From positions 1 to 45,041 of the IMG/VR virus record IMGVR_UViG_3300032893_000096: a stretch of DNA of 45,041 bases. One strand, 5' to 3'. This DNA is from a virus. Positions 1 through 45,041 of this stretch are shown in pieces. Made by a program: the position numbers and the translations under genes. Each line of letters starts with the position of its first letter. Position 1 is the first letter of the stretch. Below the pieces are notes generated by a model that made no database searches, was not told the origin of the DNA, and was given only the letters and a program-made list of their open reading frames with translations.

Positions 1-23
1 TATCCACCCTATCCACCTATCCA
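1..23. repeat. Iteron copies at left end
   Basis: CCTATCCA occurs at 8-15 and 16-23, and a truncated copy (TATCCA) opens the window. The same 8-mer, mostly as its reverse complement TGGATAGG, recurs at 44872-44965. The cut-off first copy shows that the array continues past the window edge or joins the right end in a circular or permuted genome. The tight 8-bp spacing is iteron-like. A role in replication initiation is inferred from the adjacent primase-helicase gene. Confidence 0.7.
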
Positions 24-65
24 CCCGCAGAAATTGCCGGTTAAATTTAATTTTAGGAGTTAAAA

Positions 66-245
66 ATGAAAAAAGAAGACTTTTTCCCTGACGAAGTAAT
101 CGCGGACCTGCTGGTAGATTACGCTGAAACTTTGGAAAAGATTTCGTCTAAACCTGCAACAGCCGATAAGCTGGTTGCCGTTGCAATCGTAGCGATAAAA
201 GAATTCAAATACTGGCAAATGTTTAAGGCTGGTATTTGTGAGTAA
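66..245 (+). CDS. Small acidic hypothetical protein (59 aa)
   Basis: ATG start preceded by TTTTAGGAG (SD about 6 nt upstream). The product begins MKKEDFFPDEVIADLLVDY and is mostly helical in appearance, with no recognisable motif. Its stop codon lies inside the start region of the next gene (8-nt overlap), which suggests translational coupling to the nuclease-like protein. This is the first gene after the left iterons, so it may be an early gene. Function unknown. Confidence 0.6.
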   Translation: MKKEDFFPDEVIADLLVDYAETLEKISSKPATADKLVAVAIVAIKEFKYWQMFKAGICE

Positions 246-570
246 ACTTTCAAGAACCAAAGGACACGCGTTTGAACGTTGGACAGCGATCGCGCTCCGC
301 GTGGTGTTTCCTTCAGCAAGGCGTCACCTTGAATACCAAGACGGAGAATGTCACGGTTTCGACATCGCAAACACAGGCGTCTATCGCGTGCAATGTAAAC
401 GTGGAAAAAAGTACGCAAGCGTTTCTGCAATCAAAGAAGTTGAAGCTGATGAATTGTTCGGCGAAGTGCCAGTGCTCGTCACGAAAGGAGACAACGAGCG
501 AGTTCTTGCGGTAATCCCATTTGAAGAATTTGTTGATTTGCTCAAACATAAATACGCGCCTCCTTACTAG
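238..570 (+). CDS. PD-(D/E)XK nuclease, Holliday-junction-resolvase-like
   Basis: 110 aa, GTG start overlapping the upstream stop. It has the compact PD-(D/E)XK pattern: N-terminal RTKGHAFERW with E13, then GFDI with D42, then QCK with Q52 and K54 as the (D/E/Q)xK element, followed by an alpha/beta tail. Small phage proteins of this kind resemble archaeal-type Holliday junction resolvases and may resolve branched DNA before packaging, which would fit the terminase genes downstream. The fold assignment is inferred from the residue pattern, and the substrate is not established. Confidence 0.7.
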   Translation: MSKLSRTKGHAFERWTAIALRVVFPSARRHLEYQDGECHGFDIANTGVYRVQCKRGKKYASVSAIKEVEADELFGEVPVLVTKGDNERVLAVIPFEEFVDLLKHKYAPPY

Positions 571-612
571 AGGCTTTACATTTCGCGCGACCTTCGCTAG
601 AAAGTTTTCACT

Positions 613-801
613 ATGAAAAAGAAACCAAAAAAGAAAAAGCCAGAACGTTTTGAGACGATAAATTTGCGCGTCTCGATTTCCGAAAAGAAAAAAATCCAAA
701 CGCAAGCGCGCAAATTTGCGAAGGGAAAACTAAGCCGTTGGCTTAGGATTGCGGGAGTTGAGTTCGAGCCTCGTAAGACGTTGGAGTTGGTCGGGCGATA
801 G
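613..801 (+). CDS. Ribbon-helix-helix/MobC-like small DNA-binding protein
   Basis: 62 aa with a very basic N-terminus (MKKKPKKKKPERF), then INLRVSISEKKKIQTQARK and a helix ending in LSRWLRIAG. A beta strand (INLRVSI) followed by two helices with a conserved S..LR is typical of RHH regulators and MobC-like proteins. It may be a regulator acting at the adjacent control region. Its 3' end overlaps the reverse-strand zinc-ribbon ORF by 72 nt. The family call is by pattern only. Confidence 0.5.
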   Translation: MKKKPKKKKPERFETINLRVSISEKKKIQTQARKFAKGKLSRWLRIAGVEFEPRKTLELVGR

Positions 802-993
802 TGTTACGCGATTTACAATGAGATTGGTAGAAAAGCACACGCTGCAATCATACCAAACGTGACCCATAACGCATAAAAGAGAATACGGGATAGTTTGAAC
901 GGAATTACCACAACCCGAACAATTCCTTGGCTCAATTAATTTAAGGTTGAATAGTTCTGCAACCGTGGCACTGTTTGGTTTCAATCCTCTCAT
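730..993 (-). CDS. Zinc-ribbon-like hypothetical protein
   Basis: 87 aa on the reverse strand, ATG at 993 preceded by AGGAGA about 8 nt upstream (read on the minus strand). It contains two CxxC pairs, CSGC and CSVC, about 25 residues apart, consistent with one structural zinc site. Its 3' end overlaps the convergent RHH-like gene by 72 nt. The good SD and paired cysteines argue that it is real, although it is the only reverse-strand gene in this part of the window. Function unknown. Confidence 0.5.
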   Translation of the reverse strand: MRGLKPNSATVAELFNLKLIEPRNCSGCGNSVQTIPYSLLCVMGHVWYDCSVCFSTNLIVNRVTLSPDQLQRLTRLELNSRNPKPTA

Positions 994-1234
994 TGTAGCA
1001 TCTCCTGTTGTTATGTAGGTCTTAACGGCACTATTTTGATTAAACTTTAGGCTAAAAAACGACTAAACTGCCTAATGATTTCAAATAGTTATGCATGATT
1101 AGAAAACCTTAACCACGCAATTTCTACCGGCAATAATGTTGCAAATTCAGAATAGCCATTCTAAGCTTAAATAATAATTGACCGATACGATTTTATGTGG
1201 TGCCCGACACCTTAATTTGCACCGATAGGGAACT
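994..1234. other. AT-rich intergenic region with small dyads
   Basis: No convincing ORF. Two inverted repeats are visible: TTAGGC (1047-1052) with GCCTAA (1070-1075), and AGAAT-AGCC-ATTCT (1149-1162), the latter resembling a short operator. A TTGACC hexamer at 1178-1183 could be a -35 element, but no matching -10 lies at 16-18 bp. It sits upstream of the terminase/structural operon and divergent to the zinc-ribbon gene, so promoters are expected here but not proven. Confidence 0.3.
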
Positions 1235-1648
1235 ATGCCGCGTAAAGCGCACGACAAGCTGCGTCCACCCTGGAAAAAAGGCCAATCGGGTAATCCCGAA
1301 GGCGGGCGTAAACACGACCCAGCAATGCGTGCGATTAAGAACCTAACCAAATCCGAGTTGGTGACGGTTGGAAACTTAATCATAAAAAATAACTACAAGG
1401 CGCTTCTTGCGCTAGCGAAGGCTGACGACGCAACAGTGCTTCAACGCATGCTTGCAACGGTCGCGGTTCGCATCGTGCAAAACGGTGACATGCACGCGCT
1501 CGACATTCTGCTCAACAGACTTGTCGGTAAAGTCAAAGACGAAGTGATGCAACAAATGGAAATACGCACACCACAAGTTGTCGTTACATTGCCTGATAAC
1601 GGACGTTCCGCAAAACAAGAAGAACCTGAAGACGACTATGGTTTCTAA
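1235..1648 (+). CDS. terS: Terminase small subunit (DUF5681-like)
   Basis: 137 aa beginning MPRKAHDKLRPPWKKGQSG, with the KGQSGNPEGGRK signature of DUF5681-type small terminases at residues 15-26, followed by a helical body. Small terminases recognise packaging sites on DNA and regulate the large subunit. The immediately following, overlapping TerL gene supports the assignment. The SD is weak (AGGGA). The C-terminal tail is acidic (EEPEDDYGF). Confidence 0.8.
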   Translation: MPRKAHDKLRPPWKKGQSGNPEGGRKHDPAMRAIKNLTKSELVTVGNLIIKNNYKALLALAKADDATVLQRMLATVAVRIVQNGDMHALDILLNRLVGKVKDEVMQQMEIRTPQVVVTLPDNGRSAKQEEPEDDYGF

Positions 1649-3014
1649 CGCTGTCGCGACCGAAGACGAAGTTATTACTATTGGTCCGCAAGCGGGTCCG
1701 CAAACTGCATTCTTAACGACCAAAGCTGACATTGCGATTTATGGAGGTGCTGCCGGTGGCGGCAAGTCTTACGCTCTTTTATTGGAACCACTCCGACATT
1801 ATTCAAATTCTCGCTTTGGTGCTGTTATATTTCGCCGTAACTCGACTCAAGTAAGAAACGAGGGAGGGCTTTGGCATGAAAGTGTGGCGCTCTATCAGCA
1901 GCTTAATGCACACCCTCGCGAAGCGTTTCTTGAGTGGCTATTCCCGTCTGGCGCGCGTGTTAAATTCGGACACCTCGAACACGAGAGATCGGTATATGAC
2001 TGGCATGGCTCCCAAATCCCGTTCATTGGTTTCGATGAGCTTACCCACTTTTCCGAGCGACAATTCTGGTACATGCTTTCTCGAAATAGATCAACGTCCG
2101 GAGTACCAGGATACATTAGAGCAACTTGCAATCCGGATGCAGATTCGTGGGTGCGAAAGCTTATCGACTGGTACATCAACGCGGAGGGTTACCCGATTGC
2201 CGAGCGTTCAGGCGTTCTCCGTTGGTTCGTCCGCCAAGAAGACGAAATAATTTGGGCAGACAGCAAAGAAGAACTCTTAACGCGCTTTGGCGCTGACTGC
2301 ATGCCAAAAAGCTTTACGTTTATCCCGAGCAACATCCAAGACAACCAAATCCTGATGCAGAAGGACCCTAATTACATTGCATCGCTTAAGGCGCTATCGC
2401 GTATCGAGCGTCTTAGGCTTTTAGGCGGTAACTGGAATGTACGCGCTACGGCTGGTCAAGTATTTCAGCGTGAGTGGTTTCCGGTCGTAGATGCCATCCC
2501 TGGCGGTTGGATGCGCGCTTTACGTTTTTGGGACCGCGCCGCTACTAAGCCTAATGAAAGCAACCGGGACCCGGATTGGACGAGAGGGCTAAAACTTTAC
2601 AAGTACCCAAACGGTACTTTTGTTGTTGCGGACCTCAAAAGTATGAGGGACACTCCTGGTCAAGTTGAAAGTTTAGTTAAGAACGTAGCAAGTCACGACG
2701 GCCAATCAGTTGCTATCATGAGCCAACAAGACCCAGGCTCAGCGGGCGTAACTGAAGCGACTCATTTTATTTCGATGCTCGCCGGTTATAATGTTCGTGT
2801 GGCTACAACCAGTAAGGATAAGCTTACGCGTGCAAAACCTGTTTCCGCTCAAGCTGAAGTTGGCAATATTCGGGTGCTTCGTGCGCCCTGGAACGAAGAG
2901 TTTTTTACGGAACTTGAGAATTTTCCGGATGGTAAGCACGACGACATCGTGGACGTATTAAGCGGAGCATTTAACGAACTATGCGGCGGGTTCTCGCTGC
3001 TAGATGCTTTATAA
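1638..3014 (+). CDS. terL: Terminase large subunit (ATPase/nuclease)
   Basis: 458 aa from ATG 1638, which overlaps terS by 11 nt; an upstream in-frame start at 1578 would only extend the protein back inside terS. Walker A GGAAGGGKS at residues 36-44, Walker B FIGFDEL at 129-135 (D133, E134), and a coupling motif RATCNP at 161-166. The C-terminal RNase H-like nuclease has candidate acidic residues D299 (FWDRAA), D332 or D365, and HDDIVD (434-439). It powers packaging of DNA into the prohead through the portal encoded next and cuts the concatemer. Confidence 0.95.
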   Translation: MVSNAVATEDEVITIGPQAGPQTAFLTTKADIAIYGGAAGGGKSYALLLEPLRHYSNSRFGAVIFRRNSTQVRNEGGLWHESVALYQQLNAHPREAFLEWLFPSGARVKFGHLEHERSVYDWHGSQIPFIGFDELTHFSERQFWYMLSRNRSTSGVPGYIRATCNPDADSWVRKLIDWYINAEGYPIAERSGVLRWFVRQEDEIIWADSKEELLTRFGADCMPKSFTFIPSNIQDNQILMQKDPNYIASLKALSRIERLRLLGGNWNVRATAGQVFQREWFPVVDAIPGGWMRALRFWDRAATKPNESNRDPDWTRGLKLYKYPNGTFVVADLKSMRDTPGQVESLVKNVASHDGQSVAIMSQQDPGSAGVTEATHFISMLAGYNVRVATTSKDKLTRAKPVSAQAEVGNIRVLRAPWNEEFFTELENFPDGKHDDIVDVLSGAFNELCGGFSLLDAL

Positions 3015-3023
3015 GGGTAACCA

Positions 3024-4934
3024 ATGAGCAGAAATAAAAATAAGTACCGACCTGAGTTGCCAGCCGCGCCTATGCCCGAACCCGCAAAAGCAGAAATCGC
3101 CGCACAGATGGCGAATCAAATCCTAGCAAAGAACAGTTTAGCCGATGCCATCGTTAAAAACGGTTTGTCTGAATGCTTAGGCATCAACTTCGGCATTAAT
3201 GGCTTCTCGGGCTTTCCGCAAAACCAAGGTACGCTCTTCTCCACACAACTCAGCGAACCCAATACAGGCTTCATAAACTTGCGTTGGTGGCTCATCTCGA
3301 ACCTCCGCCAATTTCTCTCGCAAGCGTACGTCGAGTTTGGGCTTGTACAGACGATTGTCGATGTTCCAGTTGACGACGGCTTACGCGGCGGCATCGAAGT
3401 AAAGTCTAAGCAGCTTAACGAAGAGCAGATTGCAGACCTTCTTGTAAGCCTAGACCGTGACGATGACATCAATACGGCCGGTACTGCTGCTAAGTGGAAT
3501 AGGCTCTTTGGCGGCGCTGGTATCCTGATTCTTACCGACCAAGACCCTGAAGAACCACTTGACCTAAAAGCAATCACCAAAGATGCACGCCTAGAATTTC
3601 GTGCGGTCGACATGTGGGAGCTATTTTGGGATAAGCAGAACTCTGAAGGATACGACCCAGCTATACAAGCCGAAGACGTAGAGTTCTACAACTACTACGG
3701 CGAACAGATTCACAAAAGCCGAGTTATGAAGCTAAAAGGTTTAACCGCACCAAGCTTCATACGCCCTAGACTTCGCGGTTGGGGTTTCTCAATCGTTGAG
3801 CCTTTGGTCCGGCCTATCAATCAGTTCCTTAAGGCTCAAACGCTCACTTTTGAGGTGCTCGATGAGTTTAAGGTTGATGTCTACAAAATCAAAAACCTTG
3901 TAAATACGCTCCTAAATGCAGACGGCGAGAATCTCGTTAAGAAGCGCGTAGCACTTGCGAACGCGCAAAAGAACTACCAGAACGCTGTCGTTATGGACTC
4001 AGAAGACGACTGGGACCACAAGCAACTCTCCTTTACCGGTATGGCTGAAGTAATGAAGGAAATCCGCATGCAGATTGCGTCTGACATGCGTATGCCATTA
4101 ACTAAGCTGTTCGGCATTAGCGCCGCTGGCTTTAACTCGGGAGAGGACGACATTGAAGTTTATAACGCTATGGTTGAAAGCCAAGTTCGTAATAAGCTTA
4201 AATACGATTTGCTCCGCATTTGCGAAATCAAATGCCAAAAGCTATTCGGCTTTATCCCGGACGATATATCAATATCCTTCAAGCCGTTACGGGTTCTGTC
4301 GGCGACTGACGAAGAGACAGTTAAAACACAAAAATTTGCACGTCTCATGCAGGCAAAAGCAGCAGGCGAGATAACTACGCTAGAGTTCCGCGATGCGTGT
4401 AACAAGGGCGATTTGTTCGACGTTACGCTTGACACAGACGAAGCCGCGCTATCTGAGCTTGATGGCTTCATGAGTGACGAAGCTGGTCAAAGCGATAACG
4501 ACCCATACAAGTCCAAGGACATTGACGACCCGGGTGCAGACCGCGCTGATACACAAAAATCACGGGCGACAGAAGTTGGTGGCGCTCCTAAAGGGCTTAT
4601 GAAGCAGCCGCCTAAAAAAGCTCCCGATGCACCTGAAGACAAAACCGCACCTGAAGCAATGAAGAATCGAGACCTTGGTTTGTACAAAGGTATTTTTATG
4701 CCTAAGCCCTATACGCGTGTGGAGCGAATTAACCGTGTTCTAAAGAACAGTTCTGAATTCGACCGCGCTTCTTACGAAGCTGACGGTGGCGACGATTGGA
4801 TTGACCCACGCCGTGAACATTTCTTTGACCGTGATAAAGCTAAAGATAAGGCTCTTTGGGATAAAGTAGTTGAACAGGCTGATTCGTGGCAGATGGTTGT
4901 TTGGCTCTACAAAAAACTTGGAGGTAAGTTCTAA
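3024..4934 (+). CDS. Portal protein (DUF1073/phage_portal_3-like)
   Basis: 636 aa. The N-terminal half matches the DUF1073-type portal pattern: INLRWWLISN, an E(F)GLVQTIVDVPVDDGLRGG stretch, then GAGILIL and FRAVDMWELFW; the centre has MRMPLTKLFGISAAGFNSG. An acidic, proline-rich linker (about residues 490-545) leads to a C-terminal domain with PYTRVERINRVL. Portals form the dodecameric DNA gate of the head and dock terminase and neck proteins. The Pfam family containing this domain is also named after the anti-CBASS protein Acb1, but I see no paired HxT/S phosphoesterase motifs here. Confidence 0.88.
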   Translation: MSRNKNKYRPELPAAPMPEPAKAEIAAQMANQILAKNSLADAIVKNGLSECLGINFGINGFSGFPQNQGTLFSTQLSEPNTGFINLRWWLISNLRQFLSQAYVEFGLVQTIVDVPVDDGLRGGIEVKSKQLNEEQIADLLVSLDRDDDINTAGTAAKWNRLFGGAGILILTDQDPEEPLDLKAITKDARLEFRAVDMWELFWDKQNSEGYDPAIQAEDVEFYNYYGEQIHKSRVMKLKGLTAPSFIRPRLRGWGFSIVEPLVRPINQFLKAQTLTFEVLDEFKVDVYKIKNLVNTLLNADGENLVKKRVALANAQKNYQNAVVMDSEDDWDHKQLSFTGMAEVMKEIRMQIASDMRMPLTKLFGISAAGFNSGEDDIEVYNAMVESQVRNKLKYDLLRICEIKCQKLFGFIPDDISISFKPLRVLSATDEETVKTQKFARLMQAKAAGEITTLEFRDACNKGDLFDVTLDTDEAALSELDGFMSDEAGQSDNDPYKSKDIDDPGADRADTQKSRATEVGGAPKGLMKQPPKKAPDAPEDKTAPEAMKNRDLGLYKGIFMPKPYTRVERINRVLKNSSEFDRASYEADGGDDWIDPRREHFFDRDKAKDKALWDKVVEQADSWQMVVWLYKKLGGKF

Positions 4935-5119
4935 TGGAAAAGGGACTAGCTAAAGGCATCGACCGATACGGTACTGCCGTTTTGAATGCGTCTGAATCTC
5001 CTGCATGCAAAGAGTGTATGGAACGAGCTATGGAAAAATGCGGCGATAAACCGCACGACCAAGCCGTAGCAATCGCGATTTCTGAGTGCAAAGATAAATG
5101 TAAGGAACAACCAAAATGA
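4934..5119 (+). CDS. Small cysteine-rich protein after portal
   Basis: 61 aa, ATG sharing one base with the portal stop (TAATG). It has five cysteines (CKECMERAMEKC, then CKDKC) and the segment HDQAVAIAISEC, similar to short segments seen in several phage head-region proteins. It may bind a metal or form disulfides. No named family recognised; position suggests a virion or head-assembly role. Confidence 0.6.
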   Translation: MEKGLAKGIDRYGTAVLNASESPACKECMERAMEKCGDKPHDQAVAIAISECKDKCKEQPK

Positions 5120-5397
5120 TGAGCGAACTTCAACAAGCAAAGATTAGGCGTCAAGGCATCCAACAAAACTATCAGTCGCATGCTGATGAGGCTAAGCGTC
5201 TTAGAACTATCGTCGGAAACTTCGATCGCGAAGCTGAAGGCGTCAAAGATAAGCCCGACCTTGTTGCGGCATTAGCGACCAAGGCTCAGCCGTTTAAGAA
5301 CCGCTTGGCGACTATTGAGCCAAACCTCGAAAAAATGAAGCAGCAGATGGTTGACCTTGATTTGCAAATCGCTGCTATGGAGAAAATGCCATCGTGA
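5116..5397 (+). CDS. Coiled-coil hypothetical protein
   Basis: 93 aa, overlapping the preceding gene by 4 nt (ATGATGA). Almost entirely predicted helix with heptad-like spacing (residues about 1-35 and 60-90: RLATIEPNLEKMKQQMVDL). No cysteines and no transmembrane segment. It lies in a run of tightly overlapping small genes between portal and the lipoprotein. Could be an assembly factor; function unknown. Confidence 0.6.
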   Translation: MMSELQQAKIRRQGIQQNYQSHADEAKRLRTIVGNFDREAEGVKDKPDLVAALATKAQPFKNRLATIEPNLEKMKQQMVDLDLQIAAMEKMPS

Positions 5398-5624
5398 CTA
5401 GATTTCATGGGGTTCTGTTCGACAGCGATATAAGAGCCAAGCAGGTTGACTGCCAAACTGCGTTTGAGAACGTCGAAGACATTTTAGTGCGTAACTTTGA
5501 CAAGACTTCACGAGCACTCGACATCGCGCTTGAAAAGCTTGAAGAGGCTCACATGTGGGTCAATAAAGCACTGCGAACAGTGCAAATTGAGCGTGATGTA
5601 AAAAGTTTGGAGGACCAAGGATGA
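5394..5624 (+). CDS. Helical hypothetical protein
   Basis: 76 aa with a GTG start overlapping the previous TGA by 4 nt. Charged and helical (ALDIALEKLEEAHMWVNKAL). It overlaps the next membrane-protein gene by 4 nt (GGATGA), so the four genes from 4934 appear translationally coupled. No recognisable domain. Confidence 0.6.
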   Translation: MTRFHGVLFDSDIRAKQVDCQTAFENVEDILVRNFDKTSRALDIALEKLEEAHMWVNKALRTVQIERDVKSLEDQG

Positions 5625-5791
5625 AAGTTTGGCAGCGTTTCTTAATAGTGCCTATTGGTATTTATGGGAGTTGGTTTTTTGCAATGCAAGCTTCAACTAC
5701 ACCACTTGAAGGCATGAGAATTTGGTACATTTTTGCTTCTATCGGTTCGGTATTAGCTGTTCCTCTTTTGGAGTTAATTGCATGCGGTTAA
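5621..5791 (+). CDS. Small two-helix membrane protein
   Basis: 56 aa, ATG preceded by GGAGGACCAAGG (good SD). Two hydrophobic segments, about residues 6-23 (RFLIVPIGIYGSWFFAM) and 33-54 (IWYIFASIGSVLAVPLLELIA), joined by a short polar loop, make a hairpin membrane protein plausible. It overlaps the start of the lipoprotein gene by 10 nt. It could be a holin or an exclusion-type protein, but nothing decides this. Confidence 0.6.
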   Translation: MKVWQRFLIVPIGIYGSWFFAMQASTTPLEGMRIWYIFASIGSVLAVPLLELIACG

Positions 5792-6714
5792 TTATATTTA
5801 CATTTCTGTTAACAGCATGCGGTTGGCTGCCTAAAGACCACAAAGAGCACGACACGGTAAACCCGATTGATGCTTTGCGCGCTAAACGCGACAAAGTGCT
5901 TTCGCTGAGCAAGACCAATCTCGATTCGGAAACTGGCTGGCCTTTAGATGTAAGTTGCGACGGGCTCACGCTTACCGCACCTTACGTTCTTGCTGGCGGT
6001 CCAAGTGACTGGTTCAAGGCTGATGTTAACGGCCACCTATACCGCGACGCGCTGCATCAGTGCGGACCGGCAAACGGAACATCGACCACTACAGGCAGCC
6101 AAGACGGGTACATAACCGGTGCGCTGGTATTTTGGAGGCGTCACGATGCGAGCCCTGTTAGCGACGTTCTTAATTTTCTTGCTAGCAATAGCAACTATGC
6201 TGGCGACCCTCATAACGGCACCTCTCTGGTTACTAGCCCTGTTGTTAATACCTACAAAATCATGCTCGCGTTGCTACAAGGACAAACACCGCCAAAACCA
6301 GTAGACGACCCAACGCCGTACCAAAGTGGTCAACAGCTAACAATTTTAACAGGCTTTAGAGCGCACCTGTTGGTGTGGCAAATACTGGACCGTGGCGTAA
6401 TTTACGGCGCGCTTAATGATTTGGAATATCAACTGCTCAAAGACCAAGCCGAGCGTCAGCCGCGTAATGTGTTCTACACGGCGGTCTACAACAAATTTAC
6501 AAAAGGCGACCAATCGCAAGGGATTGCTTTGCTTATGGACGAAAGCATGTTCCCTTCAGACCAACTCGCCTCAAACCAAAATAAGTGCGTTCCTTATTTG
6601 TGGTCGACCGACGACACACCAAGCGACTGGGCTCCCTGTCCGAATGCCACGCCGCAAAAGTACACGTCGATTGACTTCTTAATAGCGGCTTCAATTATTT
6701 TAGGAGAAATCTAA
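5782..6714 (+). CDS. Lipoprotein of unknown function (host frame of an embedded ORF)
   Basis: 310 aa from ATG 5782. The product begins MRLIIFTFLLTACGWLP, a short signal peptide with lipobox LTAC (acylated Cys13). An earlier in-frame start at 5722 would place 20 residues before this signal, so 5782 is preferred. The mature part has several cysteines, no known domain and a C-terminal hydrophobic stretch (DFLIAASIILGEI). It should be exported and anchored in the envelope. Between portal and capsid genes a lipoprotein is unexpected and may be a moron acting on the host surface, for example in superinfection exclusion (inference). A second ORF lies within it at 6146-6304. Confidence 0.75.
   Translation: MRLIIFTFLLTACGWLPKDHKEHDTVNPIDALRAKRDKVLSLSKTNLDSETGWPLDVSCDGLTLTAPYVLAGGPSDWFKADVNGHLYRDALHQCGPANGTSTTTGSQDGYITGALVFWRRHDASPVSDVLNFLASNSNYAGDPHNGTSLVTSPVVNTYKIMLALLQGQTPPKPVDDPTPYQSGQQLTILTGFRAHLLVWQILDRGVIYGALNDLEYQLLKDQAERQPRNVFYTAVYNKFTKGDQSQGIALLMDESMFPSDQLASNQNKCVPYLWSTDDTPSDWAPCPNATPQKYTSIDFLIAASIILGEI
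6146..6304 (+). CDS. Embedded small membrane protein (overlapping frame)
   Basis: 52 aa encoded entirely inside the lipoprotein gene in another frame. ATG 6146 has a near-perfect SD, GGAGG at 6134-6138, 7 nt upstream. The product starts MRALLATFLIFLLAIATMLA and is hydrophobic to about residue 36, then ends in a polar, basic, cysteine-containing tail (SCSRCYKDKHRQNQ). This topology resembles small phage membrane proteins such as holins or exclusion proteins. Hydrophobic frames can arise by chance, but the SD, start, topology and charged tail together make a real gene plausible. Confidence 0.45.
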   Translation: MRALLATFLIFLLAIATMLATLITAPLWLLALLLIPTKSCSRCYKDKHRQNQ

Positions 6715-6715
6715 C

Positions 6716-7150
6716 ATGCCCACTGATGCAACAGTTTACTGGTCGCCTGGGATGTCGCTTGAAATCTTAGAGCAGATGGTAATTCAAAAAGCTTTCAAGC
6801 ATTACCACGGTAACAAGACTGCAACCGCTAACTCGCTTGGAATTGCTATTCGCACGCTTGATGCAAAACTTGAAAAGTACGAAATGGACGAAATCGAAAG
6901 GGAGGAACAGAATGCAGACCGCCGAAGAGACCGTGAACTCCAACTCGCCCGAGCACGCGGCATTAATCCGGCGAATCAAGCGATTGCAGGCGCGGGCATA
7001 CAAGCAGGTATTCAAGCCCGAGAAGGGTTTCATGCACAACCCATTGCTAACGCTCCCGCGCAACAACCCGTGTCCGTGTCTGTCGGGTCTGAAGTTCAAG
7101 AAGTGTTGCCTAAAAAAGTTGCCAGCGGTAATACCCGAAAATCTCGCTAA
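6716..7150 (+). CDS. Fis/NtrC-type HTH protein
   Basis: 144 aa, ATG one base after the lipoprotein stop. Residues 14-56 closely follow the HTH_8 (Fis/NtrC C-terminal) pattern: a helix LEILEQMVIQKAFKHY, then GNKTATANSLGIAIRTLDAKL with the Gly-Asn turn and recognition helix. It probably binds DNA. The C-terminal 85 residues are charged, then Ala/Gln/Gly-rich and look disordered; from 6912 they are overprinted by the SEC-C gene in another frame. It may regulate late transcription or help terminase find its packaging site (inference). Confidence 0.75.
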   Translation: MPTDATVYWSPGMSLEILEQMVIQKAFKHYHGNKTATANSLGIAIRTLDAKLEKYEMDEIEREEQNADRRRDRELQLARARGINPANQAIAGAGIQAGIQAREGFHAQPIANAPAQQPVSVSVGSEVQEVLPKKVASGNTRKSR

Positions 7151-7277
7151 GAACTTTAAGAAGCAAATGAGCGAACCCGGGCTTGTGTTCGTAAATGAAA
7201 ACAACAAGGAAAAAGTTGTCGTCGAAGCGCGCGAAGTAGAAGTCAAGGAGACTATTGGTGTCGGAGAGAATTCGTGA
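6912..7277 (+). CDS. SEC-C zinc-motif protein
   Basis: 121 aa from ATG 6912, with SD GGAGG at 6901-6905. It carries a SEC-C-type zinc motif, PRNNPCPCLSGLKFKKCC (C54, C56, C65, C66), followed by a basic then acidic tail. Such motifs occur at the ends of SecA and in many small phage proteins, usually binding protein or nucleic acid partners. The gene overlaps the HTH gene by 239 nt in a different frame and the head morphogenesis gene by 20 nt. Both motif-bearing parts look genuine. Confidence 0.7.
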   Translation: MQTAEETVNSNSPEHAALIRRIKRLQARAYKQVFKPEKGFMHNPLLTLPRNNPCPCLSGLKFKKCCLKKLPAVIPENLAKNFKKQMSEPGLVFVNENNKEKVVVEAREVEVKETIGVGENS

Positions 7278-8250
7278 ACTGCCCGCGATTAAGGAAAGCA
7301 CTCAAGAGTATGAGGCTATGGAGTCGCGAATCAAGGCGGCATTTAAGCGACTACTCTACGCTCCCTTACTTCGTGAACTTGGAGTTGGAAAGCAAGAAAG
7401 CCGGGATACCCTTCAAAACGCTCGACGATTACTTGGTTTGGATGCAAGCCTCGCGTCTGGGCGTATTACCTACTCAGACGGAGCATTCCGAGGAAAGTTC
7501 GATGCTGCTTCAAGTCGAGAGCTTAAAGCCCTCGGAGCCAAATGGGACCCTGCAACCGACAGTTTCAAACTTGATTACAGAAAACTTTCTTTACAGACCC
7601 GAGAAGCCATCAGTGCCGCCAACGTCCGATACCAAGAGCGACTCAAACGTATAGACAAACGCCTTTCGCAGATTTCACCGGCAAAAATTGCTGAGTCGGT
7701 AAAAACTGCTGACCTCTTTGCGCGTGCAGCAGAGAAAACAAATTCCTTAATTGCCAAGAGCCTCAAGGGTCACGGGCTGGTACCAGAACTTTCCGCTAAA
7801 GAAAAACAAAAGATCGCCGACGAGTGGCAGAACAATATGGACCTGTGGATTACTGGGTTCACCGAAGAGGAAATCGTGCGGCTTAGAAAAGACATCGCTG
7901 CAAACGTAAGTACGGGCAATCGCCACGAGGCTATAGTCCAAGCACTGCAACGGTCTTACGGCATAACTGCACGAAAAGCCAAATTCTTGGCGCGACAAGA
8001 AACCTCCCTCCTTATGGCAAAATTTAAAGAGACGCGTTACACTAGTGCTAACGTCAAAGAGTACAGGTGGGGTTGCGTCGCTGGTTCCAAAAACCATCCG
8101 GTGCGTCCGTCTCACAAAATACTTGAAAATAAAATTTTTAGATGGGACACTCCACCAATTACAACTCCGCAAGGTGAACCGACGCGACGAAATAATCCTG
8201 GGCAAGACTACAATTGCCGATGTTTCGCGCGACCAATAGTGAGGTTTTAG
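7258..8250 (+). CDS. Head morphogenesis protein (Mu gpF/SPP1 gp7-like)
   Basis: 330 aa; GTG 7258 lies 7 nt after AAGGAG, while TTG 7255 is one codon earlier and less well spaced. The C-terminal region has the phage Mu F-like signature: RPSHKILENKIF, then PGQDYNCRCFARP at the end (conserved CRC). Such minor head proteins bind the portal and are packaged in a few copies. Around residues 65-105 a segment RGKFDAASSRELKALGAKWD resembles the DUF5710-type 'GAkWD' module also present at the N-terminus of the SNF2 helicase at 40818-42389. Confidence 0.85.
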   Translation: MSERIRELPAIKESTQEYEAMESRIKAAFKRLLYAPLLRELGVGKQESRDTLQNARRLLGLDASLASGRITYSDGAFRGKFDAASSRELKALGAKWDPATDSFKLDYRKLSLQTREAISAANVRYQERLKRIDKRLSQISPAKIAESVKTADLFARAAEKTNSLIAKSLKGHGLVPELSAKEKQKIADEWQNNMDLWITGFTEEEIVRLRKDIAANVSTGNRHEAIVQALQRSYGITARKAKFLARQETSLLMAKFKETRYTSANVKEYRWGCVAGSKNHPVRPSHKILENKIFRWDTPPITTPQGEPTRRNNPGQDYNCRCFARPIVRF

Positions 8251-8252
8251 AA

Positions 8253-8567
8253 GTGGCTCCCTACGCTTTCGCAAATGTCGCGGCATCCACAACCGATAAA
8301 GTTCTGGTCCCGGCAGTTGCAGGTAAGAGTATTAGAGTCCTCGGACTTCTTGTTTTAGCAGGTGGCACCGCAACTTCAGTCACCTTCAACTCCCTCGGTT
8401 CCTCGTCTACTCCCGTCTCAATCGCTTTAGCATGTGCCGCCAACGGCGGTCTTGTTCTCCCAGAAAATAGCAACGGTTGGATGCAATCAAACGCTGGCGA
8501 ATCGCTAAGCGTTACGACGGGCTCGGGCTCGACGGTTGGCGTTCAACTTGTTTACGAGTTGATTTAA
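8253..8567 (+). CDS. Small virion/decoration-like protein
   Basis: 104 aa from GTG 8253, preceded by GAGG; in-frame TTG 8214 and ATG 8220 would extend it back into the head morphogenesis gene. The sequence starts APYAFANVAASTTDKVLV and continues with GKSIRVLGLLVLAGGTATSV, a beta-rich pattern common in phage particle proteins of this map position. Probably a structural protein of the capsid or fibres. No precise family name. Confidence 0.65.
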   Translation: MAPYAFANVAASTTDKVLVPAVAGKSIRVLGLLVLAGGTATSVTFNSLGSSSTPVSIALACAANGGLVLPENSNGWMQSNAGESLSVTTGSGSTVGVQLVYELI

Positions 8568-8701
8568 TGGGACAGCTTACGCTCTTAGGCGCTGGTTCGA
8601 GCGGAGCGGGTAACGCACCTGCACCGTCTGGCTTGTTTATTTCAACTGAAGCCAGTGACCACATTACAACTGAAGCAGGCGATAGCCTGATAACGGAGTA
8701 A
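8567..8701 (+). CDS. Very small hypothetical virion protein
   Basis: 44 aa starting MGQLTLLGAGSSGAGNAPAP, ATG overlapping the previous stop by 1 nt. Short Gly/Ala/Ser-rich proteins beginning with an LTLLGAG motif are often seen next to the preceding family in phage head regions. The C-terminal half has a short internal repeat (TEASDHI / TEAGDSLI). Function unknown. Confidence 0.55.
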   Translation: MGQLTLLGAGSSGAGNAPAPSGLFISTEASDHITTEAGDSLITE

Positions 8702-8705
8702 ATTT

Positions 8706-8870
8706 ATGCTAGAGAAAATAAGTAAGATTTCATGCGTTATGGCTATGCTCTTAGTTGCAGGGCTTTACTGTCCTTTTTTGCATAGTAAGCCGCAAGCATG
8801 CGTATCAGTATCGCCTTCTCCTAGCCCAACTGTAATGCCTTCGCCAACAATGAAGAGCGCGCGTAAATGA
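8706..8870 (+). CDS. Small membrane protein with proline-rich tail
   Basis: 54 aa, ATG 8706, ending inside the start of the next gene (ATGA overlap at 8867-8870). A hydrophobic segment (CVMAMLLVAGLYCPFL, residues 10-25) is followed by a Ser/Pro-rich tail (SPSPSPTVMPSPT). There is no clear cleavage site or lipobox. Translational coupling to the protease/scaffold gene supports that it is translated. Function unknown. Confidence 0.5.
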   Translation: MLEKISKISCVMAMLLVAGLYCPFLHSKPQACVSVSPSPSPTVMPSPTMKSARK

Positions 8871-10138
8871 GTGTGACGAACTCGAAAGGTCAAAGATTCT
8901 TCGGGATGCACTTCTATCCCGGCGTGGCTGAATACCAAGAGCCCGACAAAGAACCCTACCGCGTATTCTTGAACGAAGAAACCATCCGTAGAATGGACCC
9001 TACATTTGAGGGTCGTCCCGTTTACGTTATGCATGTCGACGGCGTTGAGCAAAGTCTCGATAAACTCCGCGGCGAAGTAGACGGCTGGGTTGTGCGTAGC
9101 TTTTATAATGCTGCCGATGGCAAACATTGGTGTGAGTTTATCGTAGTAAGCGAAAAAGGTTTGAGGGCTATTAAGCAGGGCATGCGGCTTTCAAATGCTT
9201 ACATGCCTACGAAATCAACCGCGGGAGGACTATGGAATGGCGTGAGCTACGCTAAGGAAATCGTAGATGGCGAATACGAACACCTAGCAATTGTTCCGAA
9301 CCCTCGCTACGAAGAGTCTGTAGTTATGACTCCCGAAAAATTTAAAGAGTACAACGAATCTCAATCAATCGAGCTTAAAAGGCTCGCTAACGACAGAAAG
9401 GGCGTAAGCATGAAGCTTAATATCTGGAAAAAAGCTAAGCTCGAAAACGATCTTAGCGACGTGTGCGTTCAACTACCTAAGTCTGGCAGAGAAGTCAGCA
9501 TTACCAAGTTGGTAGCTGAAGCTGATGCACGCGCAATGAAGAACGACGATACCACTTCGTCTTCTCCCTCACCTTCTCCCTCTTCGCCTCCGCACCTTGA
9601 CCCAGGTGGCGTTGCTTCGATTAAGAAGGCTTTTGGCAACGAAGGCTTGGCTGACCCAGCGCACAAAGTAAAGCTGCATGATGGCAGCTATTGCAATGTC
9701 GCTGAACTAGTCGACAAGCACAAAGCCATGAGCGAAGAAATGGAAAAAATGAAAAAGGACGCTTCTGAATCTGAGTCGGAAATCGACATGGAAGAGGAAA
9801 GTGTTGATGTCGAAGGCGATAACAAGTCTAAGAACGCTGAAGGCAAAGACATGCCACACGGCGATTCTGAGTCCGACGTAGAAGGCGGCGAGTCCAAGAA
9901 GAACGAAGACGAAGAGGACGACAAAGACGCCAAGAAGAAAGCTTTAGCGATTGCCGAGCACGAAGACAAGGAAATCAAAGAAGCTAAGAAGTCAAACGAG
10001 CTTGAAGACAAACGTAAGCGCGATAAGGAAAAAGCGGACCGTCTCCGCAACGCGCACTTAAGAGCGGACGAGCCTGTAGCCCGTGTCGACTTGCCTGAAG
10101 ACATGGTTGCCCGCGGAAAGGCGCGGTACGGCTCTTAA
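8867..10138 (+). CDS. DUF2213-like prohead protease fused to scaffold
   Basis: 423 aa. Residues 1-150 resemble DUF2213-type head maturation proteases: EGRPVYVMHVDG (H56), MRLSNAYMP (S109) and YEHLAIVPNPRYEES (H139). By analogy with herpesvirus/HK97-like serine proteases these could form the active site (inference). After residue 182 the protein becomes a highly charged helical scaffold: a short Ser/Pro linker, then long acidic and Lys/Glu-rich coiled coil up to about residue 405. Protease and scaffold would guide prohead assembly and then be degraded. An in-frame ATG at 9410 may give scaffold alone. Confidence 0.75.
   Translation: MSVTNSKGQRFFGMHFYPGVAEYQEPDKEPYRVFLNEETIRRMDPTFEGRPVYVMHVDGVEQSLDKLRGEVDGWVVRSFYNAADGKHWCEFIVVSEKGLRAIKQGMRLSNAYMPTKSTAGGLWNGVSYAKEIVDGEYEHLAIVPNPRYEESVVMTPEKFKEYNESQSIELKRLANDRKGVSMKLNIWKKAKLENDLSDVCVQLPKSGREVSITKLVAEADARAMKNDDTTSSSPSPSPSSPPHLDPGGVASIKKAFGNEGLADPAHKVKLHDGSYCNVAELVDKHKAMSEEMEKMKKDASESESEIDMEEESVDVEGDNKSKNAEGKDMPHGDSESDVEGGESKKNEDEEDDKDAKKKALAIAEHEDKEIKEAKKSNELEDKRKRDKEKADRLRNAHLRADEPVARVDLPEDMVARGKARYGS
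9410..10138 (+). CDS. Possible nested scaffold protein (internal start)
   Basis: In-frame ATG at 9410 (Met182 of the protease-scaffold protein) is preceded by AGAAAGG at about 7-8 nt and begins MKLNIWKKAKLENDL. It would yield a 242-aa scaffold without the protease domain, like lambda Nu3 within gene C. The placement exactly at the domain boundary is suggestive; expression is not shown by the sequence. Confidence 0.35.
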   Translation: MKLNIWKKAKLENDLSDVCVQLPKSGREVSITKLVAEADARAMKNDDTTSSSPSPSPSSPPHLDPGGVASIKKAFGNEGLADPAHKVKLHDGSYCNVAELVDKHKAMSEEMEKMKKDASESESEIDMEEESVDVEGDNKSKNAEGKDMPHGDSESDVEGGESKKNEDEEDDKDAKKKALAIAEHEDKEIKEAKKSNELEDKRKRDKEKADRLRNAHLRADEPVARVDLPEDMVARGKARYGS

Positions 10139-10171
10139 AGCAAAACGTTTCAGTCTTGGTGTTAAATAAAC

Positions 10172-10188
10172 CGCTTAAAATATAAGCG
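10172..10188 (+). promoter_or_regulatory. Hairpin in leader of decoration/capsid genes
   Basis: CGCTTA-AAATA-TAAGCG forms a 6-bp stem just upstream of the SD (GAAAGG) of the decoration protein, without a T-tract. It also overlaps a TATAAG that could be a -10 element, with TTGGTG (10156-10161) at a long 19-bp spacing. It could be a leader hairpin, mRNA processing site or weak promoter for the abundant head proteins. Confidence 0.25.
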
Positions 10189-10209
10189 CAAACTTGAAAG
10201 GAAAATAAG

Positions 10210-10971
10210 ATGGCATTTGCAGCAGGCGTAGCAAGCGTACTTGCAGTAGGTTCTAACACGGCTCAGCTTTCCGCGACCGCGGCAACGGGTGCGTCGGGAA
10301 CCGTAACGTATCAGTGGTACCGTTCAACTTCGTCCGGTTTCACCCCAGGCGTGGGCAACATCATTGCAGGTGCAACGTCGTTGACCCTCAATGATTCTGG
10401 CCTTATCCCTAACACGCCTTACTACTGGAAACTTCAGGCAACTGATTCGTCTGGTCCGACAACGGTTACTTACACCCAAGTAACTGCGACCACGACGCCT
10501 CAATCGTTGAGCCAAAACCAGTTCCAACAATCAGGCGTTGTTGGCTGGGTAGACATGCCTTACAACACCAATACCGTTGCCGTACAAATCGACGTTTCGC
10601 AAGCCACTCCGCTCTACGCTGGGTCGGCTGTTAAGATGGTTGATAGTGCCGATGGTATTCCAAAAGTTGTTGGCTGTAGCGCAAACAGCGACGAAGTGTT
10701 GGGTTTCATCAACTACGACATCAAAAACGTGGCTTTCCTCGCCGGTAACAAGGCGGAAATCTCCATGAAGCAAAACATCATTTACCTCTACGCAACGGCG
10801 GCAATCGCTCGCGGCGCGAAGGTAACTCTTGATTTGACTTCACCGGGTAGCGTTGGACCTCTCGTTAGTTCGAGCGGCGACGACATCGTAGGGTGGGCAT
10901 ACGATAAGGCACCTGCAGCGGGTACCTTGATTCGCGTGTTCCTCGAATGTCCGTACTTCGGCAAAGCGTAA
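10210..10971 (+). CDS. Capsid decoration-like protein with Ig/Fn3-like domain
   Basis: 253 aa, SD GAAAGGA. Residues about 20-95 form an Ig/Fn3-like beta domain (VTYQWYRSTSSGFTPG ... PNTPYYWKLQATDSSG). The C-terminal part (from VGWVDMPYNTN) with a SADGIPKVVGCSANSDEVLGF-like stretch resembles structural cement/decoration proteins encoded before capsid genes. It probably coats the head and exposes the Ig-like domain, which in other phages can bind cell-surface glycans. The position directly before the major capsid gene supports this. Confidence 0.7.
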   Translation: MAFAAGVASVLAVGSNTAQLSATAATGASGTVTYQWYRSTSSGFTPGVGNIIAGATSLTLNDSGLIPNTPYYWKLQATDSSGPTTVTYTQVTATTTPQSLSQNQFQQSGVVGWVDMPYNTNTVAVQIDVSQATPLYAGSAVKMVDSADGIPKVVGCSANSDEVLGFINYDIKNVAFLAGNKAEISMKQNIIYLYATAAIARGAKVTLDLTSPGSVGPLVSSSGDDIVGWAYDKAPAAGTLIRVFLECPYFGKA

Positions 10972-11030
10972 GGTAAAAACGTTTTTAAAGGGATTTTTCA
11001 ACAAATTAAATTTAAAGGGAGTCACAAAAT

Positions 11031-12125
11031 ATGCATCTCGTAAGAATGAAACAACCAACGATTCTGAACTCCAAGGGTCAGCCAATCGTGTTGACAGCGC
11101 AAGAAAAATTCGCCTGCGAAGTAATGCAGCGCAAGTTTAACGAAGCGCAAAAAATGTTTGCCAACAGTCTGGGGTACGAAGTTCAGATTACGACGTTAAC
11201 CGCTATCTCGAAGAAAATTTCGGAACAGAAATTCTTCGAGGTTGCTCCGGCCGACTTCTTGCCGGTCCGCGTTGGTGAGGGTGCGTGGTCGTCAAACATC
11301 ACAACGTATCGTTCGTTCGACGTTGCTGATGAGTTCGAGACGGGCGTAATCAACACTGGCGGTCAAAACGCTCGTATGGCATCGGCAGATGCAGGCGTTG
11401 ACGCGCTGAACATCCCAGTGTTCAACTGGAACAAGGCAATCGGTTGGAGCATTTTCGACCTAGAACTTGCCGCACGTTCTGGTAACTGGGACTTGGTTGC
11501 ATCCAAGGAAAAGGCGCGCAAGCGTAACTGGGACCTTGGTATCCAACGCATCGCCTTCTTAGGCGCTCGCGGGATGAACGGCGTTGGCGGTCAATGCTTA
11601 GGGTTGCTCAACCAATCCGGTATCACCACGAACACCACGGTAATCACGAAGCCCGTAAGCTCGATGACTCCTACGGAGCTATCAGCACTGTGCGCGGCGT
11701 TAGTGGAAACCTACCGCTCGAACAACAACCGTACCGCGTGGCCGACCCATTGGGTAATTCCAGAATCGGATTACAACGGACTTGCAAGCCAATCGTCGCC
11801 TGATTTCCCAGTGAAATCCAAGCTGCAATTGCTTGAAGAAATGTTCCAAGTAATCTGCCGCAACAAGTCGTTCAAAATCTTGCCTTTGGCTTACGGCGAT
11901 GCAGCGTACCACGCTGACGTTTCGCAAATCGCTGGCAAGCAAGTTTACGTCTTGCTGAACTACGACGAAGAGTCGTTGCGTATGGACATCCCGGTTGATT
12001 ACACCAACACGTTGGCGAACAGCTTGGATAACTTCAATTTCCAAAACGCTGGCTACGGTCAGTTCACGGGCGTCTTGGCGTACCGTCCTTTGGAATTGTT
12101 GTACTTCACGTTCGTCGCTAGCTGA
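11031..12125 (+). CDS. Major capsid protein (DUF2184-like)
   Basis: 364 aa, strong SD (AAAGGGAG). It has features of DUF2184-type major capsid proteins: N-terminal helix region, EQKFFEVAPADFLPVRVGEGAW, a YRSFDVADEFETGVI segment, WSIFDLELAARSGNWD, and the C-terminal YRPLELLYFTFVAS. These form the HK97-fold shell. It is followed by a clear rho-independent terminator, as expected for a highly expressed gene. Confidence 0.88.
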   Translation: MHLVRMKQPTILNSKGQPIVLTAQEKFACEVMQRKFNEAQKMFANSLGYEVQITTLTAISKKISEQKFFEVAPADFLPVRVGEGAWSSNITTYRSFDVADEFETGVINTGGQNARMASADAGVDALNIPVFNWNKAIGWSIFDLELAARSGNWDLVASKEKARKRNWDLGIQRIAFLGARGMNGVGGQCLGLLNQSGITTNTTVITKPVSSMTPTELSALCAALVETYRSNNNRTAWPTHWVIPESDYNGLASQSSPDFPVKSKLQLLEEMFQVICRNKSFKILPLAYGDAAYHADVSQIAGKQVYVLLNYDEESLRMDIPVDYTNTLANSLDNFNFQNAGYGQFTGVLAYRPLELLYFTFVAS

Positions 12126-12156
12126 TAAGTGGGAGCCCTTCAGGAATGAAGGCTTG

Positions 12157-12193
12157 AGCCCTGGGAGAGACTTAGACTCTCTCAGGGCTTTTT
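12157..12193 (+). terminator. Rho-independent terminator after capsid gene
   Basis: AGCCCTGGGAGAG (12157-12169), 7-nt loop, CTCTCTCAGGGCT (12177-12189), followed by a T run to 12193. The 13-bp stem contains one G-T pair. It lies 32 nt after the capsid stop and just before the SD of the next connector gene, so it probably lets capsid transcripts exceed tail transcripts by partial termination. Confidence 0.85.
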
Positions 12194-12208
12194 ACCAAGA
12201 GGTACACG

Positions 12209-12643
12209 GTGGCTTACACAAATCCAAGTGTTCAAGACTTTAAGGATTATTTCTTCAGAGATTTTCCTTACGGGACTGACATTGAAACAACGGTAACGGA
12301 CCCTGACATTGCCAAGGCATTTCAGCAGACCAACATCAGTATTAACCCTGGTTTGTGGTCAAGCCAAGGTAACTACACCACTGCGTATTTGCTTTTAAGC
12401 GCGCACAACCTCGTAATGAACCTTCGCACAAGTTCGCAAGGTCTCAACGGGCAGTTTGCCTTTTTAGAGCAAAGCAAGAGTGTTGGTTCAGTGAGCGCAA
12501 GCTTTGCCATCCCGCAACGGATGGTAGATAACCCAGAATTCTCGATTTATATGAAGACAAACTACGGCGCGCAATACTTTCAGTTGCTTCTGCCAAATTT
12601 GTCTGGGCAAGTATTTTTTGTACATGGGAGAACGTTGCCTTGA
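12209..12643 (+). CDS. Head-tail connector protein (DUF4054-like)
   Basis: 144 aa, GTG start with SD AAGAGG. The pattern SVQDFKDYFFRDFPYG near the N-terminus and DIAKAFQQTNISINPGLW, followed by AYLLLSAHNLVMNL, matches the DUF4054 (gp6-like adaptor) family that binds under the portal. It overlaps the next gene by 4 nt. Its place directly after the capsid gene agrees with an adaptor role. Confidence 0.75.
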   Translation: MAYTNPSVQDFKDYFFRDFPYGTDIETTVTDPDIAKAFQQTNISINPGLWSSQGNYTTAYLLLSAHNLVMNLRTSSQGLNGQFAFLEQSKSVGSVSASFAIPQRMVDNPEFSIYMKTNYGAQYFQLLLPNLSGQVFFVHGRTLP

Positions 12644-13110
12644 GTGACGATAACGAGTTTGACACCAAGAATCTCGATAAGCTCATTCGCGCTTTGAAAA
12701 AGGGCGGGAACGCGGGCGTTAAAATCGGCATCATGGGTCAATCCGTTGCGCGCGAAGGTAGCGAATTAAACAATGCGACAATTGGCGCGTTCCACGAGTT
12801 TGGAACTTCTAAAATGCCGCAACGTTCGTTTTTGAAAATGCCTATTTCCGAGCATCTCGCTAAAGAGCTTGAGTCCTCGGGAGCATTCGACGAAGCGACG
12901 ATTAAAGAGGTCGTAAAGCAAGGAACGACAAGACCTTGGCTTGAGAAAGTCGCGATTTGTGCCGAAGCGGTCGTGCAAGACGCTTTTAACTCGGGTGGCT
13001 TTGGCAAGTGGGCACCCTCTGACATGGCACACAAAAAGAACCATCAAACTCTTGTTGAGACTCAGCAGTTACGGAATTCGATTACGACTAAGATTACGGG
13101 TGTAAGTTAA
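12640..13110 (+). CDS. Virion morphogenesis/tail completion protein (Mu gpG-like)
   Basis: 156 aa with a TTG start overlapping the previous TGA. The segment NATIGAFHEFGTSKMPQRSFL is characteristic of phage virion morphogenesis proteins (Mu gpG and HK97 gp10-like families), and KWAPSDMAHKKNHQTLVETQQLRNSI near the C-terminus matches the usual ending (L..T..LR.SI). Its role would be neck or tail-joining. Good length match. Confidence 0.8.
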   Translation: MSDDNEFDTKNLDKLIRALKKGGNAGVKIGIMGQSVAREGSELNNATIGAFHEFGTSKMPQRSFLKMPISEHLAKELESSGAFDEATIKEVVKQGTTRPWLEKVAICAEAVVQDAFNSGGFGKWAPSDMAHKKNHQTLVETQQLRNSITTKITGVS

Positions 13111-13526
13111 TGGCAATCCTAGGACCAATCGCAAACGGCAAGAACACGCCGCTTAACGTTCAAACGGGCACCGTCCCGAACGTTGGTGGGGCGATGCTAG
13201 ATTGGTTTCAGCCGATGGTATTTGGCCGTGTAACGAAGTCTAACGTCGCTTATCAGGATGTTGAGTCGATGGTAGAAGTATCGTTTCGCGGGATTATTCA
13301 GCCGTTCACTGGTCGCCAGCTTTTGATTAAGCCTGAAGGCGAGCGCTCATGGACATGGCTTATGCTTCACGCTGACCCGTCTTTGACTCTTGATACTGAC
13401 GAGGTAGTTACCTACCTTGGCGTGCAAACGCGTGTGATGAAACAAAACGATTACCGAATTTACGGATACGTTCAATACGAACTCGTGCAGGATTGGACGG
13501 GCTCAGGTCCAACACCCGCACCTTAA
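13110..13526 (+). CDS. Neck/head-tail joining hypothetical protein
   Basis: 138 aa, ATG overlapping the previous TAA by 1 nt. Beta-rich, with GVQTRVMKQNDYRIYGYVQYELVQD near the C-terminus. Proteins of this size and order (adaptor, morphogenesis protein, then this) occupy the stopper position in related myoviruses. The assignment rests on synteny rather than a recognised motif. Confidence 0.6.
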   Translation: MAILGPIANGKNTPLNVQTGTVPNVGGAMLDWFQPMVFGRVTKSNVAYQDVESMVEVSFRGIIQPFTGRQLLIKPEGERSWTWLMLHADPSLTLDTDEVVTYLGVQTRVMKQNDYRIYGYVQYELVQDWTGSGPTPAP

Positions 13527-13535
13527 GGAGTAGAC

Positions 13536-15554
13536 ATGGCAGACATTAAAATATCAGCCCTACCAAGTTCTAATCCTTTGGATGGAACTGAGTTAGTGCC
13601 GATTGTTCAAGCTGGCGGTACTTATAAGACAACTGCCGCTGACATCGCGGCACTAGCCGCGGGTGGCGTTTCATCCGTAAACGGTTTGACCGGCGCGGTT
13701 GTTCTCGCAGTAAATGGTTCTACCATCGGCAGCGGTCAGACTGGCGTCTTGGCTTACGTCAACGCCTCGCAAAAACTCGACAACCTCAACGCCTTCAATG
13801 TCAACCCGGATTATTTTGGATTTAGTTACAACTCAAACTATCAGCCGAATAACTTGGGTTCTTATGAGTCGATTCAAAACTACTACATCGGCGTAGACCC
13901 GCTTCAGGCATCTCCGGACGATGTTGTCACTCTTTTTAATGTTGACGTGCAGATAGACCCTAATAGTACAGGGTTTGCTCTAGGTACTAATGGGCAAGCT
14001 GCCAATGCCATAAACCTTAACGTCAATCACCAAGGGAAATCTAATACCGGGCAACTTGCGCTTTCAAACAGCAGTTTTAATCTCGGCAGCGGTTCCGACG
14101 CAATTGACATCAAGGGTTTGCTTGGCTACTCAATGTTTGGCTCAGTTAATAACCAAGTCAATTTTTCAGGCGGGATAACCGGTTTTGTTGTCTCCATGAA
14201 CTTATCTAATGGGGTTACCTTCTCGTCTTCAGGGACCTACTGCAATATTTTTGGAGATAACCTTCAAGCCTCTTCGACAACTTTTTACGGTTACGCCTCC
14301 TTTAGTGCTAGCCCTCAACTTGGGGCCATCGGAACCAACAACGGCGCTAGTTTCTTCAACGCGAACCCACAAATAGGTTCTCTCCAAGGAAACGCCTCCG
14401 CAACGATGGTTTACGCGGGCGGTGTTATTACGGGCTCCCTGGGCGATGCAACCGGTGGCGGTTACCAGGGTGTACAAGTAAACCCTCAGTTAGCTGTAAT
14501 CGACGTAAACTCAAGAGGTATATCAGTTGGCGGTACCGCGACGACCGGTACGCATGAGTGGATTGGCTTAGAAATTTTCACTGATGGCATGGTTACAACC
14601 GGGAACAAGCGTGGATTGAGAATCAACACTACCGACGCGCTAAACTCTCTTGCAATCGAAGCCAACGGACATTGTAACTTAAGCTCAAACTTCAACTTAG
14701 TATCCGGTCAGGGACAGCAATACGGCCACGTTATTGGTGGCTCGATCAACATGCCAAACGGTACTGCAATTACGGGAACCGATACGTTAGCCAACAACAT
14801 GGCTTTCTCGGTTAATACGGGTGATTCTGGTTCTTCTTGGACCGCTGCTTCGCTCGTAGGATTAACTACCTTAGGCTTTGTCGGACAAATCCAAGGAGCA
14901 GGGACCGTAAACGGTCCGATTACTTTCTGCCTTAACGGTTTTGCTGACGGTCACACAGGTCACATTGACCGCGTGAACAACTTCTTTGCTGCTGGTATCC
15001 CAACGGGCGCTGGCGGTACTATGGACGACCACGTTCTATACTACGGCGACATGCCAGCCGGTGCGATTGCAACAAATGAATGGGGTATGAGAATCGACGA
15101 CTCTGCAGATGTCGGCATTCAAAATTATCTGCCGCGGCTCGCCCTTGGAACTTCTAACAAGAAGGTTTCAAGCGTGAACTCACGGCTTGATTTGGCTGAG
15201 GGTCACCTTAAAACTACGCAAGCCACGCCACCAACGGCGAACGCTGAGTCAGCAGCCGGTACTGGCGCTTCAGCCTCGGTTGCCGGTGCTACGGACGTAG
15301 CTGGGTTTGTAAATCTTACGACAGGTAGCGGCGCGTTTGGAACTGGCAGAGTTCTCTCAGTCACGTTCAACAAATCCTACACCCAGTTCCCTATCGTCGT
15401 ATTTACTCCAAACAACCCAGCGGCAGCGGCAAACCCGTTACAAATTTCAGCTGATGCAACTCTTACCGATTTCGGGATTATTGCTAACGTTGCGGAGACG
15501 GCTCCAGGTACATCGTATCAATGGACCTATCACATTATTGAGGCAAACAGTTAA
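13536..15554 (+). CDS. Large fibre-like virion protein
   Basis: 672 aa. The N-terminus KISALPSSNPLDGTELVPIV followed by TTAADIAALA is a motif frequent at the start of phage fibre proteins. The long middle is Gly/Asn/Ser-rich and beta-repetitive without cysteine-rich sites, then a conserved-looking C-terminal domain from about residue 600 (VTFNKSYTQFPIVVFTPNNP). It is encoded among neck genes, well away from the tail fibre genes at 27.3 kb. It may be a head or collar fibre, or a receptor-binding structure (inference). Confidence 0.6.
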   Translation: MADIKISALPSSNPLDGTELVPIVQAGGTYKTTAADIAALAAGGVSSVNGLTGAVVLAVNGSTIGSGQTGVLAYVNASQKLDNLNAFNVNPDYFGFSYNSNYQPNNLGSYESIQNYYIGVDPLQASPDDVVTLFNVDVQIDPNSTGFALGTNGQAANAINLNVNHQGKSNTGQLALSNSSFNLGSGSDAIDIKGLLGYSMFGSVNNQVNFSGGITGFVVSMNLSNGVTFSSSGTYCNIFGDNLQASSTTFYGYASFSASPQLGAIGTNNGASFFNANPQIGSLQGNASATMVYAGGVITGSLGDATGGGYQGVQVNPQLAVIDVNSRGISVGGTATTGTHEWIGLEIFTDGMVTTGNKRGLRINTTDALNSLAIEANGHCNLSSNFNLVSGQGQQYGHVIGGSINMPNGTAITGTDTLANNMAFSVNTGDSGSSWTAASLVGLTTLGFVGQIQGAGTVNGPITFCLNGFADGHTGHIDRVNNFFAAGIPTGAGGTMDDHVLYYGDMPAGAIATNEWGMRIDDSADVGIQNYLPRLALGTSNKKVSSVNSRLDLAEGHLKTTQATPPTANAESAAGTGASASVAGATDVAGFVNLTTGSGAFGTGRVLSVTFNKSYTQFPIVVFTPNNPAAAANPLQISADATLTDFGIIANVAETAPGTSYQWTYHIIEANS

Positions 15555-15712
15555 TGGCTAGTAGCAACGACCCTTTCAGCTTGGCGGTTAAAGCTGGTCT
15601 GGACAAAAAGAACTCCCTCAAGGATTACTTGGTAAAAACTGAGGGACATTCTGAAGGTGAAGCCGCCGCGGTAATCACGGCGCTTGAAAGTACGAAGCTA
15701 GACAGTGATTAG
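15554..15712 (+). CDS. Small hypothetical protein after fibre gene
   Basis: 52 aa, ATG overlapping the fibre stop by 1 nt (TTAATGG). The product is MASSNDPFSLAVKAGLDKKN with an acidic C-terminus ending KLDSD. Its last 15 nt overlap the convergent reverse-strand gene. It may be a chaperone-like partner of the preceding fibre. Not recognised. Confidence 0.5.
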   Translation: MASSNDPFSLAVKAGLDKKNSLKDYLVKTEGHSEGEAAAVITALESTKLDSD

Positions 15713-16066
15713 GACGCCTAAGGCAACGATGTCCGCGGCGTTTAGTTTTGCGAGTAAGAGTTCGTTGTATTTGATTGGGTCGCCTTCGATTTGGAATTCG
15801 GTTTTTAGGAGTTCATCGAAGGCATCGTCGAAAGCGGCACGATTGGGTAAATCATAAGTGCCGTCTTGTTTTAGGATACCGTGTTGTCTAAGTAGTTTTT
15901 TCTGGACATCGGTACACGCGGCATCGGCATCGGCGATTGTTTTGTAGACTTTCACGATACGCAAAAGGGTTGGGACCGATTTGATTTCAGTACACTCGAC
16001 GACTTTACGAATAGCTTTCATGAAGTCAGGGTTACGAAGGTCTCGATAAGTGAGAGTCAGGGACAC
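15698..16066 (-). CDS. DUF1617-like hypothetical protein on reverse strand
   Basis: 122 aa, GTG start at 16066 with AAAGGAG 7-9 nt upstream on the minus strand. Helical, with KKLLRQHGILKQDGTYDLP and a later TEFQIEGDPIKY; the helical layout and final acidic region resemble DUF1617-type phage proteins. It is a lone reverse-strand gene inside a 28-kb forward structural block, so it probably has its own promoter in 16067-16148 and is a late insertion (moron). Function unknown. Confidence 0.6.
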   Translation of the reverse strand: MSLTLTYRDLRNPDFMKAIRKVVECTEIKSVPTLLRIVKVYKTIADADAACTDVQKKLLRQHGILKQDGTYDLPNRAAFDDAFDELLKTEFQIEGDPIKYNELLLAKLNAADIVALGVLITV

Positions 16067-16148
16067 TTGAGGCTCCTTTACTTTGTTCTGTTATGTATGT
16101 AAATTTGGCTTTGAAACATTACAACAGAAAATCTGAAAGGTCTATACG
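16067..16148. promoter_or_regulatory. Divergent control region with inverted repeat
   Basis: An 82-nt gap between divergent genes. TTCTGTT (16086-16092) and AACAGAA (16123-16129) form a 7-bp inverted repeat with a 30-nt spacer, a plausible operator or stem. SDs for both flanking genes lie at its edges. No clear -35/-10 pair can be assigned. Confidence 0.3.
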
Positions 16149-16886
16149 TTGGCACTAGGCTTGGCACAAACTGCGACTGCTGTAGGTACAAATGCTCCGG
16201 CAAGCTTCTTAGCTACTGGCGGCACTGGTCCTTACACTTATGCGGTTTTACCGGGCGGTCCCGGCGGAACGATTGACCCGAGCACAGGGGCTTATCGAGC
16301 ACCCGCGTTGGTGTCCTCAGACCCGACAATGCTTTACGATACTATTCAAGTTACTGACTCTTTAGCGGCTACCGCTACGGCTCAGATTTTAGTTGGTACG
16401 CCGCTTTTACTGCTTTGCGAAATTATTCAGCAAGAAATGGGATTAACCCCGGACCGAATCAAACTTTGGGACCAAAAGTTGTTCCAACCTACTGATTCGG
16501 ACCTATACATTGCTGTAGCCATGCCCTCACCAAGACCGTTTGGAAACTCTAGGACGCAATCTAGCGATGGCGTGACTGTAACCCAGTCTGTTAACATGTA
16601 TGCCAGCGTTGACATCGACATTATTTCAAGAGGACCCGCGGCGCGCGACCGCAAAGAAGAGGTTATCCTTGCGTTAAATAGTACCTATGCTCAACAGCAA
16701 ATGAATGCGAACAGTTTTAACGTCGGTACGTTATCGACGGCATTTGTGAACTTAAATGATTTAGACGGAGCGGCGATACCCTATCGTTATCGAATCTCCG
16801 TTGGAATGCAGTACGCGGTGACAAAGGTTAAACCGACACCGTATTACGATAGTAACTTTACACCTACGGTTTATGTAAACTCTTAA
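16149..16886 (+). CDS. Tail terminator-like protein with N-terminal Ig-like domain
   Basis: 245 aa, TTG start after GAAAGG. Residues 1-80 are an Ig-like/cadherin-type module (ATGGTGPYTYAVLPGGPGGT, then IDPSTGAYRAP) that is also found at the C-terminus of the baseplate J-like protein. Residues 88-230 look like a tail terminator: a helix LLLLCEIIQQEM, then VNMYASVDIDIISRGPAARDRKEEVILAL. Tail terminators cap the tube and sheath and join the head. The gene directly precedes the sheath, as expected. Confidence 0.6.
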   Translation: MALGLAQTATAVGTNAPASFLATGGTGPYTYAVLPGGPGGTIDPSTGAYRAPALVSSDPTMLYDTIQVTDSLAATATAQILVGTPLLLLCEIIQQEMGLTPDRIKLWDQKLFQPTDSDLYIAVAMPSPRPFGNSRTQSSDGVTVTQSVNMYASVDIDIISRGPAARDRKEEVILALNSTYAQQQMNANSFNVGTLSTAFVNLNDLDGAAIPYRYRISVGMQYAVTKVKPTPYYDSNFTPTVYVNS

Positions 16887-16902
16887 GAAAGGGAGTTCAG
16901 TC

Positions 16903-18036
16903 GTGACAAATCAACTTCAGATTACAAACTTTATCGACATCTCGGTAAGTCAAGCGCAAGCAGGTATCAGCGCGTACAATACGAGTAATCTCGGATTGTT
17001 CTCTTCTGAAACTCCCGGTATGAGCTTTGGTACCGATGGTTTCAAAATCTACCTAGAACCGACTGAAGTTGGCATTGACTTCGGTACAAGCAGCGTGACC
17101 TACAAACAGGCTAACGCAGTGTTCTCGCAACAGCCAAACATCCTAGCCGGTGGCGGGTACTTGGTTGTTATCCTGCTACAATCGAGTGAAACCTTGGATG
17201 CGGCGATTACCCGCACTGTTGATACGGTTCAATATTTCGGCGCTATGGCTACAGACATCCAAAGCCAAGCCGACATGCTAGCTGCTGCAGCCGTGTTGCA
17301 ACCTTTGAACAAAATCGGATTCTTTGTTCAACGAGACCCGGCATCCGTAGAAGTTGGCGGTTCTTTGGACCTCTTACGCACCGGAGATTTTACTCATGGT
17401 CGCGGGCTCTACTATGGCTCGTCTGACGACTTGTCGGCTCTTGTTATGCAAGCAGCTTACGCTGGTCGCGCTTTGAGTGTTAACTTCTCTGGTTCAAACA
17501 CCACGTTTACGATGCACCTCAAAGACTTGTCAGGCGTACAGCCAGATCCTTCGATTACCCAAACGATTCTAAACAAAGCGATTGCTGCAGGTGCCGACAC
17601 CTATGCGAGCTACCAAGGTGTGCCGAAAGTTTACTGTTCGGGTGCGAATTCCTTTTACGACCAAGTTTATAACTTGCAGTGGTTTGTCGGAGCCTTGCAA
17701 GTGGCAGGGTTTAACTTTCTTGCACAAAGCGCCACCAAAATCCCGCAAACTGAAGATGGTATGCTCGGGCTTAAGGGCGCTTACCGCGCTGTTTGTGAAC
17801 AAGGCGTAAGTAACCAATACATCGCGCCAGGATCTTGGACTTCTCCTACCACGTTCGGGAACCAAGCAGCCTTGCTGCAAAACGTCGCTCAACGTGGCTA
17901 TTACATCTACTCGGCACCAATTGCGACCCAGTTGCAAGTTGACCGCGCGGCTCGTAAAGCTCCGTTGATTCAGATTGCAGTTAAAGAAGCGGGAGCGATT
18001 CAAAGCTCGTTCGTAATCGTAAGCGTAAACGCATAA
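16903..18036 (+). CDS. Contractile tail sheath protein (DUF3383-like)
   Basis: 377 aa, GTG start, SD AAAGGGAG. N-terminal FIDISVSQAQAGISAYNTSN and the later GFFVQRDPASVEVGG and YNLQWFVGALQVAGFNFLAQ segments fit DUF3383 sheath proteins; it ends in a beta-strand region (APLIQIAVKEAGAIQSSFVIV) that would link to neighbouring sheath subunits. Its presence shows a contractile tail. It is followed by the tube protein, the usual order. Confidence 0.85.
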   Translation: MTNQLQITNFIDISVSQAQAGISAYNTSNLGLFSSETPGMSFGTDGFKIYLEPTEVGIDFGTSSVTYKQANAVFSQQPNILAGGGYLVVILLQSSETLDAAITRTVDTVQYFGAMATDIQSQADMLAAAAVLQPLNKIGFFVQRDPASVEVGGSLDLLRTGDFTHGRGLYYGSSDDLSALVMQAAYAGRALSVNFSGSNTTFTMHLKDLSGVQPDPSITQTILNKAIAAGADTYASYQGVPKVYCSGANSFYDQVYNLQWFVGALQVAGFNFLAQSATKIPQTEDGMLGLKGAYRAVCEQGVSNQYIAPGSWTSPTTFGNQAALLQNVAQRGYYIYSAPIATQLQVDRAARKAPLIQIAVKEAGAIQSSFVIVSVNA

Positions 18037-18058
18037 CTTTTAGAAAGGACGACATAAC

Positions 18059-18514
18059 ATGACAACGGTAGCACTATCCGGCGCTGATACACTCACTCTG
18101 AATAACCGGGTGTTCTCAGACTTTGCCGACGCGACCTATGCCGAATTGACGTTTCCAAACGACATTGCAAGCGTCAAGACCGGTAAAAACGGGAACTCGA
18201 TTTACGGCTTCAACGAAAGCGGTAAACAGTGCGAGCTTAAGCTTCGCTTGGTTCGCGCTTCGGGAGACGACAAGTTTCTAAACGGTCTGCTTGCCGCTCA
18301 ACAAAACAACTTCGCCGGGACCACTCTTATGATTGGTCAATTCGTGAAGTCGATTGGTGACGGTCAAGGCAACATCACAAGCGACACTTATGTAATGAGT
18401 GGCGGTGTGTTCACTAAGCAAGTCGAAGGAAAATCGAATGCTGAGGGTGATACGGACCAATCGGTTGCGATGTACACGATTAAATTCAGCAATGCTCCGA
18501 GGGCGATTACCTAA
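18059..18514 (+). CDS. Tail tube protein
   Basis: 151 aa, SD GAAAGGA. Beta-rich, starting MTTVALSGADTLTLNNRVFS; the segments FADATYAELTFPNDIASVKTG and YTIKFSNAPRAI are typical of the small tube proteins following DUF3383 sheaths (DUF3277-like). It should stack in rings inside the sheath. Its stop overlaps the next start by 1 nt. Confidence 0.8.
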   Translation: MTTVALSGADTLTLNNRVFSDFADATYAELTFPNDIASVKTGKNGNSIYGFNESGKQCELKLRLVRASGDDKFLNGLLAAQQNNFAGTTLMIGQFVKSIGDGQGNITSDTYVMSGGVFTKQVEGKSNAEGDTDQSVAMYTIKFSNAPRAIT

Positions 18515-18903
18515 TGCGTGAAGTACAGTTACCAAGTGGCGCGACTCTTAAAATTACGCCTGCAGATTTTGCGGTTGCGAAAGCTCTTTTTCAAGCAGTT
18601 TCAAGTGAGCTTCGCACCGTAAGAGGGAACGGCATTGACGACATCCTAAAGGATATTTTCTGTGTCGGCGTCTCCTCGTCACGAATCGAATCGTGTCTGT
18701 GGGAGTGTTTTAAGAAATGCATGTACAACGGCGGAGCCGGTGACTTAAAAATAACAGCAGACACGTTTGAGCCTGTCGAGCGTCGTGTAGATTACATCAC
18801 GGTGTGTATGGAGGTCGCGAAGGAGAACATAACCCCTTTCGTGAAGAGCCTCTATGCCGAGTTATCGGGGTTCCGCACGATGCTCGAAAACGTCCAGTTA
18901 TAG
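18514..18903 (+). CDS. Tail assembly chaperone (G-like frame)
   Basis: 129 aa, ATG overlapping the tube stop. Helical protein with cysteines (ESCLWECFKKCMYN). Between tube and tape measure genes phages encode chaperones that coat the tape measure during tail assembly. The frame-0 product ends at 18903, but a slippery heptamer at 18834-18840 would let some ribosomes enter the -1 frame after Phe109 and make a 185-aa fusion. Confidence 0.75.
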   Translation: MREVQLPSGATLKITPADFAVAKALFQAVSSELRTVRGNGIDDILKDIFCVGVSSSRIESCLWECFKKCMYNGGAGDLKITADTFEPVERRVDYITVCMEVAKENITPFVKSLYAELSGFRTMLENVQL

Positions 18904-19070
18904 AGGCTGAAGACGACGTACTGTTAGTTTATCTCCGGCTCTGCAAGTCAGGATACGCACGCTCGGTTGAAGAGGCGGCGACCCTTGACGCTCGTACAGT
19001 GATACAGGCACTTCACTACGAAGATTTCTGTGCAAATTACGAGTTTACTTATGCGGAGTTGAACAAGTGA
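18804..19070 (+). CDS. Tail assembly chaperone frameshift extension (T-like frame)
   Basis: Open from 18804 in the -1 frame relative to the upstream chaperone; the first possible start (GTG 18804) has no SD, so translation is probably by -1 frameshifting at 18834-18840. Entering at 18840, it adds 76 residues: REEPLCRVIGVPHDAR, then DDVLLVYLRLCKSGYARSVE and a helical end. The fusion is a lambda GT-like chaperone. It overlaps the tape measure start by 4 nt. Confidence 0.75.
   Translation: MYGGREGEHNPFREEPLCRVIGVPHDARKRPVIEAEDDVLLVYLRLCKSGYARSVEEAATLDARTVIQALHYEDFCANYEFTYAELNK
18834..18840 (+). promoter_or_regulatory. Programmed -1 frameshift site CCCTTTC
   Basis: In frame 0 the codons are ACC CCT TTC, so the heptamer reads C CCT TTC, an X XXY YYZ slippery sequence. 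Slipping back one base pairs the tRNAs with CCC and TTT. The overlap of the two frames (18804-18903) brackets it exactly, and the position before the tape measure gene is the classic site for this event. Confidence 0.75.
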
Positions 19071-20440
19071 ACATAGCTGAACTAGTCTTAAACCTTGGCG
19101 TAAAAGGCACTGATAAAACTACCAGTGCCCTGGGCGGCGTGCAGAAGAGTCTTAAAGACACTTCGAGCATGGCTCTTGAAACGAAAGTCGCCCTGGTTGG
19201 CGCTCTTTACGCGCTTGAGCGTTTGTTCTCGGCTTCAGGGCAGCGCGGTACTGACCTCGAAAACTTCAACGCTGTAACCGGCGTTTCAATCCAAAGACTT
19301 CAACAATACCAGTACGCTGGCCGTCAGGTTGGGGCTACAAACGAGGAAATCGAAAGCTCGTTTAAATCCCTGCAAGCGGCGATGGCAGACGTTGGTATGA
19401 ATCAAGGCGCCCCTTCGGGTATGGCTCACGTTGCCGATGTTCTTGGTATCGATATCAGCGAAGACGATATCAAGGAATTTGCTAAGAAGCCTGAAAAACT
19501 GTTTCAGATTCTGCAGCAGTATGCCCAAAAAGAAACCGATATCGGCCTAAGAAATCGAACGTTAAAAACGTTTGCCGGGATTACCGACACGATTATTGCC
19601 GGTATGACTAAGGGCGTCTTTAACGAACAGGTCTTTTCTAGGGCACCAACTTACAGCAATAAAGAAGTTAAGAACCTAAACGACGCTAATATCGAGTGGA
19701 AAAACCTGCAGACGAAAATCGAAATGCAGGTCGGCAGGTTTAACGCTGCCCACGGTAAGGAACTAGTCGAAGGTATCTCGCATATTGCTGACGAAGTTTT
19801 TAGGCTAGCCGATGCCTTTAGGGTATTCGCGGAAAAGATAGGTCTATTCGATACGATTCTGCCAAAGGTCGTTCAAGGATGGACTGCTATTATTTCTCTT
19901 ATGACGTCATTCGTTGAAAAGGTAACTCAGAAATCTATCGGCGAGGTACTTAAGGATTTTGCCCTCGATACTAAGCAGTATATTACGGGGTCTAGCGAAG
20001 CACAGGATGCTGCCGATAAGAAGTTAGCAGATACGTTAAGGCAGCGTGCAGCTAAAGGATTGCCCCTACCCCAAGGGGTTGATAAATCCGAAGCTGCAAG
20101 AGTTCTTTTGAAATATCCTGATGAGAAAGCAAAATCCCCGCTTGCAACTGTAGGGCAGGCATTTACTGCAAATATACCGCCGTCGCCGGTCGCTGCAAAG
20201 ACGCCTGTTTCGCCGGTAGCCCCCGTAGCAAAAGTAATACCGATACTATCCCCTACGAAGGTAGCAGCCCCGGCAAAGCTCCCACAGGTTCAAGTAAATA
20301 ATTCGACAGGGGCTGAAGTAAACATCGAACAAAACTTTAACTACCAGCACGACGGCAGGGATTCTAAGCAGGTAGCAAAAGATGTCAAAAAGGCGGCGAA
20401 CGAAGCCTATAGGCAATTACCGCAAGGTCAGGTGAAATAA
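19067..20440 (+). CDS. Tail tape measure protein (short)
   Basis: 457 aa, GTG start. N-terminal coiled coil (NLGVKGTDKTTSALGGVQKS), a helical centre with hydrophobic stretches (IISLMTSFVEKV), a long Pro/Ala linker at about residues 365-415, and a C-terminal helical tail. It sets tail length and may help eject DNA. Using the usual 0.15 nm per residue, a tail of about 70 nm is expected, short for a myovirus. Identification rests on position after the frameshifted chaperones and on composition. Confidence 0.75.
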   Translation: MNIAELVLNLGVKGTDKTTSALGGVQKSLKDTSSMALETKVALVGALYALERLFSASGQRGTDLENFNAVTGVSIQRLQQYQYAGRQVGATNEEIESSFKSLQAAMADVGMNQGAPSGMAHVADVLGIDISEDDIKEFAKKPEKLFQILQQYAQKETDIGLRNRTLKTFAGITDTIIAGMTKGVFNEQVFSRAPTYSNKEVKNLNDANIEWKNLQTKIEMQVGRFNAAHGKELVEGISHIADEVFRLADAFRVFAEKIGLFDTILPKVVQGWTAIISLMTSFVEKVTQKSIGEVLKDFALDTKQYITGSSEAQDAADKKLADTLRQRAAKGLPLPQGVDKSEAARVLLKYPDEKAKSPLATVGQAFTANIPPSPVAAKTPVSPVAPVAKVIPILSPTKVAAPAKLPQVQVNNSTGAEVNIEQNFNYQHDGRDSKQVAKDVKKAANEAYRQLPQGQVK

Positions 20441-21330
20441 TGGCAATTAATCTCTCAGCACTAGCCCCGGTCACAACTGCGGCGTCTGCTCTCACGGGAC
20501 TCGTGATGGTAACGCCGCAATCAGTCGTAGGTTACGCGCCGCAAAACCCGGCTGACTCTGACGGTTCGGTATCTATCGACCAATCAGCGCCAGCAATTTT
20601 ATTCAACTACGAAGGCGAGCAAAGCGTAAACCTGCAAAGTGACATCACAGACCACTACGTTGAAGACAACACGGCGGTCCAAGACCAAATCGCACTAAAG
20701 CCGGTTATCATAAACACGAACGGTTTTATTGGTGAACTAAACAACGTTCCACCCGTAGGACTTCAGACGCTTAAGACCGCTGCCGATAAGTTGACGGTAG
20801 TTGGTGCTTATGCTCCGCAACTCTCAGTGACCGCGCAACTTGCCTATAACGAAGCATTTCTGGCCTATCAATCAGCCACCAACTTGGTGAATGCTGGGGT
20901 TTCGGCTTGGTCTTCTGTAAGCAATGCAATCAGCGGTCAAAACGGTAACGCCGTAATCGACGAAGAGGGCGACTTAATCCCTGGTAGCGTGCAGAATCAA
21001 CAGCAGAAATACTTTCAACAGTTTTATGGCTACTGGGTAAACCGAACACTTTTTACAGTGCAGACACCTTGGGCTGTTTTTCAGAACATGGCGATTCAAA
21101 ACCTAAGAGCGTTGCAAGACGCTGAGACGAACGTAATCACGGACTTTGAAGTAAGCTTTAAGCAAATCCGAAATGCGTTCACGGCTTTCAGCGGTATTCC
21201 AACGTCGTTTGCTGGTCGCTCAGCAACCCAAGCAGCTTCAGTTACTAACCAAGGTATTTCGCAAGGAACGCCCACGGCAACAACGCCCGCTACGGCGACG
21301 GCGACTACGTTGTCAGGAGGTGCGTCTTGA
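20440..21330 (+). CDS. Dit-like baseplate/tail protein
   Basis: 296 aa, overlapping the tape measure stop by 1 nt. After a variable N-terminus it contains LFNYEGEQSVNLQSDITDHY, then VEDNTAVQDQIALKPVIINT, a pattern of Dit-like phage tail proteins that form the ring joining tube and baseplate. The centre has helical segments (KYFQQFYGYWVNRTLF); the last 40 residues are Thr/Ala-rich and low complexity. Likely an inner baseplate protein. Confidence 0.65.
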   Translation: MAINLSALAPVTTAASALTGLVMVTPQSVVGYAPQNPADSDGSVSIDQSAPAILFNYEGEQSVNLQSDITDHYVEDNTAVQDQIALKPVIINTNGFIGELNNVPPVGLQTLKTAADKLTVVGAYAPQLSVTAQLAYNEAFLAYQSATNLVNAGVSAWSSVSNAISGQNGNAVIDEEGDLIPGSVQNQQQKYFQQFYGYWVNRTLFTVQTPWAVFQNMAIQNLRALQDAETNVITDFEVSFKQIRNAFTAFSGIPTSFAGRSATQAASVTNQGISQGTPTATTPATATATTLSGGAS

Positions 21331-21674
21331 ACCTAATAACCCAAGTGTCCTCTAATGCCCTGCAACAACAGACGATGGTACTAGACGATGGTACCTCTTT
21401 TACTTACACGCTTTACTTTGTGCCGATGCAACAGGGCTGGTTTTTCACTGAGATAACCTACGGTGATAGTTTCACACTTAGAAACATCCGGGTTACAAAC
21501 AGTGTCAACATGCTTAACCAATGGCGAAATATAATCCCTTTTGGGATTGGTTGCATTTCGACGGCAAATCGCGAACCAAGTTTGCAACAAGACTTTTCTT
21601 CGGGTGCATCGAAACTTTATTTGCTTACGCAGCTAGAATGCCAGCAATACGCGGAGATTTTAGCTAGTGATTAA
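21327..21674 (+). CDS. Baseplate plug-like protein
   Basis: 115 aa, TTG start with AGGAGG 6 nt upstream, so the non-ATG start is secure. Beta-rich: DGTSFTYTLYFVPMQQGWFF, ending in KLYLLTQLECQQYAEIL. This size, place and pattern resemble the plug protein of the cyanophage Pam3 baseplate (gp18-like). It overlaps the hub gene by 8 nt. Confidence 0.6.
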   Translation: MNLITQVSSNALQQQTMVLDDGTSFTYTLYFVPMQQGWFFTEITYGDSFTLRNIRVTNSVNMLNQWRNIIPFGIGCISTANREPSLQQDFSSGASKLYLLTQLECQQYAEILASD

Positions 21675-22581
21675 GTTCAACAGAAATTACTCGCTTAGGG
21701 TAGAGGTGGATAAGTCAAACAGCTTTTTGACTATCGCACCTCCTTTTACTCTTGAGTTCGACATTACGCGAAACACGCTAACGTCTGCGAACGTGTGCCA
21801 GCTTCGTATCTATAACCTTGCGGAAATCAACCGAAACCAGATTCGCCATAACATCTACGACTACGGTAACTACAAGCGAATCGACTTCAAAGCAGGCTAC
21901 GGTACAAACCTTGCGACAGTGTTTCACGGCAACATCTCTCAAGCCTACTCGACTCGCGAAGGTACAAATTTCGTTACTACGATTGAATGCTACGACGGTG
22001 GCTTTGGTTATGTGAACGGCGAGGTAAACTTGCAGTTCTCGGCTGGTACGCCGTTTAAGACAGTAATCACTGCAATCGCCGCTACCCTACAATCAAAGGG
22101 CGTAACGATTGGCGCGATAGGCGACTACCCAGGTATCCTAACTCGCGGCAATACCTACACCGGCAATACCATGTCCATTCTAAACGAATTGACCGGTGGC
22201 GGCGTATTTATCGACAACGGCAAACTCTACGCACTCGGCACCAACGAATATGTGGCGAGTTTGTCTAGTGTTGGTGTGATTAGTTCGCAGTCTGGGCTTC
22301 TTGGGACCCCGATACTAGAAAAAGATATTGTTCGTTTTGACATGCTATTTGAGCCGGGGCTAAACGTTGGGCACAAAGTAAGACTCGATAGCAGTACTGC
22401 TCAGAATTTCTTCGCTACAACTGCCGGGGTTACAAAGAACATTGGACCTGGATTTAACGGTGAGTACAAAATTGTATCGGTAAAACATCGCGGCATGATT
22501 TCAGCAGCGGTGTGTGGGAGCGCCATAACTACTGGCTCGTTCTTTTTTAGCAAACTTTTGAAGGGTGTAACTGGAACGTGA
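21667..22581 (+). CDS. Baseplate hub protein (gp27-like)
   Basis: 304 aa, GTG start. N-terminal beta domain with PPFTLEFDITRNTLTSANVC and QLRIYNLAEINRNQIRH (typical 'a.i.IyNL' of phage hub proteins), followed by YKRIDFKAGYG and IECYDGGFGY. The C-terminus has a KIVSVKHRGMISAAVCG strand. The hub carries the spike encoded next and connects to the tube. Confidence 0.8.
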   Translation: MIKFNRNYSLRVEVDKSNSFLTIAPPFTLEFDITRNTLTSANVCQLRIYNLAEINRNQIRHNIYDYGNYKRIDFKAGYGTNLATVFHGNISQAYSTREGTNFVTTIECYDGGFGYVNGEVNLQFSAGTPFKTVITAIAATLQSKGVTIGAIGDYPGILTRGNTYTGNTMSILNELTGGGVFIDNGKLYALGTNEYVASLSSVGVISSQSGLLGTPILEKDIVRFDMLFEPGLNVGHKVRLDSSTAQNFFATTAGVTKNIGPGFNGEYKIVSVKHRGMISAAVCGSAITTGSFFFSKLLKGVTGT

Positions 22582-23303
22582 CGACACCACAACAAAATTT
22601 AAATCCCAACGAGGTAGAACTTAAAGACCTCCTAAGCTTATTTGAGAAGAACCTTCTTTTAAAGTTCAACTGCCATCACATTGCCCAAATTCAGGATTTC
22701 AACCCGGCACAACAAACGGCTTCGGCAACTATCAATTACAAAAAATCGTTTTCACTCCCAAACTCCATGGGCGTCTACACTGAGCAACTAGTCGACTACC
22801 CTTTGCTCGTGAACTGTCCAGTTATTTTCCTTGGCGGCGGTGATGGCTGTTTAACTTTTCCAGTGCAAACGGGTGACGACTGCCTTGTGCTTTTTAACGA
22901 TAGGGACATTGACAACTGGTTTTCTGGCAGTATTACGAGCGCACCAAGAACGGGGCGTCTACACGCTTTTCCGGATGCAATCATTATTGTCGGTCTTAGG
23001 ATGCTCCGCGAAGTAATCCCAAGCTTTAGCACCGATTCGGTAGAGCTACGGAATTTCCTCGGTACGACTAAAATCTCCATGAAAATGGACGGCTCCCAGG
23101 TGTCTATAAAAGTTGGCCCGTTGATGACTTTTATTTTAAAGCAGGACGGTACGGTAAGTATCACCAACGAGTCCGGGCAAGACTTACTTCAAACCCTAGC
23201 CAACCTCTTTGCCGCAATCCCGGCTCTAACCGTCCTAGGGGTTTTACCCGTAATGCCGCCTACCTACGCAACTGACTTAGCAGTTTTGGAGACGTATGTA
23301 TGA
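22578..23303 (+). CDS. Baseplate spike protein (gp138/gpV-like)
   Basis: 241 aa, GTG start, 4-nt overlap. Residues 35-115 form an OB-fold-like domain typical of Gp138-N spikes: IAQIQDFNPAQQTASATINY, then GGGDGCLTFPVQTGDDCLVLF and WFSGS. The C-terminal part (TKISMKMDGSQVSIKVG, QDGTVSITN) has short repeated strands like a trimeric beta-helix needle. It pierces the outer membrane during sheath contraction. Confidence 0.8.
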   Translation: MTTPQQNLNPNEVELKDLLSLFEKNLLLKFNCHHIAQIQDFNPAQQTASATINYKKSFSLPNSMGVYTEQLVDYPLLVNCPVIFLGGGDGCLTFPVQTGDDCLVLFNDRDIDNWFSGSITSAPRTGRLHAFPDAIIIVGLRMLREVIPSFSTDSVELRNFLGTTKISMKMDGSQVSIKVGPLMTFILKQDGTVSITNESGQDLLQTLANLFAAIPALTVLGVLPVMPPTYATDLAVLETYV

Positions 23304-23533
23304 GTGGAGGTCTAAACAACGGGACGGCAAACGCTCTTGGCGCGGCAATAGCCGCGGCTTTAAACCCGTCTCAACCTGATACGGCACACTGGCAAACTAT
23401 CTGCCAGCAATTTTATCAGGCTCTTTTAACTGACATTGTAATTACGATTTTATCCGGAACGATTGTAACCACTGGCGGTCCGACTACACAAACTGGACCC
23501 GCGGTACCCGTTCCGATTAGCCCTAACCCGTAA
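23300..23533 (+). CDS. Small protein following spike
   Basis: 77 aa, ATG overlapping the spike stop by 4 nt. An N-terminal Gly/Asn/Ala-rich helix (GTANALGAAIAAALNPSQPD), a helix with QQFYQALLTDIVITIL, and a C-terminal TTGGPTTQTGPAVPVPISPNP strand-like tail. Its position suggests a spike tip or accessory baseplate protein, but I see no PAAR motif. Confidence 0.6.
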   Translation: MSGGLNNGTANALGAAIAAALNPSQPDTAHWQTICQQFYQALLTDIVITILSGTIVTTGGPTTQTGPAVPVPISPNP

Positions 23534-23541
23534 GGTGAACC

Positions 23542-23907
23542 ATGGCTATAGCTAGAGCAGTAGACCAAAATAACGATTGGCAATTTGGTAAAGGCAAGAA
23601 CGACTACGTTAAGAATAACGACGAAGTTGCCCAAAACATAAGTACACGCCTAGGGATGTTCCTAGGCGATTGCTTTTTCGATCAAGGGGCTGGTATCGCT
23701 TGGTTTAACGCCTTGGGTGCTAAGGACCAGATACCCTTGAACCTTTTTATCAATTCCATTATTCTCAACACACCAAACGTAACAGGCATTCTGCAAACGC
23801 AAGTGAGACTAGACGCGAACCGTAACTTAACGGTGCGTTACAAAGTCCAGACCACTTACTCAGTTGCTTCGGGTACGTTTCAGTACAACTTGAATGGAGT
23901 CGCGTAA
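23542..23907 (+). CDS. Baseplate wedge protein gp25-like
   Basis: 121 aa. The segment WQFGKGKNDYVKNNDEVAQN followed by ISTRLGMFLGDCFFDQGAG matches the gp25/GPW lysozyme-like wedge family, which nucleates sheath assembly. It overlaps the J-like gene by 1 nt, the normal arrangement. Confidence 0.82.
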   Translation: MAIARAVDQNNDWQFGKGKNDYVKNNDEVAQNISTRLGMFLGDCFFDQGAGIAWFNALGAKDQIPLNLFINSIILNTPNVTGILQTQVRLDANRNLTVRYKVQTTYSVASGTFQYNLNGVA

Positions 23908-25598
23908 TGCCAAATTTAATAGACGCCAATGGGTTGCAGGTAAACACGCGACAAGAATTGGTGGACTTCTTTACCGCTGCTTGGCAGAGAATCTACGGCT
24001 CCGATGTTAACTTGGCATCGAACACGCCTGATGGTCAGTGGATGAATCTCAATATCCAAGTGATTTTGGATACGCAAGACCTTCTCGTACAAATCTACAA
24101 CATGTTTGACCCTGATAACGCAATCGGCGTTATCCTAGACCAGCGCGTTGCAATCAACGGTATTCAGCGCCAAGCCGGTACTTACACAGTCACAAATGTT
24201 ACGATTACAAACTCCCAGTCCGTAAACCTCTACGGTCTAGACCAATCCGACCAAGCCGTTTACACGGTTGCTGATAACGCGGGAAACAACTGGTTCTTGC
24301 AAGCAACGGTCTTAGGACTATCTCCCGGTAGCCATGCCTTAAGTTTCCGCGCGGCAACACCTGGCGCTACGCTAACGGTTCCGAATACGATTAACGTCCC
24401 AGTAACGATTGTTCTTGGTGTTGATACAATCAATAACCCTACAACCTATACAACGCTTGGAACGAATGAAGAGACTGACGCGGCGCTTAAAGTTCGCCGT
24501 CAAAAATCAGTCTCCCTTGCAAGTCAAGGTTACTTAAAAGGTCTGCTTGCGGCGCTTGAAAATATCCCTGGCGTAACGTCGGCTTTTGTTTACGAAAACC
24601 TCACCAATGTGACAAATGGCGACGGTGTACCAGGGCACTCTATTTGGGTTATCGTATCGGGTACCGGGGCCCCGGCTGACATCGCGCAAGCAATCTACAC
24701 TAAACGGAATGCTGGTTGCGGGATGTACGGACAGACAAGCTATACAGTTATTCAAGTTAACGGGAGCCCGTTTACTGTATTTTGGGATACTGTTTTGGCT
24801 CAAAATGCCTTTATTGCTTTCACGGCGACTTCAATCAACGGCATCAACCAACCAAACATTGCAGCTATCAGAAGTGGGATTATTACTACTTACGTCCCTG
24901 GCGTAAACGAAGAGGTAAACATCAATGCACTTTCTACCGCTGTCCAAAGCATTGATTCAAATACTTTGGTTACAAACGCGGGATTTAGCTTAGGTACGTT
25001 GCAAGTAGCGACTTTATCCGGTGTATCGGCAAGCGGTGCATTTCAAGTTCAATGGAACGGCAACACTTCGGCTTCGATTAACTGGAATGATTCTATCTCG
25101 ACAATTCAATCAAAGGTACAGGCAATAACCGGACTTTCTGGCGCTCTTGTCACTGGTAGTATTGCGAGCCAAACTCTAAGCTTTAACCTTGCAGGTGTAG
25201 GAGTAAGCGGCGTAGTTGCTCTAATTACAATCGTAAACAACACGCTACAAACTTCGGCTCCTGCTCCGGTTACTTTCTCATTCAATGAGAACTACACCAA
25301 TACGTTGTCTCCAACTGCAAAAAGAAACCAACTTGTATTTACATCGGCGAACATCATTATTTTGCCAATGATTCTCTCGCCCTCAGCGAGCGCAGTACCG
25401 GCTAGTAGCGCGATTCAATTTGTTGGACTTGGAGGCTATGGAACTTACGTCTATTCGTTCCAGACAAACAATTCGGGTGGGACTATCGACCCGTCGACGG
25501 GTGCTTACATGGCGGGGACGACGGCGAGCGTAACCGATACGCTAAAAGTTACAGACGCATTTGGTAATACTGCAACGGCGACAGTACAGGTAATTTGA
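23907..25598 (+). CDS. Baseplate J-like wedge protein with two accessory beta domains
   Basis: 563 aa. The N-terminal two thirds fit baseplate J/gp6 proteins: NTPDGQWMNLNIQVILDTQD, LDQRVAINGIQRQAGTYTV, ETDAALKVRRQKSVSLASQG and LAALENIPGVTSAFVYEN. An inserted module at about residues 370-455 (WNGNTSASINWNDSISTIQS ... TGLSGALVTGSI) recurs in the DUF2612-like protein two genes downstream. The final 80 residues are an Ig-like domain (NSGGTIDPSTGAY) shared with the tail terminator-like protein. Confidence 0.82.
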   Translation: MPNLIDANGLQVNTRQELVDFFTAAWQRIYGSDVNLASNTPDGQWMNLNIQVILDTQDLLVQIYNMFDPDNAIGVILDQRVAINGIQRQAGTYTVTNVTITNSQSVNLYGLDQSDQAVYTVADNAGNNWFLQATVLGLSPGSHALSFRAATPGATLTVPNTINVPVTIVLGVDTINNPTTYTTLGTNEETDAALKVRRQKSVSLASQGYLKGLLAALENIPGVTSAFVYENLTNVTNGDGVPGHSIWVIVSGTGAPADIAQAIYTKRNAGCGMYGQTSYTVIQVNGSPFTVFWDTVLAQNAFIAFTATSINGINQPNIAAIRSGIITTYVPGVNEEVNINALSTAVQSIDSNTLVTNAGFSLGTLQVATLSGVSASGAFQVQWNGNTSASINWNDSISTIQSKVQAITGLSGALVTGSIASQTLSFNLAGVGVSGVVALITIVNNTLQTSAPAPVTFSFNENYTNTLSPTAKRNQLVFTSANIIILPMILSPSASAVPASSAIQFVGLGGYGTYVYSFQTNNSGGTIDPSTGAYMAGTTASVTDTLKVTDAFGNTATATVQVI

Positions 25599-26365
25599 TG
25601 TTAGGGATTTCGATTAAGAAAACTATAGGGCTTGGAGACGCGTTGCAGTTTAGCAGTGTGCCCGAGAACTACTACCAAGAAACTGGCAATAAATTGTTCG
25701 ATGTCTCTGAGCCCTGGTTCTTTGACCACAACCCTTATGTCGTTCGCGAGCCGCGACAGGCAGTCGAGAAGACGATTGAAATGTGGAACTTCAGCCCTCA
25801 ACAGTGGCCATGGCCCAAGCCAAACCGTCAGCATGGCGTCTACTTAAGCCAAGCTGAAATTTTTGCGTCCGTGTTTGGTGTGAAGTATCCACGGTTAAAT
25901 CGTCCCAGGCTTTACAGGTTTGAGCAGTACAATTACGAAGACCGCAAGTTAATCCTTCTGCACATTGACGGCAAGAGCCACGGTATCATGCCGCGGCACG
26001 TCGTAGACCACATTCTCGAAAAGTATGGACCTACTGGCCGTCTTGCTCAGATCGGGACGAATAATGCCAACGTAGGTATCAAAGGTATCCCACATTTAGA
26101 AACCAAAACTTACTGGGATTTAGCGGAAACAATCAGTAAAGCCGCGATGTTCATTGGCGTTGATTCTGGTCCTTCATGGATTGCAGCTTGCTACCCGGAC
26201 GTTATCGTAAAGAAGGTTCGCACTAAACCGTCACACGACGTTTTAAAGACATGGGTTCCTCTGGCGTATGATAACGTGCATTCTCACTGGGACGACAGAT
26301 GCCAGCAAATTTTCAACACGTCCGAACACGACATCGGCTTTACGTCGTCGTATAGGAAAATCTAA
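25598..26365 (+). CDS. Glycosyltransferase-like protein (GT9/heptosyltransferase-like)
   Basis: 255 aa, ATG 25598 overlapping the previous stop by 1 nt; in-frame TTG 25595 is one codon earlier. The C-terminal half looks like a GT-B family 9 domain: RKLILLHIDGKSHG, GRLAQIGTNNANVGIKGIPH, TYWDLAETISKAAMFIGVDS, then GPSWIAACYPDV; the (D)SGP..IA element matches the nucleotide-sugar motif of heptosyltransferases. The N-terminus (GLGDALQFSS) also fits. It sits between two baseplate genes, so it may glycosylate baseplate/fibre proteins or modify host surface sugars (inference). Confidence 0.65.
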   Translation: MLGISIKKTIGLGDALQFSSVPENYYQETGNKLFDVSEPWFFDHNPYVVREPRQAVEKTIEMWNFSPQQWPWPKPNRQHGVYLSQAEIFASVFGVKYPRLNRPRLYRFEQYNYEDRKLILLHIDGKSHGIMPRHVVDHILEKYGPTGRLAQIGTNNANVGIKGIPHLETKTYWDLAETISKAAMFIGVDSGPSWIAACYPDVIVKKVRTKPSHDVLKTWVPLAYDNVHSHWDDRCQQIFNTSEHDIGFTSSYRKI

Positions 26366-27295
26366 GTGACAACTACAGAACTCATCAACTACTACGCTGA
26401 CCTTCTCGTGTTGCAGTATCGCAGTAAGCCAAAAGCTTATGCGACGATTCAGACACTCGCGACGCCAGTCGTTATGCCGCAAGTTACCGTCCAGCAGATT
26501 GATTTTAGTTCTGACCCAAACGGCGGTGCGGTTACTCTGCTTTACGGTGTTTCGCCTATTGTAATCAACTGGAATGATACGACACCAACGATTCAAGCCG
26601 CGTTTCAAGCAGTTAGCGGGTTAGGTGCGGTAACGGTTTCTGGCTCAGTTTCATCTCGAACTTTAGTAGCTACGTTTACCAGCGTCACACCGCCAGCTGC
26701 TATCTTAATGGTAAGCACTAATACTCTGGCTTCAATCAGTGGTCCGGTTACTGTATCCGTAACTGAAATTGACGATACATTACCAATTGCTGTTCAAAAT
26801 GCATTTAACGTAATCGGCCCAAAGACTGTCGTCGGTGCTCAGCTAGACGTAATCGGAAAGTACGCAGGCGTTTCCAGAACAAACATGGGGTTTACCACAC
26901 AGATTACCCTGAACGACCACGATTTCATGTCGCTCATACAGCTGGCAATTATTCAGAATAGCGCCGGTAGTTCGCTTTTTGAAATCGTGAATTTACTTAA
27001 CCAATTTTTTCCGAATGAAATTTTCGTGTTCGACCACAAGAACATGACTATGGACTACTATGTTTCGTCCTCTGTAGGCTCCCAAGACCTGCTTCAGGTT
27101 TTCATTACAGAAGGACTTCTACCGCGCCCCATGGCAGTCCGAATCCGGATTGTTATATACTTTCCGGATGTAAGTATTTTCTTCGGGTTTAGAAGCTACA
27201 ACGCTCCGGCGTTCAAGGGCACGCCCTTCAACTACTACAACAACTATAACCAAACTTGGAAGTGGCTTTCTTATAAAGATGCGATTATTATATAG
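26366..27295 (+). CDS. Baseplate/tail protein (DUF2612-like) with inserted beta module
   Basis: 309 aa, GTG start directly after the previous TAA. N-terminal LINYYADLLVLQYRSKPKAYATI and the central VGAQLDVIGKYAGVSRTNMG are typical of DUF2612 baseplate proteins. Between them (about residues 45-135) lies a module with SPIVINWNDTTPTIQAAFQA and SGLGAVTVSGSVSSRTL, paralogous to that in the J-like protein. The C-terminus is aromatic-rich (APAFKGTPFNYYNNYNQTW). It links baseplate and fibre. Confidence 0.75.
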   Translation: MTTTELINYYADLLVLQYRSKPKAYATIQTLATPVVMPQVTVQQIDFSSDPNGGAVTLLYGVSPIVINWNDTTPTIQAAFQAVSGLGAVTVSGSVSSRTLVATFTSVTPPAAILMVSTNTLASISGPVTVSVTEIDDTLPIAVQNAFNVIGPKTVVGAQLDVIGKYAGVSRTNMGFTTQITLNDHDFMSLIQLAIIQNSAGSSLFEIVNLLNQFFPNEIFVFDHKNMTMDYYVSSSVGSQDLLQVFITEGLLPRPMAVRIRIVIYFPDVSIFFGFRSYNAPAFKGTPFNYYNNYNQTWKWLSYKDAIII

Positions 27296-27316
27296 GTACT
27301 AAATCAGAGGTAATCA

Positions 27317-27907
27317 ATGGCGAAAATAACTCGCGCAGTACAAAAGCTTTTTGCGTCAACGGCTGGCGCGCAACAGATATCCCAATTTGGCTCGCTCGCA
27401 AACAGCACGCCAATGTTTACAACAGACCCCGTTACGATTCAGGGACTCTCTGAATTTTTAAACGGATGGTTTGATGCAATCCTTGGTGACAGCAATCCAG
27501 CCATTGAAGACATGAACGCGCTATTTTTTCTCGCGTTCTATCAAATTGCTTACGGGTTTCAACAAGGTATCGCGGAATGGGATTCTGGAACGACATATTA
27601 TATCGGCAGTATTGTTCAAGATGGTTCAGGGGTGACATATCTATCAACCGCTGATAACAACTTAAATAATGCAGTTAATACGGCTAATTGGTTTCCGATT
27701 GGCACCGTTGGTGCTTTAAACCAAGTAGTTGGCAATGTAACATTGCAAGCAGGACTCAGGATCACCACGCCGTCACCGATAACTGTTGCGGCAGCATCTA
27801 CGATGAGTGTTCCAAGTACGACTTTAGTGATAGTTCCAGAATCGGTAACAGTGCCGTCTGGTGCAACTTTAACCGTCGCCCCGGGCGGCACAGTGAGGGT
27901 AGTGTAA
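27317..27907 (+). CDS. Tail fibre N-terminal-type protein
   Basis: 196 aa, SD AGAGG. Residues 1-110 match the baseplate-attachment domain of many myovirus fibres: KLFASTAGAQQISQFGSLAN, MNALFFLAFYQIAYGFQQGI, AEWDSGTTYYIGSIV and NTANWFPIG. The last 60 residues are a low-complexity beta-repeat (ITVAAASTMSVPSTTLVIVP), perhaps a short stem. A second fibre protein follows and overlaps by 1 nt, so the two probably form a hetero-oligomeric fibre. Confidence 0.75.
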   Translation: MAKITRAVQKLFASTAGAQQISQFGSLANSTPMFTTDPVTIQGLSEFLNGWFDAILGDSNPAIEDMNALFFLAFYQIAYGFQQGIAEWDSGTTYYIGSIVQDGSGVTYLSTADNNLNNAVNTANWFPIGTVGALNQVVGNVTLQAGLRITTPSPITVAAASTMSVPSTTLVIVPESVTVPSGATLTVAPGGTVRVV

Positions 27908-28431
27908 TGGCAGAATTAGAAGGCGATAACATTGCGAATAGTGCGGGCACAGGCGCTCCGAATTTTCCTAATGGTATAAAACTTTCAGGTGGTTCGAGCG
28001 CAATCAGTGGATTCATTGATTGGACGACCTGGACACCTGTATTTACTTTTGCTGCGAATGCTCCAACACCTATAACTACACTGTATTATGCGCAATATAT
28101 GCAGCTGAATAAAATTGTTTTTGTTCGTGTAGCTGCTCTCTTAGGTACCCGAGTCTTTACTCTTAGTAACGACGCGCTCAATATGACCTTACCTATAGTA
28201 GCTGATACGACTGAATTGAATATCTTTACTGCCGGAGGAGTTTGGAGAAATTCCGCAGATAATAAAGATTGGCCTATCGGTATGAATTTTTCTTTTAATA
28301 CAGTAACACCGGCTATCGCCTCAATCCGAGGAGCTGGGGGAACTTCAGCGGCGAATATTACTAACAACACTGCTTCAAACACGAACGACAATGAAGCATA
28401 TTTCATCAATTTCAATTATAAAGCGATGTGA
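27907..28431 (+). CDS. Distal tail fibre / receptor-binding candidate
   Basis: 174 aa from ATG 27907 (earlier in-frame codons overlap the fibre gene and are rejected). It begins MAELEGDNIANSAGTGAPNF and PNGIKLSGGSSAISGFIDW, a typical fibre tip start, then a beta-rich domain. Base composition is slightly more AT-rich than its neighbours, common for receptor-binding genes. Probably the variable host-recognition protein. Confidence 0.6.
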   Translation: MAELEGDNIANSAGTGAPNFPNGIKLSGGSSAISGFIDWTTWTPVFTFAANAPTPITTLYYAQYMQLNKIVFVRVAALLGTRVFTLSNDALNMTLPIVADTTELNIFTAGGVWRNSADNKDWPIGMNFSFNTVTPAIASIRGAGGTSAANITNNTASNTNDNEAYFINFNYKAM

Positions 28432-28742
28432 TGGCGGAGTGGCTTGAAATTATTTTTAAGGTCGGCGGCGTGGTAGCACTTCTCGCGGTAACGGTTTACG
28501 TCTCGCGAACAAGTGCCGCCACTTTGAAAAACAAAGTGCTGCCAGAACTTGAAGAGATTCGCATTACGCTCGCTGCAATCAAGCTTCACATAAGCGGCGT
28601 CCTAGAACTCAAAAAGCGAGTCGACGAAGACCACGATAAGCTTGTTGTTTTAGGCGAAAAGCACGACGGGTTACAAAAAGGCGTTAGTACAATCCGAAAG
28701 GATTTTAAAGAACACGTTACGCTCTACCACACCAAATCATAA
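28431..28742 (+). CDS. Membrane-anchored coiled-coil protein (holin-associated/XhlA-like)
   Basis: 103 aa from ATG 28431 (in-frame GTG 28428 is one codon earlier). One membrane segment at about residues 5-24 (IIFKVGGVVALLAVTVYVS), then a charged coiled coil (ELEEIRITLAAIKLHISGVL, LKKRVDEDHDKLVVLGEKHD). This architecture resembles i-spanins or XhlA-type proteins of lysis modules. It is the first gene of the lysis-type group. Confidence 0.55.
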   Translation: MAEWLEIIFKVGGVVALLAVTVYVSRTSAATLKNKVLPELEEIRITLAAIKLHISGVLELKKRVDEDHDKLVVLGEKHDGLQKGVSTIRKDFKEHVTLYHTKS

Positions 28743-28753
28743 AGGGGTTTACG

Positions 28754-29128
28754 ATGAGTATGGAAAACCTGAAAAAAGTTGTGGGCTTTGGCTTATCTGT
28801 AGGCGAAGCGATTGTCGCGGCATCGGGACAGCCGACTGTTATTGCAAAAGCGGCAATCATGCTACACTTAGTAGAAGACGTACCGGCACTGCTTGGTGTC
28901 GACTATGCCGCGCTTAAAAGCGAAATCTCGCAGTTAACGCCTGCAGAACTCGACGAGCTAAACCAGTACATCGACGATAACTTCTCGCTGCCCGGCGATG
29001 TTGCTAAAGAACAAGCAATTGAGACGGCTGTTTCAGTTGTGATTGATTTAGCTAAAGTTGCCGAAAAAGCTGCCGAAATGTGGAAAGCAAAAGAGGCTCC
29101 CGCACCGGCTGCCGCTCCCGCTTCTTGA
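28754..29128 (+). CDS. Hypothetical protein of lysis region
   Basis: 124 aa, SD AAAGGGG. Helical: GFGLSVGEAIVAASGQPTVI, then LTPAELDELNQYIDDNFSLP and a C-terminal Ala/Pro-rich tail (KAKEAPAPAAAPAS). No transmembrane span is certain; residues 10-35 are amphipathic. Found between lysis-type genes, just before a structured RNA candidate that starts at its stop codon. Confidence 0.6.
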   Translation: MSMENLKKVVGFGLSVGEAIVAASGQPTVIAKAAIMLHLVEDVPALLGVDYAALKSEISQLTPAELDELNQYIDDNFSLPGDVAKEQAIETAVSVVIDLAKVAEKAAEMWKAKEAPAPAAAPAS

Positions 29129-29229
29129 AAACGTAATGGGGTGTCAGGACCGCGCTGCCTAGACAGGTAAAACGAACTTAGCGCCGCGGTGAGTTCCATC
29201 GCGAAAAAGTCGCCCCAAACGTTTTTCAA
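29125..29229 (+). ncRNA. Candidate structured RNA between lysis-region genes
   Basis: A closed, multi-stem fold is visible. The outer stem is TTGAAAACGT (29125-29134) with ACGTTTTTCAA (29219-29229), one bulged T, extended by TGGGGTG (29137-29143) with CGCCCCA (29211-29217). Inside, ACCGCG (29149-29154) pairs with CGCGGT (29185-29190), or alternatively GCGCT with AGCGC, around a small hairpin GCCT-AGAC-AGGT. The element ends directly before the SD (AAAGGAG) of the next gene. It could be a regulatory leader or a small RNA. No known family recognised. Confidence 0.45.
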
Positions 29230-29241
29230 AGGAGTGCCTTC

Positions 29242-29496
29242 ATGTCGGTATTTTTTCAAATCCTGATGCTCTTAGTTCAACTGTTCCCTGAAGCCCTAAA
29301 AGCAATCAAGGCTTGGCAAGACTATCACGGTCAACAACTTACGGCCGCTAATCGCGCGCGTCTTGCTGCAGACGTGAAGACGGCAGTTCAAGCGGCGGTC
29401 ACCAACAAGAATACCGCGGGACTCGAAGCTGTAATTAAGAGCCTAGGTAAGCCGGAAATCACTGCGGCTAACCCAGACCCTAAAAGCCCGTCCTAG
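29242..29496 (+). CDS. Small amphipathic protein of lysis region
   Basis: 84 aa, strong SD (AAAGGAG). The N-terminus MSVFFQILMLLVQLFPEALK could be a membrane helix or amphipathic anchor; the rest is helical and polar (NRARLAADVKTAVQAAVTNK). It could be a holin-like or accessory lysis protein. Its start is immediately downstream of the structured RNA candidate, so RNA folding could affect its translation. Confidence 0.55.
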   Translation: MSVFFQILMLLVQLFPEALKAIKAWQDYHGQQLTAANRARLAADVKTAVQAAVTNKNTAGLEAVIKSLGKPEITAANPDPKSPS

Positions 29497-29517
29497 CTTT
29501 TAAAGGAGACAGGGAAA

Positions 29518-29787
29518 ATGCGGTGGGTCGTACTTGTTTATTTTATGAACATCTTAGCTGGGTGTCAAACCTTGCAACCAGCACCTAAGCAGCAGTATCC
29601 TATAAGCCAAATTTGGGCGGGAAAAATATACGTTGGCGACTCAAAGCGCCAGGGCGTCGCGCAATCGCTGCTAAGCCCAGTCGTTAGCTGCACGAGTGTC
29701 GATTTTGATAGGATGGTATGCATGAGTTTAGAGGACTACACGGCACTAATGCAATACTTTATTCAGTCGGCGTGCGTGAACCAATGA
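29518..29787 (+). CDS. Small lipoprotein, possible o-spanin
   Basis: 89 aa, SD AAAGGAGA. Signal peptide MRWVVLVYFMNILAGCQTLQ with lipobox LAGC (Cys16). The mature part has a pair of later cysteines (VVSCTSVDFDRMVCMSL). It overlaps the M15 peptidase gene by 4 nt. Small outer-membrane lipoproteins next to an endolysin are often o-spanins (Rz1-like), although proline content is modest. Role inferred from context. Confidence 0.6.
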   Translation: MRWVVLVYFMNILAGCQTLQPAPKQQYPISQIWAGKIYVGDSKRQGVAQSLLSPVVSCTSVDFDRMVCMSLEDYTALMQYFIQSACVNQ

Positions 29788-30161
29788 TTAGCCGCGCTGA
29801 AATTCTCATGGGTCGCGACGAGAAATACCCTCTCAGCCCCGAGAACCTTGAGAACCTTGAGAACCTTTTAACGGCGCTAAACCTGTTCCGGCAGGAGTAT
29901 GGCAAGCCGATGTTTGTTTCGAGCGGCTACCGCCCCGGACCTTTCAACGTGCTCGCGGGCGGCGCCTCCGATTCGCCCCACCTCTCTTGCGAGGCTTGCG
30001 ACTTTCACGACCGCGACGGCGAGCTAAAGAAGTGGGTTTTAGAACACCCGCTCGTGCTTGTTGAGTGCAAGCTTTACATGGAGAACCCAGTAAATACGCC
30101 GACTTGGTGTCACCTGCAAACGCGCCCAGTTCCCTCCGGGCGGCGAATCTTTAGCCCCTAA
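29784..30161 (+). CDS. M15-family peptidase, probable endolysin
   Basis: 125 aa from ATG 29784 (4-nt overlap; in-frame upstream codons lie in the lipoprotein gene). Motifs of M15 zinc peptidases: SSGYRPGPFN (47-55), SPHLSCEACD giving H66 and D73 as SxH(x6)D, and TWCH with H110 (WxH). The usual Gly in SxHxxGxAxD is Cys69. It would cut peptide bonds in peptidoglycan at lysis, and is exported only if holins allow. Three tandem GAGAACCTT copies encode its ENLENLENL helix. Confidence 0.8.
   Translation: MISRAEILMGRDEKYPLSPENLENLENLLTALNLFRQEYGKPMFVSSGYRPGPFNVLAGGASDSPHLSCEACDFHDRDGELKKWVLEHPLVLVECKLYMENPVNTPTWCHLQTRPVPSGRRIFSP
29841..29867 (+). repeat. Three perfect tandem copies of GAGAACCTT
   Basis: GAGAACCTT at 29841-29849, 29850-29858 and 29859-29867, in frame in the peptidase gene, coding three ENL units. 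Three perfect 9-bp copies suggest a recent slippage duplication. Confidence 0.85.
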
Positions 30162-30179
30162 AAGAAGGCCTTCTTTTAG
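30158..30179. terminator. Perfect 22-bp palindrome, bidirectional terminator candidate
   Basis: CTAAAAGAAGG (30158-30168) and CCTTCTTTTAG (30169-30179) are perfect reverse complements. It lies at the end of the forward late operon and the reverse operon, starting within the peptidase stop codon region. In either direction an A-rich 5' arm and T-rich 3' arm are present, consistent with a bidirectional terminator; with no unpaired spacer, a few central bases would form the loop. Confidence 0.6.
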
Positions 30180-30182
30180 TCC

Positions 30183-30323
30183 CTAATCGTCTTCGTCGTC
30201 TTCTTTGACTTCGCCGTTGCACGCGATGCATAAATATTCACTGCGTGCATACGGTGCGTACCCTAGTAAAACCCCGCACTGTTCGCATTTGATTGGGCAA
30301 AAATAATTAAACAAACCGCTCAC
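30183..30323 (-). CDS. Small zinc-ribbon protein (46 aa)
   Basis: GTG start at 30323, reverse strand. Residues include FCPIKCEQCGVLLG and LCIACNGE: two CxxC pairs (C13/C16, C32/C35), a compact zinc ribbon, followed by an acidic tail KEDDEDD. It overlaps the upstream gene by 4 nt. A weak SD lowers certainty. Possibly binds nucleic acid or a protein partner. Confidence 0.5.
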   Translation of the reverse strand: MSGLFNYFCPIKCEQCGVLLGYAPYARSEYLCIACNGEVKEDDEDD

Positions 30324-30508
30324 TTAGAACCCCATTTCTCGTCTATAAACTTCTTGGCGTCTTTGATGCTCAAGAAAATTCTTTGACTCACTGGCGACCA
30401 TAACTCACGATCTTTTCTAATTAAAATCATAAAGATAGCGGTTCCTCCGGGATTGAATTGCTTGCTTATCATCCAACGTCGCCCCCACTTATTGTAGAAG
30501 GTGTCCAT
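30320..30508 (-). CDS. Hypothetical protein
   Basis: 62 aa, ATG at 30508 overlapping the upstream stop (TAATG), with GGAGG about 10 nt before. An earlier GTG at 30526 has no SD. Sequence MDTFYNKWGRRWMISKQFNP then beta/helix (LSIKDAKKFIDEKWGSK), like a small DUF-type protein with a final helix. No domain recognised. Confidence 0.55.
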   Translation of the reverse strand: MDTFYNKWGRRWMISKQFNPGGTAIFMILIRKDRELWSPVSQRIFLSIKDAKKFIDEKWGSK

Positions 30509-30870
30509 TATTCGCAAGCCTCCCACAGACCGAATTTCGCCATAAAACCGTTAGTTAGCTTCTCTTCTTTGAAACCGCGATAGTGGACCTTTAGTTCTCC
30601 CACCAACCCTTTGTCTTTGAAGTCCGCCTTGTGGGTCTTGAGCGCGCCGCGCGCAACGATTTCGCCGTTGAGTATGCTGACCGTCTCAAAGAGATGGTCG
30701 TCAAGTTTGCCAATAATTTCGAGCTTAACCAGCGACGCCGGGATGCATTCGTTCGGGTTAATCGGCACCACGCCGTTGTCCTCATAAGCCGCTTGGATGT
30801 AAGGACTGTCGTACTCCATTGCCTGAGCCACTTGAACCGTAAGAGCCAGAACTAATAGTAAGTATTTCAT
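30508..30870 (-). CDS. Secreted/periplasmic small protein
   Basis: 120 aa from ATG 30870, SD AAGGAG, preferred over an upstream in-frame start at 30891 because it puts the Sec signal MKYLLLVLALTVQVAQAMEY at the N-terminus (cleavage likely after AQA). The mature domain has two cysteines (NECIPAS near its start and EACE at the end) and a beta-rich middle. It is co-directional with the two lipoproteins on either side, suggesting an envelope-directed operon. Function unknown. Confidence 0.6.
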   Translation of the reverse strand: MKYLLLVLALTVQVAQAMEYDSPYIQAAYEDNGVVPINPNECIPASLVKLEIIGKLDDHLFETVSILNGEIVARGALKTHKADFKDKGLVGELKVHYRGFKEEKLTNGFMAKFGLWEACE

Positions 30871-30874
30871 GTGA

Positions 30875-31393
30875 TTACTCCTTGTCGACATAAACAGTTG
30901 AAAGTAGGTTACTCATATTGCTGTAAGCTAGGGAGCCGTCCACAGTGCTCAAGCCCCAAGCCTCGTTGCTGTCTTTTGCGCTTGCGGTCCATACCACGCC
31001 GGTAGAAAAGTGCAAGCCCTTGAGCGCGCCGCTATCCCAGAGGGCAAACAATTCGTCGCGGGTCGCTAGTCTTTTACCAGCCGGAACTTTCTCCATAGCG
31101 TCCGCCCAGTTGACTGGGGTGGCGACATAGGTCACACCGTTCGGCAACTCAACAGAGGGCAACGTAGAGGTCGTAGGAGCCCCTACAACGACTACCTTAT
31201 CGTCCACAGGTTCAGCGGTAGGCGAAGGTGTTGGTGTGGCAAAAGGCGCGTTTATAAACGCTTTTGCGGCAATTGCTTTCTCGTTGATTTTGGCCTTAAC
31301 TGCTGGCGTCTTGCGCTTAATGTTCTCGGAGTCGCGCGCTTGCTCTTCGCGCCCGCAAGCCACCAATAACATTAGAAGAATTAAGTATCGCAT
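30875..31393 (-). CDS. Lipoprotein with DUF1566/Lcl-like domain
   Basis: 172 aa, GAGGAG SD. Signal peptide with lipobox LVAC (Cys13), a Pro/Thr linker (ATPTPSPTAEP), then a C-terminal domain with WADAMEKVPAGKRLATRDEL, FALWDSG, WTASAKDSNEAWG and DGS. This is the pattern of DUF1566/Lcl-type (C-type-lectin-like) modules in surface lipoproteins. A surface protein produced by a phage suggests lysogenic-type conversion or blocking of rival phages (inference). Confidence 0.6.
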   Translation of the reverse strand: MRYLILLMLLVACGREEQARDSENIKRKTPAVKAKINEKAIAAKAFINAPFATPTPSPTAEPVDDKVVVVGAPTTSTLPSVELPNGVTYVATPVNWADAMEKVPAGKRLATRDELFALWDSGALKGLHFSTGVVWTASAKDSNEAWGLSTVDGSLAYSNMSNLLSTVYVDKE

Positions 31394-31396
31394 AAG

Positions 31397-31609
31397 TTAC
31401 TCCTCAATCTTTGCTTTGACGTTGCAGATGAAATACTCACCGCCGCCAATTGCATCCTTGCAAATCTTTTGGGTAAGCTCGTCCTGGCGAAGCTTTTGGA
31501 GGTAGCTTTTTAAGTGCGCGTAATCAGGTGCGGAGAACCCAGCAGGTACTTGAAAGCCCTTAAGAAGACCCTTTGTGAACACCTTATCGTAAGTTACGGC
31601 GAATTTCAT
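31397..31609 (-). CDS. Small hypothetical protein
   Basis: 70 aa, ATG 31609 preceded by a GGGGGG-rich SD-like stretch. The sequence MKFAVTYDKVFTKGLLKGFQ, with a helix rich in charged residues and two cysteines (KICKDAIGGGEYFICNVK). It overlaps nothing and is 3 nt upstream of the lipoprotein gene. Not recognised. Confidence 0.5.
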   Translation of the reverse strand: MKFAVTYDKVFTKGLLKGFQVPAGFSAPDYAHLKSYLQKLRQDELTQKICKDAIGGGEYFICNVKAKIEE

Positions 31610-31695
31610 TTTAAGCCCCCCATGTTACCCACTACTCAAGCCTTATAATAGATACTTCGGGAGGCTAGGTTTAAACTTTAATTTTAGTAAAAAGG

Positions 31696-31911
31696 CTAGT
31701 GTTCTAGGTAGGTTACTTCGTCACATTTATCGTTAACGGAGTATAGTCGTAACTTGCGGTTTTCTTTGCGTAATTCTGCTATCTGCTGGCGAAGCATTTT
31801 AACTTGGCTATCGCAGTCCACATAGTTTAAACACATGTGTTCACAGCCACTTACGCCAAGTGCAATAATGCACGCGGCTAATACTTTGAAGGCATTGAGT
31901 TGGCGAGCCAT
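31696..31911 (-). CDS. Coiled-coil lipoprotein
   Basis: 71 aa from ATG 31911, chosen because it gives a signal peptide (MARQLNAFKVLAACIIALG) with lipobox VSGC (Cys23); an in-frame start at 31962 would precede it. The mature part has a short coiled coil (QVKMLRQQIAELRKENRKLR). Together with the overlapping upstream membrane protein it looks like a two-membrane pair, as in spanins, though which partner spans the periplasm is uncertain. Confidence 0.55.
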   Translation of the reverse strand: MARQLNAFKVLAACIIALGVSGCEHMCLNYVDCDSQVKMLRQQIAELRKENRKLRLYSVNDKCDEVTYLEH

Positions 31912-32069
31912 TGCATGAACCCCACTAAACCTATGATTAGTCCGATTAAGCCAAGTATGCATAAAAATTGTACAATTTCCAACACGCTTCGCCAGCGACG
32001 GCTGTGCTGCGCGATTTCGATTATTTGGCTTATGGTCCGGGGTGGTCGCGCCGAAGAACGCTTTACCAT
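31878..32069 (-). CDS. Small membrane protein overlapping lipoprotein gene
   Basis: 63 aa, ATG 32069 with AGGAG about 10 nt upstream. Basic, cytoplasmic-looking N-terminus (MVKRSSARPPRTISQIIEIA) and one strongly hydrophobic helix (VQFLCILGLIGLIIGLVGFM). Its 3' end overlaps the lipoprotein start by 34 nt in another frame. Possible accessory spanin or exclusion protein. Confidence 0.55.
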   Translation of the reverse strand: MVKRSSARPPRTISQIIEIAQHSRRWRSVLEIVQFLCILGLIGLIIGLVGFMQWLANSMPSKY

Positions 32070-32115
32070 GTGATACGCACTCCTGTCTTTAGCTCGGAGC
32101 TAATCTAGCTTCGGG

Positions 32116-34122
32116 CTATTTTTTATAGCGCGGACCCTCCCACCCTTCGACTTGAACGGGACAGCCAGTAGCCCAAGGCGGCAGTTCCGCCATGAGGCGG
32201 CAGAACTCTTGATTAGAGCCACCTCCAAATATATCACGTTCCGCGAGCAGTTCGTCGTGTACGCTTAGGACTATCTCCCAGGGTCCCGCGGCTTCAATCC
32301 GAAGCATCGCGGCAGCCATAAGGTCGCGCGCAATCGCCTGCACTACGTTTTCGACCAGCGTGCCGCCCCAGGTCTTTTGCTCGCACCACTGTTTCGTATA
32401 GCTATCAATCCCGTAGTGATAGATGGCTTTAACCCGCTGCTTGTACTTATTTACGACCATGCGGACAGAGGGTTGGTGATAAGCGAGGCGGCGACCGCTC
32501 GGGAGTTCGCACCAAAGGAAACCGCCGCGGACCCACCAAGAGACGTAGTTTAGGGTGTACTTTTTACCTGGGTTCTCGATTGCCGCCATAGCTGCTAATT
32601 CATAGTTTTTCCACAACTTAACCACAGGGCTATGAGCATCGCGGTAGGCATAAACGGCGGCCGCGCTTAAGTCTGGTCCAATCTCTTGCCCTAAGTTAAG
32701 GCAAGTCTCTTCAAAGCGGTCGACACCCATGCCATAGCCGCAACCTAAAATCGCGGTCTTACCTAGCCACCGTTGGTCCTTAGTGACGTTCTCGACGTGG
32801 TTGACGTTATAGATTCGCTGAGCCATCTCTTTGTAAAGGTCGCGCCCTTCGCGGAATGCCTTAAGACCCTCTTCGTGCTTAGCGACCCAGAACAAGACGC
32901 GCGCTTCAATCGCGGCGTAATCGGCAACGTCTAGGACCTTACCGGGAGGGGCGACAATCATGCCGCGAAGACAGCTTGAGAAAGCCTGCATTGGCTCGCC
33001 GTAGATCATTCGCACAAGTTCAAGGTCGCCTAAGGCTAAAATCTCGCACGCTTTGATTGGGTCTTTTATCGTCCCACGAGGAAAGTTTTGAGGTTGAACG
33101 CGCACTCCGCCCCAGCGTCCAGTAGAGGCGGCATGATAGAGCAACATGTCGCGAAGGCGTCCGTCGGTACGCGAGCACTCCTCAAATACGGGATACTTCG
33201 CTGTTGAGGACATCGAGATGGCTTGTCGGTACTCCAGTAATTCTTTAGCTTTGCCAGTTACAAGACCGTTCTTTACGGCATCGTCGACGGTTTTCTTCTG
33301 CAAATCCGGTAGGAACACGCCCTCGTCTTGGAGGAAACTAAGAACGGCGTCACGTTGCCTTGCGCTCCTAAGCGCACCGTTGGTGAGTTCTGCAGTCTGC
33401 TGATTAATAAAATCGGTCTCGGTCTCAATCATGTCGAGCACTGTGTTAACGAGCGGGCGGTCGACTTCAAAGCCTCGAAGGTTAATTTTCTGGTCAAGTA
33501 TCCATACTTCGCGTTCAGTTGGATGTAGCGGCGGCGTTGCAAGAAACAATTCAACTTCAGCGGCAACGTCGCGCTTACAGTACTCAACAATTCGCTGTAA
33601 CTCAGCCGGGTCAGAGTGACGTGTGCTCGGGTCTTTTTTAGACGGTCTCTTTGGCTTACACCACTTGAGTATTAAGCGCCTACCCTCCATGTCTTTTTGA
33701 ACAGGTAAACGTAACACTTGTGCAGCACCTTCTAGGTTTCTAGGCAGCGCAAGTGCAGCGGCTTGAGACGCGGTACAAATCCAACGCTTAGGAGAAGTGG
33801 CGACACCAAAGCGTGTGTATTTTGGTAAGCAGTTAAGAGAAATGCATTGCTCAAAAAACGCGTTGTGCGCTACCAGCATCACGTTGTGGCGTAGCATCTG
33901 CTCAAGTAGAATGTCGATTGTTCCAATATTTTTATATTCACTAGGTACCCATGAGCAAGTTTTGGCGGTTCTCAACTGCTCACGCGTACCGATTCGCCAT
34001 GCTGCACAAATAATCTCAGTGCTTGGATGCATTGAGTATTCGTAAGCGCCAACATCTTTTAAGTTAGCTTCGCTGTAAGTTTCATAATCAATGCAGCAGA
34101 AAATTTGGTTCTTATCGTACAC
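32116..34122 (-). CDS. polA: DNA polymerase I-type (family A) with 3'-5' exonuclease
   Basis: 668 aa, GTG start overlapping the HNH gene by 11 nt. 3'-5' exonuclease motifs: IDYETYSEA (D12, E14), AHNAFFE (85-91) and YCKRD (181-185). Polymerase motif A is LDVADYAAIEAR (397-408; D398, D401); motif B RWLGKTAILGCGYGMG (451-466; R451, K455, Y463); motif C VHDE (621-624; H622, D623). The position matching E. coli Phe762 is Leu459. No 5'-3' exonuclease domain. It replicates phage DNA with the primase-helicase and SSB. Confidence 0.95.
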   Translation of the reverse strand: MYDKNQIFCCIDYETYSEANLKDVGAYEYSMHPSTEIICAAWRIGTREQLRTAKTCSWVPSEYKNIGTIDILLEQMLRHNVMLVAHNAFFEQCISLNCLPKYTRFGVATSPKRWICTASQAAALALPRNLEGAAQVLRLPVQKDMEGRRLILKWCKPKRPSKKDPSTRHSDPAELQRIVEYCKRDVAAEVELFLATPPLHPTEREVWILDQKINLRGFEVDRPLVNTVLDMIETETDFINQQTAELTNGALRSARQRDAVLSFLQDEGVFLPDLQKKTVDDAVKNGLVTGKAKELLEYRQAISMSSTAKYPVFEECSRTDGRLRDMLLYHAASTGRWGGVRVQPQNFPRGTIKDPIKACEILALGDLELVRMIYGEPMQAFSSCLRGMIVAPPGKVLDVADYAAIEARVLFWVAKHEEGLKAFREGRDLYKEMAQRIYNVNHVENVTKDQRWLGKTAILGCGYGMGVDRFEETCLNLGQEIGPDLSAAAVYAYRDAHSPVVKLWKNYELAAMAAIENPGKKYTLNYVSWWVRGGFLWCELPSGRRLAYHQPSVRMVVNKYKQRVKAIYHYGIDSYTKQWCEQKTWGGTLVENVVQAIARDLMAAAMLRIEAAGPWEIVLSVHDELLAERDIFGGGSNQEFCRLMAELPPWATGCPVQVEGWEGPRYKK

Positions 34123-34555
34123 GGTAACATTCCCGGCAAACCCGTTGAAATTTTCCGTTTTTACGTTTCTGAATTCTTAGATTTTCACCGATTAAAATAT
34201 GACCTCGTATACAATGAGTTTTTCGTGCGTGAATCGCGCTAGGACTATTACCGCGTAAAACATTTTCTTTATGAGTTACCGGCTCTAAATGTTTTGGATT
34301 TACACAATTTCGATTCTTACAAAGGTGATCTAGTTCTAAGCCTTTTGCGATTTTCCCGTGAGCTAAAGTATAAGAGACTACATGTGCTGTTAAAGCTTTT
34401 CCGTACCAGAGTAATGTGCCATATCCTGTGTTATTTTTACTCCTAGTCCAGAACCAGCAATTTTTAGTTTTCTCTACGCCGAGCCAAAACCAGTCAGTTT
34501 CCGGTATATCCGAAATCCGCGAACGCTTTTTTAATTGCTCAGGTTTCAACTTCAT
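34112..34555 (-). CDS. Free-standing HNH endonuclease
   Basis: 147 aa. N-terminal NCWFWTRSKNNTGYGTLLWYG, then the HNH core LELDHLCKNRNCVNPKHLEPV (DH, N, H) with Cys-based zinc ligands, and a second zinc-like C-terminal region (HCIRGHILIGEN ... RVCRECY). This is a typical phage homing nuclease of the HNH_3 type. It ends inside the polA start, an ideal place to spread with, or exploit, a conserved gene. Homing activity is inferred. Confidence 0.82.
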   Translation of the reverse strand: MKLKPEQLKKRSRISDIPETDWFWLGVEKTKNCWFWTRSKNNTGYGTLLWYGKALTAHVVSYTLAHGKIAKGLELDHLCKNRNCVNPKHLEPVTHKENVLRGNSPSAIHARKTHCIRGHILIGENLRIQKRKNGKFQRVCRECYRVR

Positions 34556-34746
34556 GGACGAATCTCAATTACATCCGGGTCAACCCAGCTTGGGAGAGGT
34601 TTGCAGCATTGAACCGGCACATGCACAAGTTCGTCGCTACCGTCGTATCTTTTCCAAAACGAACAACCGTAAAGCAAAATATCACGATGGTAAACTTCGT
34701 AGTCACCCTGTTTCAAAAGTTGCCAGACTAATTCTTCGTTACTCAT
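34552..34746 (-). CDS. Small hypothetical protein
   Basis: 64 aa from ATG 34746 (GTG at 34752 also in frame). It overlaps the HNH gene by 4 nt and the upstream gene by 8 nt. The sequence MSNEELVWQLLKQGDYEVYH, with CC and a final VDPDVIEIRP, resembles phage-encoded small proteins ending in a beta strand. Function unknown. Confidence 0.5.
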   Translation of the reverse strand: MSNEELVWQLLKQGDYEVYHRDILLYGCSFWKRYDGSDELVHVPVQCCKPLPSWVDPDVIEIRP

Positions 34747-34954
34747 CGTCACGTTTGATACCTAACAGTCGCTCAATCCTGTCAAGCCGCATAAGTAGAA
34801 CCGCTAAGAAAGCTTCGTTCGGATGAATAGTGAGAGGCTGAGGGTGCAGTTGATGTTTTATCGCAAATGCTTGCAGGTGCGCTTTGACTGGCTCTTGCAT
34901 CTCGCCAAACAGTTTTCTTGCTAGGTCGACATTCGTAAAATCAAGCGCCTTCAT
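34739..34954 (-). CDS. Small helical hypothetical protein
   Basis: 71 aa from ATG 34954 (SD-like GGTGG); upstream in-frame codons run through the preceding gene and are rejected. Helical, ending in LLMRLDRIERLLGIKRDDE. It overlaps both neighbours, as usual in this operon. Not recognised. Confidence 0.5.
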   Translation of the reverse strand: MKALDFTNVDLARKLFGEMQEPVKAHLQAFAIKHQLHPQPLTIHPNEAFLAVLLMRLDRIERLLGIKRDDE

Positions 34955-35270
34955 TTTTATCCACCAACTCGAATAGATGCCAAACCATAGGACCTTGTTG
35001 TGCGGTCCCGATGTAACGCATTGGTTGTTGCTCCAAAGACTCCATTTGCCAGCCAGTGCCGTAGATGCGAAAGCGGCGGAGTTCCATTTCAAGCGACGGG
35101 TCGCAGTATACCCACATACACAGCGTGAAACCCTGGTCTTGGAATGCTAAGACCCGCGAGCCCTTATGCAGTTGAATGTAGTTGGTGTCGCTCTTCTCAA
35201 GTGGGTACTTGAAAATTGTCAGACTACCACCACGAGTTTCCGCGTCTTTGCTTGTTGTAGCAGTTTCCAT
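34941..35270 (-). CDS. DUF7352-like protein
   Basis: 109 aa, ATG 35270. Contains FKYPLEKSDTNYIQLHKGSR, LAFQDQGFTLCMWVYCDP, RRFRIYGTGW and YIGTAQQGPMVWHLFEL, a beta-rich pattern frequent in small phage proteins known as DUF7352. Biological role unknown. It overlaps the upstream gene by 47 nt in another frame, one of the larger overlaps in this operon. Confidence 0.6.
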   Translation of the reverse strand: METATTSKDAETRGGSLTIFKYPLEKSDTNYIQLHKGSRVLAFQDQGFTLCMWVYCDPSLEMELRRFRIYGTGWQMESLEQQPMRYIGTAQQGPMVWHLFELVDKNEGA

Positions 35271-35673
35271 AAAACTTCTCCAAAGCCTTTAGCTGTTTGT
35301 CGGTTAATGTTCCGCGTTTGTTAAAATATTCTTCAAGCGATTCGATGAACTCAAGCGCGTCGCCTTCGACTTCGTTTAAGCATAAGTCAAGCATCGCGCG
35401 AATCTTTTCACGAGCACTATTACAATACTCTTCAAATGGGTCGCCAGCCGTACTATAAGAATACCCGCGTGATTCTTTTGGGTCTGTTGCCCGTGGTTCT
35501 TCTCGCGGGCGTTTCATTTCGGATTTCACGCCAAAGAACGAACGCCAATCTAGGTTATGCGAGGCGAGCATTTTGTTAGCTGTTCTAAGTGCTAGCAATG
35601 CTTCATTGTCGTTAGTCGAACCCGATAAACAAAGTAGGTTTAAGAGGCGCTCGATTTCTTTTTGATTGAGCAC
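35224..35673 (-). CDS. DUF2786-like hypothetical protein
   Basis: 149 aa, GTG start at 35673. N-terminal RLLNLLCLSGSTNDNEALLA, then LRTANKMLASHNLDW, matching the 'AL..A..ML..H.L' pattern of DUF2786-type domains; the rest is helical with an acidic middle. Its C-terminus (KQRRGNSWW) is overprinted by the next gene's start. Function unknown. Confidence 0.6.
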   Translation of the reverse strand: MLNQKEIERLLNLLCLSGSTNDNEALLALRTANKMLASHNLDWRSFFGVKSEMKRPREEPRATDPKESRGYSYSTAGDPFEEYCNSAREKIRAMLDLCLNEVEGDALEFIESLEEYFNKRGTLTDKQLKALEKFYGNCYNKQRRGNSWW

Positions 35674-35907
35674 CTATACCTCGCGTAACCATGGTTCCCG
35701 TATCCAGGTGCCATCGTAGCGGTAACAAAACCGTGGCAGACCTAAAATAGCGTCGAACACTTTAACGTAGCAACGGTCGCAGATTACCCGCGCGTAATCA
35801 TTTTGAGTCCCGACGTTTGGTGTATTATTAATCGGAACGCCGACAGCACCGTTTTCCGCGCACTCGACATCACGGCCACCACAGTAGCTACACAGATGCT
35901 TTATCAC
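35674..35907 (-). CDS. Small zinc-finger-like protein
   Basis: 77 aa from GTG 35907 with GAGG 5 nt upstream (ATG 35928 is possible but lacks an SD). It has CSYCGG and CDRCY pairs about 40 residues apart, likely a zinc site, and an aromatic C-terminus (YDGTWIREPW). Part of the run of small genes between SSB and polA. Function unknown. Confidence 0.5.
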   Translation of the reverse strand: MIKHLCSYCGGRDVECAENGAVGVPINNTPNVGTQNDYARVICDRCYVKVFDAILGLPRFCYRYDGTWIREPWLREV

Positions 35908-36223
35908 AGGTTCCTCGCTTGATAGCATTACGAAGTTCAACGTCGGTTTGGTTTGGCAATCGCTGGGTGTTGAAATGCTTAGCAATCGTATCGAGTTCTT
36001 CGCCGCTGGCTGCATCAATCTGCTCGTCCCGTAAGATGTCCATGAGTTGTTTTGGTACTTGTTTTGCAAACCAAAGCAAGGCATCAGGTGGCTCACCGTA
36101 AATCTGTTTGTACTTTAAGAAGCCATTGGTAATCGCTTGGATTACTTGCGCGTGGCTGATGCACTTTTGGTTTAAGATGTCGTCCAGAATTTTCGGCAAC
36201 TTGATGTTCTGCAACTGTTCCAT
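35888..36223 (-). CDS. Helical hypothetical protein
   Basis: 111 aa, ATG 36223 after GAAGG. Helical N-terminus (QNIKLPKILDDILNQKCISH), then ALLWFAKQVPKQLMDIL. The segment SGEELDTIAKHFNTQRLP followed by TDVELRNAIKR resembles the 'G..LD.iA...g..R...~D.e.R..I' repeat common in baseplate proteins, yet this gene is in the replication operon. Function unknown. Confidence 0.55.
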   Translation of the reverse strand: MEQLQNIKLPKILDDILNQKCISHAQVIQAITNGFLKYKQIYGEPPDALLWFAKQVPKQLMDILRDEQIDAASGEELDTIAKHFNTQRLPNQTDVELRNAIKRGTCDKASV

Positions 36224-36891
36224 TAAAACACCTTCATATAGTGACTGCTGATTACAAAAATAAGATTCTCACCCATACGACAATAAAGAGTATAGCCTTT
36301 TTTATAGAGCATCTCAGCCATACGTTTAGTATCGTCACGACGTGTTTCAACCACGATTAGCATTGGTCGTGAAGTTGAGAAGTCGGCGTTTTCAAGCACC
36401 ACGTAGTCAAGCCCTTCGATGTCGATGCTGAGTAGCGGCGGGAAAGTGCCGTTGCAGTTGAATTGAACTATGTCGTTAAGGCGTACGACTGGCAGCGACA
36501 TGTGGTCGCGCACTTGCATCACACCTTCAAGTCTTTTGGTCTCTTCATTGCTAAACGTGTTGCGACCACTAGTCTGGTCGTACATGTTAAAAATTTGCGT
36601 GCCCGTCTCCACACCAATACCAAGGTTTATATTAGTGTCGCGCGGTCGTTCCAAGTTAAACAGCGCAATAAGATTCGGGTTCGCCTCAACATTAACGCCG
36701 TGATAGCCACGCTCGTACAGCAGTTTGGTGTTGCTGATGTTAGACGGGTGATGAGCACCTACATCAATCCAAGCAAGCGTTTGGTTGCTGATGTTTAGCA
36801 TCACAAATAGATTACACAACATGAGGTCTTCGCCATGTTGCGAGTAGGTCAAACAGCCGAAGTGCTGGTCGGGATGTCCGCTATAACTCAT
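36223..36891 (-). CDS. FkbM-family methyltransferase
   Basis: 222 aa. The FkbM pattern is clear: YSQHGEDLMLCNLF, AWIDVGAHHPSNISNTKLLY (SAM-binding DVGA), VNVEANPNLIALF, LLSIDIEGLDYVVLENADF and PMLIVVE. Family members methylate small molecules, sugars or glycans. With the glycosyltransferase-like gene at 25.6 kb, it may modify surface glycans or nucleotides (inference). It overlaps both neighbours by 1-4 nt, so it is an integral part of the operon. Confidence 0.8.
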   Translation of the reverse strand: MSYSGHPDQHFGCLTYSQHGEDLMLCNLFVMLNISNQTLAWIDVGAHHPSNISNTKLLYERGYHGVNVEANPNLIALFNLERPRDTNINLGIGVETGTQIFNMYDQTSGRNTFSNEETKRLEGVMQVRDHMSLPVVRLNDIVQFNCNGTFPPLLSIDIEGLDYVVLENADFSTSRPMLIVVETRRDDTKRMAEMLYKKGYTLYCRMGENLIFVISSHYMKVF

Positions 36892-37280
36892 CGTCTTTGT
36901 AGCCTCATGTTGAATCTAGAACTGCTGAACGGGTGCATGCTGCTATCAGCAATTATTTCAAATATATTGTTCATGTACTCTAATTCGTCGATACCGTACC
37001 AAGCGTTATGGTCAGGAGCTTTCTTATCAAATTTTTCTATCGAAAAACTCCACTGGTGTTCATCGTGTGTCTGAGACGTGTTCAAATTAACTTCTGTTAC
37101 GACGCAAATAGTGCCTGTCTTTTTAATTCGACAAACGTCGTAAGGTTGAAAAGGAGGGATAGGATTTATTACTGGGTACACTATTTCAAACTCCGTACAA
37201 GTCTGTCGCATGCTGGGCATACCATATACACGGCGCGACCACGCTCCCTCATCGGGATTGGATGGCGACCTAACCAGCAT
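36888..37280 (-). CDS. Hypothetical protein downstream of structured RNA
   Basis: 130 aa if started at ATG 37280; Met codons at residues 21 and 24 could also be starts, and none has a strong SD. Beta-rich: FEIVYPVINPIPPFQPYDVC, TICVVTEVNLNTSQTHDEHQ, ending in MNNIFEII. An SH3-like barrel is possible. It is the first protein gene after the tRNA and structured RNA, in transcriptional order. Function unknown. Confidence 0.55.
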   Translation of the reverse strand: MLVRSPSNPDEGAWSRRVYGMPSMRQTCTEFEIVYPVINPIPPFQPYDVCRIKKTGTICVVTEVNLNTSQTHDEHQWSFSIEKFDKKAPDHNAWYGIDELEYMNNIFEIIADSSMHPFSSSRFNMRLQRR

Positions 37281-37312
37281 AAAATTTTGTAAAGCAACTT
37301 CATTAAACCTCT

Positions 37313-37444
37313 AAAAAGCCGCGACGCCCTACCGGGAGCAATAGCCGAGAACCGTCGTTCCCGTTTAGAACCCGAAGGCTCAAGCTAAGGCTGTACCCGG
37401 TAGCAGCGTCACTTGAACGTAGCGTAACAGTTTCGTCAAACTGT
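37313..37444 (-). ncRNA. Highly structured small RNA candidate next to tRNA
   Basis: No ORF explains this stretch. Read on the minus strand: hairpin ACAGTTT-GACG-AAACTGT (37444-37427), then an outer stem whose arms are 37410-37396 and 37336-37323 (CGCTGCTACCGGG-like with CCCGGTAGGGCG, few unpaired bases), enclosing AGCC/GGCT, a GAGCC-TTCG-GGTTC tetraloop hairpin and a GGGAAC-GACG-GTTCTC hairpin. A GCGGC-TTTTT run (to 37313) follows, like a terminator end. It lies directly 3' of a tRNA. No known RNA family recognised. Confidence 0.55.
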
Positions 37445-37468
37445 CTTGCATCCTACGCCCCTATCTCG

Positions 37469-37540
37469 TTGCGCTGGGTTGAATTGAACAACCGACCTAA
37501 AGCTTATGAAGCCCTCGCTCTACCACTGAGCTACAGCACA
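37469..37540 (-). tRNA. tRNA with CAT anticodon (Met or Ile2)
   Basis: 72 nt, cloverleaf complete on the minus strand: acceptor TGTGCTG/CAGCGCA (one G-T pair), D-stem GCTC/GAGC with loop AGTGGTA, anticodon stem AGGGC/GCTTT with loop TTCATAA, variable loop AGGTC, T-stem GGTTG/CAACC with loop TTCAATT, discriminator A. No encoded CCA. The anticodon stem has no GGG/CCC pairs, so it is not an initiator type; elongator Met versus lysidine-modified Ile cannot be decided by eye. It begins 7 nt after the SSB stop. Confidence 0.9.
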
Positions 37541-37547
37541 AAATACT

Positions 37548-38192
37548 TCAGAACCCCATACTCGCGTCAGCGCCAGCTTCATAGTTCGCCGCATTCTCTG
37601 AAGTATCTTCGACTGAATCGTACATCGAGAAAGCTTCAGCCGCGTCTTGACGACCGCTAAACGGTTCGCCTTCGGCAACCTTTTGAATGTTTTGCAATGC
37701 GAAGCCGATGCCTTTGTTACCAGCGGTGTCGTAAGTGAAGGCAATGATTTCCGCGCGGCAATAGCAGCCAGCGTAAAATACTGTCTCAACATCCGTTAAC
37801 ACTTTGCGACGTGCCGCATCGACCATGCCGGGTTGCTTCTTAGACGAAGCGCGAATGTAATAGTGACCAGCATAACCGTCGCGCTCCGCTTTGGTGTCTC
37901 CGTCACGCCAAGGCTTCTTATAGTTCTTAGGCCACTTAGAAGTATCAGCGCCCCATGATGCAACGCCCGCGTTGAATGCGATTTGATGCATCGAATACTT
38001 TTGCTTATCGGCTGGCTTTTTCAAGTCAACGTCTTTAGCAATCAGCATCTCAATGCTGTACTTAGGTTCGCTGTTATTAAAACTTTTAGCCTCGTGCAGT
38101 TGAGGGAAACTCAATCTAAAGACTGGGGTAATACATTTGACCTTTTCAAAATCAACCTTGCCACCCTGCTTCTGTGCTTGTACCGCTGCCAT
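37548..38192 (-). CDS. ssDNA-binding protein (Enc34/DUF2815-like)
   Basis: 214 aa, very strong SD (AAGGAGG). DUF2815/Enc34-type pattern: VDFEKVKCITPVFRLSFPQL, PKYSIEMLIAKD, GYAGHYYIRASSKKQPGMVD and VFYAGCYCRAEIIAFTYD, GIGFALQNIQKVAEGEPF, with an acidic C-terminal tail ending in MGF. It protects single-stranded DNA during replication; the acidic tail likely recruits partners. Located between the tRNA and the nuclease gene. Confidence 0.85.
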   Translation of the reverse strand: MAAVQAQKQGGKVDFEKVKCITPVFRLSFPQLHEAKSFNNSEPKYSIEMLIAKDVDLKKPADKQKYSMHQIAFNAGVASWGADTSKWPKNYKKPWRDGDTKAERDGYAGHYYIRASSKKQPGMVDAARRKVLTDVETVFYAGCYCRAEIIAFTYDTAGNKGIGFALQNIQKVAEGEPFSGRQDAAEAFSMYDSVEDTSENAANYEAGADASMGF

Positions 38193-38205
38193 ACCTTGTT
38201 CCTCC

Positions 38206-38457
38206 TTAAGGGTTAATGGACTTTTTTGGCTTCAAATAGCGTCGTTCTAAAAACTCGAATGAATCTAAAATAATTTCGATTTGATTCTTACCGATTTTTG
38301 TATCATCATGGATAAGAGCAACTAAGAGTTTACGGGTTACGCGGCTTTTCTCGAATCGTGCCATAGCTTTAGAAATCTCTTCAATCTGCTGAGCGATTAT
38401 TTCTGCTCCCACCTCTTCTCCAGTCTCCTTGTCGATTACACGCAATGTCTTTTTCAT
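38206..38457 (-). CDS. Small helical protein upstream of SSB
   Basis: 83 aa, ATG 38457 after GGAG; overlaps the nuclease gene by 4 nt. It starts MKKTLRVIDKETGEEVGAEI (beta strand with DKETGEE turn), then helices with KNQIEIILDSFEFLERRYL. Probably a replication accessory factor by position. Not recognised. Confidence 0.55.
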   Translation of the reverse strand: MKKTLRVIDKETGEEVGAEIIAQQIEEISKAMARFEKSRVTRKLLVALIHDDTKIGKNQIEIILDSFEFLERRYLKPKKSINP

Positions 38458-39623
38458 GGCAACTCCGGAAATACATTCTCAACCGGTATCACCGCTTGGC
38501 GCTTATCGCTTGACGGTACCAGCGTTGTTCCACTGCTTTCTTTAGTCGTGTTCTTTGCGACAAAATCTTTGTCACCTATCGTGTCTTCAAACTGTTTGGG
38601 CGAGAGAAGCTTTGGTTGTGTGAACGCTTTCATGTTCCAACGCTTTAACGCTTCTTGAATCACTTCATCGGAGTTGACCCATTTTCTAACCGAACGCTTT
38701 TGCACGAGCTTATAGCCATCAATCTCGTGACCCTTTGACAACATCTCGACAGCAAGCTTACGGTACGATTCAATCCAAGCCTCGATTTTGTCGCATGCCG
38801 CAAGTCCGCGTCCTGTTGGTATCAACTCAGGTTTGGGCAACGAGATTAGACCGGCGTCGTCGTTGAAAACAATTTGCGCTTCGTCCATAGCGCGCTCTTT
38901 TAGTTCCGGGCAAATCACTGCCGCGGGACAGAAGCGACACCAATTGCCTGCAGCGTAAGTAACTTCTTTAGCTTTGCAATGTGCAACGCCGTCTTTAAAC
39001 TTTTGCTCCCATTCGTATAGCTTCTCGATTGGAAACACCGCGCTACGAACCGTCTCGCCCGATTCATGGTAAGCGCGTGGTTGGATAACAACTAACTCTA
39101 CTTCACTGAAATTGAAGTCGTATAGATTAGCAATGCCAAGTGCGTAATAAGCAAGCTGAGAATTACAGTCATCATTGTACGACGGCTCAACCGCAAGACC
39201 GGAGCCATACTTATAATCAATAACGGTGAGACGGCCAAAATGTCTAACGATAGCAGCATCCAACGTCCCGAACATGTCAGGCTCAATGTAGTCAAGTCGC
39301 ACCTCGGTTTCGCATAGTAATTCTTCGCCTTCGCCAACGCGGTCGGTAATCCAATAGACGGCATCAAGCGCGTACTCAACCATGTCTAAAGGATACTTCT
39401 TAAGCGCCATACGCTTAGCGGCAGCGAGTTGATTCTCGTTTTTTAGGAGAAGTTCTAAACATTCGTGCGCTTGTGTGCCCTCCTTAGCGTATTCACTATC
39501 CGGACGGTCTGGCGCACTTTCAGAAAGTACCATACTACCAGGGCAGTTAAGCCAACGGTCTGAGCCGCTTGCGCTAAACTTGGCATGTTTCTTCTCCGCG
39601 CTCGTGTTGGTGTCAAGTGCCAC
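38454..39623 (-). CDS. RecB/Cas4-like exonuclease (DUF2800)
   Basis: 389 aa from GTG 39623, which follows CGGAG by 8 nt; TTG 39656 is a longer in-frame alternative. N-terminal SASGSDRWLNCPGSMVLSES and KEGTQAHECLELLL, then the nuclease core FGTLDAAIVRHFGRLTVIDY followed by KYGSG (D...DxK), and a late cysteine cluster CRFCPAAVICPEL that with the early Cys may hold an Fe-S cluster. This is the DUF2800 PD-(D/E)XK architecture. Typical of phage recombination/replication modules next to an Enc34-type SSB. Confidence 0.85.
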   Translation of the reverse strand: MALDTNTSAEKKHAKFSASGSDRWLNCPGSMVLSESAPDRPDSEYAKEGTQAHECLELLLKNENQLAAAKRMALKKYPLDMVEYALDAVYWITDRVGEGEELLCETEVRLDYIEPDMFGTLDAAIVRHFGRLTVIDYKYGSGLAVEPSYNDDCNSQLAYYALGIANLYDFNFSEVELVVIQPRAYHESGETVRSAVFPIEKLYEWEQKFKDGVAHCKAKEVTYAAGNWCRFCPAAVICPELKERAMDEAQIVFNDDAGLISLPKPELIPTGRGLAACDKIEAWIESYRKLAVEMLSKGHEIDGYKLVQKRSVRKWVNSDEVIQEALKRWNMKAFTQPKLLSPKQFEDTIGDKDFVAKNTTKESSGTTLVPSSDKRQAVIPVENVFPELP

Positions 39624-39837
39624 TTTGTTGCTCCGGCATTGTAACTTTGACTGCAAAAGTTATTGGGTCTACGTCGATTCGTATTTGCGACATGATTGCG
39701 TTTAGCCCGTTAGAAACTAAATCGTGAATCTCTTTTCCAATAGAACTCCAAATTATATTGCGAATTCTGTTGTCGGCAGCTTCTCGAATGCGAACAGCTA
39801 AAACTTTTGCTAAGTCTTGGATTGGAACTTCACTCAC
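39613..39837 (-). CDS. Small hypothetical protein
   Basis: 74 aa, GTG 39837 overlapping the upstream stop by 4 nt. Helical front (DLAKVLAVRIREAADNRIRN) and a beta end (QIRIDVDPITFAVKVTMPE). It overlaps the nuclease gene by 11 nt. No domain recognised. Confidence 0.55.
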   Translation of the reverse strand: MSEVPIQDLAKVLAVRIREAADNRIRNIIWSSIGKEIHDLVSNGLNAIMSQIRIDVDPITFAVKVTMPEQQSGT

Positions 39838-40088
39838 TTACCGTTCTCCGCATTCTCTTGCATCACGTTGAACATACGCTCGCGTTCATCCCACAGTTGT
39901 TGCACGTCCTTCTTTGCTCGCTCAACGGCAGCATCAGCTTTTTCTTCAAACGACGGTGCGGTGTACATGCCGTGAACGATGTAGCCACCGATGAGAAGAG
40001 CGGCGGTCGCAACTCCGCGCCAAGCATCTAAGCCATAACCGACAAGAAGCGCGCAAACAAAAAGCCAATCGTGCATGTCTAGTTTCAT
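39834..40088 (-). CDS. Membrane protein with coiled-coil tail
   Basis: 84 aa, ATG 40088 with GGGAG upstream. Two hydrophobic segments (WLFVCALLVGYGLDAW, and VATAALLIGGYIVHGMY), then a charged coiled coil (EKADAAVERAKKDVQQLWDE). Co-transcribed with replication genes; it may tether replication proteins to the membrane or act as an early membrane protein. Function unknown. Confidence 0.55.
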   Translation of the reverse strand: MKLDMHDWLFVCALLVGYGLDAWRGVATAALLIGGYIVHGMYTAPSFEEKADAAVERAKKDVQQLWDERERMFNVMQENAENGK

Positions 40089-40291
40089 TAGTATCTACTC
40101 CCGTTCGTAACGTAGTCTTGCCGACGTTGCATGTTCTTAATCTTTTGACAGCTTACGCAATGATAGTTGAGACCGTCCTTGCTCATCTTATTCTTTGAGA
40201 AAGCAAGGGTTGGTAGTTCTCGTTTACAGCAACTACAAGTTTTCATCGGACGTGGAGGAACCACGATGCGTCTGGTAGCTCTAGCCTCCAT
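40088..40291 (-). CDS. Small zinc-finger protein
   Basis: 67 aa; ATG 40291 overlaps the upstream stop, and Met16 (40246) is another candidate start. Pattern CSCCKRELPTLAFSKNKMSK, then YHCVSCQK: CxxC...CxxC with the phage 'C..C...lp...F.knk...dGl...C..C' spacing. Common in phage replication modules and sometimes linked to HNH-like folds, but here no HNH residues follow. Probably nucleic-acid binding. Confidence 0.65.
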   Translation of the reverse strand: MEARATRRIVVPPRPMKTCSCCKRELPTLAFSKNKMSKDGLNYHCVSCQKIKNMQRRQDYVTNGSRY

Positions 40292-40813
40292 TTAAGTCAA
40301 AGCCCTCATGATGTCAGCGTAGCGTTCAGGTTTAAGATAGTTCACATTTACACGCGAACCGGGTTCGAGAAACTCTTTTAAAACCGCGCCAGCTTTTGCA
40401 CGTCCATGTTTAATAGAGTAGTTCGCAAGTGCCTTTTGCACTTCGTCAAAGGTAAATGCTTTCTCTTCAGTTTCCGAAGAATCGAAATCGTAATCGTCCG
40501 CGTTATCAGCGGCAGCTTCGTCAGTTGATTCTTCGTCTTCTAATTCCTCTTTAGGCTGAGCCTTTGCCGCACCGCCAGCGCGTGCAGCCTCCATTTCAGC
40601 TTTTGTGCGACGCTTGCGCTTTTTCTTGCCAAGCAAATCATTCTCATCGTATTGATCTTGCTTATCTTCTTCAACCACTTTGGTAACGCCAGCGCGGTCG
40701 AGCATTGGTGTCGCTGTTTTTCCAGATTTCAAAGTGAATAGTTCGGCTAATGCCGCCATTAAATTTGTCGGCATGTCACCTTTGCTTGGGTCAAATGTAA
40801 GCGAAATCTGCAT
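40292..40813 (-). CDS. Acidic/basic tripartite hypothetical protein
   Basis: 173 aa, GGGAG SD. Three parts: an N-terminal strand-helix region (residues 1-45), a basic patch KKKRKRRTKAE then a strongly acidic stretch (EEDEESTDEAAADNADD-like), and a C-terminal helix bundle (FDEVQKALANYSIKHGRAKA, LKPERYADIMRAL) seen in other phage proteins. May bind DNA through the basic patch. Exact role unknown; its neighbour is the SNF2 helicase. Confidence 0.55.
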   Translation of the reverse strand: MQISLTFDPSKGDMPTNLMAALAELFTLKSGKTATPMLDRAGVTKVVEEDKQDQYDENDLLGKKKRKRRTKAEMEAARAGGAAKAQPKEELEDEESTDEAAADNADDYDFDSSETEEKAFTFDEVQKALANYSIKHGRAKAGAVLKEFLEPGSRVNVNYLKPERYADIMRALT

Positions 40814-40817
40814 TCTA

Positions 40818-42389
40818 TTACTCCCTAAGATTAAAAGTTCTCTGCTTTCTGAGCAGTGTTTCTATTACGGCTTTATCAATCGAATCTTTGTAAGCAACGT
40901 ATTGCACAAGAACCGGTTCGGTCTGTCCAATGCGGTGCGCTCTATCTGATGCTTGTGCGTTAACACCCGGTACCCAATCAAATTCGACAAAAATAACTCG
41001 TGTCGCCTTTGTTAGCGTAAAACCTATCCCGCATGCAACATAATTCCCGATAAAAAGTTTTCTAGTCTTGTCTTCTTGGAATTGCTTTACAATCTCTTGA
41101 CGATCTTTTATTGGTGTCTCGCCTGTAATTACAAACGGTTTATGGCTCGCTAACCCCTCTTTTAATTTTGTAATTACGTCCTTGTGGTAAGCAAAAACCA
41201 AAAGGTTCTCTTCGGTCTCAAGTAGTAAGCTTTCGATGTAAGGCAAAACATGAGTTGCTTTTTCAACACCAAGCAAGCGGCGGTAGGTAGCTAAGTGTAG
41301 GTCTTCTCCTTCGACATGGCCCGCTTGTTCTGCCAATTTTAACTTAACTAAGTCTTCTCCGCTTCGATACACTTGTCCTAGGTGTCCGTCCAATTTTGCA
41401 AGCCTAGGGGACATCCCTGCACTCACCACAAAAATCTCTTCGAGTTTTGGTGGCAGCTTTAGTAGAGCCTTCTTTTGTCTAAGCATGAACTTGCCACTGG
41501 GATAGATTACCCTTGCAGCAAGTTCAGCCATGTTGGATGCCCCACTTACATCCCGTCCCCACGGGGCTTGCCACGCCGCGCAATAACGTTGTGCGTATTG
41601 GTACTCACTCATAAAGCCAATGCATTCAGGCGCTACTTTAGAGAGAATGGGATAGAGTTCAATCGGACGATTTGGCATTGGTGTACCCGACATAAAAATC
41701 TGCCGATCAAACATATCGACAATGCCAGAGACTTTGCCCTTACCTAAGAGTGCCGTAGTCCTTTTTGCATCTGAATTTTTAAAGCGGTGGGCTTCGTCCA
41801 CAATCAAAAGTGTTCCAGAAAAATTTAAGACGTGTTCAATGGTCTCTTTTTTTGTAAGCAGTGAATCAGGCACAATCGTCACGTTACAAGATGCAGTGGG
41901 ATAAAGTGTGTGCATGGTTTTTCTAGAAGAGTAAACGCAGACTCTTAGCTCTGGTGCCCATTTTTTAAATTCAGCTTCAACGTTCTGCAACAAGAACGGT
42001 GGGCAAATGTATACACACGGCATTCGCAGTTCCGCGCACACGATTGCCGCGACGATTGTTTTGCCGAGTCCTGGGTCAAGTCCTAAGTAACAGCGGTTAC
42101 GTTCAAGCGCGAATTTAATCGCTGTCTCTTGGTGTGGCATCAACTTCAGATTAATAGGGACTCGCGATAGCGGCTTTGCCCAGGGCGTGATAGTAATGAA
42201 GGCTTGGTTGATTTTTGTTTTCGCCGCGCCGACTGCATAAACGCGCAGGCTTGCCGCTACCGCAAGGCTAGTAGTGTACCACTTCTTTAGGGTAGAATCC
42301 CAACATAATCCCGCATCTTTAGCAAGGTGGCGCTCCTCGAATTTACAATCAAACAAAAAGCGTTTGTTATCATGAAGCAAGACGGGCAT
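40818..42389 (-). CDS. SNF2-family helicase/ATPase
   Basis: 523 aa, ATG 42389 without a clear SD. N-terminal module (CKFEERHLAKDAGLCWDSTL, KKWYTT), of DUF5710 type. Walker A LDPGLGKT (104-111), motif II DEAH (198-201), motif III MSGTP, and C-terminal motifs with AYHKDVITKLKEGL, NYVACGIGFTLTKATRVIF and QASDRAHRIGQTEPV (motif VI) identify SNF2-type enzymes. Phage SNF2 proteins are thought to remodel DNA-protein complexes or forks. First gene of the reverse operon. Confidence 0.9.
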   Translation of the reverse strand: MPVLLHDNKRFLFDCKFEERHLAKDAGLCWDSTLKKWYTTSLAVAASLRVYAVGAAKTKINQAFITITPWAKPLSRVPINLKLMPHQETAIKFALERNRCYLGLDPGLGKTIVAAIVCAELRMPCVYICPPFLLQNVEAEFKKWAPELRVCVYSSRKTMHTLYPTASCNVTIVPDSLLTKKETIEHVLNFSGTLLIVDEAHRFKNSDAKRTTALLGKGKVSGIVDMFDRQIFMSGTPMPNRPIELYPILSKVAPECIGFMSEYQYAQRYCAAWQAPWGRDVSGASNMAELAARVIYPSGKFMLRQKKALLKLPPKLEEIFVVSAGMSPRLAKLDGHLGQVYRSGEDLVKLKLAEQAGHVEGEDLHLATYRRLLGVEKATHVLPYIESLLLETEENLLVFAYHKDVITKLKEGLASHKPFVITGETPIKDRQEIVKQFQEDKTRKLFIGNYVACGIGFTLTKATRVIFVEFDWVPGVNAQASDRAHRIGQTEPVLVQYVAYKDSIDKAVIETLLRKQRTFNLRE

Positions 42390-42457
42390 TTAAATTCTGC
42401 TTTACGTTTTTAACTGGTTAATCTTTTCCCGAAGGAACAATTTTTCTAACTCTAGGC
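42390..42457. promoter_or_regulatory. Divergent promoter region with TTAAC dyad
   Basis: A 68-nt gap between the divergent helicase and primase genes, so early promoters for both operons are expected here. TTAAC-TG-GTTAA (42410-42421) is a short palindrome, a possible operator. GAAGGAA (42431-42437) looks like an SD but no start codon follows at normal spacing. Promoter hexamers are not clear. Confidence 0.4.
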
Positions 42458-44878
42458 TTGCCAAAGGGCAAGCGAAAAATTAATCTCGATAGTTCCAAAA
42501 TCAAACGTAATGCAAAAACTCTCTCCCACAGTAGGCAGTTGATGGACATTCTTAAAGAGGCGCGGGCACTACACTCCCTTGGCTGGGGCGTTCATTGGAT
42601 TAAACCAAATTCAAAAGCACCGGTAAAAGCTGGTTGGTCGGGACCCGAGCGAGACCCTTGGGATACAGTGGCCAAAGAGTACACCAAGGGTTACGGTCTT
42701 GGTGTACGCTTAGGTGAATCGAGTAAAATTGGAGATGGCTACCTTGCTAACATCGACGTTGACATCAAGTCAAGCGACATTCGTCACCGTGAAGAAGCTC
42801 TTGCTTTTCTCGAAAAAACATTCCCTGGCCTTATCGCGCAAGCGCCTATCGTAAAGACTGGATACGGTTTAAGGCTTTTTGTCAAGACCGAAAAGCCGCT
42901 GCCTTCAGGGAAACTCGGCAGTAGTCACGAAGAGTGCGTTGTGCTCATGCCGATGGCACCAATAAACAAGCGGCAAGAGGCGGCAGTAAAACAAGGACTC
43001 ATAACTCAGAAGCAGCTTGACGATGGCTACCGCATCCGACCGGCATGGGAGGTTGAGTTCATGTCAAGCGGCAAGCAAGTCGTTCTGCCGCCCTCAATCC
43101 ACCCAGAAACAAAACGTCCTTACATTTGGGAGCGCGGAGTAAACAACCGAGTAATCCCGGCTGTCCACATAAACGGCCACCTTAAAGCCGCGGGTAAATC
43201 CCGGGGCGCTCAGTTCTTAAAGGACTTTGACCCAGTTGATTTTACTGAAGGCGACCTTGCATTACGTCTACCGCACACTACAGTTGGGCAGATTGTCCAT
43301 GGCATAGGCGTTGAGGACCGTTCCGCCGCATTGCTTGGTGTCTCCATGGTAATGATTCGCCACGGCTTTACCGACAATGAAATCTTAAGTGTCTTATCTG
43401 ACAGGCATTTCTTCTTAGGCGAAACCGGCTACGAACACCGTAGTACCGAAAGCCGTCACGCCGTTGCCGCGTGGATTAAAGACTATACCCTAGCCAAAGC
43501 CCGCTACGAAACCGATGCCGCCAGAGTGTTTGAAGACGAGGTAATTGTCACACCAACTTTGGACAAGGCAGCGGCAAAAGCCCAAGAAAAGGAACTTCTT
43601 GGTGACGCGCCCGATAAGGATGCTTGGCGTAAGAAGTTAGACCGCACTGAAAAGGGTGCCCTCAAATCTACGTTAAAGAACATCGTACTGATTCTAACTA
43701 ATGTCGTATCGCCTAAGTTATTTAAACGAGACGAGTTTGCTAACCGGGACTTTTACGGGGTGAAACCGCCCTGGGGCGGCAAGGTCGGAGAAGCCATCAC
43801 AGACGACGACGCCGTAAAGATTAAGCACTGGCTTGCTACTAAATTTAGGCTTGAGCCATCGGTGCAGCTTATCTTTGAGGCGATCATTCTAATAGCCACC
43901 AACAACGGGTTTCACCCGGTCCGCGACGAGCTTAACGCTTTGCCCGCGTGGGACGGCGTTGAGCGGCTTGACACATGGCTTAAGAAATACTTCGAGGCTA
44001 AAGGGCCGGACGAGTATCTAGCCCAAGTATTTCGCAAGTGGCTGGTCGCTTCTGTCACGAGGACGTTTGAGCCGGGTGCAAAGTTTGATTGGATGATTAT
44101 TTTCGAGGGTCCGCAAGGCATTGGAAAGTCGATGTTTGGCTCAATCCTATTTGGACAACGGTACTTTGCCGACTGGCTCCCTAGACTTGAAGACAAAGAT
44201 GCCGCATTAGGGCTTCAAAGCAAGCGTTGCGTGGAGTTTGGCGAGCTTGACCAGTTGCGGCGGAACGAGGTGGAAACTATCAAAGCCTTTGTCGCGCGCC
44301 AAGTCGATAACGTACGCCCACCTTATGGCCGCCGCTCGATTGAAATATTCCGCCAATGCGTTTTCATCGGCTCAACGAACAAGGAGCACTATTTAAAGGA
44401 CGATACGGGTAACCGCCGCTTTAACCCCGTTGTGGTTGGTGCGCTCGATTTTGGTGCCTTATATCGAGACCGCGAGCAGCTTTGGGCGGAGGCTATGTTC
44501 ATTTACGAAAATGGGCTTGAATCGACTTTTGAGCTTGAAGGTGACGCGAAAGCTTATGCAATGCAAAGCCAACGTGAAAAGTTGGTGTGGGATGAATCGA
44601 CGCACATGGCTGACGAAATCATGGAGTTCTACGAAGCGGAAATGCAAAAGCCAATTGCGGAACGTTTTGACTTCAAAAAGTTTAAACTCAAGAAACTTTT
44701 CGACGAGAGAGACGGTCCATTAAAATTATGGAAACCTGATAACCGAGGGCTTCAATTCGCCGCAAAAGCGTTAAATTTATTAAAATTTAAGAATTTTAAT
44801 TCTGGTAAGCTTGAGACGAAAGTGGGCAATCTATGGTTTTTAGAGTGTTTAAGCGAAAATAACGAGGCGGATGGATAG
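42458..44878 (+). CDS. Primase-polymerase / VapE-type helicase fusion
   Basis: 806 aa if TTG 42458 is used; ATG 42542 (Met29, MDILKEARALHSLGWGVHWI) gives the usual start of prim-pol domains and may be the true one. Residues about 29-240: bifunctional primase/polymerase pattern, with SKAPVKAGW, LANIDVD (catalytic acidic pair) and TGYGLRLFV. Residues about 480-790: VapE-like helicase with Walker A GPQGIGKS (551-558), FGELDQ (Walker B-like) and STNKEHYLKD, GNRRFNP. It would prime and unwind DNA at the origin, here likely the adjacent iterons. Confidence 0.88.
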   Translation: MPKGKRKINLDSSKIKRNAKTLSHSRQLMDILKEARALHSLGWGVHWIKPNSKAPVKAGWSGPERDPWDTVAKEYTKGYGLGVRLGESSKIGDGYLANIDVDIKSSDIRHREEALAFLEKTFPGLIAQAPIVKTGYGLRLFVKTEKPLPSGKLGSSHEECVVLMPMAPINKRQEAAVKQGLITQKQLDDGYRIRPAWEVEFMSSGKQVVLPPSIHPETKRPYIWERGVNNRVIPAVHINGHLKAAGKSRGAQFLKDFDPVDFTEGDLALRLPHTTVGQIVHGIGVEDRSAALLGVSMVMIRHGFTDNEILSVLSDRHFFLGETGYEHRSTESRHAVAAWIKDYTLAKARYETDAARVFEDEVIVTPTLDKAAAKAQEKELLGDAPDKDAWRKKLDRTEKGALKSTLKNIVLILTNVVSPKLFKRDEFANRDFYGVKPPWGGKVGEAITDDDAVKIKHWLATKFRLEPSVQLIFEAIILIATNNGFHPVRDELNALPAWDGVERLDTWLKKYFEAKGPDEYLAQVFRKWLVASVTRTFEPGAKFDWMIIFEGPQGIGKSMFGSILFGQRYFADWLPRLEDKDAALGLQSKRCVEFGELDQLRRNEVETIKAFVARQVDNVRPPYGRRSIEIFRQCVFIGSTNKEHYLKDDTGNRRFNPVVVGALDFGALYRDREQLWAEAMFIYENGLESTFELEGDAKAYAMQSQREKLVWDESTHMADEIMEFYEAEMQKPIAERFDFKKFKLKKLFDERDGPLKLWKPDNRGLQFAAKALNLLKFKNFNSGKLETKVGNLWFLECLSENNEADG

Positions 44879-44990
44879 GGGTGGATAGGTTAGGTTTTAG
44901 ACCCTATCCACCAATAACTTATGTTTATCATTGGTAAATTTTATACGGTGGATAGGGTGGATAGGGATTACTTAATAGAGGTTATTGGTG
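44872..44990. repeat. Iterons and dyads at right end, origin candidate
   Basis: TGGATAGG at 44872-44879, 44882-44889, 44949-44956 and 44958-44965, and CCTATCCA at 44903-44910. Also CACCAATAAC (44909-44918) with its exact reverse complement GTTATTGGTG (44981-44990), flanking an AT-rich stretch. The first copy overlaps the end of the primase-helicase gene. After 44990 no ORF is seen to the window end. Direct plus inverted iterons around AT-rich DNA beside a replicative helicase gene suggest an origin. Confidence 0.65.
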
Positions 44991-45041
44991 TGGAGTAATA
45001 GGTGGGTACCCTATACGTATATACGCCATACAATATATAGG

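Follow-up and report, generated by a model that had tools for sequence, protein, structure and literature searches.

The DNA analysed here, referred to as the window, is a 45,041-base virus record from IMG/VR (IMGVR_UViG_3300032893_000096), taken at its full length. On its minus strand, an exonuclease-like gene (38454-39656) and orf83 are followed by a gene for a Gp2.5-like ssDNA-binding protein (SSB; 37548-38192; phrog_112, E 3e-45), by a tRNA gene with the anticodon CAU (37469-37540) and, directly 3' of this tRNA, by a highly folded stretch. Past the folded stretch lie a 40-codon ORF (37181-37303), a 130-codon ORF, an FkbM-like methyltransferase gene, more ORFs, an HNH gene and the DNA polymerase gene (32116-34122), which was named from its relatives. 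The order of SSB gene, tRNA, folded stretch and a further gene had been noticed in the initial annotation, which gave no strand; all of it is seen on the minus strand. The tRNA gene is the only one of this phage genome. It was called as tRNA-Met by ARAGORN, which places its end at 37468, and it matches Rfam RF00005 with 62.3 bits. Judged from its sequence, no CCA is encoded after A73 (37469), and the first stem of the folded stretch begins 9 nt past this residue. From strand and spacing, it is plausible that the SSB gene, the tRNA and the folded stretch are co-transcribed.

SSB and polymerase genes are close to each other in relatives. L005, whose polymerase was the closest one found (48%), has its SSB gene 14 bases ahead of the polymerase gene, and in other relatives it lies within about 1 kb of it. 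In the window, about 3.4 kb (34123-37547) separate the two genes, with an accessory content of tRNA, folded RNA, small orphan ORFs, FkbM methyltransferase and HNH endonuclease. The folded stretch sits at the start of this segment, which is missing from the relatives at that place, and none of eight relative records gave a tRNA match.

Folded as the minus strand, positions 37313-37444 reach a minimum free energy (MFE) of -57.8 kcal/mol, compared with a mean of -40.1 for shuffled sequences (z -5.18), and none of 200 shuffles folds as well; when the flanks are included (37281-37467), z is -4.48. When both strands of the whole window were covered by 4492 tiles of 132 nt, the lowest energy belonged to a tile over the folded stretch. 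A coarser scan by z (1382 tiles, 25 shuffles each) ranked one of its tiles third-lowest; one of the two tiles below it overlaps a clear terminator after a capsid-like gene, and several other tiles of the window also have z below -4. The stretch had been chosen beforehand for its look, and its lowest-energy tile together with its strong z largely vindicates this choice by eye, although z alone does not set the stretch apart from all others. The minus-strand fold is real and unusually stable, in agreement with what had first been claimed for it.

The fold might also act at the level of DNA, as a single-strand origin, a recombination site or an insertion scar in a region of replication genes, with which the strong inverted arms beside the SSB gene and the position at the start of a segment that relatives lack there would agree. 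We regard this as very improbable, since G-U pairs give the minus strand a far more stable RNA fold than the plus strand has (-69.1 versus -48.4 over the same 164 nt; on the plus strand, a similar stretch has z -3.16), a count that is itself favoured by folding that strand. Furthermore, the orientation is the same as that of the tRNA, and the 45,041-base record holds no second copy of the stretch.

The structured unit is better bounded as 37460-37313 on the minus strand and consists of two domains and a U5 tail. It had been taken to cover about 130 nt (37313-37444); this part is indeed structured, but the unit starts at about 37460 with an additional 8-bp stem. This stem (37460-37453 paired with 37415-37422; pair probabilities 0.79-0.97) surrounds hairpin 1 and forms domain I with it (37415-37460). 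Hairpin 1 (37427-37444), earlier described as 7 bp around a GACG loop, is present and has 8 bp if a G-U pair is included (pair probabilities 0.95-1.0). Domain II (37321-37412; pair probabilities 0.95-1.0) corresponds to the long interrupted outer stem that had been seen by eye, with helices of 7 and 8 bp (37412-37406/37321-37327 and 37403-37396/37329-37336) and then of 3 and 4 bp (37392-37390/37337-37339 and 37387-37384/37342-37345). The apical part of domain II (37346-37381) has two competing folds. In form A, a UUCG hairpin (37381-37368, CC(UUCG)GG) and a second GACG hairpin (37363-37346) make up a three-way junction, and form B is a single extended hairpin. The two hairpins of form A, both of which belonged to the original description, are found in the MFE structures of 37313-37444 and of 37281-37467, yet their helix probability is about 0.18 in the 155-nt ensemble, where form B is the MFE. 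In these models, the outer stem and hairpin 1 are predicted to be robust, in contrast to the UUCG hairpin and the second GACG hairpin.

The initial annotation had further suggested that the identical GACG loops are protein- or RNA-binding elements, a proposal that the analysis does not support. There are 119 hairpins with at least 7 bp and a 4-nt loop in the window, three of which have a GACG loop, two of them in the folded stretch. GACG is not self-complementary, and these loops would thus be unable to kiss each other. The repeated loops are suggestive at most.

At the 3' end, the outer stem is followed by GGC, the U5 tract (37313-37317) and an A, and then by an SD-like AGAGG that belongs to the 40-codon ORF. 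This end had been read as a GC stem with a T-run. The sequence GGC-UUUUU is there, but GGC separates the outer stem from U5, and a simple consensus terminator scan did not flag the U5 tract and its stem. Pairing that reaches the U-tract is present in the MFE structure of 37313-37444, but the ensemble computed for the longer RNA lacks it. Elsewhere in the window, the capsid-like gene is followed by a textbook intrinsic terminator (12155-12193, plus strand), a perfect hairpin of 14 bp and U5, and its U5-A tail is the same as that of the folded stretch.

With a very stable, GC-rich stem and such a tail, the folded stretch could be a large intrinsic (Rho-independent) terminator or a 3' stabiliser that merely ends the SSB-tRNA transcript, with no independent RNA being made. 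This seems to us unlikely, if still worth serious consideration. In an intrinsic terminator, a GC stem stands 0-2 nt ahead of the U-tract. Here the pairing extends to the U-tract in one fold, while the outer stem is offset from it by 3 nt. The scan did not flag the site, and the extra 5' domain (domain I) and the 92-nt body exceed a terminator's needs.

The stretch had also been described as free of ORFs. None of at least 40 aa overlaps it, but there is a possible 23-codon ATG ORF inside it (MQDSLTKLLRYVQVTLLPGTALA; 37380-37451, minus strand), which has an SD-like AGGGG upstream and scores 0.07 bits per codon. In addition, a 49-codon minus frame without stops runs over the stretch, and its TAA overlaps the next ATG. 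The codon scores of both lie between the coding and the off-frame distributions, and a small peptide may be made from the folded stretch. The 49-codon frame, with its intermediate score and overlapping TAA, would fit a chance fold of GC-rich or decayed coding sequence, as would the other tiles with z below -4 and the fact that no conservation was seen. We nevertheless consider such an origin improbable, given that no shuffle folded as well and no tile had a lower energy, that the first half of the frame contains no ATG, GTG or TTG, and that no relatives of the 49-aa frame were found in phages.

Rather unlikely, too, is a function as a cis-acting leader of the 40-codon ORF, exerting riboswitch- or attenuator-like control of translation or read-through, with the 23-codon ORF possibly serving as a leader peptide. 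Consistent with this, the SD-like AGAGG of the 40-codon ORF (37312-37308) begins directly after the U5 tract, a hairpin (37322-37294) spans its AUG in the longer fold, and an SD-like site and an ATG lie within domain I. However, no homologue, family or coding signal was found for the 40-codon ORF, and the Rfam cis-regulatory families gave no match to the folded stretch above chance.

A match to a known RNA family had been named as what would speak against the RNA being new. At gathering as well as at lax thresholds, Rfam returned only tRNA matches at the locus. On another viral contig (L037, IMGVR_UViG_3300021420_000021), we came across an apparent permuted tmRNA at 12559-12943 on the plus strand, which scores 52.7 bits against Rfam RF04321 (cut-off 47) and is called by ARAGORN as tmRNA* with the tag ANTNVKAMSASAGA.

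Phages, plasmids, viral contigs and genomes were searched by DNA, by pattern and by model, and no homologue of the folded stretch was found. Blastn with the folded RNA against phages and plasmids gave just short chance matches within coding genes. Matches to degenerate outer-stem patterns were no more numerous than expected by chance according to a rough estimate, and every match to degenerate hairpin 1 patterns fell inside an open frame; in genomes, neither these patterns nor those for the paired apical loops had a match. A pattern for the anticodon arm of the tRNA gave no match. Two candidates were rejected, namely a perfect outer stem in L111 (8420-8507), which lies within a short ORF next to a capsid-like gene and has no tRNA, and a hairpin 1 match over 22 nt in L151, which lies inside a long open frame. 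A covariance model search had been proposed as a check. The model, built from the single sequence and containing 49 pairs, found the window itself only, both among 43 sources that included SSB and polymerase relatives and in 21 whole records, which left no homologous structures to compare for covariation. A polymerase query against genomes yielded no confirmed relative. Because near records may be missing from the sequences searched, because some of the relatives are fragments, and because a model of one sequence reaches close relatives only, the absence of homologues is weak evidence.

Theta ribozymes, which are HDV-like, are found at the 3' ends of phage tRNAs (PMC10879173), and the folded stretch shares with them its place directly after a phage tRNA without an encoded CCA. 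This identity is unsupported. No HDV family matched in Rfam even with E values as high as 10 allowed, and the only two sites that fit a permissive HDV-like descriptor are 37554, which is upstream of the tRNA, and 37311, which is beyond the folded RNA; the HDV double pseudoknot with cleavage at most 5 nt from the tRNA 3' end and a catalytic C in J4/2, by which a theta ribozyme is recognised, was not found. A hammerhead ribozyme (CUGANGA ... GAAA core) is likewise unsupported, as CTGANGA is absent from both strands of 37250-37620. Nor is there support for a degenerate tRNA or a coding remnant, two further identities considered for the stretch.

As a positional precedent, bacteriophage T4 is better than the theta ribozymes. 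Its rnaD (species 2, 119 nt) and rnaC (species 1, 139 nt) are annotated small stable RNAs directly after tRNA-Arg, and the folded stretch resembles them in size and in lying on the same strand as, and directly 3' of, a phage tRNA. The T4 RNAs close a multi-tRNA cluster, whereas there is one tRNA here, and rnaC has a T-arm-like CCGGGUUCGAAUCCCGG that is missing from the folded stretch. No match in sequence or structure was found between them, the best unfiltered model score being a fragmentary 6.7 bits (E 0.28). The fold of rnaC has a z of -4.57, near that of the folded stretch, while rnaD (z -0.83) folds no better than chance, and strong folding is hence not diagnostic of this kind of RNA. Both T4 RNAs also lack an Rfam family, so that the silence of Rfam is no sign of a new class. 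Indeed, the new class of phage ncRNA suggested by the initial annotation is not borne out, since the searches gave no second example, a class needs more than one sequence, and the same arrangement exists in T4. To our knowledge, the role of tRNA-linked phage RNAs like rnaC and rnaD is unsettled, and RNAs of this kind have been little studied. By analogy of arrangement, the folded stretch might work as they do.

We tentatively favour, at somewhat less than an even chance, an orphan, single-copy structured RNA that is co-transcribed with and linked to the tRNA, and that has a closed stem and a U-tract which would form or shield the 3' end of the transcript. The folded RNA would be transcribed from the minus strand as a continuation of the SSB-tRNA message, and the maturation cut of the tRNA at or near A73, with no CCA after it, would set it free. 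The remaining RNA of about 150 nt might then be shielded from decay by its two closed domains, and the strong stem of domain II with GGC-UUUUU would form the 3' end. This end could act as a leaky terminator or a processing block between the SSB gene, with the replication genes, and the downstream accessory genes and polymerase. What speaks against the tRNA-linked RNA that we favour is that the U-tract stands 3 nt away from the main stem and borders directly on the SD of the ORF that follows, which is unusual for a simple terminator. It appears quite improbable that an RNA freed by tRNA processing would act in trans on a host or phage target, as a small phage RNA from a family not yet described.

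If the folded stretch is not transcribed, it represents a strong terminator-like fold. If it is transcribed, it would be an unrelated addition to the tRNA-linked phage RNAs, of which rnaC and rnaD of T4 are examples, and it would mean that such RNAs can occupy an accessory insertion within a replication operon.
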